64,000 nt of DNA from Aldrovandia affinis (taxonomy: Eukaryota > Chordata > Actinopteri > Notacanthiformes > Halosauridae). The stretch covers positions 3,247,001 through 3,311,000 of the forward strand of contig JAINUG010000018.1 of NCBI GenBank assembly GCA_029706075.1. Reading direction: 5' to 3'. Shown here piece by piece: positions 1 through 64,000 of this stretch (positions are counted from its first letter, which is position 1; each line of letters opens with the position of its first letter). The notes below the pieces were generated by a model that ran no database searches, was not told the origin of the DNA, and worked only from the letters and a program-made list of their open reading frames with translations. Made by a program: the position numbers and the translations under genes.

Positions 1-3000
1 CTTCCATTTACAGATGAAAGTACTCGTCCCCAAATGAAGTTAGACTTTATAAAGCAAGTTGTTGGCTTTTGGGGGGCGTGGGAAATAATGATTGCGCCCC
101 AAAATTAAATTAGGCCCACAGTCAGGGCAAGTATACCCGTAAGTAGCTTTGAAAGGAACAGGAGGTCAAACGGCTGTTCCGGATCGCTAATACTTTTAAT
201 TTTCATTAATTTAGTTAATGACCCCATAACACCTCTTTGAATTATTCAGCAGGGATGGGACGTATTTTACACACGTGGCTATCTGCTTGGGTAGATTAAG
301 ATTCGGATATTACTTGATCAGACATTTCGGCATGTGGAAAAGGTCCATATTCATAATCAAATATTTCGCTTAATAATATTAGATTTCATTGGCACCTTCA
401 TAGAAACATAATTTAGGCATATTGGCTGCAATAAACTTAAAACGGCTGAGGTAAAACGTTAAAGAGCGGTGGTGTATATGGCATCCTGTGTGCTTTAATG
501 TAACATTAGGCTATATGCCATTATAGACTGGACAAAATATAGATATGTATGCCAATATCCATATAAACCTTACAAATTACATCACAGTTATTATCACGAA
601 ATAATGAAACTCGTACATTGTTGCCTATTTAATGTCGTAGCCTAAACCATGGCTAGATTATGCAGAAATGGGCCAGAAGCTGCATAGGATACTAAACAAT
701 AGCAATAATACATATATAGGCTACATATATAGTAGGCTACATATATAATACACATATGGGCTACATCTGTAGAAGTATAGAGCCTATGTTCGGAGGAGGA
801 TATTTAGTTTTGGACATTAAAGTAGCCTACAGTACTTTTAAATCTACCGAAATGTCATGCTAGTGAAATCCTCTCACACAGGTACATCACACACATTCGA
901 GAAATAATTGCTCGAAGTTTGATAGACAAGTTGAGTAAGCGATATTGTCCACACGGGCTTTGCATTTTCATTATCCCCTGCTTTGCTGGTGTTATTGGGT
1001 CCCTATGAAATATTTAGATACACCAGTATATGCTTTTAGAATAAAATGAAAACAGTAGGCTCATGCAATTCAGTCAGTCTTGTTTTGCGTTAAAGATTAA
1101 AAGCGCCTGTCACTTTTCCGACGGATAGAAGCCTCTGTGGCCATTTAACGTGCAGAAATAAACAAGCAATAAACTAGAGTATATAAATGGGAGAGCCTTG
1201 CATTTTATGCACTTAGTGAATTTCCTGATTTAGGTTGGCTAGGCTAATTAAGTAAAATTTCTATGGCCATTATGATAGATAAACGGATCACCTGAAAATG
1301 CATACAATTTCCGGAAAAGTAGCCTAGTGGACAGAAATACAGGTTAAAAAACAAAATAATTAAAAAACACTTACTTGTTTGTTTTAGTCTATTCATTGCA
1401 TGACAAATGGTGACAGGCAACCACGTTAAGATACGTTAAGTAGCACAAGGTAAATAAATGCTGTTGTTAAATTGTTGCAATTTGCAAATATAACATTGTA
1501 AACAAGCAAAGGAAGACAATCTGGAGAGTTTGAAACTGAACTGTGCTTTAGTCGCTTTCTTGTAGTAGCCTACTCCAGTTAAAATCAGTTGACGTTTCAC
1601 TGAACTGTAGCTTTCACTGAATTAAATAATTTAATTATAGGCTATTGACAACCAGAGATACATCACATAAGTTGTCAACGGGTATGAGGAATATAGGCTA
1701 CTCTGGTTTGGTTATACACGTATCAACACATACATTCTAATATACTTTTCTTTATATAGGCTATATATACAGTATATATATTTTATTTTTTAATTTTTTA
1801 AGTCAGCTCTTTGGGAGTAACCCAACAAAAGGAAATTAAAAATAAAAGACGCCAACAAATAGCATAGTGTTTGTAAAATTCTGACAAATAAATGTATTTG
1901 CATAAAACTTGCAACTATGAAGTTGGTTCATAATGCGAAAAAGAACGAGTTACATTTGTTTTGGCGAAGCCTATCATTAAATGGATCGCATGGAGGAATT
2001 AATTTTGGAATAAATAGGGAATATGAGAAGACTGTAAGTTACGCGTATTAACTTGCATGTATTTCCACTAAAGTGAACCTACAGGGTCGGTTGTTAGTTA
2101 GGCTGCACGTGCAGAATTAAGGACTCAAGATCAGGTTGCCAATTCAGATGCCTCGTTTTTGAAACCCTCTGTTGCATTGTTTACTCTAGTGCAAAAAATG
2201 CACAGTGAGCAGAAATGTTCAGTCAGCAAAATCCAGCGAGACGATATGATTATAAATAGTTTGTATTGTTTATAATGTGCATCCATGCTACTGCAATGTA
2301 CAATATTGTTTGCAATAGGTCGTGGACCAACAAGAGATTTTTTGTTCAGGTTAGAGCAGATGGCTTGATAAGGTTTGCTGATGGTAGCGCTATACAAAGT
2401 TATCTCACGAGTTTCACGTATTAAACATCTCTCTTTTGCATTTAAACAACTCAACACGTTTGACTACAAACTGTTCTGTCTGACATAAAACTTTAAATTC
2501 GTCTGATATTCTCAGGTTTACTCGGTCCACATTCATGATGATTATCATTATTGACAAAGGCTTCAAAGCAGTGTCTCATAACAGAGAACCAGTGCACAAA
2601 TAGTCTGGACACGGATGTATTAACCAAAAAACAAAACAAAAATAATAATAATTTAGACGAATTAACTGCAATGTACTGTACCACAAACAAACAACATGAA
2701 CACAGTAAATGTTGCGTCTCAGTAAAATGGATGATGGCATTTTATAGCGAAACAACTGTTTTTCGTCAGAATGAAAAAAAGTCATCTTGAACTAAATTTG
2801 ACAAACAGTAGGTCAGCTATACATAAGGAGTGGTTTTGAAACAATTCAAGCCTGATTGCAAACTTTGAGAAGATGGTTAAAAGGAATACCTGCATGGAGA
2901 CAAACAGCCCTGAACGAGTTTCTGGCTTTCTATTGAGTCAATATCAGGAGCATGACGGTGTAATTTCTCCATAATATAATTTGCCTATCCCTTTAAGCAT

Positions 3001-3373
3001 AATAATTAATGTCTCAGTCCTACAATAACGGTCACTGTGCCTATTCACTGGCTCAAGTTGTTTAAATTGTGATGAATATGTGCATTCAAAGCAGGATGAA
3101 AATTGAACACTATATTATAATTATAGGGCCTGTAAAATTCCTGACTTCCTATGTGATTAATAGTTCCCTCCTCCGAGCACTAGGAGGGCGCTATAGTCTC
3201 TTCTTCTCTCTTGATAAACAACTGTCCTATTGCAGTACATTCATTTCTCAATTAATCATCTAATTAATACAAGTGAAGCATCTAAGCATATGGTTTGACT
3301 TCAAAGTAAATGTATGCCAACACTTTATCATTTACTGTAGGGACACACAATGCACAAAATTAAAATGGAGAAA
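1..3373. other. Non-coding, AT-rich unique sequence
   Basis: No convincing exon, RNA gene or transposon is visible. Open frames here are short (at most about 108 codons), lack recognisable motifs and overlap on both strands. The stretch contains several short TAGGCTAC-type words near 700-850 and scattered TA-rich patches, but no ordered tandem array. It may be intergenic or intronic; the sequence alone does not decide. Confidence 0.6.
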
Positions 3374-3375
3374 TA

Positions 3376-3578
3376 CGGTGCCTATAGAAAGTCATCATAC
3401 CCTTTTGAAATAGTCACTTTTTTTGTCTTACAGCCTGAAATGAAAGTACATAAAATCCATCTTTTTCCAGCTTTATTTACACATTTTGCCTTACAACATT
3501 CAAGTGAAAAAAAGGGCACAATTTCTGATAATTAATAAAAAATGAAAAACTAGAATAAAAAAGTGATCAGTCCCCTTA
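3376..3578 (+). repeat. Left terminal inverted repeat of the Tc1 element
   Basis: This arm pairs with 4752-4972 in inverted orientation. Shared blocks include the outer CCTATAGAAAGTCAT, the middle AAGTACATAAAATCCAT and the inner GTGATCAGTCCCCT. Long arms of about 200 bp are typical of Tc1 elements with paired transposase-binding sites in each arm. The two arms carry small indels relative to each other; for example the right arm has an extra 10-15 bp near its outer end. Confidence 0.9.
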
Positions 3579-3745
3579 GAATAACCATTATAAACTTGCT
3601 CAGGTATAACCAATCACCTTCCAGATCACACACCAAGCTAATTAGCCTGACATCAATTGTAGTGGTTTTGATTATTTCACAATAAAATCAGCTGTTCCTT
3701 GAGGATTCCACTCTTAGTAGTGCATGGTAACGCAAATAATTCAGC

Positions 3746-4762
3746 ATGGCTGGAAAGGTGCTTTCAAAAGGACTCTGGGATAAAGTTGTGGATAGGCACA
3801 AGTTAGGAGAAGGATATAAAAAGATTTCAAAGGCTTTAACTATCCCTCTGAGTACCCATTCAGAGTATTATTAAGAAGTGGAAGGCATATGGCACCACCC
3901 ACACCTTGCCAAGATCGGGCCGTCCCTCCAAACTGGATGATTGATCAGGGAAGCTACCAAGAGGCCAATGGCAACCTTGAAGGGGTTACAAGTCTTGAAG
4001 GCAGAGATTGGGTGATCTGTGCATGTGACAACAATCTCACAAGCTTTACACAAAGCTGGCCTGTATGGCAGGGTGGCAAGAAAGAAGCCTTTTCTGAAAA
4101 AGTGTCACACTGAGTCTTGTTTACGTTATGCGAAGAAACACACAGAAGATTCTGATGCCATGTGGCAAAAGGTTATATGGTCAGATGAGACCAAGATTGA
4201 ACTTTTTGGACTGAACTCCAAGCGCTCTGTTTGGCGGAAACCAAACACAGCACACCACCCAAAACACACCATACCTACAGTGAAGCATGGTGGTGGCAGC
4301 ATTATGTTGTGGGGTTTTTTCTCTTCAGCGGGGACTGGGCAATTGGTCAGGATTGAAGGGAAAATGGATGCTGCCAAGTACACCCAAATTCTTGAGGAAA
4401 ACCTGCGGCCCTCTGCTAGACAGCTGAAGATGGGCAGGTGGTTCACCTTCCAGCACGACAACGACCCAAAACACACCGCCAAAAAAACAACACAGTGGCT
4501 AAAGGACAGGAAGGTGAATGTCCTTGAGTGGCCTAGTCAGAGCCCTGACCTAAATCCGATAGAACATCTGTGGATGGACTTGAAGAGTGCAGTCCATCGC
4601 CGCTCACCACGGAATTTGACTGAACTGGAACAGTTCTGCAAGGAAGAATGGGAAAAAATTGCGCAATCTAGGTGCGCAAAGCTGGTAGAGACATATCCAA
4701 ACAGACTGATGGCTGTAATTAAAGCAAAGGTGCCTCTACAAAGTATTAAATCAGGGGACTGA
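3746..4762 (+). pseudogene. Tc1 transposase (DD34E), N-terminal region damaged
   Basis: The product would bind the element's inverted repeats and catalyse cut-and-paste transposition in the nucleus. The likely original start is ATG 3746 (MAGKVLSKGLWDK...), a typical Tc1 N-terminus leading into the paired-type helix-turn-helix. That frame is lost after about 43 codons by a one-base shift near 3858, inside the DNA-binding domain. It is regained before the intact 247-residue frame at 4019-4762. In that frame the catalytic triad is visible: D56 in WSDETKIELF, D147 in QHDNDPKHT and E182 in [11 protein letters not shown]. The last two are 34 residues apart, the DD34E spacing. The catalytic core is therefore well kept and the DNA-binding half is not, so the copy should be unable to transpose itself. 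Confidence 0.92.
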
Positions 4763-4972
4763 TCACTTTTCCAACCCTGTTATTCTAGTTTTTAATTTTG
4801 TATTAATTATCAGAAATTGTGCTGTTTTTTAATCTTGAATGTTGTAAGGCAAAATGTGTAAATAAAGCTGGAAAAATATGGATTTTATGTACTTTCATTT
4901 CAGGCTGTAAGACAAAAAAAGTGACTATTTCAAAAAGGTTGACTATTTTAAAATGACTTTCTATAGGCACTG
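4752..4972 (-). repeat. Right terminal inverted repeat of the Tc1 element
   Basis: This is the inverted partner of 3376-3578. It starts just inside the end of the transposase frame (AGGGGACTGATCAC) and runs to the terminal GGCACTG before the TA target. The frame's stop codon lies within this arm, as in many compact Tc1 elements. Confidence 0.9.
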
Positions 4973-4974
4973 TA

Positions 4975-6100
4975 TATCCATATAACTACACTAACCCATG
5001 AAACAAAGACAAAATAAGAAATGCTGTTTATAATATGGACATACAATTAAAAAATGAGCATGAGAATGTCACTTATTCAGTTCAGTGAAATGGGTGCAAT
5101 ATTTAATATTTTGCTTTTGAAATAAAACATTGTCAATCAGGACCCAAAGTCATTTTTGGATGTGGTCAGGTTTTATTTCATGACAAGAAATTGAATTTGG
5201 GCTGGCCAGGCCTGAATTATAATTTGGCAATTTTTGAAAATGAAATAAAATGCAAGTTCATTCAGAATACATTCATGTGCAGATTGTAATGATGTGACTT
5301 CATCAGCGTTGCACTGCCGGACAATTAGTTGCATGGGAAGACAATTTGCTACAGTTAGTGTTACTGAATGTGTATCAATTTTCTTAGTTTTGACTTATGG
5401 TAGGTAATGCGCTGGATTTAATACAGTGGAAACAGAATTGTAAAAAATGGCCACAAAAGACATTCGCCTTCAGATGTCCTATTCATTTTTACTGGCCCAT
5501 TATTTTCTTATATAATAAAATAAAATAACTTTAACCTGGATAAAATGATTGAGTATTGTGTGATTGCATTTTGCAAATATAGACAATAATGAAGTTCATT
5601 CACAATGAATTTAAAAGGCAGAAAGAGTTTTTACATTTGTTTTTCATTGCACCACTGTTCCAAGGAATTATTGGTACTGATGCCTCTGACAAATTGTAGA
5701 TAGTGTTATGCTGGCTATCTTAGCTGCCATTTCCCTTTGTTTGACAGAGGATGCTGCCAAATTTGTCAAACTTGTTTTCAATTCTGAAATATTTTCAATT
5801 GATTTATCTTGATTGTGGTCCAATGATACATTAAATGTTGTGCAAAACTCAAAAAAAAAAAAAATCTAAAGGATGATGTGTTTATGTTTCTAATGTGATA
5901 CAATCCCATGTTATAAGGTATTTAGGTGTGGGAACAGCTATCACAGTTAAATATTACGTTTCTGAAATAAACATGAAATGAAATACTATGAATATATGAT
6001 ATGTTTCTTTTATTTTGCATAAATTAACATCATGTTACAGTATGCATTATTACTCCAGGTGTAATGTGTAAAATCTTGTATTGAATATTGTACCAAAATT
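4975..6100. other. Non-coding AT-rich spacer
   Basis: This stretch between the Tc1 element and the SINE has no gene-like frame and no repeat that I recognise. It has an A-run near 5850 and otherwise ordinary AT-rich composition. Confidence 0.6.
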
Positions 6101-6102
6101 AT

Positions 6103-6472
6103 TGTGACCCCCGGGTAGTGCAACTGGTAAAGGCACTTTCCTGGAGTCCATGTTGCCCACTGTGGCCGGGGTGTGATCCCATCCATTTAGCTGGGAGTCC
6201 CACTAGGGGCGGCGATTGGCTGTCTGCTCCAGGGGGAAGGGGGAGGGAAGCCGGCACAAGCTTGCCGCATACACTGAAAGCTTCCTGCGTGTATCCGAAT
6301 CACGGTCGATGGCTTGGCGGGAAGAAAGGCAGTTTGCTCGCCCTAGTCACTGCTGGTCCCAGGGTGGCAGCTGGTTCTGTAGCTGCAGGCACCGGGCTTG
6401 TGGGAAGGGAATTGTACCATCTATTGAATCAATTGCTTCCAAATTAGGGGAAAAACTGGAAAAAAATTCATA
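6103..6472 (+). mobile_element. tRNA-derived SINE, family 1
   Basis: The head reads like a tRNA promoter: an A-box-like GGGTAGTGCAACTGGTAAAGG near 6113 and a degenerate B-box-like GGGTGTGATCCCATCC near 6168. A body block, GGGGCGGCGATTGGCTGTCT followed by CAGGGGGAAGG, recurs in the SINE at 37 kb. The 3' end (CCAAATTAGGGGAAAAACTGG plus A-run) also matches that copy and, in reverse, the copies at 38.4 and 46.9 kb. The frames crossing it are by-products of its high GC content. The exact named family is not identified. Confidence 0.75.
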
Positions 6473-6474
6473 AA

Positions 6475-9400
6475 TAAGCATAATATGCAAAACTAATGTT
6501 GGGATCTTAGTATAGCCAATGGAGATGAAGGAATATACAGTATGTGATCAGATTAATTTTTCTGTATACGTTTCATCCTATATCAGTACTGGACAATTCA
6601 CCATTTAGAGAATTCCACATTTTCTCATTTTCTGCAAGGATTTTAGTCCTGCAAGGATTTTAGTATATAAATTATTATAAGAGTCCCTAACAGGAGACAA
6701 ATCATAATGTATTGCATTAAAGTTCAAGATGGGTGATCTGACTGTTCAATTAGCAATATACAGGGAAATCAGACACAGCATATGACTTATAAGCACATTG
6801 GAATTCATATTTTATTATAAACTCACGATGTTTAAATGTTGAAATGGATACAGAAATATTTTAAATTGGAATACGCTCACTCTAAATTAATCTCACGCAA
6901 GGCAGTTACATTTCAAATCAAATTACATTTCAAATTTCATTATTTCATTCATTGTGCATCATATTTTTTTTCAACTAGGGTCAGCCTGAAATCAGTGACT
7001 GCCTCAAAATATAAGGGCCACAATTTGGGACCAAAAGCAAGAGTTCTACATGTAGGACCTAGTTATGCAGCCAGTATCTTAACTTTGATTCGGTGAGGTC
7101 TGGTCAGGTTAATCTCACCTGTAGAACATAGCTCTTTTAGACACTCTTGCTGCTCAAACGGCATGCAATGTTTCCTGAAGCATTGGAGCCACTGAGCCAC
7201 TGCTACCTGCTGAATTAGCATACAGACCAGTCCCTGTGATTCACTCAGTCACAATAACCATGTCACAAGTGCTCAACAGATGGTGATGCCCCCATTGCAG
7301 AACAAATGGAAAGAAGTAATCTACCCAGTCATGTAACAATTCAGTTCAGTTAGGTAATTAAGGACTCAATTTGAGTGAAAAAAACTGATTTGCAATAAGA
7401 AGTGTGGAGCAATTTGCTACAGCCCACAGTAACAACTCAGACCTGAACCCGGGGCATGTCTAGAGGCTTTTGTTCCATCCAGGCTGTTAACTAATCACGC
7501 AATTACGCTCTTATATCAATTAAGCCTCCCCTGAGGCCCAAGCATACTTTACAGTTCTGTATGAGCACTGAGTATGGTTTACCAATCTTTTAACAGCCAT
7601 TTGGTTTTGGCCAAGAAAAATCCATCAGTTCTTATTTAACATACTCTTAGAGAGCAATGGAAGTAAAAATGTATTTATTGTTAAAAAAAACATTAAAAAG
7701 CCAATACATTTAGGCTATAAGCCTTAATCAGAGCAATTCTAAGAAAGAAATCGTATTATGACATTGGCAGATAGGAATATAGTTCATGATGCAAATTATT
7801 GCATATTGTTTACTCCAGGCCCATGTAACTATGCCTGTCTTAGACAATGTCTCTATTAGGATAGACTGACAGAGCTCATAGTTAGGTTAGAGCTCAGAGC
7901 TATTTTCTTCCCTCAGCAACGTCTAAAAGGCTTAACATGTTGCAGTTCACTATACATGCATAATTTATAGATGTGGTCAGCGCATTCACACTGCACTTAG
8001 TTAACTAGCTTCAAGTGTTCCTCAAACATCTGGTCAGAAATGGAAACACCGATATATATTCCTGAAAAATACGAATTTGTGAGCAGATGTCATGTTTACA
8101 CAGTTTTTTGGAATAAAATAATGCTCTTGGTTTTCCGTTGATAAACTTAATATTAGTATGTATCAACTCTCAGAACACTCATCCTTTGCTAGTAATGGTT
8201 GGTGTTCTTATTGCAGAGCAGTTATGTTATCAGTTCAGAACTACAAGGAATAAACGGAGTTAGGAAATGGGAAATAAGAACAGTGGTGGATTTACATCAA
8301 ACTTGATCTGAACTGAAGACACACTCTGCACTGGTGAGTTCACTTGCTTTTGTACATCCCAATACTGGCAACACTGATATCTATCCTGTCTTCTGATCAT
8401 TACACCATTAGTTTTAGCCACATGTTGTGTTTTAATACACATCATTTCATTCAGATATATTATTTGTCAAAATGTGCATTTATTTGTAATAACAGCTCTG
8501 TCTTGACTTTAGTCATACCACAATGTGGTTTGCCCTTTTCATTGCATAGAAAATCCTTTAATATCAGTTCTTACAATTAATGCTTATATTTAATGCGATA
8601 TTATATCGAATTGAAAAAATAAGTATAGCAAAACAGTGTTTACAGTAGGCTTACTTTTCAAAAAGTAATTACTGACATATTCAGTTAGGACTATTATATG
8701 ATCAACTATTCTATGATTGGATTAAATCAGGTTGGTGCATGGGGAATATTTATCAGAGAAGGATTCAGTTTTGATTGTGAAACTTTTACTTGCGTTCTCT
8801 ATAGAATGCTTACCAATCCCAGCCACTCTCAACCATAACTTGGAGTGCTAGAGCTTGGGCTCAGGTACTATATATAATATAACTCAAAGAATTGGGGGGT
8901 GATATAAAATAAGAGATTAATAACCATTCATGTCTGAATTTATGCAAAGAAATACAGGCCATAATTGTTCATTTTGATTGGAAATAGTTAAGTCATTACA
9001 TGATTTCGTCAAGACAAGAGAACAAAACACAGTATAGCTCTGATGTGCTATGCATGAATTTCCAAATTGTGCTTTGACCAATTAACAATTAACCTCCAAC
9101 TAGAGCAGCCATATTCCTATCTGAAGAAGAATAAAAGGACAACTCAGTCCTATAATCAGAGTGGCTCAGGGCTTAATGTTCCCATATTATTGAAAGGCCT
9201 GAGAGTTTTCTAGGTGCAAATGCATGTCATGTTCATAACTGCCAAAGGTATTCTGGCTTTACTAGTCTGTGTTTTTTTCAATGGCAAAAATCCAAATGCA
9301 CAAAAAGCAACTACATGTTAAATAGATATTAAAATTGTATAGTTTTAATACTTTCAGGTAAAAATATTCAAATTCATCCTTGTTTCTTTTTCCATGATTG

Positions 9401-9640
9401 AAGGAACTTGTGATTGAATTTCCACATGCTGCCTGCGCCTGCTGTGACCGCTCCATCCACTGGGATATTAACATGGCTCTTTCATTAGAAAGCAGCCCAT
9501 TTACTGGTTTATGGGTAAAATAAGATGCAGAATGAGACAATAAAGTGCATTTGTGTTCAGTAGGTGCATTATGAATAAATAATTATAAGTGCCTGGACTA
9601 CATCTTCAAGCTAATCATGGCCCAACACACTCCCATTGTA

Positions 9641-9642
<2 letters not shown>
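6475..9642. other. Non-coding sequence, nothing recognised
   Basis: I see no gene-like frame, RNA gene or clear repeat over these 3 kb. Short AT-rich frames up to about 90 codons lack family motifs. A run of A near 7681 and general AT-richness are the only compositional features. Confidence 0.55.

Positions 9643-9689
<47 letters not shown>
9643..9689. repeat. (TA)n microsatellite
   Basis: This is an uninterrupted alternating TA tract of about 23 units, flanked on each side by a CTGTA/CAGTA word. It can form a cruciform and is expected to be length-polymorphic. It also explains the isoleucine-tyrosine repeat in minus-strand frames crossing it. Confidence 0.97.
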
Positions 9690-9692
<3 letters not shown>

Positions 9693-11519
9693 TATATCTG
9701 TGTATGAATAATCCAGTAGGTAAAAAATGTGAGGCGCATCCATCTCTCAGTATGAAAAAAATAGAATAGGACGGCATTATGAGTTTGTGGTTCATACATG
9801 CTTTTTTTCTGGACAAAGGCAGGCAGATACTGGTTCAAAGCACAGGACAAGGCATTCAGCCTGGAGATGGCAGGGTTTTTGAATGTAGGTTACAGCTGAA
9901 TCTGACTGTCGCTGGGTAATCCCTGGGGGGTGGAGGAGGTTGGTTGGGGGGGGAGGGGGCACGCTATCGGCCACACACCGCTGGGGTTGGGTGGGTCGAT
10001 AGCGTCTGGGGAGTCCCAGACACTGTCAGTAGAGGGCCACCTGGAGCCCATAGGGGTGATGTGTCAACCCCCCACCCTCCGTATGGTGACAGAGGGGCAG
10101 ATTGACAGGGCGCGGTGTCAGGCATGAGTACATGCAGTCTCTTCCTCACACTGATCGTCTGGGGCTGAGAGGTAATCGGACACATATGGACACTTAGTTT
10201 AAATGAGCACAATCTTCCCACTCGTATTACACAGAGGGACAGGTTTCAATGCATTCTGATCCGAATTGAGATTTACAACCCCTGATTTTAAGAATATTTT
10301 AAAACAGGTTATTAAAAAATTAGCAATTTGATTAGCCTTATCCAATACCACTTCAGAGGTTATATTTGACATTTTATCCTTTCTTAAAAATAGATATTTT
10401 CCTGAAACAATTAAAGAAAAGGACCATGCTCAAGAGTACAAGAGCTTCTGGTAAAGGCTTCTGGTTGAAGATCCAGTTGTCTTTACTTTTTCTATCCACA
10501 CTGCTACCTTGGCCTAAGCCTAATTTCTCACAATATTAGTTCAATCTGAACAACAGTAGAGTAGAGTCCTATATATGTGAAGAGCTGGCGAGTGATAGTC
10601 AGGTGACATGGTAACATACGTTAACATATTCCCAAGCAGGCTCTTCAGTTCAGGACTCTTCTTGGATGTACAAGCGACACGCTCTCTTGAGAAGTGAGTC
10701 TTAAAGAATGATTCAAATACACTTAATACATTTAAATCCATGGGGAAAAGATTACTTCAGCAGCCCCATTCTTTGCTCTTTCCACCCGAATAAGCACATT
10801 TTAATTTATTTAAAACAGTGCCGTTGATGTTTAAATCAGCATACGTTATATTAAAACAACCATCACCCCTACTTTTCCTAATGATAAAGATAGGTGAGTG
10901 TTTTCCCTTTGCAATAGAATTGACCAAAGAATATTTATAACACTACAGGAAAACACGTTTGCTTCGCTTGGCTTTTATAATTCCTCTTTAAAATGTGCAT
11001 ATTGCCAGCGGGCATTGTCCCCGACTCCACCGTGCTTTGAGATAACATGAGACCGTTTCTGTTGCCACTACCATGAATCCACGTGTAATTGCATCTGTCT
11101 TAGCTTTGTGCAATTTCCCAGCACTGGCAGGTCTGGCCTAAATCTGCCAATCCTCTCGACTAATGCAAAAAAAGTGTTTACTAGACTATTATGTCCACTT
11201 TCATTCAGTCTCCTTTTCTGTCATGATTCAGAAAAACATTTTTTTTTTTATCTTAAAACTTCAAAGGGTGTGAGAAAATTGACACACCAAAACAATTTTT
11301 AGTTACCTGTTCTGAAGATGATGAATATATTGCTCAGATACACAATTTCTATGCTCTAAAATCTAAAAAGTGAGATTTCAAAACTATAAATGCTGTCATG
11401 GTTGACCAATTTTGGACTTGCTGTATTAACGAGAATGTAGGGTGTATGCAAGTAGTACCTACAATACACATGACATAAACATATAAAATTACCATGGAAG
11501 CACTGCTCTGATATTAAAC
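9690..11519. other. Non-coding sequence with a GC-rich island at about 9.9-10.2 kb
   Basis: Most of this stretch is ordinary AT-rich DNA. At 9915-10130 it becomes clearly GC-rich with runs of G at 9923-9959. Both strands are open there for 65-85 codons, but neither translation shows a family motif and no splice-bounded exon is evident. The block may be an unrecognised old repeat or a conserved non-coding element. I do not call a gene. Confidence 0.5.
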
Positions 11520-11523
11520 ATAC
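11520..11523. repeat. Target-site duplication ATAC, left copy
   Basis: ATAC immediately precedes the TG that opens the 5' LTR at 11524, and ATAC recurs at 14511-14514 immediately after the CA that closes the 3' LTR. A 4-bp duplication is within the range seen for Ty3/Gypsy-type integration. Its exact preservation supports a recent, single insertion event. Confidence 0.8.
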
Positions 11524-11674
11524 TGTGGCAGCCCGAAGGGTTGCCCCAGAAAATGGCTGCCTGGCCTCCAACACATGGCAGCCATTTTCACTACATTTCC
11601 CAGCATGCCACCGCAACACCTGAACGAAGTCAGGCAATGGGAGCTAACGACCAGCTGAAGGCCATTGCAAGGCC

Positions 11675-11682
11675 TATTTAAA
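11675..11682 (+). promoter_or_regulatory. TATA-like box in 5' LTR
   Basis: TATTTAAA lies about 150 bp into the LTR in the position expected for the U3 promoter. The same word is present at 14092-14099 in the 3' LTR. It would drive transcription of the internal frame. Confidence 0.6.
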
Positions 11683-11993
11683 GGTCTCGCTCCCAGAACC
11701 TATTGAGAGGAGTAGGAACGTCAGTGGGAAGGAGTGCTGTGTGTTTTGTAGAGAGAGAGAGAGAAACCTGTGGAAGTCGTTGACCAGCCAGGATTTGTAA
11801 AGAGAGTGTTGGAGTGTGTTTTTGTGTGTCTTTGTGTGTCTTTGGAAATTGGATTGTTTTGGACTACGGACTGGATTGCGGACTACGAACTGGATTTTGG
11901 ACTTGGAACGGACTTTGACAAACGAGATAAGGATTGTGGACTTTGTTTGTATTCCCCTGAAGACCCCACCCTTTGTTTTGTGTTTGTTAGTTT

Positions 11994-11999
11994 AATAAA
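11994..11999 (+). terminator. Polyadenylation signal AATAAA in LTR
   Basis: AATAAA is followed within about 60 bp by GT-rich sequence. The equivalent AATAAA in the 3' LTR is at 14407-14412 and would end the element's transcript. Confidence 0.6.
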
Positions 12000-12099
12000 T
12001 TGTCATTTTTGCTTATTACTGCCTCCTCCGTATTCTTGCACTTGCCTACGCCCTCTGCAAGGTCCGTGAGTGTCGCCCAACCCCTGGGGACACCACATA

Positions 12100-12117
12100 T
12101 GGTGGAGAATGCGGGCA
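12100..12117 (+). promoter_or_regulatory. Primer-binding site complementary to tRNA-Ala
   Basis: TGGTGGAGAATGCGGGCA begins 2 bp after the 5' LTR. It is the reverse complement of the 3' end of the vertebrate tRNA-Ala(AGC) acceptor arm plus CCA as I recall that sequence, over 18 bases. This is the normal size and place for minus-strand priming. A decayed version of the same site (TGGTGGATAATG...) follows the minus-strand LTR at 19.72 kb, so more than one element here used the same primer type. Confidence 0.8.
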
Positions 12118-13464
12118 GAGGGCAGCACAGATAGGCAAGAGGAGGTAGTGCAGCAGGGTTTGTGTTTCGTTTGTGCAACGGACTCCATGAAGGAAGAGAT
12201 GGAGAGACTGAAAAGACGGGCAGCCATGGTGGAGGACCAATGGCGTGTCACCCTCCGTGAGGTCCAACAGCTGAAGCAGAGTGCCCAGCTTGAGCTGTGC
12301 AAGGGAAAGCTGGAGTTGAACACCTCAGAGGAGCGCCACCTGCTGGCGGTGATGAAATTGCAAGAGGAGCACCACCTGGACTCCCTGAGAGTGCTGGGAA
12401 TCATGGCTGGGGAGATGGAAAAGGAGAAGGCATCCCTTGGCGATGCGATGAGGCGTGTAGAGTCCCACAACTTGGCGCTCAAAGAGCAGGTGAGAAACCT
12501 AACGCAGGGGCTTGAGAATGAGCAGCGACAGTGTCTGGACATGCAGGAGTCCCAGGACCAGGCCACAGATGAGTATGCCAGGGCCTTGGGGGATGCACAG
12601 ACCAGGCTCGCCCAGAAGGAGGCAGAGCTAAGGAAAGCAGCCGAGAACCATGCGTCCGAGGCGGAGCAACTCCGGTGCCGAGTGGAGCAGGAGAGCAGGG
12701 ATACGCACCAGGTCGAGGCCAACGCCCTGCGGGAGCAGCTGGCCCAGCTGGAGAAGAGCGTGGAGCAGGAAAAGGCCCAGAACCAGGAGCTACAGGCGGT
12801 CCAGGAGAAGGCCTTGAGGGGGGAATCCGAGAGGCACGGCCAACAGCTCAAGGAGCTCCGTGACCAGCTGGAGAAGAGCGTGGAGCAGGAAAAGGCCCAG
12901 AACCAGGAGCTACAGACCGAGCAGGAGAAGCTCCTGGCCCAGAGAGAGGACGTCAGCTCCCAGCTGCAGGAGGTGAACCGTGCCAACAGCCGGCTCCTGG
13001 AGCAGCTGACTGAACGGGGCCAAGAGAAGGACAAACTCCAGCAAGAGCTGGAGGAGACCTGGAAGACGGCGGACAAGCGCAAGGCCATGCTGGACGAGCT
13101 GGCCATCGACGTGGCGCAGGAGAAGTCGCGGCACAAGGAGGAGCTGAGCGACGCGTGGCTGCAGCACGAGAAGGAGGTGCTGGGCGTGCGGGCGCGCTAC
13201 GAGAAGGAGCTGCGTGGCCTGCACGAGGACAAGAACCGCACCGAGGAGGAGATCCGCTCACAGCTCCGCGACGAGAAGGCCCGCACTCGGGAGCTGGAGA
13301 GCCTACAGCAGACGGTGGAGGAGCTGCAGGCTCAAATCCAGTCCATGGAGGGAACCAAGGGATGGTTAGAGCGCAGACTCAAGGAAGCAGAGAAGAATGG
13401 AGCGCAGAAATTCTGGTCGGAAGAAAAACGGGAAACTGAACCGGCAGATGATGGAATGGGATGA
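12109..13464 (+). CDS. Element-borne coiled-coil protein with a GRIPAP1 (GRASP1)-like C-terminal part
   Basis: The frame is open for 451 codons from ATG 12109, which lies inside the primer-binding site; ATG 12187 (MKEEMERLKRR) is an alternative start. It is almost all heptad-rich coiled coil with Glu, Gln, Lys and Leu dominant. Residues about 275-429 closely match my memory of vertebrate GRIPAP1/GRASP1, a neuronal recycling-endosome scaffold. Shared blocks include RANSRLLEQL, KRKAMLDELA, HEKEVLGVRARYEKEL, EKARTRELE and QQTVEELQAQ followed by GWLERRLKEAE. Residues about 150-275 are weaker candidates for the same origin, and the first 150 are unassigned. A 51-bp block (12745-12795) is repeated exactly 120 bp later, giving EKSVEQEKAQNQELQ twice. 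There are no gag, protease or RT motifs. Base composition is far GC-richer than the surroundings. Whether a protein is made is unknown. Confidence 0.8.
   Translation: MRAEGSTDRQEEVVQQGLCFVCATDSMKEEMERLKRRAAMVEDQWRVTLREVQQLKQSAQLELCKGKLELNTSEERHLLAVMKLQEEHHLDSLRVLGIMAGEMEKEKASLGDAMRRVESHNLALKEQVRNLTQGLENEQRQCLDMQESQDQATDEYARALGDAQTRLAQKEAELRKAAENHASEAEQLRCRVEQESRDTHQVEANALREQLAQLEKSVEQEKAQNQELQAVQEKALRGESERHGQQLKELRDQLEKSVEQEKAQNQELQTEQEKLLAQREDVSSQLQEVNRANSRLLEQLTERGQEKDKLQQELEETWKTADKRKAMLDELAIDVAQEKSRHKEELSDAWLQHEKEVLGVRARYEKELRGLHEDKNRTEEEIRSQLRDEKARTRELESLQQTVEELQAQIQSMEGTKGWLERRLKEAEKNGAQKFWSEEKRETEPADDGMG
12745..12915 (+). repeat. 120-bp internal tandem duplication in the coiled-coil frame
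   Basis: A 51-base block at 12745-12795 recurs without change at 12865-12915, in frame (period 40 codons). It adds about 5.7 heptads to the predicted coiled coil. Exact identity over 51 bases suggests that this part of the duplication is recent or homogenised. Confidence 0.85.
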
Positions 13465-13940
13465 CCCTAGGAACTGGCTAGGGAAGGGGGATTTGAAGGA
13501 AAATGTGGAAAATAAATCAAAGGAGAAAGTTAACTGTCTGTTGAAGAGCATGTTTTCCCCAGTTACCCCACCTGACCCCCTGAAAGGAAAAGGGACATGG
13601 AAGAAAAAGCCCGAGAAGGGACTAAGGAAGGAAATGCTGCACAGGGTTCGCTGGAGGAGCCATGGAGGGCTGGTGAAGACCAGAGCAGGAGCGGTGACCG
13701 CTCCGTCCGTGGAGTCCAGAGCCTGTACCCACTGGTGGCCATTTTGTGGCAGAAAAGGTGAGCAACTTGCGTCACTCATTAATGTCTGCCAGACATTTTT
13801 TCAGGCGAATGGAGATGGATTCTGGACGTTTGACCCAGGGGGGACACTTCCTGAGTGGACCTGGAGAGGGGGACCCTCCTGGTGGCCGCTGGACCTAGGC
13901 CGCTCGGCCCTCCCCGAGGTCGGAGCTGAGGAGGAGGGTG
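13465..13940 (+). other. 3' internal region of the LTR element with polypurine tract
   Basis: This lies between the end of the coiled-coil frame and the 3' LTR. A second frame crosses it but shows no retroviral domain that I recognise. The last bases before the LTR (13928-13940, GAGGAGGAGGGTG) form a purine-rich tract suited to plus-strand priming. The region may derive from the untranslated or 3' part of the helper element. Confidence 0.65.
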
Positions 13941-14510
13941 TGTGGCAGCCCGAAGGGTTGCCCCAGAAAATGGCTGCCTGGCCTCCAACACATGGCAGCC
14001 ATTTTCACTACATTTCCCAGCATGCCACCGCAACACCTGAACGAAGTCAGGCAATGGGAGCTAACGACCAGCTGAAGGCCATTGCAAGGCCTATTTAAAG
14101 GTCTCGCTCCCAGAACCTATCGAGAGGAGTAGGAACGTCAGTGGGAAGGAGTGCTGTGTGTTTTGTAGAGAGAGAGAAACCTGTGGAAGTCGTTGACCAG
14201 CCAGGATTTGTAAAGAGAGTGTTGGAGTGTGTTTTTGTGTGTCTTTGTGTGTCTTTGGAAATTGGATTGTTTTGGACTACGGACTGGATTGCGGACTACG
14301 AACTGGATTTTGGACTTGGAACGGACTTTGACAAACAAGATAAGGATTGTGGACTTTGTTTGTATTCCCCTGAAGACCCCACCCTTTGTTTTGTGTTTGT
14401 TAGTTTAATAAATTATCATTTTTGCTTATTACTGCCTCCTCCGTATTCTTGCACTTGCCTACGCCCTCTGCAAGGTCCGTGAGTGTCGCCCAACCCCTGG
14501 GGACACCACA
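13941..14510 (+). repeat. 3' LTR
   Basis: 570 bp, matching the 5' LTR with about 99.5 percent substitution identity by eye, plus one 4-bp GA-repeat difference. It carries the same TATA-like box (14092-14099) and AATAAA (14407-14412), and is followed by the ATAC target duplication at 14511-14514. Confidence 0.95.
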
Positions 14511-14514
14511 ATAC

Positions 14515-14872
14515 ATTTGAAATAGTTATTTTAAATTTCAGTTGGACAAAGTTCGTTACCATGCACGTGTGCAAGGGATGTCAGTGTGGTACATGATGGA
14601 CAGGACCAGATTTTTTTCTGTAATCCTGTGATTCTTTGGATCTTTGTGCCTTTAAGAAACTTTAACAATATGTTTAAATAGGTTAACTCAATTTCATACT
14701 TTATTTTGCACCTCTCCACTGGTAGAGAATGGCCAACAGAAAGAATGAGAGAAGCCCATTGTATTGATATAATGCCATATGCTAGTTAGCTTCTCAGAAG
14801 GGTTCAACAGATGAATAATGAAGAAAGTGAATCATTTTTTAAGTTAGCTAGCTATATATATATATATATATG
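14515..14872. other. Short non-coding spacer ending in a TA tract
   Basis: Ordinary AT-rich sequence with a TA microsatellite at about 14853-14871 directly next to the SINE that follows. No gene-like frame is seen. Confidence 0.6.
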
Positions 14873-15001
14873 CCATTTAGCAGATGCTTTTATCCAAAGC
14901 GATTTACAGCATACATTTTTCAGTACATGTGGTCCCAGTGGGAATTGAACCCACAACCTAAGCGTTACCAACACCATGCTGTACCAACTGAGCCACACAG
15001 A
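14873..15001 (-). mobile_element. tRNA-derived SINE with L2-like tail, minus strand
   Basis: Read on the minus strand, the element has a tRNA-like head (GTGGCTCAGTTGGTACAGCA as A-box region, TGTGGGTTCAATTCCCACTG as B-box region). It ends in CTGTAAATCGCTTTGGATAA and GCATCTGCTAAATGGC. That tail matches the 3' end of the L2 LINE at 27.8 kb. A second copy in the same orientation is at 56.1 kb. Confidence 0.88.
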
Positions 15002-15009
15002 ACCACACA

Positions 15010-16062
15010 GCTAGATACATTTAAAGTCAAATTAAAGAGTGCAGGGAGGGATCTACACACATAAACTGCTAGTTTGCTGCTAGCAGTTGGTTAGGTATGC
15101 AAGTCTACCATGTGTAGCTGCTTGACTACACCACCCCTTAGTTTATAACAGGGGTAAAAGGGGAACTCTGAAAGGTGGGTGACGCCAATGCATTTATCAA
15201 ATGAATGATCAATGATCAAAGGAACAGAGATTCAAATTTAAGTACTCTTATTTTGAAACTCAAAATGGTCTCTCGTACTGACCAACTTAAATTTTGTGTT
15301 AGCACAAACTATTATAGCTGGATATAAACAGTTAAAAACAGGGTTACATACATTTTCCAGCACCAGTGTATCTGTGTAGAGAACTTGATCATGAGTTGAT
15401 CAGAATGTTACATGATCACAGCATTGTTCAGACAACATAGTCAAAATGTATAGATTAGGGCAGTGTTTTCTGCCACAGCAAACATAGGTGAATCACAGCA
15501 CTACACACTTTAAACACACACAGTCAAATGTATAGATTTGTATAGGATACAGTGTTTGCCACTGTGTATGTTTACAGTAAAAACATTTGTTTTAGTATTC
15601 ATTGATAAGTTAAATGGGAAGTGAGTAAATTCATTTGATTAGGATATAGCTTAACTTAATGATATGTGTTGATTAATAAGTCAAGTTTTGCATAAACATT
15701 TGTTTATTTGACTAATGCACAACTTTGGTATGTGTCTGATTGCAAGTGTTACAATGGTGGGTATAGGTGGAGGTGGGTTGGTGTGGTTGTCATGCAGCGT
15801 GACTATGGTTTGCATTTTGAAATTAGAATTCACGCCATTCATACAATGCTAAAGTGATGGCAAAATGCCTAATGCTCCCGTGTTATATGCCCCACGTGCA
15901 GATAATCCCACCAATATTCTCTCGATTTCATTACACACGTTAAAGGGAACAATTTCCTTATTGAAAGGCGGCTCATCCTTATATGCACTGGCTGTGCATT
16001 CCAATTAATCCGCTTGGCAGAATATAAAAGCGGCACCTTCGCAGAGGAAATACGGTTCATGA
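15010..16062. other. Non-coding AT-rich sequence
   Basis: No gene-like frame is recognised. A TATA-like AATATAAAAG at 16020-16030 lies just upstream of the Gypsy fossil and could be part of its promoter. I could not find a matching LTR pair, so this is not called. Confidence 0.5.
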
Positions 16063-18520
16063 GTGAGGAGTGAAGAAGTACTGACGTGCTGCTTTTGGAT
16101 CCAGTGGAGAGGGCAACTGCTAATATCTTTCAGGTGCTCACAGACTTGGTCAGAGATAAGACACCAGTTTCATCGATGCAATCGTCATTTGTTGATTGCA
16201 GACAGAAGCCAGGAGAAGAAATGTGTGCTTACTTACTCCAATTACAAGAGCTCGGAAGCTCCACCTCCAAAGACATGACCCCATTAACCCGGTACAGTTT
16301 TACCACATTGTGCAGGACCAGTTCGTCATTATACTACAAGAGGAAGCTCTGAAACAAAGATTACGGAGGTTAGTGCGTAAACATGAAGATTCCACATTCA
16401 ATGACGTAAAGTGATGTTCCCCTACGTGCATAGCCATGGAATGACTTGGAGCACAGCCCCACCACTGGAGCTGCCAGCTAACTCACCACTGTCAAGATAA
16501 TTGGAAGAAGGAGTTTAAGCAGGAAATACTGAAGGAAATGAAGTTTCAGATTGAGGCCATGAGAAAGTCCCTCTTGCAACAGGTTCGAGGCCACTCTCCC
16601 CAGTCCTCCTTTGCCCTAGCCCAGACATCAGCTTCCCCAACCCAGTGGACAAATAGGTCCCAGTGGTTCAGTGCAGCCTTCTCAGAAGGGGCCCCTGGCA
16701 TACCCCAGGCACCAGAGGGATGCTACCAGCTGCCCTATCTGTGCACAGTGTGGCATTAGCAGTCATATTGCCAGATATTGTAAGCAGCCTAGCAAACCTC
16801 AGCCCCTTTTAAATTATCCATGCCAGTCACGCCTTAAACCCATGGACCTACACCTTGAAACAGCTATTATTAACAGATGTCCCATGGTGCAAGTCCAGAT
16901 GGAAGGAAAGAAGGTGAGGTACCTGCTAGATACAGAGTCTGAGGCAATGTTCATGTCCAAAGGTTACTTTCAATAATTATTTGGGAACTGTGAGGTTAGC
17001 CAAGCTGGGGACATACCCTGGATCTAGCTTCATGCAGTTAATGGACTCGATATTCCATATGTTGGGTATGTAACCTTAACATTCCAAGTAAGGGATTTAG
17101 CCTTACTAGCTAAAGGGGTCATTATTACCAGAGATAGGGACAAAGTTCCAGTATTGGGAAGGAATGCCATTGAAGCCTGCTGGAATGAGCTATCGGTCTA
17201 GCTAATCAGTCTCCCTTAGGGGGCTCGCCATATATTTCCCCCCAGGCTAACGTGGTGTGGCAGACATGGCAAGAGCCTTTGCAGCATGCCGATAAATCAA
17301 GGTGACTAACAAGCCCTCCAACCAGAGCAGAGTGGTGCACACAGTAAGTTAGCAGCCCCGGAAGGTACCACCAGAAATCAAGGTGTTGTTGTGTGTACGA
17401 GTGCCAGTTAGCTTGAGGAGACCAGGACAGCAATTACTGGTGGAACCCTGCACTGGACAATGCAAGGATTGGAGTGGCCAGAATTCTTGGAGGGGTACAG
17501 AAAGGTTGCATTCCTGTGAGGGTAAGAAACATCCACCCCTACCCTGTTTATGTCTACCGACACCAACTGCTAGCCCTGGCACCTTTGATTGATTCATTGG
17601 ATGTGCATGATGCTGCTAGCCCTGCACTTACAGAGGTGTACCCTGGGGTAATGGAAGTGGGAGTGTCTGCTGCCATGATCATGCCTACAGAATCTACTTG
17701 GGACATTGAGATGAGGCAATTGTGAGAATGTTGAGAATGGCAAACCCTCAAGAAGTTTCTCATCAAGTGGACTGACATCTTTGCCAGGCATGAGGTAGAT
17801 TATAGGCAAACAGACACCATCCAACACCAGATACCACATTTACATTACATTTACATTTTAAGCATTTAGCAGATGCTCTTATCCAGAGCGACTTACAAGA
17901 TGTGCATTAATACATGGTAGCAACAATCATAGCGCACAAGATCAGTGCAGGAATACAGCAATATACATCATTGCAGGCATCTGCGTACCATACCTTTAAC
18001 ACCGGGAAGGAAAAGGTTAGTTCATTTTTTTTTTTTTTTGGGGGGGGGAGTATAGTGTTGAACAAGTAAACAGCAGTGAAGACAATTTAGCTAGAGCAAG
18101 TGACACACCTCCCTTTTGCGAGCGCCATAGACCTGTACGACACTGTATAGGGAAATGAAGGCACAACTGCAGAACATGCTTGAGACTGGGGTAATCAAAG
18201 AAAGCACATGGGCAGCCCTGGTTCACAAGAAAGATGGATCCATACATTTTTGTGTTGATTACAGAAAACGGAATTCCATCATGCACAAAAACAACCACCC
18301 CCTCCCTAGCATCGAGGAGGCACTCACCAGCATTAGCTAATCTGAATTCTACTCCACCTTGGACCTTGAAAGTGGCTACTAGCAGGTTGAAGTGCACTAA
18401 GAGGATTGGGAAAAGACCACCTTTGCCACGCCCATGGGCTTTTTTGAGTTTGAATGGATACCCTTTGGGCTCTGCAATGCACCAGCCACCTTCCAACATT
18501 TGATGTAGCACTGTCTCAGG
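16063..18520 (+). mobile_element. Old Ty3/Gypsy retrotransposon fossil (gag-pol remnants)
   Basis: Parts appear in Gypsy order on the plus strand. A gag-like segment lies at about 16086-16414. A CCHC zinc knuckle (CAQCGISSHIARYC) is at 16740-16781. A retropepsin-like segment follows at about 16860-16976, and protease-RT linker sequence at about 17400-17730. A reverse-transcriptase segment at about 18155-18510 contains VHKKDGS, FCVDYRK and, further on, PFGLCNAPATFQH. No flanking LTR pair was found. The copy is broken many times over and clearly old. An L2 LINE end is inserted between linker and RT at about 17841-18110. Confidence 0.88.
17841..18110 (-). mobile_element. 5'-truncated L2-type LINE end inserted in the Gypsy fossil
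   Basis: The reverse complement matches the 3' end of the L2 element at 27.6-27.89 kb over its whole length. Shared blocks include CTAGCTAAATTGTCTTCAC, CTTTTCCTTCCCGGTGTTA, the GTACGCAGATGCCTGCAATG block and the terminal TCGCTCTGGATAAGAGC. The (T)n/(G)n run at 18025-18048 lies within it. It is a typical truncated LINE insertion and is younger than the Gypsy copy that it interrupts. Confidence 0.9.
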
Positions 18521-18531
18521 GGCCTCATATC

Positions 18532-18710
18532 AGGGCCAGATTTATTAAGATAGTCACAGTCAGTATAAAAACACAGTTCTGAATTTGAACAATTAGGCTA
18601 TCTAATTGTGCGTATGCCATCAAGAGGGTATAGAATGAATTGAGAATACAGCTTTACTTTCAGATGCTCTGTGGCCTTCTCCCATCACAAGTTAACCATT
18701 TGTGTCATTT
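18532..18710 (+). mobile_element. PIF/Harbinger-like fragment, relative of the 49 kb element
   Basis: It opens with GGGCCAGATTTATTAAG, which resembles the terminal repeat of the element at 49.17 kb. From about 18566 onward it matches the reverse complement of 49.68-49.81 kb, including CACAGTTCTGAATTTGAACA and AGGGTATAGAATGAATTGAG. No right-hand terminal repeat was found, so it is a one-ended or internally deleted remnant. It lies directly beside the Gypsy fossil. Confidence 0.75.
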
Positions 18711-18929
18711 ATTCTTATTCTAATGTTATTTTTTCAGTTGGACCACCACCGGTCTCTTTTTCCTGCATTATGTTACAAGATTTGTTTTTTGGACACCATG
18801 TCATATTTTCTTTACATCATTGGTTGTTTAATTTCTTTACATTATCTACTGTTCGTTTTGTTATAGCTAATTAATTTTTTTCTTTATGTTTCATTTTACT
18901 TTGTGAAACAGCACAAAGTAAAAACATGT

Positions 18930-19092
18930 GAAACATGTGAAACAGCGGCGTGCTGTCCTCTTCCTGTTGAAAGAGTCATTACTGAACAACAGACCATTTA
19001 AAAAATGCAAACGATGAATCAACAATGGAAATATTTATTGATAATTTTATTGTCAACGTTATCAATAATGTTGAATCGTAATTTCAGCCCTA
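18930..19092. mobile_element. Possible hAT-type terminal fragment
   Basis: The segment ends ...AATCGTAATTTCAGCCCTAG, which in reverse (CTAGGGCTGAAATTACGATT) resembles the termini of common fish hAT-like MITEs. It contains ATCAATAATGTTGAATCG-type sequence before that. Only one end is visible and no target duplication was found, so the call is tentative. Confidence 0.35.
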
Positions 19093-19302
19093 GCCAGGAT
19101 CTTGTTTTCGACCGGTGAGTAGCGAACTAAAATAATTCATAATAATTGTTTAGGGAGTGCACGGATGAATGTTGACTGAATTAGCTATAATTTTCATAGC
19201 AATACAACAAAAGGTAGAACTATTTTCTGTTTGTTTTAGACGGGTTGGTGTAGCAAGGTGGGAGGAATTCTGATTACAAATGTATTCTATTTTTACCCAA
19301 GT

Positions 19303-19328
19303 ACCCTAACCCTAACCCTAACCCTAAC
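19303..19328. repeat. Short interstitial telomeric repeat (CCCTAA)4
   Basis: Four perfect CCCTAA units, the vertebrate telomere repeat, sit within AT-rich DNA. Such short perfect tracts are usually left by break repair or carried by mobile elements. Degenerate relatives occur inside the MITE at 30.5 kb. Confidence 0.92.
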
Positions 19329-19379
19329 AAATTAAAAATCTAAAAACAAAGTTAAACCAAAAACTATTTATGAGAGGGA

Positions 19380-20027
19380 AAACATCACCTCCCAGGGGTC
19401 CCTGTCTCCGGAATCATCAAGAGGATGGTCCACTGAAGCGGCAAAGGCCAGGCTGTGCTGGGGCCAGAGAAGGGGCTGCAGCACCTCCCTCCTATCCATA
19501 GGCTCCTCTGCCTTGGCAAAACCCGCAGCCAGAAAGAGCAGGTCTGCCACCCACTCTCTGGGGCAGGCTTCCAGGTCCTCCCAGGTAATGGTCTGGCCAT
19601 CTTTTCTGCATTTATTTTTTTGGGGAGGAAAAGAACAGTGGTTTTTTTGATGAATTAATTAAGGAATTTACTCATCCACTCAACCACCAGGAACAATTAA
19701 AATGTTCACATTATCCACCATATGTAGCAAGGTGGCAGGGGTGGCCACTATGCCAGGTGGTGAGTGGATGAAAAACCTACCAAAAACTGTTCAGATTCCC
19801 CCAAAACTCTCCTCGAGCATGATAGGCTGTGTTTTTATAAAGGCCTAACGAAGCTCACAGCTGAGTTGATTGCTCATTAGCCTCAGGTGAGCCTGCCTGT
19901 AAGTGAGGCCACTGCTGGTCAAGGTCCTGTAGTCCTCTCCAGGCAGTGAACGGAACAGGAGCACCTGACAGCAACCAAAAGGAAGGCACAGCCCTCTCTA
20001 CTCCTCCCTTCACCTCTTCCAGTGTCA
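19380..20027 (-). mobile_element. Ty3/Gypsy-like fossil on the minus strand: LTR plus start of gag
   Basis: Read on the minus strand, an LTR-like block of about 305 bp (20027 down to 19723) starts TGACACTGG, has a TATA-like TTTATAAAA near 19835 and ends TTGCTACA. It is followed at 19720-19703 by TGGTGGATAATG, a decayed form of the tRNA-Ala primer site seen at 12100. Beyond it is a gag-like open segment (about 19613-19368) containing ITWEDLEACPREWVADLLF. The second LTR and pol were not found. The copy is incomplete and old. Confidence 0.6.
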
Positions 20028-20057
20028 AAGTTGGTTTACTACTATTTATAATTTAGT

Positions 20058-21250
20058 TTGATATTGTCAGAAGTTTTCACAGGTTCCCTGGAGCGTGATT
20101 TTGAGACAGTCCCTAGAGTGCTGTGCAGGGCCGTCTCATTAAATTATTGGGTGCTAATGCGGGGCACCTGCCACGGGTTAGGTAATTGGGGCTGGGCTGT
20201 ATTATATAAGCAGCTCACTTGTGGGGAAAAGGGAGGAAAATGGGTAAAGCAAGCTGTGTGGGGAAGGGTGGTCTCTTTGTTTCTCTTTTTTTTTGGGCAA
20301 TTTTTGTAAGTTGCTTTGGGGAAGTGTTTTTTGTTTGCTTTGTTTTATTAGTGGATGTCTGCAAATGTCTGTGTGGTTTGTGTTGTGGCGGGGTACCTAC
20401 CTGAAGACAACGGGTTTGTGGCAGAGTCCAGGGATCTGGGAATGAAAAGGAAAAAATTACTTTCATTTATGCGTGCGGAGCGGCGGTGGAGCCTGCGGAA
20501 CAAGCCGAAGCAGATGGGAAGCGAAGAACCGAGGGTAGTGTTGGAGCTAATTTGGGTATTTCCCCCCCAAATCCAAACAATATTTTGCAGAGCTGACCAG
20601 GGTGAACGTGACAAGAGCTGTGGTGGAGCATAGAAGGGGCTGCGAGCCTGGGACAACTCAAGTGGAGGTGGCACCGTATCTCTTCGCAGACCAGCTTGGA
20701 GTGGCGGCGACCCTTTCCTGTATGTGTTGTGTGGGGATTTTTGTAAATAATTTTTTTGTTGTGTCAGTCCCTCACCGGCATTGCGGCGTGGCTGGGGACT
20801 CCACCCTATTTAGCTTTTTCGTTGTCCCCTGTGTTATGTGTCTGTGGCATCGGATGGGTGATGTGTAGGGTATGAATGTGTCTAATAAAGGTTCAGCTCT
20901 CCCCCTTTGAGTGATGAGGTGGGCCAGGAGGTAGGCTATCTTGGGAGGCTATTAATTAGGTGTGCGGTGTGGAACTGTGATCACGGAACGGGCATGTGAT
21001 TGTGTGTAGTGTGTGGTGTGTACAGGCTTACCTGGGGGGGCTTCTGTACTACCTGGCGGGTCTCGGGAGGTTGTTCAGCGGGAGATGGAGGAAGAAAAAC
21101 CCTGAATTAGTCCTTTTGTGCAGTGTGCTTTTAATAATGAATTGTTAAAGACATTGTATTTTACCCTTTACTTACGTGTTGGTGTTCTGTTTAGAGAGCA
21201 GTGGGTTACCTGCAAAAAAAGGAAAAGGTAGATTGTGAGGGAGCTCCCAA
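20058..21250 (+). other. Possible retroelement-derived regulatory block (LTR-like), unassigned
   Basis: This 1.2 kb block is GC-richer than its surroundings. It has a TATA-like ATTATATAAG at about 20201, T/G-rich sequence downstream and AATAAA near 20884, an arrangement reminiscent of an LTR. I found no second copy, clear ends or target duplication, and the frames across it (up to 108 codons) have no family motif. It may be an unrecognised solo LTR or unrelated. Confidence 0.3.
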
Positions 21251-21382
21251 CCCCAGACAATATTTAACTTGACATCTTTTAACTTTGACTATACAGTCCA
21301 GTAAACATTCAGCAAGAATGATCATTATGAATTATGAGGCCCATGAAATGCCAGTAAACTAGTTACAGTAAACAAAATTTTC

Positions 21383-22230
21383 TTGATTCTGGCTTTCTGC
21401 ATAGGCCCAGTGATATCTCTGAATAATCAGAGTGATTCTTCCGATCAGGATTGGGAACCTATCCCAAAGAAAGAGTGCGTCTGCAAAATCAAGTCTGTGT
21501 ACTGGGAAATTGTGGTGGCCTGCAAAGCATATTTACAGCCAGCACAGAACCTCACCGTAGACAATGGTAGCGTCCAAAGCAAGAATTAGCCTCAAGTAAT
21601 ATATGAAAAACAAACCAACAAATATGGATATAAATTGTTTGTACTGGTAGACTCCTGCTCTGCCTATACATGGAGCTTCTTTAAGGTAAAATTTAAGCAA
21701 GAGTACTGTGGCACAGGACACAGGAAAAGGGCTCAGATACAGTATGAGTCTGTTATAGGATCGATGGATTTCAACCTATTAGACTCCGGTTACAGTCTTT
21801 GTTGACAACTTTACACCAGTTCTCAACTTTTCAGGGACCTTTTGAAAAATAGAATCTGGGCCTCTGGAACCAGCCGGATGAACAGAGTGCATTTCCCAAA
21901 GACAAAAGTGGACAGCGTATAAAGAGACATTCCGATTCCAGCTGTTAAAGAGCACAACAGGTAAAACACAATGTTGCATTTATTTATGTGTAGGCATACA
22001 ACACTTATGACTTTGTCTTCTTACCGTTTTACTTTGTCTCTATCTATATAGGTGCATGGGGGTGTGGACCTGTCAGACACTCTCTTTGGATATTACAACA
22101 TCATCCGCAAAATCTAAAAGTGGTACGTGACATTTTTCTGTCACTTTGTTGACATCGTCAATGCATTCATTTTGGAGCTTGCTGACTCTGGGTCAACATC
22201 TACCTCTGACCCTTTACCCCCTGCCCCTGG
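21383..22230 (+). pseudogene. piggyBac-type transposase remnant, DDD triad still visible
   Basis: Segments align in order with the piggyBac transposase catalytic domain. LTVDNGSV carries the first Asp at 21560-21562. KPTKYGYKLFVLVDS and YTWSFF follow, in a different frame. VDNFYTSSQLFRDLL carries the second Asp at 21804-21806. HGGVDLSDTLFGYY carries the third Asp at 22067-22069 and is followed by an IVNAFIL-like block. Stops and frame changes interrupt it, for example a TAA after IRKI near 22118. Between the second and third Asp, the sequence from GTAAAA (21961) to ATATAG (ends 22050) has the look of a 90-bp GT-AG intron. The element's true ends were not established. Confidence 0.82.
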
Positions 22231-22362
22231 TGCTTCCCACAAGCCTGGATTCATCATGGCTGGTTCAGCTGTGCCTAAGAATCAGGTGTGTTGTGTCCAT
22301 ATGCTATTTGAGCACACCCTTATGAAATACAATGTGTTCCGTTTCAAATTATACCAAATGTA

Positions 22363-22398
22363 GGCATTTGGTGATGGCCAAATGCCTATGGCCATCAC
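22363..22398. repeat. Two overlapping, mutually exclusive hairpins
   Basis: GGCATTTGG (22363-22371) pairs with CCAAATGCC (22378-22386). GTGATGGCCA (22371-22380) pairs with TGGCCATCAC (22389-22398). The two stems share bases and cannot form together. They lie just downstream of the piggyBac remnant, so they may be its subterminal structure. Confidence 0.7.
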
Positions 22399-22484
22399 AT
22401 GTCTTGAGCTATGAACTTGTTATATTTGGGTCTGTCCAAATAGGCGTGAATGCCCAAAATAGGGGGTGGCGGTTAAGCGGTTAA

Positions 22485-23588
22485 ATTGATAATGGTAATC
22501 ATTTGACGTCTTAACCCATGTAAGTAACGATTGTTGAGGTTTCCCAGTTTGGAATTTCCATTTTCCAGGCCACACCAGATAAAAGCATGCCACGATAAGC
22601 CTTGTCACATAGTAGTGTAATAAGTGCACGATTTGCTTGCCGTGATCTATTCACAGTACATTGTTGTGATTCCACGTTAAAAGCTATGAGCACAAGTAAC
22701 TATGGTTATGTAAACATTGAATCAAGTTTAATTGCATACACGTGTGTACTGCCATTCGAAGGGTTTGCAGTGTAGAAGAATGTGACAACGTTAATTACAT
22801 CTTCCTATTTGCTGTCTCCCTTCTTTCCAGTTTCGACACCCACATCCACCTTAAAATGTCCCATATGACAACAGCAGGGGCAAGCAACTACCTCAACTCT
22901 GTTCAGGCAGCACGGGGAGCTTTGCACAGCGCTGTATTTCTTCAGAGATTGTGCGTTTGTACGCATATATATTCTCTTCGCTAGTTGGGTTCGTAGCTCT
23001 TGTAATCTACCTTCCAGGGTTTCGTAGATTTGCTACTGGCATTGAGAGCTTCTCCTGCTCTCCTTGCTCGCTTTGAGTGGCTACAAAGAGGTAGTATAAA
23101 GTGAGTGTAGTTGTACCTAGCCCCATGTTGCCAGCTATGCCAATTCCCATTTACCGAGGGGGACTATCTAAAAACCGCCGAGTATATTTGACAACACACG
23201 TCCATGAAAGGTCAGTAATGGCCGGGTTCATTGGAATACACAACCAGAATTATGAAAATAGATACATTTTATTACGACTTCAATAGAACAAGATAAAAGT
23301 ACATGAGGAAGTTAAAACAAGCCAATTCGTACAGAAGGTCAACAATGGTTAGCTAACATTGGCTATGACAAACAATGTCATGCAAATTGCGACAGGTACA
23401 ACATTAAAAGAGTAATATAACACGAGGCGACATCAGAGGGATTACGTTACCAGTAAATTTGAGTGTGTACAAGTATCTCGTATTACAATGCTATATATGC
23501 GCAGCAGACAGCTAGAGAATATTTACTAATAAATGTTATAAAACATTATAACAATACAAGCATACAAAACACGTCATCAACCATATTG
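22485..23588. other. Non-coding sequence
   Basis: No gene-like frame or recognised repeat is visible, although frames of 60-80 codons occur. TTAA words near 22470 beside a GGGGGTGGCGG run could mark the right end of the piggyBac element, but this is not proven. Confidence 0.5.
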
Positions 23589-24329
23589 TTATCCCCCTCT
23601 ACTCCGGTGTCCCACCAGTGGGACACTCTGCCACACCCCCGTCATAAAATCATAAAAATATGGATATTAATAAGTATATACTTCTCCACATATCACACAA
23701 TACCTACATATAATATATTAAACGATGGGGATTTTTGTCCTGGATGTTAAGTATATTAACACATTTTAATTAAAACGGGCAAAACTTACAGGCTGCACCA
23801 CGGCCAATGGCCGTTTTGGGTTACGGCGTGTTGACAATGTTGACATGATTTCATATAAAATCTAATATAATACACGGTCATATTGGACATAGCTAAATAC
23901 AAAATATTCTAAGGATTAAAATAAGACCAAAGTTGCCTAATTTACATACAAATGACCAAAGTTACGACAAGTTTTACATGCATTTCACATTGACTTTCAA
24001 CAACGCGAACTAGTACGAGTTCGCAGAAACCAAAAGTAATTTATCTCGTAATACACTAAATACCAAGAAAGTAACCAAAACACTGGTAGATTGTAAAAGA
24101 CAAACTTGTTAACGTGAAAATCTGTATAAACACATCTACATCGGCATAAATACGTATTATAGCAGTGTTTTCGTATTTTTTCCTCACCGGAAATTCAAGA
24201 TGAAAAAAAAAGTGAAAAAAACGTACTTTTTCCTAACATGTTGTTTTTCATTTGCCACACAGAAACGTCATTATCACTGATTGACAGCTTTTATTTCAAA
24301 TAGGAGAAGAGTATCTTACAGCCAATTCA

Positions 24330-24766
24330 GTGACCATTTGTATACGGGTTTCTTATTTGCTCAAACCAGGCAAAGATCCAGCGCATGCAAAGAGCTTTCG
24401 CCCAATCTCTCTGCTATGCCACCTCTACAAGCTGTTTGAGCGCTTGATTCTTAACAGGCTTGCCCCTGTTGCTGAACCAACCATCATCCCCAAGCAAGCC
24501 GGATTCCGACCTGGCAAATCTACAACAAGCCAACTTCTGAACCTCACTCAACACATTGAGGATGGGTTTCAGAAAGGACTGGTAACAGGAGCCGTCTTTG
24601 TTGATCTGTCTGCCGCGTATGACACTGTGAACCATCGCCTCCTCCTAAAAAAGACCTTGGAGTTGACAAAAGACCTGGCACTCACAGACCTCATTGGAGC
24701 CCTCCTGAAAGATAGGCGCTTCTTTGTTGTCCTGAATAACAAGCATGATTTGCGCCCCGGTGCCCA
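24330..24766 (+). pseudogene. Non-LTR retrotransposon reverse-transcriptase fragment
   Basis: An open frame of about 145 codons carries RT blocks in order: KPGKDPAHAKSFRPISLL, LFERLILNRL, QAGFRPGKSTTSQLL and VFVDLSAAYDTVNHRLL. The VDLSAAYD block is RT motif A with its catalytic Asp. The style fits the Jockey/I/CR1 broad group of LINEs; I cannot fix the clade. It begins abruptly and ends near LLKDRRFFVVLNNKH, before the YxDD box, so it is an internal fragment with no endonuclease and no 3' tail. Confidence 0.85.
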
Positions 24767-24849
24767 TTCGCACCGGTTCCACAGCGCACGCTACGCCTCT
24801 GTGCGCTACGGAGGAAAAAACTGTCTTCCTATTGTTACATTTTTTTTTT

Positions 24850-24937
24850 CTTACTTTTTTTTGGGGCGACCCCACCATTACCCTTTGGCGACCCCAAGTG
24901 GGGTCGCGACCCATAGTTTGAGAACCGCTGCTGTATG
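24850..24937 (-). mobile_element. hAT-type terminal fragment
   Basis: The reverse complement starts CAGCGGTTCTCAAACTATGG and continues GGTCGCGACCCC, a hallmark terminus of hAT-family elements in vertebrates. Only one end is present. It follows the LINE fragment and lies inside the possible 23.6-26.4 kb element. Confidence 0.65.
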
Positions 24938-25744
24938 TATTACTAAGTTTTGTTAGGACATGTACATTGCTTTGTAAAGTTGGAAAATAAATCCCCAGAA
25001 GTTGATAATGACAAGACATGGAGGTTTGTTTACCGAACCTAAAATCGTTTACTGAATTTACCGAGTGAAGATAGAAGCTCTTTCATTCCGGTAGCGAACA
25101 CGTTTATGGTAAATCCATGTTTAATTCACTCCTATTATGTCTTGTGCTAGCTAGCTACATAGCAAAGTATGTGTTTGCTGTTTTTTGGTTTTATTTTCAA
25201 TGCTAATATAGTTTCATTGCTAGCTAGCAGTGATTGCTAGCTAGTCCCCTTGGATTGCATTCGTACTAAACGAACAAAACCATCATTTTACCACTACTTC
25301 CAGGCTTACAGATATGAACAGTAGCACATCTTATTTAGATATATACTTTTTGTACGCATTTTTTATGCAGTGTGATTATAATCACACATTTTTATATGTG
25401 TAATTATACATATAATAATGCAAATTATTCTGTTTTGGGCTATTTCATGGGCTGTTTGGGCTATTTACACCAGCACAGATGAAGCGTGCACCTGGGATTT
25501 CACTGGACATCACACATTCCTTCAGCTGTATTGCCACTACTTTGCCTGACACCATGATTACAATTACCTATTTGGCCTTGGAGTAATATGTTCAGTATTC
25601 TCCATTCTTTTCCCCAGGGTTTATGAACATCACAAACATACAATCTGAGGTAATTACATGGTACTCAGTCATACAATTATTGACATATGCTATGCAAAAA
25701 TATATCTATTTCAATAAATTTAGTTAAAACGCCTGTTGTTTCCT

Positions 25745-26300
25745 GTACTTCAGTCAACAATAACATGGTGTACCTAACTAATACTCAGACTAGAATGCCA
25801 TCACATAGATGCACATACAGTACATCTCCCAATTGTACCCTTTCGTTTAATACCAAGATCATGGACCTGCCCCTCATATTTGAGAAATTACAGGCAAATA
25901 CAATTGGGCAACATGCATATAGGGGAAAAATAGGGGAAATGTATTTATCAAAAAATGCCTGAGTCTAATTATTATAAAAGCTCTTGTAGCTTTTGAATAA
26001 TTTGTTCTATCTCCTCCAAATTTTTTACAGGAGTTAATGACATCACATAGACAGAAATTACGTTGTTATATAGCTTCTCTATCCATATTATTATTTACAT
26101 ATTTTTGAAGAATTATACATTAAAATATATTTTTTTAATATAAAATTGCTATATTTTCTATATATTAGTTAACAATAACATGGGGTAAGTAATTTATACT
26201 CAGACTAGGATGCAAAATCCCACAATCTCTCAATTCCCCCCTTTCATTTGATACCAATTTCATTCATGTGCCCCTCATACTTGAAAAGTTATAGGGGATT
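25745..26300 (+). repeat. Diverged direct duplication, about 420 bp apart
   Basis: The block at about 25751-25905 (GTCAACAATAACATGGTGTA, ATACTCAGACTAGAATGC, GCCCCTCATATTTGAGAA) recurs at about 26168-26300 (GTTAACAATAACATGGGGTA, ATACTCAGACTAGGATGC, GCCCCTCATACTTGAAAA). Homology is clear but diverged. Both copies lie within the proposed 23.6-26.4 kb element. Confidence 0.75.
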
Positions 26301-26374
26301 TAATTTATACAAATATATGTATATGCACTGGGATGGAATGTTGGGAAAAAGGGGGGTGGAGTAGAAGGGGTTAA

Positions 26375-27084
26375 ACTACACTCATACTACAGTAGCAATA
26401 TTCTCTGCCTGAAATTTAACTACTGGTTGGAAATTAAAAAAATATTATTTACAAACATCACCTCTATTGTTGAAAGCAGAAGTACATTTCCCATTTTGTT
26501 AGTGTTTAGCCCAAACACATCTTGCTTAGCTCTACTTTTGACAACCTAGTCAAAAGAGTTACTTTTTAGAAAAAGTAACTTTGTCAGAGGTAATAGTCCT
26601 TGTCATTAATTGACAAATAAGAAGTATTAGTCATATGATTTTCTCCTTAAATGGTCTTGTATGTTGAACTTGTTTGGAGACAATGGAAGGTGGTGTCTCA
26701 TCTACATGGCTGCAGAATATTCAGGTTACAGAAAGCCATTTGGTCTGTGCATTATCATGACAGTGATCACTTTATTTGATAGGATAATGATTAAGTTACT
26801 GTGGGTGGACCCACAGGATGGTCCTGCAAAGTATAAAGATACACCATACACACATTACAATATTTCTGTGTATTTGCCCTGCTGTGCTTTGCCCGGTGGA
26901 CTTGTGCTGATCCTCATTTGCTCCCTTAAATAAATCACACTTGATTGGAAACTGTCTGAACACGGTAATTTTTCACAAGTTGGAATTCTTACAAACCTGA
27001 CCCCTTCAGTTTTGTAACTCGGCATCACTTAATCAGGCTATCAAAATGGCCATGGTCTTTTTTTCTCATTCTGACTCACTCTTT
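26375..27084. other. Non-coding sequence with a short perfect hairpin
   Basis: No gene is recognised; a 90-codon frame at 26661-26933 has no known motif. A perfect hairpin CTGTGGGT-GG-ACCCACAG lies at 26799-26816. Confidence 0.5.
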
Positions 27085-27086
27085 GT

Positions 27087-27890
27087 TTGGATCTCACCCA
27101 AGAGGCCACTCAACTCCTGGTCCAGGCCCTGGTGATCTCACGTCTGGACTACTGCAACTCCTTGCTGGCAGGCCTTCCGGCCTGTGCCATCAAGCCACTG
27201 CAACTAGTCCAGAACGCTGCTGCTCGCCTGGTGTTCACCACCAGCGAAGTTCACCCACGTCACCCCTCTACTCTCCTCTCTGCACTGGCTCCCCATCGCA
27301 GCACGCATCAGATTCAAGTCACTGGTGCTTGCTTTTCAAGCGGCCAGAGGTGCTGCTCCCCCATACCTCCAGTCACTCATCACGCCCTACACCCCGTCCA
27401 GACCTCTCCGCTCCGCCTCCGCTGGCAGACTGACTGCCCCATCCCTCCGGGCGCCTGGCAGCCGCTCCTCGCGGTCTCGCCTCTTCTCTGTCCTGGTCCC
27501 TCGTTGGTGGAACGACCTCCCGCAATTGGTCAGGACTGCGGAATCACTTCCAATCTTCCGCAAGAGACTCAAAACCCACCTCTTCAGACTCCACTACCCC
27601 TGATCTCTGTCCATCTAGCTAAATTGTCTTCACCACTGTTTACTTGTTCAACACTATACTCTTTATTTAAATTTAAAAAAATGTACATTTTGTAAACATT
27701 GTAAAATACCTTTTCCTTCCCGGTGTTACAGGTATGGTACGCAGATGCCTGCAATGATGTCTATTGCTGTATTCCTGCACTGATCTCGTGCGCTAACTGA
27801 TTGTTCCTACCATGTATTGATGCACATCTTGTAAGTCGCTCTGGATAAGAGCGTCTGCTAAATGCTTAAAATGTAAAATGTAAAAATGGA
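27087..27890 (+). mobile_element. 5'-truncated L2-type LINE, C-terminal RT region and 3' UTR
   Basis: The frame at the start reads LVQALVISRLDYCNSLLAGL, then LQLVQNAAARLV. This is the conserved segment after the RT domain of L2/CR1-group LINEs. A later block in another frame (ARGAAPPYLQSLI, and RSRLFSVLVPRWWNDLP near the end) is also standard for this group. The 3' UTR ends TAAGTCGCTCTGGATAAGAG followed by GCTAAATGC and short AAAATGTAA repeats. A second, inverted copy of the tail is inserted in the Gypsy fossil at 17.84 kb. Truncated at the 5' end and frame-shifted, it is dead. Confidence 0.93.
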
Positions 27891-30368
27891 TCTGTAAGCT
27901 TCAAATGCTTTATATGTCAAATGTCAGAATTACATTACATAATGATTTTCAATCAGCCCTTCGCATGTAACTTAATTAATCAGCTCTGTGGATAAGCCAA
28001 ACTGCTAACCAGAAATAGACATTTCAAAAGTGAGCATATTCAAAACCATTTGTTATTGTTCTGGCATTGTATCATTCAGTGGTCAGATTTTCAAAGAACA
28101 CCTTAATACTTATTTTACAACTAGGACTTTTTTCAGTGATCAGTACACTGAACTTTCATCAGTGAATGGATTCTCATTCTTGTAGATGATAGTTTTTTGA
28201 GGTTGTTTAAATTAATCTGGCAGATATTTAACAATCCCACTGCCAGCTCAGTTTTCACTGAGTGCTGTGCATCCCTCAGCCTTTACCACACACACACATA
28301 GACATCACACTCAGTAAGCATGTCTTTGAGCAACTTATACCATGACCTAGCTGGGTCTTAATCATTGACCTTTGTCTCAAATGTAAGACAGCTTCTCACT
28401 GACCTATACAAACAGTATATTTTATAGAGCTTTTCAATTGCAGTCCATGGAACTACTTTACAATTGTATATGTATATGTATACAGTGGTGGACGTGGGCC
28501 AGATATGGTATGGTATATCATAATATGGTATATGGTATAACAGTCGAAGTGGACTGGTGGAGAATGGAATTATATACCATCACTCATAAAAATATACAGC
28601 TGGTATGTTATGATACACTTAATGAGGATTTATTTTATTTTTTTCATTTATTAGATTTAGATAGATTTAGTATTCCAAAGATTTAGGCAGCTATCTATTG
28701 CAGGTTATCGAATGTTTATGTGAGCTAGGTCAGAAAATATTTAGGCTAACTCAGGAACTATGTAACCAGCAGGAGATTCATTTTCATTTTTACAGTTAGC
28801 AAGGTGAGATGTTCTTGTATGATTTCAATTCAGGTAACAGGTAACTTATATGGCCCGATGGCCTATTTGTGTCATCATATATTCTCATTTTGACAATTTG
28901 ACACATTTTTAGCTAGTTAGCTAACAGAAATGTATTTGTAGATACCACTGCCTAAAATGAAGAAATGAAAATCAGTTGAGAGCCAGTAACCAGTTATTGG
29001 TGAATCATCCTTTTAACCATTTTAATACATTTTTTTGACCATTCCTTTATTTTGTTTCACTACTCAAGTTTTTAGATAAATAATTAAAGCACTAAAATCA
29101 GACTCTTATCCAGACCAACTTACAAAACGTAATTATTTTGATGAAGTACTTAGCACTGGTAAATAATTCATATGAAAGTTTAATAGTAAATGCATTGGGT
29201 TTTATGTTGGATTTGTCTTCAAAAACCTCTTTCCTTGAGGATCAGTGCGAAAAATGTTGTAGCACTTATTTTTTCATACTGATACTTTTTAATAATTACT
29301 TCCACTGTGTATACTGTATGTATATGTATGACCCGAGATACATACTGATGTGCTCTATCTTAAAAAATACAATGTTTAAGTTAGCCATTGCTTTTTATGA
29401 GTCAATTAAAGCACTAACTTTCCAAGAATCAACTTTTGAAGGTTCTAGGCTAATGACCCATAGAGATGAGCTGTTTGCTTTCTCAAGGTTAATGCTGCAA
29501 AGGGTTGGAGAAGACATGAGATTTTAATACAGTCATGAATCAAAGTTTGGGCAGAACTATGCATAACTTAAAATACAAGAGGCATCCTATTTTCAATTTC
29601 ATAACAAGCAGATAAAGTTAATGTACCTGTTTAATAAACTAAGAAATTGCCCTCGTTTATTTCTGCAGTATTATATTGGTACAACATCAATCTCAATAGC
29701 AAATATACGGTACATCAATGGATAATATTGTAAAGGTTTTAGTCGATAATGTTGTTGGTAATGTTCGGTAAGATGTCAGTAAGAGTTGGCAATGTTCAAT
29801 TTGAACATTTCACTTTTACAAAACAGTTTACCTGCTTAAGTTAATGTTTTTGACAATTTGAAATGTACCCATTCCTATTAAAGGTCACAGACATACTTAT
29901 TAAGAAGAACTGAAACAAAAATATCTGAAAAATAATATTTCAAATTCTATCATGGCTGCCATAGTACAACAACATGGATTTTATAATTGGAAAGATAAGA
30001 TATATTCTCTCTGCTCACAAATAACACAACAGCAAAATACAAATGCAGTTTAAGCATACACAAAATCAAATATGAATAATTAAAAAATATGATCAAATAG
30101 TATCAATATGAACAATAAATTATTATGCAATACATATGTGTAACCTGATCATTTGACATTGTTTTCAACCAAGAAAATATCTTCTTGTAATATCTAAATA
30201 ATTTTTGGGATGACCAAACTGGAACATGTTTATATTATATTTTCTTCATATTTTATTTAATAAATACCAAGGTAGCTAGCTTGGTACAACTAATAGCAGG
30301 GGGAAGCCAAGGGGATAGATGTTGATTCAAATGGTGCTGAATAACCTTTCTCAGAAATGCATAACTTC
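27891..30368. other. Non-coding AT-rich sequence
   Basis: About 2.5 kb with no recognisable gene. A TATGGTATA-rich patch at 28500-28540 is a short irregular repeat. The 129-codon frame at 29138-29527 is AT-rich and motif-free, and I treat it as chance. Confidence 0.55.
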
Positions 30369-30377
30369 ATTCTAGAG

Positions 30378-30623
30378 GGTAGAGGCTAGATGCCCCTCTT
30401 CCAGGATGGTCATCTGCACTTGCGTTGAGATGTGAGATGCGATGACTCTTCAGGGCCTTTCAGCTGTATTTTCATGCATCGTTTCATCTGAGGCTTACTG
30501 CACCCTGAACCTAACCCTATCCGTAATCCTAACCCTAAACCTAAAGTCACACATATCTTGCATCTCGACGCAAGCGCAGATGACCGTCCCGTCCTCTGGA
30601 AGAGGGGCATCTAGCCTCTACCT
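30378..30623. mobile_element. Foldback MITE with 9-bp target duplication and telomere-like loop
   Basis: Inverted arms of about 70 bp start GGTAGAGGCTAGATGCCCCT on the left (30378) and end with its reverse complement on the right (to 30622). The innermost 27 bases of the outer arm are identical. The 9-bp word ATTCTAGAG flanks both sides (30369-30377 and 30624-30632). A 9-bp duplication is typical of Mutator-like elements. The arms also share CATCTGC(A/G)CTTGCGT(T/C)GAGATG. The loop holds CCTAACCCT-type degenerate telomere repeats at about 30506-30545. There is no coding capacity. Confidence 0.85.
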
Positions 30624-30632
30624 ATTCTAGAG

Positions 30633-31906
30633 TTACCCCTTAAGCCTGCATGACATAGCAATGACATTACCAAACAACTGTTCCAGAGCCTGAGGAAGCA
30701 AGGGGTAAATAAAATACCAGTGAGGGCCATGACCCTCAGCCTCAATGCAGGTACACATGAGCATACACTATGCTTACTATGTGAGGGGCTCTGGTACTAT
30801 AGTTTTGGCAATGGTGATTAACCTGGTATGCCTGTTTTTAATCAATATTCGTGAGCTGCCTGAAGACACATTTTTGGCTTTAAACAAAGCTTATGGTTAT
30901 AAACAGCAGCACCCCTCCTAAAATTCCTATGCAATCACCCATACCCTATGCCCACCGCCAGCTTTACAAAAGGATATAAATATAAATATATTTGTATTGC
31001 AATATAACAGGGTCTTCAACTCCAGGCTGCAGGTATTTTACACGCACTACACCAAAGGATATAAATATAAATATATTTGTATTGCAATATAACATAGTGT
31101 ATATTGGTTCTAACATGCATTAAACTCCTAAAACATATAATTCTGCTGGTGGAAATACAAAGCTCAGGTATCCTAATGTTTCCTAAGACCTGGCTAACCT
31201 GAGCTAAGTAGTTATTTTAAAACGATGCACATGGAATGGATTTATTATTTGTTTAAAATGTTAAGCGCCTGTTCTGCCGCATAGGTGTCAGAATGCCTCG
31301 CTTCCAGTGTTAAAACACATGTCCTTATACTGCAATCTAATAGTAATGAATATTCACATAAACAATGTTGTATTGTTTGAGATGTTCACATTGCTACAAA
31401 TAATACATATATGGGTAGTCAGAGATATATGGAAAGCAAGCTGTGCTCCTCGTGCTTTTTGCTGTACCTCTGGGCTTGCCTAGCTGATTTTCTCTGCTTG
31501 TCTCTACACTCTAAAACGGTATGATATCAAGTTTTTAAGAGCAAAATTATTTGTGCATCAACAAAAGCAACTTCAAAAATTATTTGCATAACGTTATTGT
31601 CATTGCAATATTCACAATTTGCGTACTTTAATCAAAGTACTTTAAACCCAGCTGGTGCAGGCACACTGCAGGTGCCAGAATGACCAGAGGAGGCACTCTT
31701 GTGCGGTGAGGTGGCGGATAATGTGCAAATGACAGTATGGTATTTCAAATTACAATTTCAAATACTCATAATTGAGATTTAAAATGTGTCATCTTTTCAA
31801 ATATTCACAGTCAAATGAAATATGAAAATAATAATAATAAGTAAAGAAAGTAGAAATAAAGACAACATTATAGTTCTTAACTACAATGCATACATTTCCA
31901 TAGGCA
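30633..31906. other. Non-coding sequence with a 41-bp direct repeat
   Basis: A 41-bp AT-rich block containing AAAGGATATAAATATAAATA is present at 30968-31008 and again at 31054-31094, 86 bp apart and essentially identical. No gene is recognised. Confidence 0.6.
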
Positions 31907-32609
31907 TGCTGTCCTTTGGTCATCCCAGTGGTCATCCATGGTATATCTTGGTACCATCTTTGATAACACCCTGAAGTTTGAGCAAAACACAGAAGCCATA
32001 ATCAGAAACGACAATACCTCCTCAGGAAGCTAAATTCATTCAGTGCCCAAAAACCATTTTACAAACCTTCTACAGCTCCTTCATTGAGAGTATTCTGTGC
32101 TTCTCATTCATCTGCTGGTTCACATCCCTCACTGTTAAAAACCAGAACCTCCTCCAAACTGGTGCCCCTCAGAAGCTTATAGTCTCATTATATGAACACC
32201 AGGCCAGGAGGAAGGCCCACGACATCCTGGGGGACAGTACCCATGTCCTCTATCCCCACTTCCAAATGTTCCCTCTCGGGGGCTGTCTACACCTCCCCAG
32301 GTGCTCTACCAATCGACACAGAGCATCTTTCATACCTAAGGCCATCTGCCTGGTAAACAAGGCACTAAAAGACGATCCTAGGCTCTACCTGGAGCTTAGC
32401 ATGTGAAATGCTTACTGTGCATGTGGACTAACTGTAAAAAATTTTACACTTATTTATTTATCTTTTTTAATTTCACTTGTGCATCCAGCCCCAATGTAGC
32501 TTTATTGTATCTGTCTGTGTCTGCTTCTTGGCTGTTTTTACCATGCTCAAATTCAAATTGCCCCTCAGGGATTAATAAAGTTATATTGTATTGTATTGTA
32601 TTGTATTGT
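31907..32609 (+). mobile_element. LINE 3' end (CR1/L2 broad group) with (ATTGT)n tail
   Basis: Translations in changing frames show YLGTIFDNTLKFEQNTEAI, then FIESILCFSFICWF-like and QARRKAHDILGD-like segments. These are the order and style of the C-terminal region of CR1/L2/Rex-type LINE ORF2. The 3' end reads CAGGGATTAATAAAG, then ATTGT repeated about five times at 32583-32609, a LINE-type microsatellite tail. Frame changes and stops are frequent, and the 5' part is missing. Confidence 0.75.
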
Positions 32610-33172
32610 GAAAATTGTATTGCGAAAAATGAACAAAACACTGTATGCTTGGCTTTTGCAATACAATTTTTTACAAAATTTCAAGTCGGAAACCACAATG
32701 CAATAGATGGACATATTGCTTCCAAATTCTGTATTACTCCAACATACTGGTGCTACTATTGGTGATTAAAATAGCCTGTACTCCCAAATAGGCCAATTTT
32801 CTAGCTAGCAATCTTACATACTCATCAGAAAGAGTAATGTTTAAGACAGCTGATACATTATTGCTCCTGTTTGGTGAGATAGAGACAATGGCATTGTTTG
32901 CTAGTAGTTAGCAATGGACAATGCAAATTTTGAAACCATAATACTCATGGTGACTCATGGTGTTTGATTCCCTCTGATCCCAGAACCTACTCCTGAGTGC
33001 ATTGGCCTTAACAAGAAGATGAAAATGAACCTGAAATCTGACTCAGGGTTTGTGCTTAAGGGGTACCAGTTTACTGTTCACACATTAACAAACAAACAAA
33101 ACTGTGTCTGCTATAAAAGCAGCAATGGTTAGCGGTAAAGTGAGCATGCATGGGCCTAGGGCACACACACAC
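32610..33172. other. Non-coding sequence
   Basis: No gene-like frame or recognised repeat. A short CA tract at 33163-33172 abuts the possible LTR that follows. Confidence 0.5.
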
Positions 33173-33640
33173 TGTTACGGCCCACCAAAACTATCCGCAC
33201 TATATTAGTTGGATAGTTGACTAAAATGGGACGTGACGAAAAAATATTCCTCTGACTTGAAGAATACTACTGAATATACAGGATTTATTGTATACATATA
33301 ACATATATTAGACTTACACACAAAGACAACAAAGGAATAATAATTAAACCAAACAAAACAGTCTGACTAAATCCTAGCACTAGAAAGAAAAGACTCTAAC
33401 CTCTCTCCCAGTGCAAATCAAAATGGGTGTTCTTCTGCAGACTGGCTATCCCTACTCTATGCTTCCATAACTATCACACGTGCTCAAAAAGATACTTTAA
33501 AAAAATGGATGAACAAGCCGGGTCAAAAATAATTCACAAGAAGTCAAAAGTGCAGCTGGGTGGCATGATGGAAAAAGAAGCAAGACACCAAAATTGTAGC
33601 TCTGCTCGCTTATATTCTCCAGATGGGGGCGTGGCCAGAT
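33173..33640 (-). other. Possible solo LTR, minus strand
   Basis: On the minus strand the block has a TATA-like GAATATAAGCG (near 33610), an AATAAA-containing CAATAAATCC near 33284 and an end ...GGGCCGTAACA (at 33173). This is a U3-R-U5-like order ending in CA. Its upstream edge was not found, nor any second LTR or target duplication. If real it is an isolated fossil LTR. Confidence 0.4.
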
Positions 33641-33767
33641 GAGGTCAAGGAGAAGGCAACTGAAAAACACTGATTACAGACAGAAGATCACGTGTTCCCA
33701 GGGTGGTGTCAATTTGCAATCAAGCACCTGCCGTTTTAGCAGACATTCACGGGTCAAGTTTTGGCCA

Positions 33768-33780
33768 ACCACACACACAC

Positions 33781-33856
<76 letters not shown>
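33768..33856. repeat. (AC)n microsatellite
   Basis: A nearly perfect CA/AC tract of about 43 units with one interruption (CACAACAC near 33780). It explains the long His-Thr and Cys-Val frames on the two strands. It is likely length-polymorphic and Z-DNA prone. Confidence 0.97.
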
Positions 33857-33857
<1 letters not shown>

Positions 33858-33858
<1 letters not shown>

Positions 33859-34382
33859 TTAAGTATAAATAACCCTGGTAACAAGTCATGCTCCTCAAAG
33901 GTATCCTTTACAAGAATCCTGGAATGTGTTTTTTTTACTACAGAGAGTCTGGACACACATTGACCTGAAAATATTGTCTCATATTAACATACCAAGGAGG
34001 ATTCGTGAGAAAAGTATCTTTTTTTCTAAACCTATCATCACATTTAAATGAAAGCTGTACTAATAGTGACTGGATTTTTATTGTTTAAATTATCTATTTA
34101 TTTTGGTCAATTGTGGAAGCATTTTATCATATGGTTGCTGCGGAGCTGAAATGTGTCCTGCAGGTTTAAGCTGGCCACTCCCTGCCTTAAACACCCACAC
34201 TTAGTTTTGAAGCAATAATGCCTGAAACAAGCCTAATACACAAAGGACTGAATTGCATGTTGACCTTCCCTTGAGGACCGTACACTGACTATTCCATAAA
34301 GCCGTGAAGCTATGAGATGGTACTCTTTCTCTTAAAAAATGGGGCATGGCTGCCCAATCTTATCTACAAAGGTATTATAATA
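33858..34382. other. Non-coding sequence
   Basis: Nothing recognised; AT-rich with no gene-like frame. Confidence 0.5.
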
Positions 34383-34590
34383 GTTAGGGAACCTGGCTTG
34401 CCACACAAAGGTTGCAGGTTTGATTCCCAGGTGGGCCACTGCTGTTGTAGCCCCGAGTAAGGTACTTAACCTGAATTGCTTCAGTAAAATAGCTAGCTGT
34501 ATTAATGGATTGTATGTAAAGAAAATGTAAAACTATGTAATTCGCTTTGGATAATAGCATCTGCTAAATGCCTAAAATGTAAAAATGTAG
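34383..34590 (+). mobile_element. tRNA-derived SINE with L2-like tail
   Basis: The head contains a B-box-like GCAGGTTTGATTCCCAGG. The body has GCCCCGAGTAAGGTACTTAACC, a common element of fish SINEs. The tail reads TTCGCTTTGGATAATAGCAT followed by CTGCTAAATGCC and AAAATGTA repeats, like the L2 3' end at 27.8 kb. The 5' A-box part is eroded. Confidence 0.82.
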
Positions 34591-34984
34591 TTGATTAGTT
34601 GAATCTGGTGTTGTAGTGATAGGCTAGAACCAGCACCTGCACCCACTGTTCCTTTTTGGATAATATTTGACACCCCTGCACTAAGGGATTGGGCAGCACA
34701 AAGCACCCACCATGGGTAAAAGTCCCAATTAATCTCTGATAACCACACAAGGTACCTTTGCTGTCTATGCATATGTAATTTTTGCCATGCATATGCATAT
34801 TTCTACATGGATATGTGGCCACTTCAGAGACCTGCACTTGTAATGGGGGTTTTATTAAAAAAGGGGTGAAATGTCTATGATCCAATGTTATGAGAATTCT
34901 GACCTTGAATTTAAGATCAGCACATAAATGCCCTTACTGATTACCACACATAATAATCCCAGATGAAAAAGCTTTGGAGTAGTT

Positions 34985-35103
34985 TTTTTATTTGACATTA
35001 TAGAATATTTTGTGTTGATCAGCGGCAAGAAATCCCAATTAAATCCATTTTGATTCCATGAAATAAAATAAAATGTGAAAAATGTCAGAATGTTATTCCC
35101 ACT
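34985..35103 (+). mobile_element. Isolated Tc1 right-end fragment
   Basis: TTTGACATTATAGAATATTT, TGTTGATCAGCGGCAA and AATTAAATCCATTTTGATTCC match the right arm of the Tc1 element at 45.77-45.88 kb, in the same orientation. It ends TATTCCCACTA where that arm has TATACCCATTG. The rest of the element is absent. Confidence 0.8.
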
Positions 35104-36180
35104 ATCTCTGATATTCGTGCTTAAGCACCAAAAGTCAGAATGCACACATGTGCACTTCTCCTCTCAAAAGTGCTTAAGTCAAAGATATGTACCAATAACT
35201 GAAGTCAGAATATGTCTCCTTGGTAAATTGGACATATTTTATTGCTTAACAGGTGCAATACTGTTCATTCCTGGTAGAGATGGGTTGCGGAAGCCTTTTT
35301 TTGTTGCAGTTTCAATCTGGATTTCAACACATTTATTTTTTCTGAAGCAATTCAAGTCTTCCATGTGCACAGTTAAAATATTTTTATGTGAATATACACT
35401 AAACCCATTTTCCTGAATGTTTCTGAACATGACTATTTACCCTGAAATACCTACATCTGCAAGGGAAAAATCACCTCCCTGAAAATTATCACCATTTTAG
35501 AATAATTTTAATGACTATTTTAATCTGCAGACATGAATCTAAAGACCTTAATATTTAATGAAAAGTCAACTCCCTGCAAACCCCCCCAACCCCCCAAAAA
35601 AGGTTGCGGTCCATGGAAATCAAAATGAACCATTCATGTAAAAAGTATCTCACATTAACGAGTAGAACAGATATGAATCGAGGCATCTCAGTCATAATGA
35701 AGTATTTTATTCCTCTGTGTAGAATTCAGTTGACCAGCAGATTAATTAATCAGGGATCATACGAGTACAGCAGGCAATTCAGTCAAATAGCAGAACTGTA
35801 TTTACAATATGCAGGGCTAGATTGTTTGTCCAAAGCTTTTATGATGCTGTGGACATGCCTCTGCTAAGCTTTCTGCTACATAGGGTCTGGGAGTCCTGGG
35901 GAGAACATTTAATGCTTCATATTTGCTGTAATGTATCCCCTATTGTGCATTACTTCAGAGTGCTTAAATAAAGAGGTGCTCTCTTTGCTGGAGTGCTTTT
36001 ACACATCAATTTATACAATTTATTTAATGAACTTACTTTATTTTTTGCCAAAGCTCTATACCTAGTGTCCTACATGTATACATCTTTTAGATCAGTGTCT
36101 ACATTATTACAATTTTTTTAGAATAGTAAGAATTTCAATATTTTGAATAGCCTATATCAATGTAAAATACACAAGTTTGT
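35104..36180. other. Non-coding sequence
   Basis: No gene is recognised. Frames of 87-113 codons are AT-rich and motif-free. A C-rich run (CCCCCCCAACCCCCC) lies at 35581-35595. Confidence 0.5.
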
Positions 36181-37004
36181 ATTAAAGGGTCAGTATGTCC
36201 TTGTGTCATGTGGTGACAAATATGAATCTGCTCGACTACGCCACCTAGTGATGCCGGGGCACTAGGACCCAAAGCCCTGTAACACATAGTGGTAAGGCTA
36301 CTGGTTTGTATACCTGGTTGTACTAGAGTGGAGGACCTCTGAACATGCTAACACAGAAGGCAGGGAGAAATTAAACAAGTTTTATTTGCACACTCAATTA
36401 TACAACGGTAGATTACACTGTGTCTGGTCTCCTCCAATGCGGCCACAACCATAAGGCACTGTTGTCAGGGGGATAGGGTGCAACCTTCAGCACAGGGCCA
36501 GGAGAGGACAGCACAAAAATGTCTCGTCAGAGGGATAGGGTCAAGTCAGCACAAAGGGGCAATGCCTCGGGAACACCTGATAAGGGAGTAACAGGACAAA
36601 CCTGCCAGTACGAGGCACCAGTAGGAAACAGGGGTATCTGCTACAAAGTTAAAAAACAAGAAAGGAATTGCAATGGGGGGAGGGCTCTAAAAAAGGGCAC
36701 CTTATAATAAAAAAAACTCAAAGGGAGGAAATCTAAGAGAAAGGGGTTTAATCGTGTCAACTGGCAGGGATCTGAGTAAATGCACGCTGCTGGAAACACT
36801 CACTCTAGGCTAGGCTTTTAAATATTCGCAGCTGTATCAAACAGTGAATAATACTATGGCTATACTGGTGGGGCCTCAACAGCCTAATAGATCCCAGCTG
36901 TACCTCTACACATGAGGTTGACCTAGTCAAGGATGCCACTTTAAAAAGCACTAAGGGAAGCTAGAGACAAAAAAGGGCAAAAAATCTACAATCTACTACA
37001 GATA
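36181..37004. other. Unclassified block, possibly retroelement-derived
   Basis: This segment is GC-richer than its neighbours. On the minus strand it has GTGCAAATAAAAC near 36380 (a poly(A)-signal-like word) with CAGCTGCGAATATTTAAAAG near 36820 upstream, reminiscent of an LTR read on the minus strand. I found no partner, ends or duplication. No coding frame is recognised. Confidence 0.3.
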
Positions 37005-37334
37005 CCGACACCCGTTTTGGCTGGTGCTTTATGGGTGTGAGCTGCCTATCAGGCTCGTGGTTCAAAACTCGACTGTACCAGATCGGACCTGATTGGGGGC
37101 GGCATTTGACTGTCTGGCCCAGGGGGAAGGGGGAAGGTGAGCTGGCACGAGTCGCCCGTAAGGGTGACTTCAGAACATGGGTGGGTGAATTCTGTCTCAA
37201 AAGAAGCGGAGTTTGCTGCCCTCTGAGAATTAGCTTGCCTCGTAAAGACGAGCGACAAATTTGTGTTGGGGAGGCAAATCTAAATAAATAGAGGGTATAA
37301 TTCCCCACTAAATTGGGAGAAAAACTGGAAAAAA

Positions 37335-37365
<31 letters not shown>

Positions 37366-37380
37366 CAAAACAAAACAAAA
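37005..37380 (+). mobile_element. tRNA-derived SINE, family 1, with (CAAAA)n tail
   Basis: The head has a B-box-like GTGGTTCAAAACTCG near 37058. The body (GGGGGCGGCATTTGACTGTC, CAGGGGGAAGGGGGAAGG) matches the SINE at 6.1 kb. The 3' end CTAAATTGGGAGAAAAACTGG runs into an A-run and then CAAAA repeated about nine times up to 37380. The long regular tail suggests a relatively recent or expanded copy. Confidence 0.8.
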
Positions 37381-37670
37381 TTGTCTAACAATTTGGAACA
37401 ATGCTGGAGAGCCCAGTGTTTGGTGAGTAATGTTCCACGGTTTGCACTTTGCTACAGTATCAATGTTAGCTATTATCTTGAGCGAACGCCAATATGATCA
37501 TTGCGTTGTGTTATCTAAAATGAACAATTATCTTGACAATATAATAATCAGTAGTAGTTAGCACTGCAGCTAATTGGCATAAGCCCCTGGGAATTATGTT
37601 GTTCACTTTATACCTGTATGTAAATATTACATTTCATACAAACACAAATAAATTTTCCTAAGGTTTATAA

Positions 37671-37678
37671 TGTACCTG
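37671..37678. repeat. hAT target-site duplication TGTACCTG, left copy
   Basis: TGTACCTG here is repeated exactly at 39147-39154 on the other side of the element. Eight base pairs is the hallmark hAT duplication length. Confidence 0.95.
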
Positions 37679-38042
37679 CAGGGTTGGGTTGTAACGGAAT
37701 ACATGTAACGGCGTTACGTAATCAGAATACAAAAATCAAGTAACTGTATTCAGCTCGCGTTACATTTGAAAAACGAGTAATCTGAATACAGTTACTTTAA
37801 TAAACCTGAAGTGAATACATTTTGGATTACTTCTTGGAATTCTTGGTGGAAAGTTTTCCTTACAAACATTAATGAGCTGATATTCATTACTGAAGCTACA
37901 GCATGAAATTCTCACGCCTACATGATTATCATCACACAGCTCACGAAAACTACAGCCGCTGCACAGAACCAAAAAACTGCGTTAAGAAAAATGCGTTAAA
38001 AAAAAAGCGCGCGCCCACAATCAGACAAACATTGATAGCGAC

Positions 38043-38206
38043 AAGGAAGAAAAGTCAGCTTTTAGTTCGTGGCATTATCGACACAATTTCCAGTTTAAAG
38101 AAGAAAATGGGGAAAATCTGTCGGTCCAGTGTACCTTGTGTCTTCCAGGAATACAGATACTGTCGGCATCAAAGGACTCGACTTCGAATCTTAAAAAGCA
38201 CTTGGA
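38043..38206 (+). pseudogene. BED zinc-finger exon of a hAT transposase
   Basis: In one continuous frame the translation reads EEKSAFSSWHYRHNFQF, then KEENGENLSVQCTLC, and ends STSNLKKHL. It has the BED-finger pattern: aromatic Trp and Phe first, a Cys pair at 38130 and 38139, and His at 38199. BED fingers bind element ends in hAT transposases. Immediately after KKHL the DNA reads GTAAGT (38207-38212), a consensus splice donor, so this looks like the first coding exon of a spliced transposase whose catalytic exons have been lost. No in-frame start was settled. Confidence 0.8.
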
Positions 38207-38369
38207 GTAAGTCGACGTTAGCTAACCTTCAGCTTAATGAACACAGTTCTGCAGTAATTTGCTGTTACCTGACCTTAGCCTACAGTTTGAGGCATCGCAT
38301 TAACTGCTCTGCTAATTTTATACTGCTTTCTTTATTGTTGAAACGATGACATTTTATTTTATTCTTTTT

Positions 38370-38520
38370 ATTTTTCCCAGTTTTCTCCCAATTTGGTAGC
38401 CAATTGTACCCTACTATACGTAAATTACGTTATGCACTGCCGAGCATTCGCCGCTACACAGCCCGCCAACACTGGCACTTTTCTGAGCCATATCCCTTAC
38501 AAGTCGCTGTTATTCCAGTG
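38370..38520 (-). mobile_element. Family-1 SINE fragment inside the hAT element, minus strand
   Basis: CCCAGTTTTCTCCCAATTTG is the reverse of the family-1 SINE 3' end seen at 6.45 and 37.3 kb. It continues with GCCAATTGTACCCTAC and GCACTGCCGAGCATTCG, typical SINE body words in reverse. Nested in the hAT, it inserted after the hAT. Confidence 0.7.
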
Positions 38521-39154
38521 CCAAAAAAGTTTCAAAAGTTATTACATTGTTTCAGATGTTGTGTTTGAGTTATGCTCATGATGAGCCATTAAAACAGTAA
38601 AAGAACTTCCCTTTCAGTTTCCCTTTGCTTTTTATTATGATTAATTTTTAATCTGTCCATTCTAATTCCATAACATGTTAATGATGATGACTACAACAAA
38701 AAATGCAGATACAATGTTGCATATATTTAGCTAAATTGACATCTCAAATGTATTAGTATTTATTATTAAATGAACAGAAGCTGACCTGACCTCAACACAG
38801 TGGAAAGTTGAACATGACATCCTTTTTCAAAGTGTAATGCATAATAACTATTTAAATGTATTACTGATAAAATAAAAAAGTGAACATGGCATGTGCAAAA
38901 GTTTGAGCACCCTTTTAGTACTAAGTAGCACCACCTTTGGTATATAACAGCTTCCCAATGTCTCCTGTACCCCAAAACATACCCATCTGTGATGGAAAAA
39001 GTAAGTAATCCAAAAGTATTCTAAAAGTAATCTGAATACGTTACTTTTTTGAGACATGTAACTGTATTCGTATCGGATTACTTTCAGAGCCGTGTAATCA
39101 GTATTCAGGCACTAATTACATTTACAAAGTAACCCTCCCAACCCTGTGTACCTG

Positions 39155-39374
39155 TTATAATGTACATGTACCTGCATACATTTATTTGTAAAATGTGTAT
39201 TATTTGGAAACAATAAGCAAGATGTAAAAGCTATAAACCAGTGGTTAGCCACCACGGGCGAGTATATACATTTAATAATAAATAGAGTAAAAATGTTCTG
39301 TTAGGTTTCGATGAACAATGAAAACAAACAGGTCTTGGTAGTGGACTCAGACTTTTGGACCCCACTGTATGTCT
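39155..39374. other. Short non-coding spacer between hAT and solo LTR
   Basis: AT-rich sequence with no gene-like frame. Confidence 0.5.
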
Positions 39375-40210
39375 TGTGGCATCGCAAGTGGCAGGATGAG
39401 GAAATGGATGCCTGCATCTTTCTTAGGAGCCACTGGAGAGGAAAAAACTACATTTCCCAGCAGCCTGCAGTCCAGCACTGAGAGAGGAGTAGGTTAGTGG
39501 TTGTTGAGTGGTTTTGAGAGAATTGTTTTTGAGAGAATTGTTTGGATTGTGTTTTGGAATTGGATTGTTTTGACGACCCTGCTTGTGTACTGATTTTTGG
39601 ACTGGATTAAGGAACTGGATTGGATTTTGACTATGGATTATGGATAACGACGACGAGTAAGGTTTGTGGACTTTGTGTTTTGGATTTCCCCGAATACCCC
39701 ACCCTTTGTTTTTTGTTTGTCAAGATTAAGTTAATAAAGTGTCATTTTGTTTGTAATGCTGCTTCCTAGGGCGGCACGGTGGTGCAGTGGATAGCACTGT
39801 CGCCTCACAGCACCAAGGTCCCGGGTTCGAATCCCGGCCGGGGGCCTTTCTGGGTGGAGTTTGCATGTTCTCCCCGTGTCCACATGGGTTTCCTCCGGGT
39901 ACTCCGGTTTCCTCCCACAGTCCAAAGACATGCACGTTAGGCTAATTGGAGAGTCTAAATTGCTCTGTAGGTATGAGTGTGTGAGTGAATGGTGTATGTA
40001 GTGCCCTGCGATGGATTGGCGACCTGTCCAGGGTGTATTCCTGCCTCTCGCCCCAATGCATGCTGGGATAGGCTCCAGCCCCCCCGCGACCCTGACCAGG
40101 AATAAGCGGCTGAAGATGAGATGAGATGAGATGCTGCTTCCTCCGGGTTATTTAACTTGCCTACGCCCTCTGCAAGGTCCGTGAGTGTCGCCCAACCCCA
40201 AGGGACACCA
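39375..40210 (+). mobile_element. Solo LTR related to the 11.5 kb element, with a SINE inserted
   Basis: It starts TGTGGCATCGC and shares, in order, ACTACATTTCCCAGCA, GGATTGTTTT, GGACTTTGTGTTTTGG, CCCCACCCTTTGTTTT, AATAAAGTGTCATTTTG, GCCTACGCCCTCTGCAAGGT and CCGTGAGTGTCGCCCAACCCC with the LTRs at 11.5 and 13.9 kb. It ends GGGACACCA. Without the SINE it is about 460 bp. It has diverged well beyond the young LTRs and has no internal region, so it is an older solo LTR of a related subfamily. No target duplication was established. Confidence 0.88.
39768..40130 (+). mobile_element. Full-length tRNA-derived SINE with 12-bp target duplication
   Basis: The flanking 12-bp word ATGCTGCTTCCT is present at 39756-39767 and 40131-40142. 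The head has A-box GTGGTGCAGTGGATAGCACT and a perfect B-box GGGTTCGAATCCC. The conserved middle reads GGAGTTTGCATGTTCTCC and CCTCCCACAGTCCAAAGACA. The tail is GGGATAGGCTCCAGCC, ending in GATGA/GATGAGAT repeats. This is a common teleost SINE type with a LINE-like 3' part. It is inserted in the solo LTR and is therefore younger than it. Confidence 0.95.
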
Positions 40211-43200
40211 GTGTGTATCAGTTTCCTACTGAAAAATTGCTTTTCTCAGCAGGACATGTATATAGCATATTGTAGTTGTCCAGCATGAGGAAGTTTAGTT
40301 CAGTTTAGTTTGTGTATTTCCATCTAAGCCTTCTATATTTAAAGATGTTTATTAGCTGAATGTTTAATTGATGCACTTGTGATGCTCAGCTCAAAAGCTC
40401 TCTCCTTTCCCACGTGCTCTGTCTCCAATCTCACAATCACTCACAGTACTGCTGCATGATTATGTAATTTACTTTATTGTAGTGAAAGCTTAATATTCAA
40501 CATAACAAAAACCAGTGCACATGCATATATTTATTTCAAAAACATGTATTGCACAGTTTGATGGGGGTAGAGCCAGTCTTTCTCTTAAGTGCATTGAACC
40601 ACTCCAAGTGCAATGCTTAAATACGTCCTTAATTGAATACAGATTGCATTTCAAATTGTCTTTTATTAAACTATTTGCCTCGGAGTGAAGTAAAACACAG
40701 AACATCCACAAAACATCCAGTGACACATTTGCCCTATCTGTTAACATCTGAACATACAGTATAAACTAACAACAGCATTTTGCTGTTTGTATGAAGAGCG
40801 TTGAGTGCATGCCTCCCCCATGTTCATATGTGTGCATTAATGTCACCTAACTAGCACATTATGCCTGCGTTTGAATTAAGAGGGGGTCTGGGTGGACGAA
40901 AAGGCAAACAAAATATCAGACAGGAAACTTACACAATGGAAGATGTTTTTATTGACACCCCCCATTCCACCGTCTTATCCATGTTGACAAAAATGCCTAT
41001 TACTGCAAACCACAACTACACTGGGCAGAGACAAGACATTCTGTTTGTGATGGATGAAACTAGCAATTACAATACAATACTGTCCAGGTGTATTTTCGCT
41101 ACCGTCCTTCAACTCTGTGGCAGTGTAAACATGTTAATTCTTTCAAAAGTGTCACTTTGACACTGCACAGATTGGAACAATATACGTATATACTTTACAG
41201 TGCCAAATGTTAATGTTTTCAATGTAATATAATTTTACCAGTTTTCCAAAACTGACTTTACATGATCAAGTGATCAATTTTCTGCATTTTGTAGGCAAGA
41301 TGAAGCCTTTATTTTTGTAAATAAAGAATTTTAAAGACAATACTTCTGAAATGGGACATGAGCATAAGCTTTTGAATTTGGCAGATTTTTTCTTGTTATC
41401 TCATCTGAGAATAGATAAATTCCCACACATTCACACATGTGACACAATAGTTCTGATTGTCTGAATCTGCTATATACCACTACATTAACATTTTTTTATC
41501 ATGCACTTAAGACAATGAAACTATACTTTGCAACACATACAATATGTGTACAATACAATTTCCAGGCTTAAAAAGACAGGTTTCTTTTATAGTCTTTAGT
41601 GTGATACCACAATAGTGGGATAGAGTTATCATAAAAAACATTGTTACACTGACTTAGAGTTAATTTCATGGACTATGTTACATGTTCTGATTTGTATTTG
41701 TAATACATGCTTGTGGTCCGTGAGTAAAATCATTTTTAGACTAAAATAACTAAGAAGGGAAAGAGGCTCTGACAAGCACAAAGGGAGGTTAGCTCCTCAG
41801 AGATTCATACATTTCCTACCTTCTGTCTGGGAAAAGGCTTGTGTGACAATGTGCACTGAATTCTGCAACCACAAAGTCCACAAAGAGAAAATATATTTCT
41901 CTATCGCCAAACCCAACTACTACCCCACTCCCGCATTGCCTCTTTATTGTTGTACAAAATGTTGATTTTTACTTTGCGGTGAGCTGGCAAAACCCAGACA
42001 AAAAAACCCAGACAAAAAAATGGAAGGCACCCTGTTGGTGCAAGAGACCGCAGCAGACCAGACTCATGACTGCTTTTTGGTGCGCTTCTTCGTGGAGCGA
42101 AGGATTCTCGTATCCGAGGAGAGAAGTGTGAGAAAAGGCACAATGCATGGTCCCCCTGGCATAGCCTCTGCATCAGAGAGTGTGAGAAAAGGCCCACATT
42201 TGATGCCTGACTGACCAAATCTTCTGCCAGATAGTTGGTTCTATTCCCCCTGGTTTAGAGGAGCATGGTCAGAAGTGTTGTAGATGGAGAGAGAAGCCAC
42301 GGTAATTGTATCAAGGTCTGTTGAGATTTTCTCAAACCGCTTTCAGTAAAAGGAAAGGGGTCCCAAGACAGTGGCAGCAACTTCTGCAGAATAACGAAAA
42401 AACAGTGTGCACTCATATATGAATAACATTCAATTTATCACATGAAAGCCCATATATTGAATACTACACCTTTACTGTTTCCACCTCTATCTATTTTTGA
42501 ACTTCAAAATGAAAACAAGTCTTTAATTCTACACAGGTTTTGATGGTATTCCATGTGTTGTTTGAAACTACTGACATTCTTTTTGGAATACAATTTGTGT
42601 TGCCACTTGTAATGGCATGTGAATTAGAATGGAACGTGATGTGAATTAGAATGGTATGTGATTACAATGGTACGATGTACGCTTACAGGGAATTTGTATA
42701 TTTTATATTTTATTTATTTCTTGCAGCTATGTAGTTTTATGAGTTTCATGTGAAATGTACACACATACACACACACGCATATATATATATGAATAAACTA
42801 GCAAAATATAACTAATTATAGGCTACTTGATTATGGTGGATCACATTTACCATTCGTAACTTATTTTTATACCTTCCTATTTATAAGTCTCACAGTCAGT
42901 AATATTTTTTTCACCCTTACTTCTGTATTTTTATTGGTTAGATGTGGTAGGCAATTGGTCTTCTCTGTTTGTTTCTAAGTTAGGAAAGTAGATGAAATAT
43001 TTTCACCAGGAGAGGATGATTTACAAGAATAGACTCCTTACAAAGACCCCTCTTAAGGATGGAGCTATTGTAATGCTAAATATTTAATCGCTGATCTGAG
43101 TGAGAAGTTCAAAGGGCCCCAGGAGAGTGCCAGGAGGTACATGTCAAACTATCCTGCCCCATGTCATTTTAAGATATGGCACTCTTTCTGAGACCAAGAG

Positions 43201-44487
43201 CGTTGAAAGTGAAGGAGATGGTCTCATTACACAAAACATCTCCTCAGCCCTCCACTGCCAAGGGCCTATGTGTACGCAACATGTTAAACCTACTTTTTCT
43301 GGTTTAAGCCTGATCACGTAACAAGCTTTCATTCTGTAAAATCGATGTAAGAATAGTGCAAACATGAAAGTCAAATGACATTTCAAAGATTTCGCCATCC
43401 AGTGATCTCATGCATTGAATGCTATGCTTACAAAGGCCAGGATTGAATCAAAATTTGTCCTTAACTTTGATTTACAAATAAATGCAGGCCTTCGCTTTTT
43501 TTTCTTCACAGACAGTTTGGTGATTTAATTTTGGTGATCATTGAACTCAAACAACTGTAATTGTGAAAAAAACACCTGCATTTAATTGTGAGTCAATGTT
43601 AAGGATAAATGTTGATTGAATCCAGGCTGAAGTTGTAGGGAAGTTATTTTTATATGTGCTGTCAGAGTGAAATGTTTACTTTGTGTAGTTTTGGGGCATT
43701 TCCGGTTATTTCCGGTCCAGACTGCTGCAGCTATCGTAGGTGTCATTCTAAAATCTAAAATGTACAATATAAATTATGACAACAATAGCTACAATGGCAG
43801 TGATCAACCATCATATCATTGCTAACTAATAGCTATGACAGCTATTGTATTCAGTACAAACAGTACACACCGTAAAGTTAAACAGCAGCAGACAAGCGAC
43901 AATAACATAATGTTGCTCAGGTTACTATTTGATAAATGCATGCAATGCAATGGCTATTTTTACAAGCTTGTAATTCAACCCGGACTATGGTTAACATTGT
44001 CTTGCAACAAAGTAAATAAATGCTACTCCCACTTTCTCTGGTGTGAGCCCTTGTCATGTATCAGATGGCTAATTAACTTGAGGAACAAAGAGCTGGCGCT
44101 GATCTACATAAAGTAGCCTTGTTGACAGTTGTTAAATTTGTATATTCAAACTGTAAGTGACTATAATTAAGGCAAAATGTAACCTGGAACTATGAAGCCA
44201 GTTTACACATCATTTCCAGTTATATTTTTGCTCACATATATGAGGACGTGTTCTTCTTGAATGACATTGCAAAGTTGATACACTGACGCAGTATCACAAT
44301 GTTTATTTAATGTATAGACAAATAGATTTTTCTGTCACATTTAGTTTCGCATCAAACTTGAAACCAAAACTACAGCATGCAATTTTCTTTGTGAGGTCCT
44401 TCCATTTTTGCACAGGGTTGCTAATTAGCTCATAAGGGGTGTTGATTATTTTGTTATCCATAAATTCTCTCTTGTAGAAATTCTTTA
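40211..44487. other. Non-coding sequence, 4.3 kb
   Basis: No transposon or gene is recognised. Frames of 84-105 codons (for example 41901-42218 on the minus strand) lack motifs and good codon structure. A short (CA)n plus (TA)n patch lies at 42764-42790. This is one of the longer repeat-poor stretches and could contain conserved regulatory DNA, but nothing in the sequence alone proves that. Confidence 0.5.
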
Positions 44488-44489
44488 TA

Positions 44490-44986
44490 CACTGCCTGGT
44501 CCAAAAAAAAGTCACCACCTGGATTTAACTAAGCAAATAGGTAAGAGCCTTCCATTGGATAATAGTTGGTCAGGTCTAGGTTCAGCAACGTTATGTGCCC
44601 AAAGAATGAGGTCAGCTGACTACCTGAATATACTGAATGACCAGGTTTTTCCATCAATTGATTTTTTCTTCCCTGATGGCACGGGCATATTCCAAGATGA
44701 CAATGCCACGATTCATCGGGCTCAAATTGTGAAAGAGTGGTTCAGGGAGCATGAGACATCATTTTCACACATGGATTGGCCACCACAGAGTCCAGACCTT
44801 AACCCCATTGAGAATCTTTGGGATGTGCTGGAGAAGACTTTGCGCAGTGGTCCGACTCTCCCATCATCAATACAAGATCTTGGACTAATTAATGCAACTC
44901 TGGACGGAAATAAATGTTGTGACATTGCAGAAGCTGGTGGTCCAACTAAATATTAGAGTGTGTGACTTTTTTTGGGACGGGCAGTG
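44490..44986 (+). mobile_element. Internally deleted Tc1/mariner element, DD36E-like
   Basis: The left end CACTGCCTGGTCCAAAAAAA and right end TTTTTTTGGGACGGGCAGTG are inverted repeats flanked by TA (44488-44489 and 44987-44988). The 497-bp body keeps only the C-terminal half of a transposase. This is a different family from the elements at 3.4 and 45.2 kb, judging by ends and residue spacing. Confidence 0.93.
44555..44956 (+). pseudogene. C-terminal part of a Tc1-type transposase
   Basis: The frame has 133 codons. It contains [18 protein letters not shown] with the second catalytic Asp (residue 49) and [16 protein letters not shown] with the catalytic Glu (residue 86). Thirty-six residues separate them, against 34 in the canonical Tc1 at 3.4 kb, so this belongs to a DD36E-like lineage if the alignment is right. 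The DNA-binding domain and first catalytic Asp are missing through internal deletion, so it is inactive. Confidence 0.85.
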
Positions 44987-45196
44987 TATATTATTGTTGG
45001 ATGGTGCAAATATTTTCATGATGCACTGTGTTTTACAGATGTCCATATTATTTATATATTTCTTGTGGCTGCACGTTTCATAATTTAAGCATGTGTATTG
45101 AAAATCTGATTAAAATGTGCAAAAAATGATTGTCAACTAATACTTTAGTTCATTAATCAGTCCAATTAATAGATTAGTCCATACAGCTTATAACTA

Positions 45197-45887
45197 CAGT
45201 GGGTATATCAAGTATTCACCCCTTACTTTTTTACTTCATGCAGTCAAAATAGATTTTTGATCAACACAAAATGTTCTATGATGTCAAATAAAATAAAAAA
45301 CTGTAATTAATTACAACTTTAAAAAAACGGACAATAATTGATTCCGTAAGTATTCACCCTCCTTGACTTAATACCCCCTTGCACATTAGCACACTAGTGT
45401 GTACATTGCACACTAAAATGTTCGCCCATTCTTCTTTACAAAATTGCATGAGGCCCATCAGGTTGGAAGGGGACCATTGGTGAACAGACATTTTCAGATC
45501 TTTTCACAGATTCTTAATGGGATGGAGGTCTCAGTCCTCATCCAACCTGATGAAGCTTGAGCAATTTTGTCAGAAGAATGAACAGAAACTGCAGTAGTCA
45601 GATGTGCAAAGCTGGTAGAGGTTTACCCAAATAGACTCAGAGCTGTAATTGCAGCTAAAGGTGCTTCTGCCAAGTATTAAGTCAAGGGGGGGTGAATATT
45701 GAATATTAAATTATCTGCTTTATATTTGTAATTAATTAAGAAAAAACCTTAGAGTTTAATTTTTTTTTAATTTGACATTATAGAGTATTTTGTGCTGATC
45801 AGTGGCAATAAATCCAAATTAAATCCATATTGATTCCAAGAAGTAAGAAAATAAATTGTGAAAAATGCATTATTTTTATACCCATTG
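45197..45887 (+). mobile_element. Internally deleted Tc1 element with long inverted repeats
   Basis: It starts CAGTGGGTATA and ends TATACCCATTG, flanked by TA (45195-45196, 45888-45889). Arms of about 150 bp pair through TTGATCAACACAAAATGTTC, ATGATGTCAAATAAAATAAA and TAATTAATTACAA. Between the arms is a scrap of transposase C-terminus (KLVEVYPNRLRAVIAAK at about 45609-45660) and upstream CAACCTGATGAAGC-type Tc1 sequence. A detached right arm of the same family lies at 34.99 kb. Confidence 0.92.
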
Positions 45888-45889
45888 TA

Positions 45890-46924
45890 TATATACAGTA
45901 TATAAAATGCAAACTCCAAGTGTAAAAAGGATGCAGCTGAATGACACAAGAAATTGACAATATTTTCTATTTCTTTATTACTGAAGTGGAAGCCGTGAAA
46001 TGAGTTGGGAAGGGTTTATTATATCATGGTGACCTGGTCTATTTACATTGAGTGGAGCTCTTTTCCAGGGCAAGGCCACGTTAAGCATTTTAATGATCTC
46101 CCTATGCATTTCAGGAACTCAAAGCCATACTCCCCCTTATCCTTTCCAGTTCATTACATCCTCACCCGCTATGCATTATTCTGCTTTGCACACTCCTGAC
46201 TCCTGGGGGAGATGTATTGGTTGAAACGTTTTAACCCCCTTTACTTTTTAAAGTGACTGTTTATTGCTGTATTTCTGTGCCCAGTTTACTTCCTCCCCAC
46301 ATGGCTCCTATACACAAACACAGTGCACGTGCACACATAAACACACTGACACATAGGTTTATGCCCTGCTAAACCCTATGCATTTGGCAGTATTTAAAGG
46401 GAGACTTGTATCCATTTTGACCTTTTATCTGCTTTTGGAAGGGACATGAGTAAATCGAGTATGCAATCTAAATATGATACTTATTTGGGATTCGTTACTC
46501 AAAGTTAGGGACAAAACACTTCATGGTTTGTTTTAATATAGTGATCAATAACATGGTGATAAAATATTAATTTCATGTCCTGTGTTGACTTAATTTTTAT
46601 CCTAACACAACATTACATTATTGACTTTCTACCGTATGCAGATGCCCTTCAGATAGGTAGCTAGATTGCTTAACTCTACTTTTTCCATTTCAACACCTCC
46701 TGAACCCAGTTCATCACTATGCTCAAGAGTACAACAACAGTGCCACACCCCAGATTTTACTGTGCAAAGTTATGTTTACTGTATAAATAAAATTCCCAAA
46801 CCACCTTGACACACTTACACCAAAAAGCCCTTCTTTAAAAGATTACTGACAAAATGACTGAAAGCAGATGAGTAGCACAAAGTGTCCCAGGTCAGAGTTC
46901 TATGGTTTCATAATTTACTTATTT
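45890..46924. other. Non-coding sequence
   Basis: AT-rich, no gene or repeat recognised. Confidence 0.5.
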
Positions 46925-47215
46925 TTTAAATACTTTTTTTGCCTTTTTCTCCAAACTTGGAATACCCAATCATATTCCAAGCCACACTCAACACACTCTC
47001 CTCTGAAACACGTGATGTCAGCCGCCGCCTTATTTTCACGCCACAGTCTGCAAATTAAGCTTGCACAGACATGAGGCAGAGAATGATACTTTGTGCTCAG
47101 CTTTATACTGGCAGACTGTGGGCACCCAAATAACCAGCAGGGCTTGCTGGTGTGTGATGAGGCATGGACCACCCAGCCAACTGAATCCCTCCCTCTCTGG
47201 GCTACCGCCGATTAT
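46925..47215 (-). mobile_element. Family-1 SINE, minus strand, diverged
   Basis: TTTTTCTCCAAACTTGGAAT followed by ACCCAATCATATTCC is the reverse of the family-1 SINE 3' end. The far end (CTCTGGGCTACCGCCGATTATG near 47198) matches the reverse of the ..GGCGGCGATTGG.. body block only loosely. It is an older copy. Confidence 0.55.
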
Positions 47216-47394
47216 GCATCTTCAGACTCCACAACCACTGATTTTCTATATAATTAAACTCATTGCCATGACCACTGTATACATGTATAATCAAAAACTA
47301 ACTTTTCTCTCCTTGTGTTATGGGTATTTTGTGCAGCGGTCTACAGTGATATATGTTGTATTGTTACTTTATTGAGCTCTTCTGCTAGCTGTGA

Positions 47395-47480
47395 TTGCTC
47401 TTGCCATGTTTAAATGCACTTTTGGTAAGTTGCTCTAGATAAGAGCATCTGCTAAAGGGCAAAAATGTAATGTAAAAAAA
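47395..47480 (+). mobile_element. L2/SINE-type 3' tail fragment
   Basis: GGTAAGTTGCTCTAGATAAG followed by AGCATCTGCTAAAGGGC and AATGTAATGTAAA matches the shared L2/SINE tail at 27.8, 34.5 and 56.1 kb. Only the tail is recognisable. It directly abuts the minisatellite that follows. Confidence 0.75.
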
Positions 47481-47485
47481 CTGTT

Positions 47486-47740
47486 TTAACAGAATGCAGA
47501 CCATGGGGCTCATCCACACACTAGAACAGTGCCTTAACAGAATGCAGACCGTGGGGCTCATCCAAATACTAGAACAGTGCCTTAACAGGATGCAGACCAT
47601 GGGGCTCATCCACACACTAGAACAGTGCCTTAACAAGATGCAGACTGTAGGGCTCAACCACACACGAGAACAGTGCCTTAACAGGATGCAGGATGTGGGG
47701 CTCATTCACACACTAGAACAGTGCCTTAAGAGAATGAGCC
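47486..47740. repeat. 48-bp minisatellite, five full units plus a partial
   Basis: Five consecutive 48-bp units fill 47486-47725 exactly, each starting TTAACA(G/A)(A/G)ATGCAG and ending ACTAGAACAGTGCC with few changes. A sixth partial unit, TTAAGAGAATG, follows. Because 48 is divisible by 3 and the unit lacks stops in one frame on each strand, both strands stay open (a 16-residue protein repeat either way). This explains the 98- and 106-codon frames, and I do not regard these as genes. Confidence 0.95.
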
Positions 47741-48099
47741 ACCAGCAGCCCACGGTCACCAACCGGGGCATGGGTGATTTGATCACTTAATGGGCTCCTG
47801 TTTGGTGAGGATGGTAACGAAAACGCACCTGAACAGTAGCATAATTGCTCATTTTCCCATCCCAAATTGAATATTTCTCACAGTTTGGTAGTTTTATGGC
47901 TGACAATGAAGCCATTTGTAATAAGATGGGTTTGGCAGCACAATGCGGGGGAGTATTATGCAATATAAACAGGCACTGTGCAAGTTGTGATCTTTTAGAC
48001 CTTTTAGTCTTTTAGACCACCTCTTACTAACCTATAGTCTAGTTTGGTGATATTATTAATTGGCACATATGAACAGAAAGGGTAGATATGTGCCAAATA

Positions 48100-48274
48100 C
48101 CCCATTGCCCAAGACCCCTTTGTTTATTTTTGTATAGGATTTATTAAATCAATTAAAGGTTAGATTTCTCTCATATTGTGAGTGTAAGATCAAGCTGATG
48201 AATAACAAGTACATTTTTTCATAGCCTTTTTTGCTCATCTTTACCAAGGGTGGAAATAATTCTGGAGGGCACTG
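48100..48274 (+). mobile_element. Tc1/mariner right-end fragment
   Basis: The segment ends AATTCTGGAGGGCACTG followed by TA. The upstream words TTTGCTCATCTTTACCAAGG and ATGAATAACAAGTACATTT are typical of the right arm of a vertebrate Tc1 family. No matching left end is seen, so it is a one-ended relic; the left limit is approximate. Confidence 0.65.
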
Positions 48275-48276
48275 TA

Positions 48277-49151
48277 TATTATCTACACCCATATAATTGT
48301 GTAAGATACGTGTTTTTAAAAATATATATACTATGCATGTATGTATGTGCACTGGTTTCTTATTTTGATTGCAAAGGGGAGGAGAGACTTTATAACAAGG
48401 AATAATAACTAACGGAATATAATGAAGGTATTGCTGATGATATTGGTGAGCTGTAGGGGATCATATCTGTATTTCATACTGGGTCTCCTCACCCAATACC
48501 TCTGCAAGCTTCACAATAACTTCACATTCTCAGAAATGAGTCTTCTGTTGTGTGCTGTAATTTTGCAACTGTGTGGATTTTGGATGGCCTTATTCCAGGA
48601 AAAGTATCCATGTAATGCAGCCTTGCAATCTATGTACCCTCTTGCTCTATATTATCTAATGGAGCCGTTCTGCTAAAGTGCACTGCCTTGCTCAAGGGTA
48701 AAGCTGGGTCCCAGGTGGAATCTGAAAGCCAAGGAATGGTAATGACTCACCAATGCTAATGTGAGCACATTGAACATGCAATAAAAAAATATTTAACATT
48801 CATAGGCTGCATTACCCCAAGAAAGAAACATAGTGTGCATAGAAACATAGTGAAATTCAATCTTTAATTTTCAATTTGTCTATGAGTTTCTGAATGTGTA
48901 TTTACTGTCAGCACTAACTGGCTGCCAAGTCATTCTCCCCCTGTAATATGGACAGAAAAGATGTTCCTCGGTACATCAAAGATACTCAATTAAATCTCAA
49001 TTAAAATTGATGCCATATGCAGTAATTATGTAAAAACTTTGTGAGTGCTTATCTTACACAAACCTACATTTTGCGACCTCCAATATTTTTATGCAGAGCT
49101 GAGGTCACAGATCATCTAAAAGAAACATAAAAGCGAAATAAGGCATATACC
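48277..49151. other. Non-coding sequence
   Basis: No gene recognised. An 84-codon frame at 48422-48676 is hydrophobic and AT-rich without family motifs. Confidence 0.5.
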
Positions 49152-50540
49152 AGAATGGACCGATTCTGAGGGCTAGATTTACTAAGGTCACAGCACAAAG
49201 ACAGTTGCTATTTTATTGCGACTACTTTGCAGTCACAAATTAACAACCAATTTACTAAGACTGGTTGTAATTACGCAATCAAATAAATGAAACGCCCTCA
49301 TTCGCCATTTGCGGTAGGATGCACCCATTAAAAGGGTCCGAAACACTATGGCATGCTCACATGTCCAAATCACGCCAAGAAATGGATATGCAGAAACCAG
49401 GCACAAGTAGTGAGGGAACAACGAGAAAAGGAAAATGTAACCCTAGGTACAGATCAGGAAATAGAGGCATTGGTCATTGAGATACAGCGTCACAATGCTG
49501 TATTACAGTATAAAAAACAACACCAATGGAGAAGAAATAAATGTGACATAAATGTGACATCACAAAATTAATTAATGAATTAGGTACAACAAAACAAACA
49601 GTAGTTGAATAAAACAAACAACCAATGATGTAAAGAAAATATGACATGAAGGTATATTAGAATAAGAATAAAGAATATAAACAGTGAAAACTTGTGAGGT
49701 CAGAAGGCCACAGAGCGTCTGAAATTAAAACTGTATTCTCAATTCATTCTATACCCTCCTGACCAGCATACACACAATCAGATAATTGTTCAAATTCAGA
49801 ACTGTGTTTCAGAACTAGCAGACTGCTAGGTGATTTTTTTTGTTGACAAAGTGGTCAATAAAAATCCTGTGTCATTTCATATAATTTTATTTTAGGTTCT
49901 AGTAAACAATATGTATGCTATATAGAATATATATTTAACATTCTGACTTGGCTGTTTGTAGATACAGGCATTCTTGATAATAAAGCTGTCGTGACATGAA
50001 CCGGTGTACTTTCCAATAACATTTGTGATGATTTGTTTTGCATCGCTGGGACAGTGACTAGCACCTCAGAAAGTGCAATACAAAACTTGAATTGTGAAGC
50101 GCTCATAAAATACTGTCTGGCTTCAAGAGTCCTTAAAATGATCATGCACAGAGGAGAGTCACAATTAAGGCATGTTTTAGTAAATTGGACAGAATACTCA
50201 ATCGACCTAATTTACAAAATCTCTACCCTGTTTTAGTGCGTTCACTCCATGTATACATATGCATGAACAGATTTAACTATTCATCTAAAGGAAATTCGTA
50301 AAGTGACTTAACCCCCGCAAATTACATCTTAATAATGATTGTACCACTTGCTACCACTTAGTAAATTTGATATTACATATTGCAACATTTTAGTAACTAC
50401 TCTTGCATTCGAAAAGCAGTCGCAATCCTTTAGTAAACCTGGCCTCGAGTTTGAACTGATGTGTTTTTAAGTAAAACTCAAAACAATGCATATGCAGGAA
50501 TGGACCGATTCAGAGTTTGAATTGCTGTGTTTTTGTTTTG
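49152..50540. repeat. Local duplication that preserves the empty Harbinger target site
   Basis: The word CAGAATGGACCGATTCTGAG left of the element and GAGTTTGAACTGATGTGTTT right of it are found joined in a second local copy at about 50497-50530 (GAATGGACCGATTCAGAG directly followed by TTTGAATTGCTGTG). A short tandem duplication therefore predates the insertion and acts as an internal empty-site control. Confidence 0.8.
49171..50446 (+). mobile_element. PIF/Harbinger-type element, 1.28 kb, with Myb/SANT-like remnant
   Basis: The left end GGCTAGATTTACTAAGG and right end CCTTTAGTAAACCTGGCC are imperfect inverted repeats. The flanks carry a 3-bp GAG (49168-49170, 50447-50449), the 3-bp duplication size of Harbinger. 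Inside, a frame near 49440-49520 reads GTDQEIEALVIEIQRHNAVL, resembling the helix of the Myb/SANT-like accessory protein of Harbinger elements. Internal sequence at 49.68-49.81 kb matches the relic at 18.5 kb in reverse. The transposase itself is not recognised. Confidence 0.72.
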
Positions 50541-53500
50541 CATTTTTAATGTCTCTGTGCCTCAGCAGATAAACCGTGAACCCTGTGATGTGTGCGCTGC
50601 TTGCAGGGGGTTGAGGGGGAGAAGACGACAGTGTTGTCTCACTCTCACACGTGACAGGTGGGCAGAAAGGAAGAGACGCTGTTTTGAGGTCACATCTGCA
50701 TCTCACGCCAGAGGTTCCAATTACTCACAGGAGCGGATGACTGACAGCTTGTGGAATGATGAAACTTGATTCCCTCTGCAAGAACGCGTGTGCACATGCA
50801 CGATCCCCCCCCTCAAGGACTCAACACCCAGACTACACACTGCAAAATGAAATGGGCACAATGCACACACAATGAATGATATTTTCTTTCTTTAAATACT
50901 GTTGTAACTTTTCTTGCTTTCTTACTCTATAAATGCCTTATCTTATTTGTTTGGTACTATCTTTTTATATGATAAAATATTTTCTTGCTAGAAATTGTAC
51001 TGCCCATTACTTGATGTGTTTAGATTGGGAAGTTTTAGAAATGTAATTTACAGGTCACCAAAGTTCCTTTGACCCAATATTTGCACCCCTCTAGTTTCGT
51101 TATTGGAAAGCTTTCCGTCTGTGAGTGGTGTAAGCCTTTGATGCAGGAGTGGACTAGCAAAAGAGAACCAGAATGGGAGAGACATCTCCCGGAGAAGAGG
51201 AAACATCCATTCCACAGCTCTTCAGTGCTTTCCTATCCTTGAGTATGCATATTTTAAGATCATATCTGGAGATCTGATTTACATTCATTCCTCAGGCCTT
51301 CCTAAGAAGCCATCCTCTTTCAGAAGTCAATATGTTATTAGGAGCTGCAGTGTCAAGTAGTTTTTACTGCAATAGAGATTGGGATTGCATTTTTCTGTAT
51401 GTATGTCTGGGTGGGATCATTCTGCCTTTGAGTGAGTTATTCCATCGTCAAAATAAATCCAGATGTATAACAGGTTATAGAATGTGTAAGATCATAAATC
51501 ATTTGGAATAAAGTATCCAATGTGCTCCTCGTTTTTGGTGTCTATGTTTAAACTGCATTATTGTTTTAGTTTTTTTAGTTTTTTTAAGATCAATTAAATG
51601 TTTACCTGTCATTCCAGGAAAGGGAATCTTTATGTGAAAATGGCTCTGTAATGCTCTGCACCTGTAATAAAAAAGTATTTTCACCTTAATTTATTAACTT
51701 ATTAAGTATGCACCATTAGCCACAATCCCATGTTGTCCTACTGCATAGCTACATAACAGTATAGATGATGCAGAAATGTATCCAAGTACAATTAATACAT
51801 AGCCATACCACTGTATGTCCAATACATTTCTGAAGATATTATTTTAGGCTTTTTGACAGAAGGTTGGCATTTAGCTTCTCTCAATATTTTTGTACTCTTG
51901 TAAATAAATAAAACAACAATTATGATAACAACATATTTCACATTGACAGCTAACATTAAACAGTACACGCTAGCTAACCAGCTAATGTAATAAATCGCAT
52001 GCTGTTTGGAAAACAAAAATGTTAGAAATGGTACACATGGCTCGAAGGTTAAATTAACACATTGCTCATGAGGGATTATGTTTGCAGCCAGGACAGTTTC
52101 CTATTGTGTCTAGTTATCTACATTCTATATTACAAATTAAATAAGACACTTTGTTTTGATACTTTTCTATAACATCTCAGTGACCACGTGTATTTAGCAA
52201 CTAACCCCAACATTTGCTTTAGTACTTTTCTTAAATTCAGACATGCATTTAAATGACATCACACTGCCAGGCACACAATACTTGACCATATTAAAATAAA
52301 AATAGACACACACATAGAATAAAGTTACAATGTTTGGAAAAGAAAGTGATCTTCATTATAAATAGCTTTTCTCCAAAGAACACAGTTGCCAATTTGATGG
52401 GTTTTTACATTGTGTAGTTTTGTTGAAACAATATTTACAATGCTTACTGATATGTATCTCATCCTGCCATGCCTTCACACTGTCACTAACAAACAAACAA
52501 ATAAAAAAAAAAAAAAAATAATAAGAGCTAGCTTAGCTAGCTATGTTCAAATAACTTTAGGTAATTATCATTTTTATATTGCTAACATTTATATTATTAG
52601 GTTTAGAAATTAACAAAGCTGAATGTATACTGCTTGATACTTTTGCTTCCACTGTTGGCATGTGTGAAAGCTACTGTGCGATTGACAAGTTAGAATTCTC
52701 CTCTGAATTTTAGGTTTGCCTTTGCAAGTCTCCATTGCATCACTCACACCTGGAGATTGTCTGAGACCTGCCAAGACATAATTACAGAGCTCTAAGGTGC
52801 TCTCTGTCATTCTGTCATGATTATATTCAATTGGAATATATGAGTTTGTTTCATCACAGTAGCCCCCTGTGATTATGTGGGCATGTATCAAGACCTCACT
52901 CTCACAAACATACATTAAGGGGCTAAGCCTGTCTACCAATGAGGAGCTACAAAATGCAAAATGTAATATGTATTACAGAAGACAGTGTCTAAAGTAATTG
53001 TAATGCAAATATTGTAAAATTAGTTTAGCAGATAGGATTGATTCACTCATTCATTTGTTAGACATGTAAGAAGAAACATGCCATTTATGTTCATGTTCAA
53101 ACAAAAATAATTCACAATTTACAACAGAATGTCTCAACGTTGATGTCTGTCCCCATTCTTTTCTATGTACTTACCTTGGGATTACATGGTTCATGTCTTC
53201 TTTGTTGAACATATCGATAACACAGTAGGCTTCAAAATGACCACAACATATGCAATGTTAGACAGCTTTGTTTATTTAAAAAACACATTCGTTAACAAAC
53301 CGTTGCCTACCTGTATTAATTCTTATAGTTAGAAGTGTGAGGTCAGATTGATGCACATATGGGAAATGTAAATCATTGGAAAATATTAATTTCCTAAGCA
53401 AATAATAATACGTATTATAGACTTTCAGTTCTGTAAAAAGTGTCATGACAATAACTTTTCATTAAAAAAGTACTTTCAGAAAAAAAGGTGGTTTAATTGG

Positions 53501-53865
53501 TGGTTTAACCTACAGTAGCTCATAAATGTGATGTAAAAGTTAGAAAAATGCTGTAGAGTATATCATTTTGAATTCCTAAATAATTATTTTGACTTTGAGT
53601 TCTTATTATGCCGGTCTAAGACTGAAGCAAGCTGTGCTTTAACTATAGTTGTGTTTGATTTAATAAAATATATTTTTAATACCTTTGACTCACAATTAAA
53701 AACCGAGTTTTGAAATGTGATGCTTGGCCTTTAAAGTTGAGGAAGAAGAAAGTGAACATAAAAAGTCCTCATAATGAGAATGCAAAATACACCTTTCCAC
53801 CTGTCGAGAACTCTCACTGCTACCAGCCGGAAGCTGACACCGTGCTGAGCTCTTCAGTTGAAAGG
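50541..53865. other. Non-coding sequence
   Basis: More than 3 kb without a recognised gene or transposon. Frames up to about 109 codons (52610-52939, minus) have no motif. An A-run with AATAA lies at 52500-52525. Confidence 0.5.
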
Positions 53866-53902
53866 TGGGGGGAGGGGGAGCGGGAGGGGGAGGGGGAGGG
53901 GG
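53866..53902 (+). repeat. G-rich (GGGGGA)n tract, quadruplex-prone
   Basis: At least five runs of three or more G separated by single A or AGC spacers, all within 37 bp, fit the standard G-quadruplex pattern on the plus strand. A Gly-Glu repeat in an overlapping frame is a by-product. Confidence 0.85.
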
Positions 53903-56126
53903 ACTTTCAACAGAAAAAATATTCTCTGCATAAATTTCCTAAAACTGCAGCCAGTTCCTTAGTGCTTAGTGAAAGTTTTTATTTTTTCATGAGGCACTAT
54001 CCACACGTTCTATATGTGTTGACCTTGAAAACAAGAGGAACTTCATATGTTTGATACAGCACCTGACAGAACGCATAGGTGTTTATTTGGTCTGTTGTCT
54101 GTTCTCTCTTTTAGTATCCATACTACCTTAATCTGCTGTTCAGAAACTGTACTGTAGGCGATGGGCTTGATACAGCTGTCCATATTTACGTTTTGACTTA
54201 AATACAGTTATGCTTAATTCAACCTAGAAATGTTCTCCAAAGCAGTAAACCCAAGGGCAGTATTTGGTTGTATTTTTCAGAGAGAAAATCCAGATTTCAT
54301 GGAAAAGAATAATACAATATTGATGAATTTCTCTATATTTTATATTTTTAAATATTTGTTTCTGTAAAACCTTTTTGATTATTGATGTAGTTGAATTGGC
54401 TTGTTTTCTTTACATTCTAATGATCTGAACACCTATTTCAGGGCTTACTCCAATAAATAAATGAATGGGGAAATATGTAATAATGTAATACATCTTAAAC
54501 AAATATATTAGAATATTTTAAAATATTTAAATATTTAATAAACCTTAAATAAATAAATGGGGAAAATATACACCATGCATACACCCTGTGGATAAAAACA
54601 GTTATTCAGTATGAGTCAACTCTGTGAATTACAAGTTTTCCCCCATAACAATACCTTTGAATTTATTATTGACTAATCAAAATGTAGCAATAGTTGACAA
54701 GTAAAACAAGCAAATGTTACATATAGGATTTGAAAACTAAATGTTTGGTACCAATGAGCAGTCTGGTTATGGACAGCGAAACATTGGGAGCTTACCACTA
54801 ACCTTTTGTATCAAACAGCTTGCTCTTTTCCCTGACAGTTTGACAACAATGTTGACACGCTCTTTTGTATTATCAACAGGAGTTACAAAGTGTGTTGAAT
54901 AAGGAAGAAAGGCTTTAATATACTAAACACTTTCTGAGACACAAACAGTTGCAGGTCTGCACAAATATACAGACAGTTTCCTTTTCTTTGGGAAGTCCCC
55001 AGATGAAAAACGGACTGTCCTACATAACTGCCTGCCGACGCCTGGCATCCTTGTTCCTGAGCCGTTTTGTTCGTTTGCATGCCTTTCCTCCGGTGAAGAT
55101 GCCCTGCGCTGCCATCATCTCTAAGGCAACAGTCAGTTGCTCACCCCTGCCCCCTACTGTCTCCTTTCAGTATAGGAGTGCTGAGACTTTAATCTTGTCG
55201 TAAAGTCTCCTCTCTGAGTCGTTTGAAGAAGAAATGCTAGGTCGGCACAATTGAGCTTCTCTTCCAGAAGCAGCTGTAAGATCTACTGTAAGCGTATCAA
55301 TGCTATTCCCATCACTGAACCAGATCTCAGTCTGAAACCTCAGTCTGTTTAGCTATAATTTCTTTTTTTCATGATTTTTTTTTCTCTTTTCCAGATTGTA
55401 CAACAGCGGAGTCAAAACATTTGTGCACATGTTGATGCCTGTTTTTAAACACACAGTATATGAGTACTGATAGACAACATATTTTTGCATCACATTTTAT
55501 TCTTCTTTGATTCAGTGACATGTTATTGCATACGTTGCAGAAGCTCAATGTGTACTTCTCATTATAAAAGAATAATGAAAAATAACACTAGATCCATATA
55601 TATTCCAAATGTCCAAATTAACTTTAGTTAAAAATGTAAACATTCATTGTATATATAATTTTATTTTTCCTATGAATTAACGTGAAGGTACAATAGGCAC
55701 TTTGTGTTTTCTAATTGGATACCAGACCATAGTGCATGTATGAAAGTGTTCTGGCACAGATAATCACACACTTCCATTCTCTATGCTCCTTTTTATGTGC
55801 TTGAAGCTGGTCTACATAAGGAAAACCCTTATCATTATAGCATAAATACTATGCTATGCTGTGTCTTAATTTCATATTCTAGGCATGGGGGGGGGGAATG
55901 GGTTGATATGTGTCTTGTAAACGTAAATAGTTTTAGGTGATATTAGTAGGGGATCTGTTCTGGTGTAATTATTCAGAGTGCTACAGGCACACCGTTAATG
56001 TGGCTTTTGAAGTACTGTGCTTTTGTTATGTGGCACCATATATAACATGCTCCTCATCGAACCACCTCCTCATTTTACTCTAAGATTCTGCGCCATATAA
56101 TAATACAATATAATAATACAGTATGT
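53903..56126. other. Non-coding sequence
   Basis: AT-rich with no gene recognised. A slightly GC-richer part at 54960-55200 is open on the plus strand for 84 codons but has no motif. An isolated G-run of nine lies at 55889-55897. Confidence 0.5.
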
Positions 56127-56262
56127 GCCATTTAGCAGACGCTTTTATCAAAAGCGACTTACAGTAGTGAATGCATACTTTTTTCAGTATAGGTGGTCCC
56201 AGTGGAAATTGAACCCACAACCTCAGTGTTGCATACGCCATGCTCTACCTACTGAGCCATAA
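56127..56262 (-). mobile_element. tRNA-derived SINE with L2-like tail, minus strand
   Basis: On the minus strand it reads ATGGCTCAGTAGGTAGAGCA (A-box region), TGTGGGTTCAATTTCCACTG (B-box region) and CTGTAAGTCGCTTTTGATAA plus GCGTCTGCTAAATGGC. It is the same family and strand as the copy at 14.87 kb. Confidence 0.9.
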
Positions 56263-57741
56263 AGATACACTCCTGCCGCTGAAAAGACCTGATTACAAAT
56301 GACAATGCGGCCATTTGGCCTTTTCCCTCAAATGCTTCCTGCATCACAATAAACCCAACGAGCCCACGTGTGATGACACCATTCATTGTTACGTGGTACT
56401 TTACACATTCATTATTTCGCATTAAAAAAGGAGAGATGGATGGAGACATGTTCCAAACAGATTATCTGGCTTTGCTAAAACATTATTTGTTTATTTTCTC
56501 CCAAATAATGATAATATTTACACCTGACTCTTTTTCAGTAATCACAATTTACTTTTAACTTAAGTTTAAACTGGAATCAATATGTGTTCACTTGATATAT
56601 ACTGTAAGTGACAATGACAAATATACACCTCCTCAACCTCATTTAGGGGTGTCGGATAATGTGTGAACACACTTAAGGTTGTATGAGACCCTTCAATTGC
56701 TAATTTAGTGATGACAACATTTTAAGCAGCTCATGGCACTTAGAGTTGCTCTGTGTGGCAGTGGGTTTCAGTTCCGTTTTCATTACTGTTTAGCTCTCTA
56801 AGGGCAGGAGAGCTCCTCGTTGTTCTCCTTCTTATATATTTTTCCCCCTTAGGCCTAGTGGTATCACCATAACATGGGGAGGTGGGGGAATTGCTACAGG
56901 GCTTAATATTTTTTAATATAAAATATAAAATATATTTCTGTAAGGTAATTGGCCAAACTCACTGATCCCCTAAAGTGGGCTGCTAAAATGTACCATGTCT
57001 TGTTGATAGACTTTCAGTGGTCCCCATCTGTGGATTGCATTTCTGAACTACAGATATCAGCTCTGTGGCAACTGAAAGCAAGGACCAGCCAGTATAGAAC
57101 ATATGTCATATCTCCATACAGTCTAAATCCTTGGCTTCAATCAGGGGATTCCATTTTTAATGGCATCTAATGGCTACCGGCTGTGCTCTCCTCTGCTGTC
57201 AGGACTATAGTCAATATCATCGTTTCCTCCTGTCTACATAGAGATAGTCTTCAGTAACTGTTACAAATGCTCAGATTTGTGACCACCAACAAAGTGTTAT
57301 TTTGTATTGCCTCCATTCCTGCATTTTATTTTCTGTAGTCAGCTACTAAGTTTCCTGCATGAACAAAGTAGATATGTGATTAGGGTAGTGTACATTTTAG
57401 ATGTTGCAGGATATTTATAGAGAAGCCCCATACATTGTTGTTAGCGTAGAGTATTTGGTTTTCTACAGTTTACAGTACACAAACGTGATTGTGCAAACAT
57501 GAAGCGGTTCCCACTCTCCTAATGCGACAGTATCACTGCTCCACACCACTACGTGTTGATTTGCCCCTGTCATATTGTCAGATAATTCATTTTAACCCCA
57601 CTCCTGCAAGTGGGCACTGACTATTACATTAGCTAGGTAGCTTAGTAATTCTAAAAATCCATACTGTCAGACTCAGGCCTGGATTCAATCAACATTTATA
57701 CTTCACTTTGTGCAACATTTATACTTCTATTTCTGTATTGC
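56263..57741. other. Non-coding sequence
   Basis: No gene-like frame with a recognised motif and no clear repeat. Confidence 0.5.
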
Positions 57742-57749
57742 ACCACACC

Positions 57750-58051
57750 CAGGGGTGATTCTAGGACTTGACCTTTAGGGGGGCTCAGTCCCCAATAAGA
57801 ATGTAAGATGTATACATGCAAAGCACAAGCCAACATTTTGAATGATTTACTGTTACATTCCCCAAAACAAAAAACACCACAATGGTGGTCGCTCTCAAAA
57901 TTGAAATATCACTCTCTATCTATGGTATTTAAAAAAATAGATATTAAGTAAAAATGTTTTTTAGAAAATAATGACTAAACATTTTCAGGGGGGCTGAGAT
58001 GAAAGACTGTGGAGATAAAGCCCACCCAAATAGGGTCTAAAATCACCACTG
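57750..58051. mobile_element. hAT-type MITE, 302 bp
   Basis: The ends CAGGGGTGATTCTAG and CTAAAATCACCACTG are inverted repeats. Deeper words also pair (GGGGGGCTCAG left, CTGAGCCCCCC-type inverse GGGGGGCTGAGATG right). Eight-bp flanks ACCACACC (57742-57749) and ATCACACC (58052-58059) match at 7 of 8, consistent with a slightly eroded hAT target duplication. There is no coding capacity. Confidence 0.88.
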
Positions 58052-58616
58052 ATCACACCCCTTATTGTTCCATTGGTTCCATTGTGAAGATGGAACATGT
58101 TTTTGTGTGTTTTCTCTTATAACCACTAGGGCCCGTATTCACAAATAATTTTAAGGGTAAAAGTTGGTCTTAACTGCAAAATTTAGGAGCAAGTCCCAAA
58201 AATAATGGGCGTGTCACTCATAAATTTAGGAGTCCTACATTTTTGGGATAAGAGTATTTCACAAAGGGTTTGAGAGCTAAAAACAGCTCCTAAGTCCAGG
58301 AGAAGTTAGAAGCAGGCAAGAGGACTTCTACGTCGCTAAAGACCTACTCAAGGCGATCCGAAAATCTGCTGCTGGCGGCAATCGTTGTCGCAATCGCGTC
58401 AACACTGGAGATATTGAATGATACAGAGCTCATGAAAAGGTACCGCCTCAATCGCGAGGGTATTATATATATAATATTATATATATTATATATAGATACC
58501 CGGTGATTGTTTACGAGATGCAGACATGTAACCAATTGACTAGTCGGTATTCTTGGTTTCATGTTAAATCAGTGACACGTAGCGTACATTTGTATTTTAG
58601 AATCTTTATTAGAATA

Positions 58617-59073
58617 GAATAGGGGTGCATCGGATCATTTTTCGGATCAGCAAAAAATAATAATAACGGCGACCAAAGGCGTGTTTCCACCAAAAATTGC
58701 CAGGAACTATTCTCAAGGAATTTAATGAATGATAATTTCAGTTTTTCAATTTAAGTTATTTCACTAAATCTTTATTCTAAAATTTAACAAAATACATTTT
58801 TAGATTCAGTACGCCTTAGGCGATGTAACTAGGGTGGTCTTATGCCTGAATTAATTTAATAAAAACATAAAAGATCGCTAATGTTTCAATTCTATTTAAT
58901 TTGGTCGCGTTTCTAAAAACATGCCTCACAGAAAGGCATTTAGTATGAAAAACAAAGCAAACCAAAACATATATGGTTTATATAACAGCGGCTGTATTTG
59001 TATTTTTCTATGATGGTTAAATTTAGCTATTAATCCGCGGATCATATGCGCGTGCGGGAGAGACCCATCCCTA
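58617..59073. mobile_element. Possible nested hAT-like MITE inside the Harbinger element
   Basis: The segment opens TAGGGGTGCATCGGATCA and ends with ATCCGCGGATCATATGCG then GACCCATCCCTA, whose reverse, TAGGGATGGGTC, weakly mirrors the start. CGGATC words occur near both ends, as in some hAT-like MITEs. The terminal match is imperfect and no 8-bp duplication was established. Confidence 0.35.
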
Positions 59074-59197
59074 TATCAGCCAAACTGTGGGCATTCGTGG
59101 GGTCATCCTTATGGTGCGTTGATCCGTTTTCCCACTTCACGCGTAAAATGACGGAGAGACCCATCCCCTATATCAGCCAATCACTGTGGGCATTCTG
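59059..59197 (+). repeat. 95-bp tandem duplication
   Basis: GAGAGACCCATCCC followed by TATATCAGCCAA and TGTGGGCATTC occurs at 59059-59098 and again at 59154-59197, with the second copy slightly longer. It lies within the right half of the Harbinger element. Confidence 0.8.
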
Positions 59198-59467
59198 AGT
59201 ATTTTGGTTGTTTATGCTATTGGTTCCTCGTTCAGAATGAGAAACAACGTCATCCTTTAGGTGGGAAAAACACAACGAGTTGACGCACACCATTCAACCC
59301 CAAGGGCGGCCTCACTCTTAGTTTCACAATTGTAGGAATTCCTTAGTAAGAGTTTGACTTTGGAGCTTTGTGAATAGGTTTTAAGGTGGGACTCCTAACT
59401 AAAAGGTTTTAGTGCGATTTAGAAGTACTCCTAGTGGTAAAATGAAATTATTTGTGAATACGGGCCC

Positions 59468-61308
59468 AGAAATGTATGTGGCATCACTGTGATCATTGCA
59501 GTAGCACTGTCTTTGGCATATGCCTTGGCAGCCATACAACATATGGCCAATATATGCCAATCTGATACAAAGCTATTTTTTCTAATATTTTACTAGTACA
59601 GGATTAAAATCTTGCATGTATATTTATATTTTCACATCCCTTAAATATGCCAATTGAAACTGGCACCATGGCCATATTGCTTGCAGTGAATGTAATCAAA
59701 TATGACAGCCACTTGATCTAGCCTTGATCTGTGCCTTATATAACCACCTTGTAGGTAGGTGACATACATTCATACAAGCAGAAACACATTCTTTGATGGG
59801 AGTGCTCTATGGCAGTGCTCACAACTTACAGTTATTGTTTTGAAGCTTTGTGATGTTTCCGTGCATACTGAAAACTGCTTCCAGCTGTGATATAACATGT
59901 GGTTGGAACGTTTATTAAATATACAGCAATCATGAAGCAAAACATTTTTTTCAAGGATGAATCAAACGATGCCAGATAAAGGAAGTGGCATGGTGTATCG
60001 GATAGAACAAAGTCACAGTTCTCTTCAATGCACATCACTGCTAATGTGTGTTTGTGTTTTTTACTCTATTATTTCAACATCACAATACTTAATACATGTA
60101 TGTACACTTTTGCTGTACTTACTGATAAATGTATATCAGCACTGCTGCTGGATTTGATATTTTAGCACAGTGATTCAATTGAAATGAATATTCAGTTTTG
60201 ATCATGAGAATAGATGTACGTATATAATTGTAAAGAATAAATCTTTGTGAGTCAATGAATGCATTGTATTTAAAATCAATTTGTCTTCTTGAGTAATTGC
60301 TCAGCTATGATTCCTCTGATGTGGGCAGTCAGAATTGAAAGCATGGAACAGATTTTTAATTGATAGTGGGCTCCGCCCAGTCCTACAAAATTGATTTGTT
60401 AGAAGTCAAGCCAGCCAAGTTTTTGAAAAATGTCTTATTATTGGTATGGCATTAAACCTTTCATAACTATATTGTGATATAGTTGGCGCTGTGGTCCCAG
60501 TACCTTAATATAGATCATACAATCATACAGTGAGAGGGGTGTATCATCTCATGACACACACACACACATTATACAGGCACAAGCAACAGGGAATCAGCCT
60601 TTTGTGATTTATAGAGCTATTAAACATGCACCTGTGGAGGCCAACTTCAGCTGCGTGGGCCTGCTGTGAGTCAGAAGTACACAGCCAGGGTTCAAAGGTT
60701 AGTTGAGGCTAACAGTTGTCTAATAATTTAGAAGAATATGGAATATTTAAATAAATCAAAGAGGTTGTGGAGAGGTTGCGTATTAACATATCAGGCCCCC
60801 CTGAAAGAGGGTGCAGGATTCGTCACTGAGCAGAATTGTAGGTATCACAGAAGGGACACCAGGGGGTCTAATGTTTCTGGGTTTGAGATGTTTTTTCCTG
60901 GATTGATGTTCCTCAGATTGCTTCCAAACCAAACGCAGTTGCAGGGGAGGTGTAAGATGGCAAAAACCCAAAGCCCCATGTTTTTATTCTACAGTCCTAT
61001 ATGGGAAAGCTCACACAGAATTGGACACCTATTTAAGGACACATTGTTTTGTACCGTTTAGGACCATATGCATTCAAATTAACCTTAGCATTTCCCACTG
61101 TGGTTCCTCTGCTGTTTCAATGTTTTTTCGTTTTTTTTAAACTGATTCAAATCCATGCAACACAGACTAAAAATGTCCTGCCTCATGTCTACAGCCGACA
61201 CTCAATATTCCTTCTGCTACTGCATCTGTTGGAATTCTTCAGAGTCTCTGACTGTACCACAAAGATGGTAATCTTGCATACGGTTCAGGTGTCATACTGA
61301 GGATGTGA
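59468..61308. other. Non-coding sequence
   Basis: No gene or transposon recognised. The 107-codon frame at 60738-61061 has no family motif and I treat it as chance. Confidence 0.5.
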
Positions 61309-61412
61309 GTGAGGGCTGAGCCCTGGTGCGGCAGTGGGAGGGTTTCAGACTGAGCCCTGGTTCAGTGATGGGAGTGAGGGTTTCAGGCTGAGCCCTGGTG
61401 CAGTAGAGTCTG
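61309..61412 (+). repeat. Short minisatellite, about three imperfect units
   Basis: The phrase GGCTGAGCCCTGGTGC(G/A)G or ACTGAGCCCTGGTTCAG with GGGTTTCAG recurs three times at roughly 32- to 45-bp spacing, in the order GAGCCCTGG - GTGGGAGGGTTTCAG - GAGCCCTGG - GAGTGAGGGTTTCAG - GAGCCCTGG. It gives repetitive frames on both strands. Confidence 0.75.
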
Positions 61413-63829
61413 AGAAAGGAGAGGTGATGGCATGGCCAGGCAGGGAGTTCACCGGGGGGGACGGAGTGCTCAGAGGAGGGAGGGGGGAGGGAGTCACGGG
61501 TGCTCAGCCAGCAGTGCAAGCCCATCAAATCACAGTGTGCATTGTTCAATTACAGCAGGGACAGGAAGTGGCCTGGAAAACTCCAGAAGAGGCCGAGGAT
61601 GATAGTCATGGGAGGGGAAAAGAGAGAGAGGAGAGACAGAGGGGCCATGAGGGAATCATCTTCCCCAGTCAGAGGTGAATCAGTTTCACACAGCCCAGCT
61701 AAAAAAAGCTTCGTTACTTTACAATTGGAAGCACCTCTTTTCCTGGGCTATCATTCTGAAGCATTAAATAACTATAAAATAATACCTGTCAGCGATAATA
61801 ATTATATTAATAATAACAGCAAGACAAACAACAGTAGAGAGATACTACTACTACTAATAATAACACTAATAATAATAAGAAAAACAACAGCAACAACAAC
61901 AGTGGTGATGTGAAGTGTTCATTGGGAAGTTTCCATTGCCATTGTTTGTAATGAAGGTGCAAGACAAATGCAGAAAGGTCATTCTATTACTGCAGACCTG
62001 GGGGTATTTCGTGGAGGAAAATGACCAGTATTGGTTTTGTGACTGTGGAAAGTAAACTGGATTCTAAAAACAAGGACCAAATACCCCTGGGAAGATTTTT
62101 GCCCTCTGAAATGAAATGGCTCTTATTTGCCAACACTCTGAATTAACTCAATTTTAGTTTGTGATTACCAGTTATTATTATGCTACGCACATATAAACAA
62201 GAGTTATAGCTGAACACCCCCAGGAAGATTCAGTTCAATCAAAGTTTGTAGTGCAATAAACATTTAGGCTACCTTTATATATATATATACTTAAATGTTG
62301 TACATTTGTAAAGAAATATACTAGTCAGTAAGAAACTGGGAAACAGAAATATCTAACAAAGGCAGCCCTCGAAAGAGAATAATTTTCTCACAACACAATC
62401 ATAACTCAAAGTCACTTTTGACAAGCACTTTTAATATCTGCAGATCATAGCATAATTCCTAAATACCTCCGGAGTGCTATTTCTTGTTGTTGTGTTCTGA
62501 ACATACCTTGGCATACCGTGTAACAGAAACAGCATACACAGAACATTAAAATGATATGATATGAAGTCTAAATTGTGAGAAATAAAGAATTCATTAGAAG
62601 CACTACTAGTATTGACACAGTAAGTGAAAATGATAATGATTATCCAGTAGTATTTCACTGCAGAGGAGATAGGTCCTGGATGGTTTTCTGAGTTAAATAG
62701 GCGCCACCTGCTGGTCAACTGAAGTGTTGTTATCAGATCAAAAATCATGATATGAGAATGTGACAAATGTGAAGAATCTCATGTATTTAACTAAATGTTT
62801 TTATTGTTTTGTTTTTTATTATGGTTTACCATAATTCTAAGTATTGCTGGAGTGATGGAATGAAACAAGTTATACATCAAAGTAGATTTATACACATATT
62901 ATACTGTGTAGTGGAAGTAGAAGTAGTAATAAATAACCACCATCATCATAATCATCACCATAATGCGTAGTGTAGATCTTAGATGCGCTGCTTTCACAAT
63001 CTTTTACTCAGGGCTGGATAAAATACAAACAAGCCAAAACCTTTTTTTCTGTTTATGGGCAGAATCTAGACTGTACAACAATGAACAGCTAAAAACACAC
63101 ACACACACACATATATATGCATGCATAATGTTTGAATTGCTAGTCTAGTGTTTTTATTATGTTCAAAAAGGGGGAGAGAATGTTTAATTACACATTTAAT
63201 AAAGGATTGAAATAACAAAGCATTTACTTCAACTTAGAATGATACATTTTTAATAAATTGTAATTATTTTTTCATATGTAATATGCAGTAAACAAATTGA
63301 ATATTGTAAAATTCACAGTATATCTCACAATAAGTAATTGATTAACTTGGTTAAATAGGGCTTAATCTAGATATATTAATTCAATTAAATGTAATTAGCA
63401 AAGATATAGATAAAATAATTGCAATCCCACACAATGAAGGTACACATAGACATCACACTGATTTAATTACAGCTGCCCAGTTGCATTGTGCTGCATCTCA
63501 GGAAAGTTGTCACCACTTGTCCAGTGGTGTAATTTCATGCAGAATTGATGAGAGTCTGGTCATCGTGCTTGCAGACCCGCTTAGTGAGTGTGGTACTACC
63601 ATTGCAATACCATGGTAAAATCTGAAGATTTACTAGCAGCATGATTGTAACCCAAAGGAATGCAAATTAAAGAGAAAAAGAGAAATAAAACAAAGAGGGC
63701 CCCTTTTTAAAATAATGTATTTTATTGTGGATATATATATATATGTATTCGATCTCTTAGGATCTAATATATGCAGAGAAGAGCTCTAACAACACATGTG
63801 CTGTGTTGACACCTGTACTAGGTTCTTAA

Positions 63830-63835
<6 letters not shown>
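61413..63835. other. Non-coding sequence with simple trinucleotide-rich patch
   Basis: At 61790-61910 the sequence is a mosaic of AAT, ACT and CAA triplets. A GA-rich patch lies at 61615-61645, and a short (CA)n/(TA)n patch at 63091-63118. No gene is recognised. Confidence 0.5.

Positions 63836-63862
<27 letters not shown>
63833..63862. repeat. (TA)n microsatellite
   Basis: Alternating AT tract of about 15 units; a shorter one of about 8 bp-pairs lies at 63731-63745. Confidence 0.95.
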
Positions 63863-63865
<3 letters not shown>

Positions 63866-64000
63866 GTGTTCATAAATAAATTTAAAAAACCTGAAGTAAT
63901 TATTTTTCCTGAAGTAACTCTTATTTCTCTACATTGACTTTTTGACATTGACACCCTTGACGGTCAAATTCAGGGCGCAAAGTCATTTCTTTGAATGGTT

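What the first reader, a model, noticed from the sequence alone, without database searches (positions are those of the whole stretch)
11524..14510. A young LTR element whose only long frame looks like a captured host gene piece (GRIPAP1)
Seen: near-identical 570-bp LTRs, 4-bp duplication, primer site, purine tract, and a single 451-codon coiled-coil frame with no gag or pol motif. From knowledge of the family: residues about 275-429 carry long blocks shared with vertebrate GRIPAP1 (RANSRLLEQL, KRKAMLDELA, EKEVLGVRARYE, QQTVEELQAQ, RRLKEAE). GRIPAP1 has many small exons, so an unbroken match of about 155 residues implies capture of spliced RNA. Inference: an LTR element transduced a host scaffold gene and then spread with it, much as acute transforming retroviruses carry host genes. 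Host-gene capture by non-infectious LTR elements in fish is rarely documented.
Basis: partly seen in the sequence, partly recalled or inferred. Interest (0 to 1): 0.92.

Follow-up and report, generated by a model that had tools for sequence, protein, structure and literature searches.

The report
Fish retroelement built from host-gene pieces
A young jumping gene in a deep-sea fish carries, inside its own structural-protein gene, spliced pieces of two of the fish's genes (GRIPAP1 and CLIP1), which shows how mobile DNA can take up and spread host protein modules.

Summary
Window 11524-14510 is an LTR element with 574/570-bp LTRs (3 substitutions), TSD ATAC and one 451-codon frame, in Aldrovandia affinis. 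Frame residues 270-428 match the resident GRIPAP1 (153 of 159). GRIPAP1 copies in related elements are joined exactly at resident splice sites, so spliced RNA was captured.

The reading was incomplete. The frame's first half is the element's own coiled coil. Full-length relatives have 775-882-codon open frames for a gag-like protein with a CCHC knuckle, no pol found, under purifying selection (dN/dS mostly 0.3-0.6). The middle of the window frame derives from a second host gene, CLIP1 (CLIP-170); another copy carries CLIP1 with an intron removed precisely. Both host coiled coils sit in the same slot, replacing about 70 residues of the element's own coil.

The window copy is a shortened, recent, non-autonomous derivative without the CCHC part; its GRIPAP1 part shows no sign of constraint.

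Gene transduction by LTR elements is known (maize Bs1, crocodilian ERVs). Repeated in-frame swapping of host coiled coils into a gag-like protein was not described in any paper my searches listed. The mechanism (template switching, pol in trans) is inferred.

The parts
11520..11523 (.). left target-site duplication ATAC
11524..12097 (+). 5' LTR (574 bp)
11675..11682 (+). TATA-like TATTTAAA in the 5' LTR
   Evidence: read; function inferred
11994..11999 (+). AATAAA poly(A) signal in the 5' LTR
   Evidence: read; function inferred
12100..12117 (+). primer-binding site TGGTGGAGAATGCGGGCA; resembles the 3' end of a tRNA-Ala (recalled, not confirmed by a call)
   Evidence: a recalled tRNA pattern had no match in viral contigs
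12109..13464 (+). chimeric open frame, 451 codons plus stop; modelled as two long helices
12187..12690 (+). the element's own coiled coil (81-99% DNA identity to relatives with and without GRIPAP1)
   Evidence: no homolog outside Aldrovandia found in the protein lengths searched
12750..12890 (+). CLIP1-derived piece, 94.3% identical over 141 bp to a resident CLIP1 exon and starting at that exon's first base
   Evidence: ORF nt 642-782; gene identity
12870..12930 (+). second, partial copy of the CLIP1 piece (61 bp, 91.8%)
12916..13392 (+). GRIPAP1-derived piece (resident residues 413-571), ending exactly at a resident exon end; 13279-13392 is one resident exon (109 of 114 bases)
13393..13464 (+). 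tail and stop; 96-100% identical to five relatives (L023-L026, L028), in which about 460-510 bp lie between GRIPAP1 and this tail
13465..13940 (+). 3' stretch of the element after the frame, shared by at least 40 places (capped)
13928..13938 (+). polypurine tract
   Evidence: read
13941..14510 (+). 3' LTR (570 bp)
14511..14514 (.). right target-site duplication ATAC

Best explanation
This is a young, non-autonomous LTR retrotransposon of Aldrovandia affinis, from a family whose only gene encodes a gag-like protein (CCHC knuckle plus a long coiled coil); no polymerase was found. During reverse transcription of packaged RNAs, template switching replaced about 70 residues of the element's own coiled coil with coiled-coil segments copied from spliced host mRNAs: GRIPAP1 in one lineage and CLIP1 in another. 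Later recombination joined the two. The window copy is a shortened descendant of a chimera: own coil, CLIP1 piece and GRIPAP1 piece between LTRs of a related subfamily. Shown: the anatomy, the splice-exact capture of two genes, one shared slot, amplification, youth, and constraint on the family's own protein. Inferred: template switching, pol supplied in trans, the order of events, and that the swapped coils serve the same multimerising role as the coil they replaced.
For: LTRs, TSD, PBS and PPT. A 4-bp flank match in 14 of 15 elements examined (several in AT-rich flanks, where it is weak) and LTR divergence 0-0.025 in 17 pairs. Resident GRIPAP1 exons 534-571, 572-597 and 598-629 with canonical splice sites; element copies contiguous across both introns: L023, L024, L028, L035, L040 and L027. 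Resident CLIP1 exons separated by a 1956-bp intron and fused exactly in L038. CLIP1 named by two CAP-Gly exons and CLIP1_ZNF on the same contig and strand. Relatives without GRIPAP1: 10 of 10 loci L011-L020, picked for LTRs like the window's. Full-length GRIPAP1 chimeras with CCHC: L035 and L040. Purifying selection on the own protein: dN/dS 0.28-0.59 (N-terminal part) and 0.34-0.71 (own coil) in the listed pairs of 10 copies. Tree: 20 element copies group beside the resident gene.
Against: No autonomous partner was found: 0 of 12 loci matched one Gypsy RT and one integrase probe, so pol in trans is an assumption. The gag N-terminal model matches no solved fold (best Foldseek E 0.88) and the gag-like frames match no Pfam family above cut-off, so 'gag' rests on the CCHC knuckle and position. 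The window's GRIPAP1 part shows no constraint (dN 0.019-0.043 against dS 0-0.038), and some pairs of the own protein are not significant. The junctions between own coil and host pieces lie in repeat-rich DNA, so the exact switch points are not fixed.
Confidence: 0.87

Rival explanations
1. The captured pieces are passive freight: GRIPAP1 and CLIP1 fragments were carried along by chance, and only cis-acting LTR, PBS and packaging sequences matter for spread.
For: In the window copy dN is close to or above dS in the GRIPAP1 part. The window copy lacks the CCHC part and about 460-510 bp between GRIPAP1 and the tail yet has near-identical LTRs. A frame of its length could arise by composition.
Against: Against the resident genes, other copies show few replacements: 6-8 synonymous and 1-3 replacement codons of 72 for GRIPAP1 in 6 copies (L026, with an indel there and 5/10, set aside), and dS 0.136-0.182 against dN 0.027-0.036 for CLIP1 in 6 of 6 copies. 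Host constraint contributes to both. Two different host genes, both coiled coils, fill the same slot in frame.
Confidence: 0.35
2. An ordinary processed retrocopy of GRIPAP1 (LINE-made) later became flanked by LTRs.
For: The GRIPAP1 stretch is intronless.
Against: It is an internal fragment (about resident residues 364-605 at most) joined in frame to element sequence on both sides in the full-length copies, repeated at >=51 places, with LTRs and 4-bp flank matches around copies.
Confidence: 0.02
3. The chimeric frames are now a host gene family (domesticated), not parasite genes.
For: At least 29 are annotated as hypothetical proteins, several fused in gene models with host domains such as doublecortin, plectin, GALNT and MAP7.
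Against: The copies examined as DNA lie between LTRs at different sites, and LTR divergence of 0-2.5% means recent transposition. Fusions may be annotation artefacts; no transcript was examined.
Confidence: 0.05
4. GRIPAP1 itself gained this segment from the element rather than the reverse.
For: None found.
Against: The segment is present in GRIPAP1 of teleosts and sturgeon among the listed hits, and element copies nest next to the Aldrovandia gene (93/84).
Confidence: 0.005

Closest known systems
Maize Bs1 LTR retroelement (read in passages of reviews PMC5408686 and PMC13317346)
   Same: LTR element that transduced segments of three host genes into a hybrid frame
   Different: Here the host pieces are swapped in frame into one slot of the element's own gag-like coiled coil, both are coiled-coil genes, and dozens of copies, the dated ones recent, exist in a vertebrate
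Crocodilian ERVs with captured KIT-ligand or nectin3 mRNA (passages of PMC4299795)
   Same: Captured host mRNA in an LTR element of a vertebrate, amplified, host-like group in the tree
   Different: Those are endogenous retroviruses with the host gene added or replacing env; here no pol was found and the capture is a partial module inside the gag-like frame
LTR-mediated retrocopies (Tan et al. 2016, known only through passages of PMC5408686; the paper is not held)
   Same: Template switching between LTR-element RNA and host mRNA; the review says zebrafish retrocopies arise partly this way
   Different: Those are described as retrocopies; here the chimera became part of an amplifying element family's gene
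Bdelloid rotifer LTR elements with extra ORFs (PMC5408684, seen as search listing and abstract start only)
   Same: LTR elements with additional captured ORFs
   Different: There, by the abstract start, the extra ORFs come in addition to the conserved ones; here the host module is inside the gag-like frame
GRIPAP1/GRASP-1 (passages of PMC2808209)
   Same: Source of the captured coiled-coil segment of up to about 240 residues
   Different: [quoted passage not shown] the numbering was not aligned across species by a call

Membership tests
LTR retrotransposon | paired LTRs with TG..CA ends and a target-site duplication | tested here: met
   574/570 bp, ATAC; 4-bp flank match in 14 of 15 elements of the family (several in AT-rich flanks, where a match is weak)
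LTR retrotransposon | primer-binding site and polypurine tract | tested here: met
   read; tRNA identity recalled, not confirmed (one search found no match)
Autonomous Ty3/Gypsy element or retrovirus | own RT and integrase | tested here: not met
   no RT or integrase in the two longest frames of the window element and none in 12 loci of relatives by one RT and one IN probe; superfamily therefore not assigned
Gag protein | CCHC zinc knuckle C-x2-C-x4-H-x4-C | tested here: met
   met in relatives: 9 of 10 loci L011-L020 (L016 lacks it) and full-length GRIPAP1 chimeras L035 and L040; absent from the window copy (frame)
Gag protein | capsid fold or Pfam gag family | tested here: inconclusive
   no Pfam family above cut-off; N-terminal model pLDDT 71.6, no PDB match at E<=0.001
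Host-gene-transducing retroelement (Bs1 kind) | host exons joined without introns inside the element | tested here: met
Host-gene-transducing retroelement (Bs1 kind) | element moved after capture | tested here: met
   LTR pairs and 4-bp flank matches around GRIPAP1-bearing copies: window, L023-L026 (three of these five, L023, L024 and L026, have AT-rich flanks); >=51 GRIPAP1 places
Acute transforming retrovirus | infectious particle and transforming host gene | not tested
   no env or pol seen in the window element; nothing bears on transformation
Processed GRIPAP1 pseudogene | mRNA ends, poly(A) tail, no LTR | tested here: not met
   internal fragment flanked by element coding sequence and LTRs

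The most novel reading that the evidence does not exclude
The gag-like protein of this family has an exchangeable slot: coiled coils are repeatedly replaced in frame by spliced coiled-coil modules of host cytoskeletal or endosomal scaffold genes (CLIP1, GRIPAP1), and selection keeps them because they multimerise, or tether the parasite's particle to host machinery, and let a pol-less element use another element's particles.
Probability: 0.3. Interest if true: 0.88.

Novelty: new variant of a known kind. Interest (0 to 1): 0.7.

Why it matters
It catches retroelement gene capture soon after it happened and more than once in one family, with pre-capture, post-capture and doubly chimeric relatives side by side, two GRIPAP1-bearing copies having LTR pairs without a substitution. 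That makes a long-standing question testable: whether host sequence taken up by retroelements is inert freight or is selected as a working module. It also shows that at least 29 'hypothetical proteins' of this fish annotation carry retroelement chimeras, so similarity-based GRIPAP1 or CLIP1 counts there can be inflated.

Tried and rejected
A host gene as the source of the N-terminal half: searches over proteins of about 371-1180 and 921-2930 residues found only Aldrovandia element copies (17 hits among 2634 candidates; 1 among 597). Shorter proteins were not searched with that part alone. The one long hit (P0123, a CEP85-named model) proved to carry an element fragment. Distant GRIPAP1 homology of the N-part: at chance (36-146 of 200 shuffles as good). 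The long-spacing copy C102 as autonomous partner: its extra 4.7 kb or so has no frame of 120 codons on the element's strand; the other strand was not looked at, so it is unlikely rather than excluded. Primer tRNA scan: no match. Fold search of the gag-like N-terminus: no match at E<=0.001. PDB by sequence: none. Phage records: none. Exon borders were first taken from isoform differences and later confirmed on resident DNA for two of them; at least two sets mixed species, so only borders seen in several species were used. In one search the mismatch counts for L023-L040 are wrong by a one-base offset; one search replaces them.
Full report
Host and element. The window lies in a 1.22-Gb assembly at C890:3247001-3311000. 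Its contig lengths equal those given for Aldrovandia affinis gene models (for example C890 9,049,682 = P0008; C213 3,129,969 = the resident GRIPAP1 P0025), so the host is this halosaur (Elopomorpha). The element has LTRs of 574 and 570 bp that differ by three transitions in 570 sites plus a 4-bp indel, TGTGGC...ACCACA ends, the duplication ATAC, an 18-nt TGG-starting primer site and a purine tract. With vertebrate neutral rates recalled as about 2.5e-9 to 1e-8 per site per year, K=0.0053 suggests a few hundred thousand to one million years; the rate was not measured.

The frame. 12109-13461 is open for 451 codons, has no proline between residues 27 and 428, and is modelled as two long helices, residues 9-216 and 239-431, mean pLDDT 80.5. 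Frame length alone is weak evidence because the interior is T-poor. Pfam gives nothing significant.

GRIPAP1. A search of 5.8 billion proteins gave 1638 hits at E<=1e-5 among the 8000 candidates scored; of the 120 listed, 26 are Aldrovandia hypothetical proteins carrying the chimera, one is the resident Aldrovandia GRIPAP1, and the rest are mostly GRIPAP1 of other fish. Frame residues 270-428 are 153/159 identical to the resident, 89-91% identical to the Anguilla, Conger, Albula and Scleropages proteins, and less to the five others compared. In a tree of 159 columns, 20 of 20 element rows form one group (support 94/81, not starred) next to the resident gene (93/84), inside elopomorphs. The tree held 20 of the 30 element sequences I had (29 models plus the window), those covering enough of the segment. 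Nineteen of 20 share V for L at resident position 425.

Spliced origin. The resident gene was located on C213, where the exons for residues 598-882 are short and spread over 27 kb. A 2.4-kb piece shows exons for residues 534-571, 572-597 and 598-629, separated by introns of 702 and 1258 bp with AG/GT borders. Element copies L023, L024, L028, L035 and L040 read straight across both borders; L027 does too, and L026 does with an indel. In the window, 13279-13392 is the exon 534-571 (109 of 114 bases), joined upstream without an intron, and the GRIPAP1 match stops exactly at that exon's end. In the widest copies the captured stretch runs from about residue 364-368 to 605. Each of the 51 rows for P0025 in the genome spans about as many bases as its residues need, with no intron-sized gap (51 of 1913 candidates were scored, so a lower bound; 4 of the 51 rows contain stop codons). 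The resident exons themselves do not appear in that list.

The element's own gene. Ten loci with LTR pairs close to the window's (L011-L020, 11 elements) contain the leader, the homolog of the frame's first half (81-86% DNA identity) and the 3' stretch, but no GRIPAP1 (0 of 10). They were picked for their LTRs, so this says nothing about the share of GRIPAP1 copies in the genome; six loci picked for the 3' stretch (L023-L028) carry GRIPAP1 in 6 of 6. The single gene is open for 817 codons in L013 and broken in others, and has a CCHC knuckle in 9 of 10 loci. So the frame's first half is element sequence. Twelve further loci chosen from the 159 matches of the N-terminal part (capped) gave eight with the own slot (two of them only 38-40% similar there), two with GRIPAP1 (L035 and L040, 869- and 876-codon open frames with the knuckle), one with another insert (L038) and one unclear (L037); none matched one Gypsy RT and one integrase probe. 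Between 10 copies, dN/dS is 0.28-0.59 for the N-terminal part and 0.34-0.71 for the own coil in the pairs listed with dS above 0.05; the C-terminal part ranges from 0.12 to 1.26, the last from 47 codons; the pairs are not independent and some are not significant. The protein is therefore maintained as a whole.

A second host gene. In L038 the slot holds a different coiled coil. Its source is a resident gene on C2466 (L051): exon A, a 1956-bp intron with GTAAGC...TTTAG, then a long exon B. L038 joins them exactly (AAGGCCAG|TCTCTCACT), at 96.8% over 217 bp and 93.5% over 401 bp. Two CAP-Gly exons upstream (C2466:7340155 and 7336066, minus) and a CLIP1_ZNF with the C-terminal knuckles downstream (7296540, minus) identify it as CLIP1; a CLIP1 paralog lies on C302. 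Exon A also matches window 12750-12890 (94.3% of 141 bp), from the exon's first base, and again partly at 12870-12930. The window frame is thus own coil + CLIP1 + GRIPAP1; the origin of 12691-12749 was not tested. In the genome, 142 rows match the 216-residue CLIP1 insert wholly or, mostly, in part.

The slot. Own form...EQLRGQVEQ | about 70 own residues | EAQQLATEKS... GRIPAP1 form...EQLRCRVEQ | (CLIP1 piece) GRIPAP1 ...KMAEIEA | QQRATEKS... CLIP1 form...EQLRCRVEQ | CLIP1 ...ENKDLKNT | RVDLQDRLEG.... The left edge is shared by these; the right edges differ by about 20 residues. Some copies (L023, L028, L035) have lost part of the own coil before the slot.

Window copy. Its GRIPAP1 interior and tail match group L023-L028 (tail 96-100% in five of the six), but its LTRs are 87-96% like the L011-L020 group and about 79-84% like those of L023-L026 (one part 89%), so LTR and interior have different histories. 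It lacks the knuckle part and about 460-510 bp between GRIPAP1 and the tail. Its GRIPAP1 part shows no constraint against eight copies (0-5 synonymous, 4-14 replacement changes). Against the resident, the last 72 captured codons of six other copies show 6-8 synonymous and 1-3 replacement differences, and CLIP1 parts of six copies give dS 0.136-0.182 and dN 0.027-0.036. Because host and element branches are equally old, so few replacements suggest constraint on the element side too, but no branch test was made.

Mechanism. Shown: spliced capture of two genes, in-frame use of one slot, amplification with 4-bp flank matches (14 of 15, several in AT-rich flanks) and LTR divergence of 0-0.025 in 17 pairs, two GRIPAP1-bearing pairs (L024, L026) without a substitution though of unequal length. 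Inferred: co-packaged host mRNA and template switching, the route described for LTR-mediated retrocopies in passages of PMC5408686; pol from another element; coiled-coil multimerisation as the retained role. In GRASP-1 the Rab4-binding stretch and the C-terminal syntaxin-13 part are mapped outside the middle (passages of PMC2808209), so the captured piece is probably a bare coiled coil; I did not align the numbering.

Known and new. Bs1 took three host genes (passages of PMC5408686 and PMC13317346); crocodilian ERVs took KIT-ligand and nectin3 mRNAs (passages of PMC4299795). My ten paper searches listed nothing that, by title and abstract start, concerns this family or host coiled coils swapped into a gag-like frame; the library lacks most subscription journals and the Tan et al. 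2016 paper.

Noticed in passing
window 39376-40212: A diverged relative of the LTR (76% and 90% identical pieces), probably a solo LTR, split by what reads like a tRNA-derived SINE at about 39769-40132.
   Followed up: partly
window 14867-14920, 17856-17908, 27818-27871, 56122-56175: Four UnaL2-type LINE 3' ends (Rfam), with a reverse-transcriptase piece at 24285-24956.
   Followed up: no
window 4016-4762 and 44429-44956: Tc1/mariner-like transposase (DDE_3) pieces.
   Followed up: no
Aldrovandia gene models P0008, P0012, P0021, P0022, P0024, P0030, P0086: Element coding sequence is fused in gene models to doublecortin, plectin, GALNT, methyltransferase, GPCR, MAP7 and cytokine-receptor-like genes; this could be intronic insertions called as exons, or real exonisation.
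   Followed up: no
L015 (C890:5683000-5689700): Three LTRs and two interiors in a row: a tandem element sharing the middle LTR.
   Followed up: partly
gene models P0004, P0005, P0006, P0009, P0019, and L021: A shared in-frame deletion joining KEEL to EELQAQ inside the GRIPAP1 part, between two similar codon runs; looks like a reverse-transcription slip inherited by a subfamily.
   Followed up: partly
P0014, Acipenser ruthenus GRIPAP1 model: Exons of the same GRIPAP1 region appear two to three times in this model; assembly error or true exon duplication.
   Followed up: no
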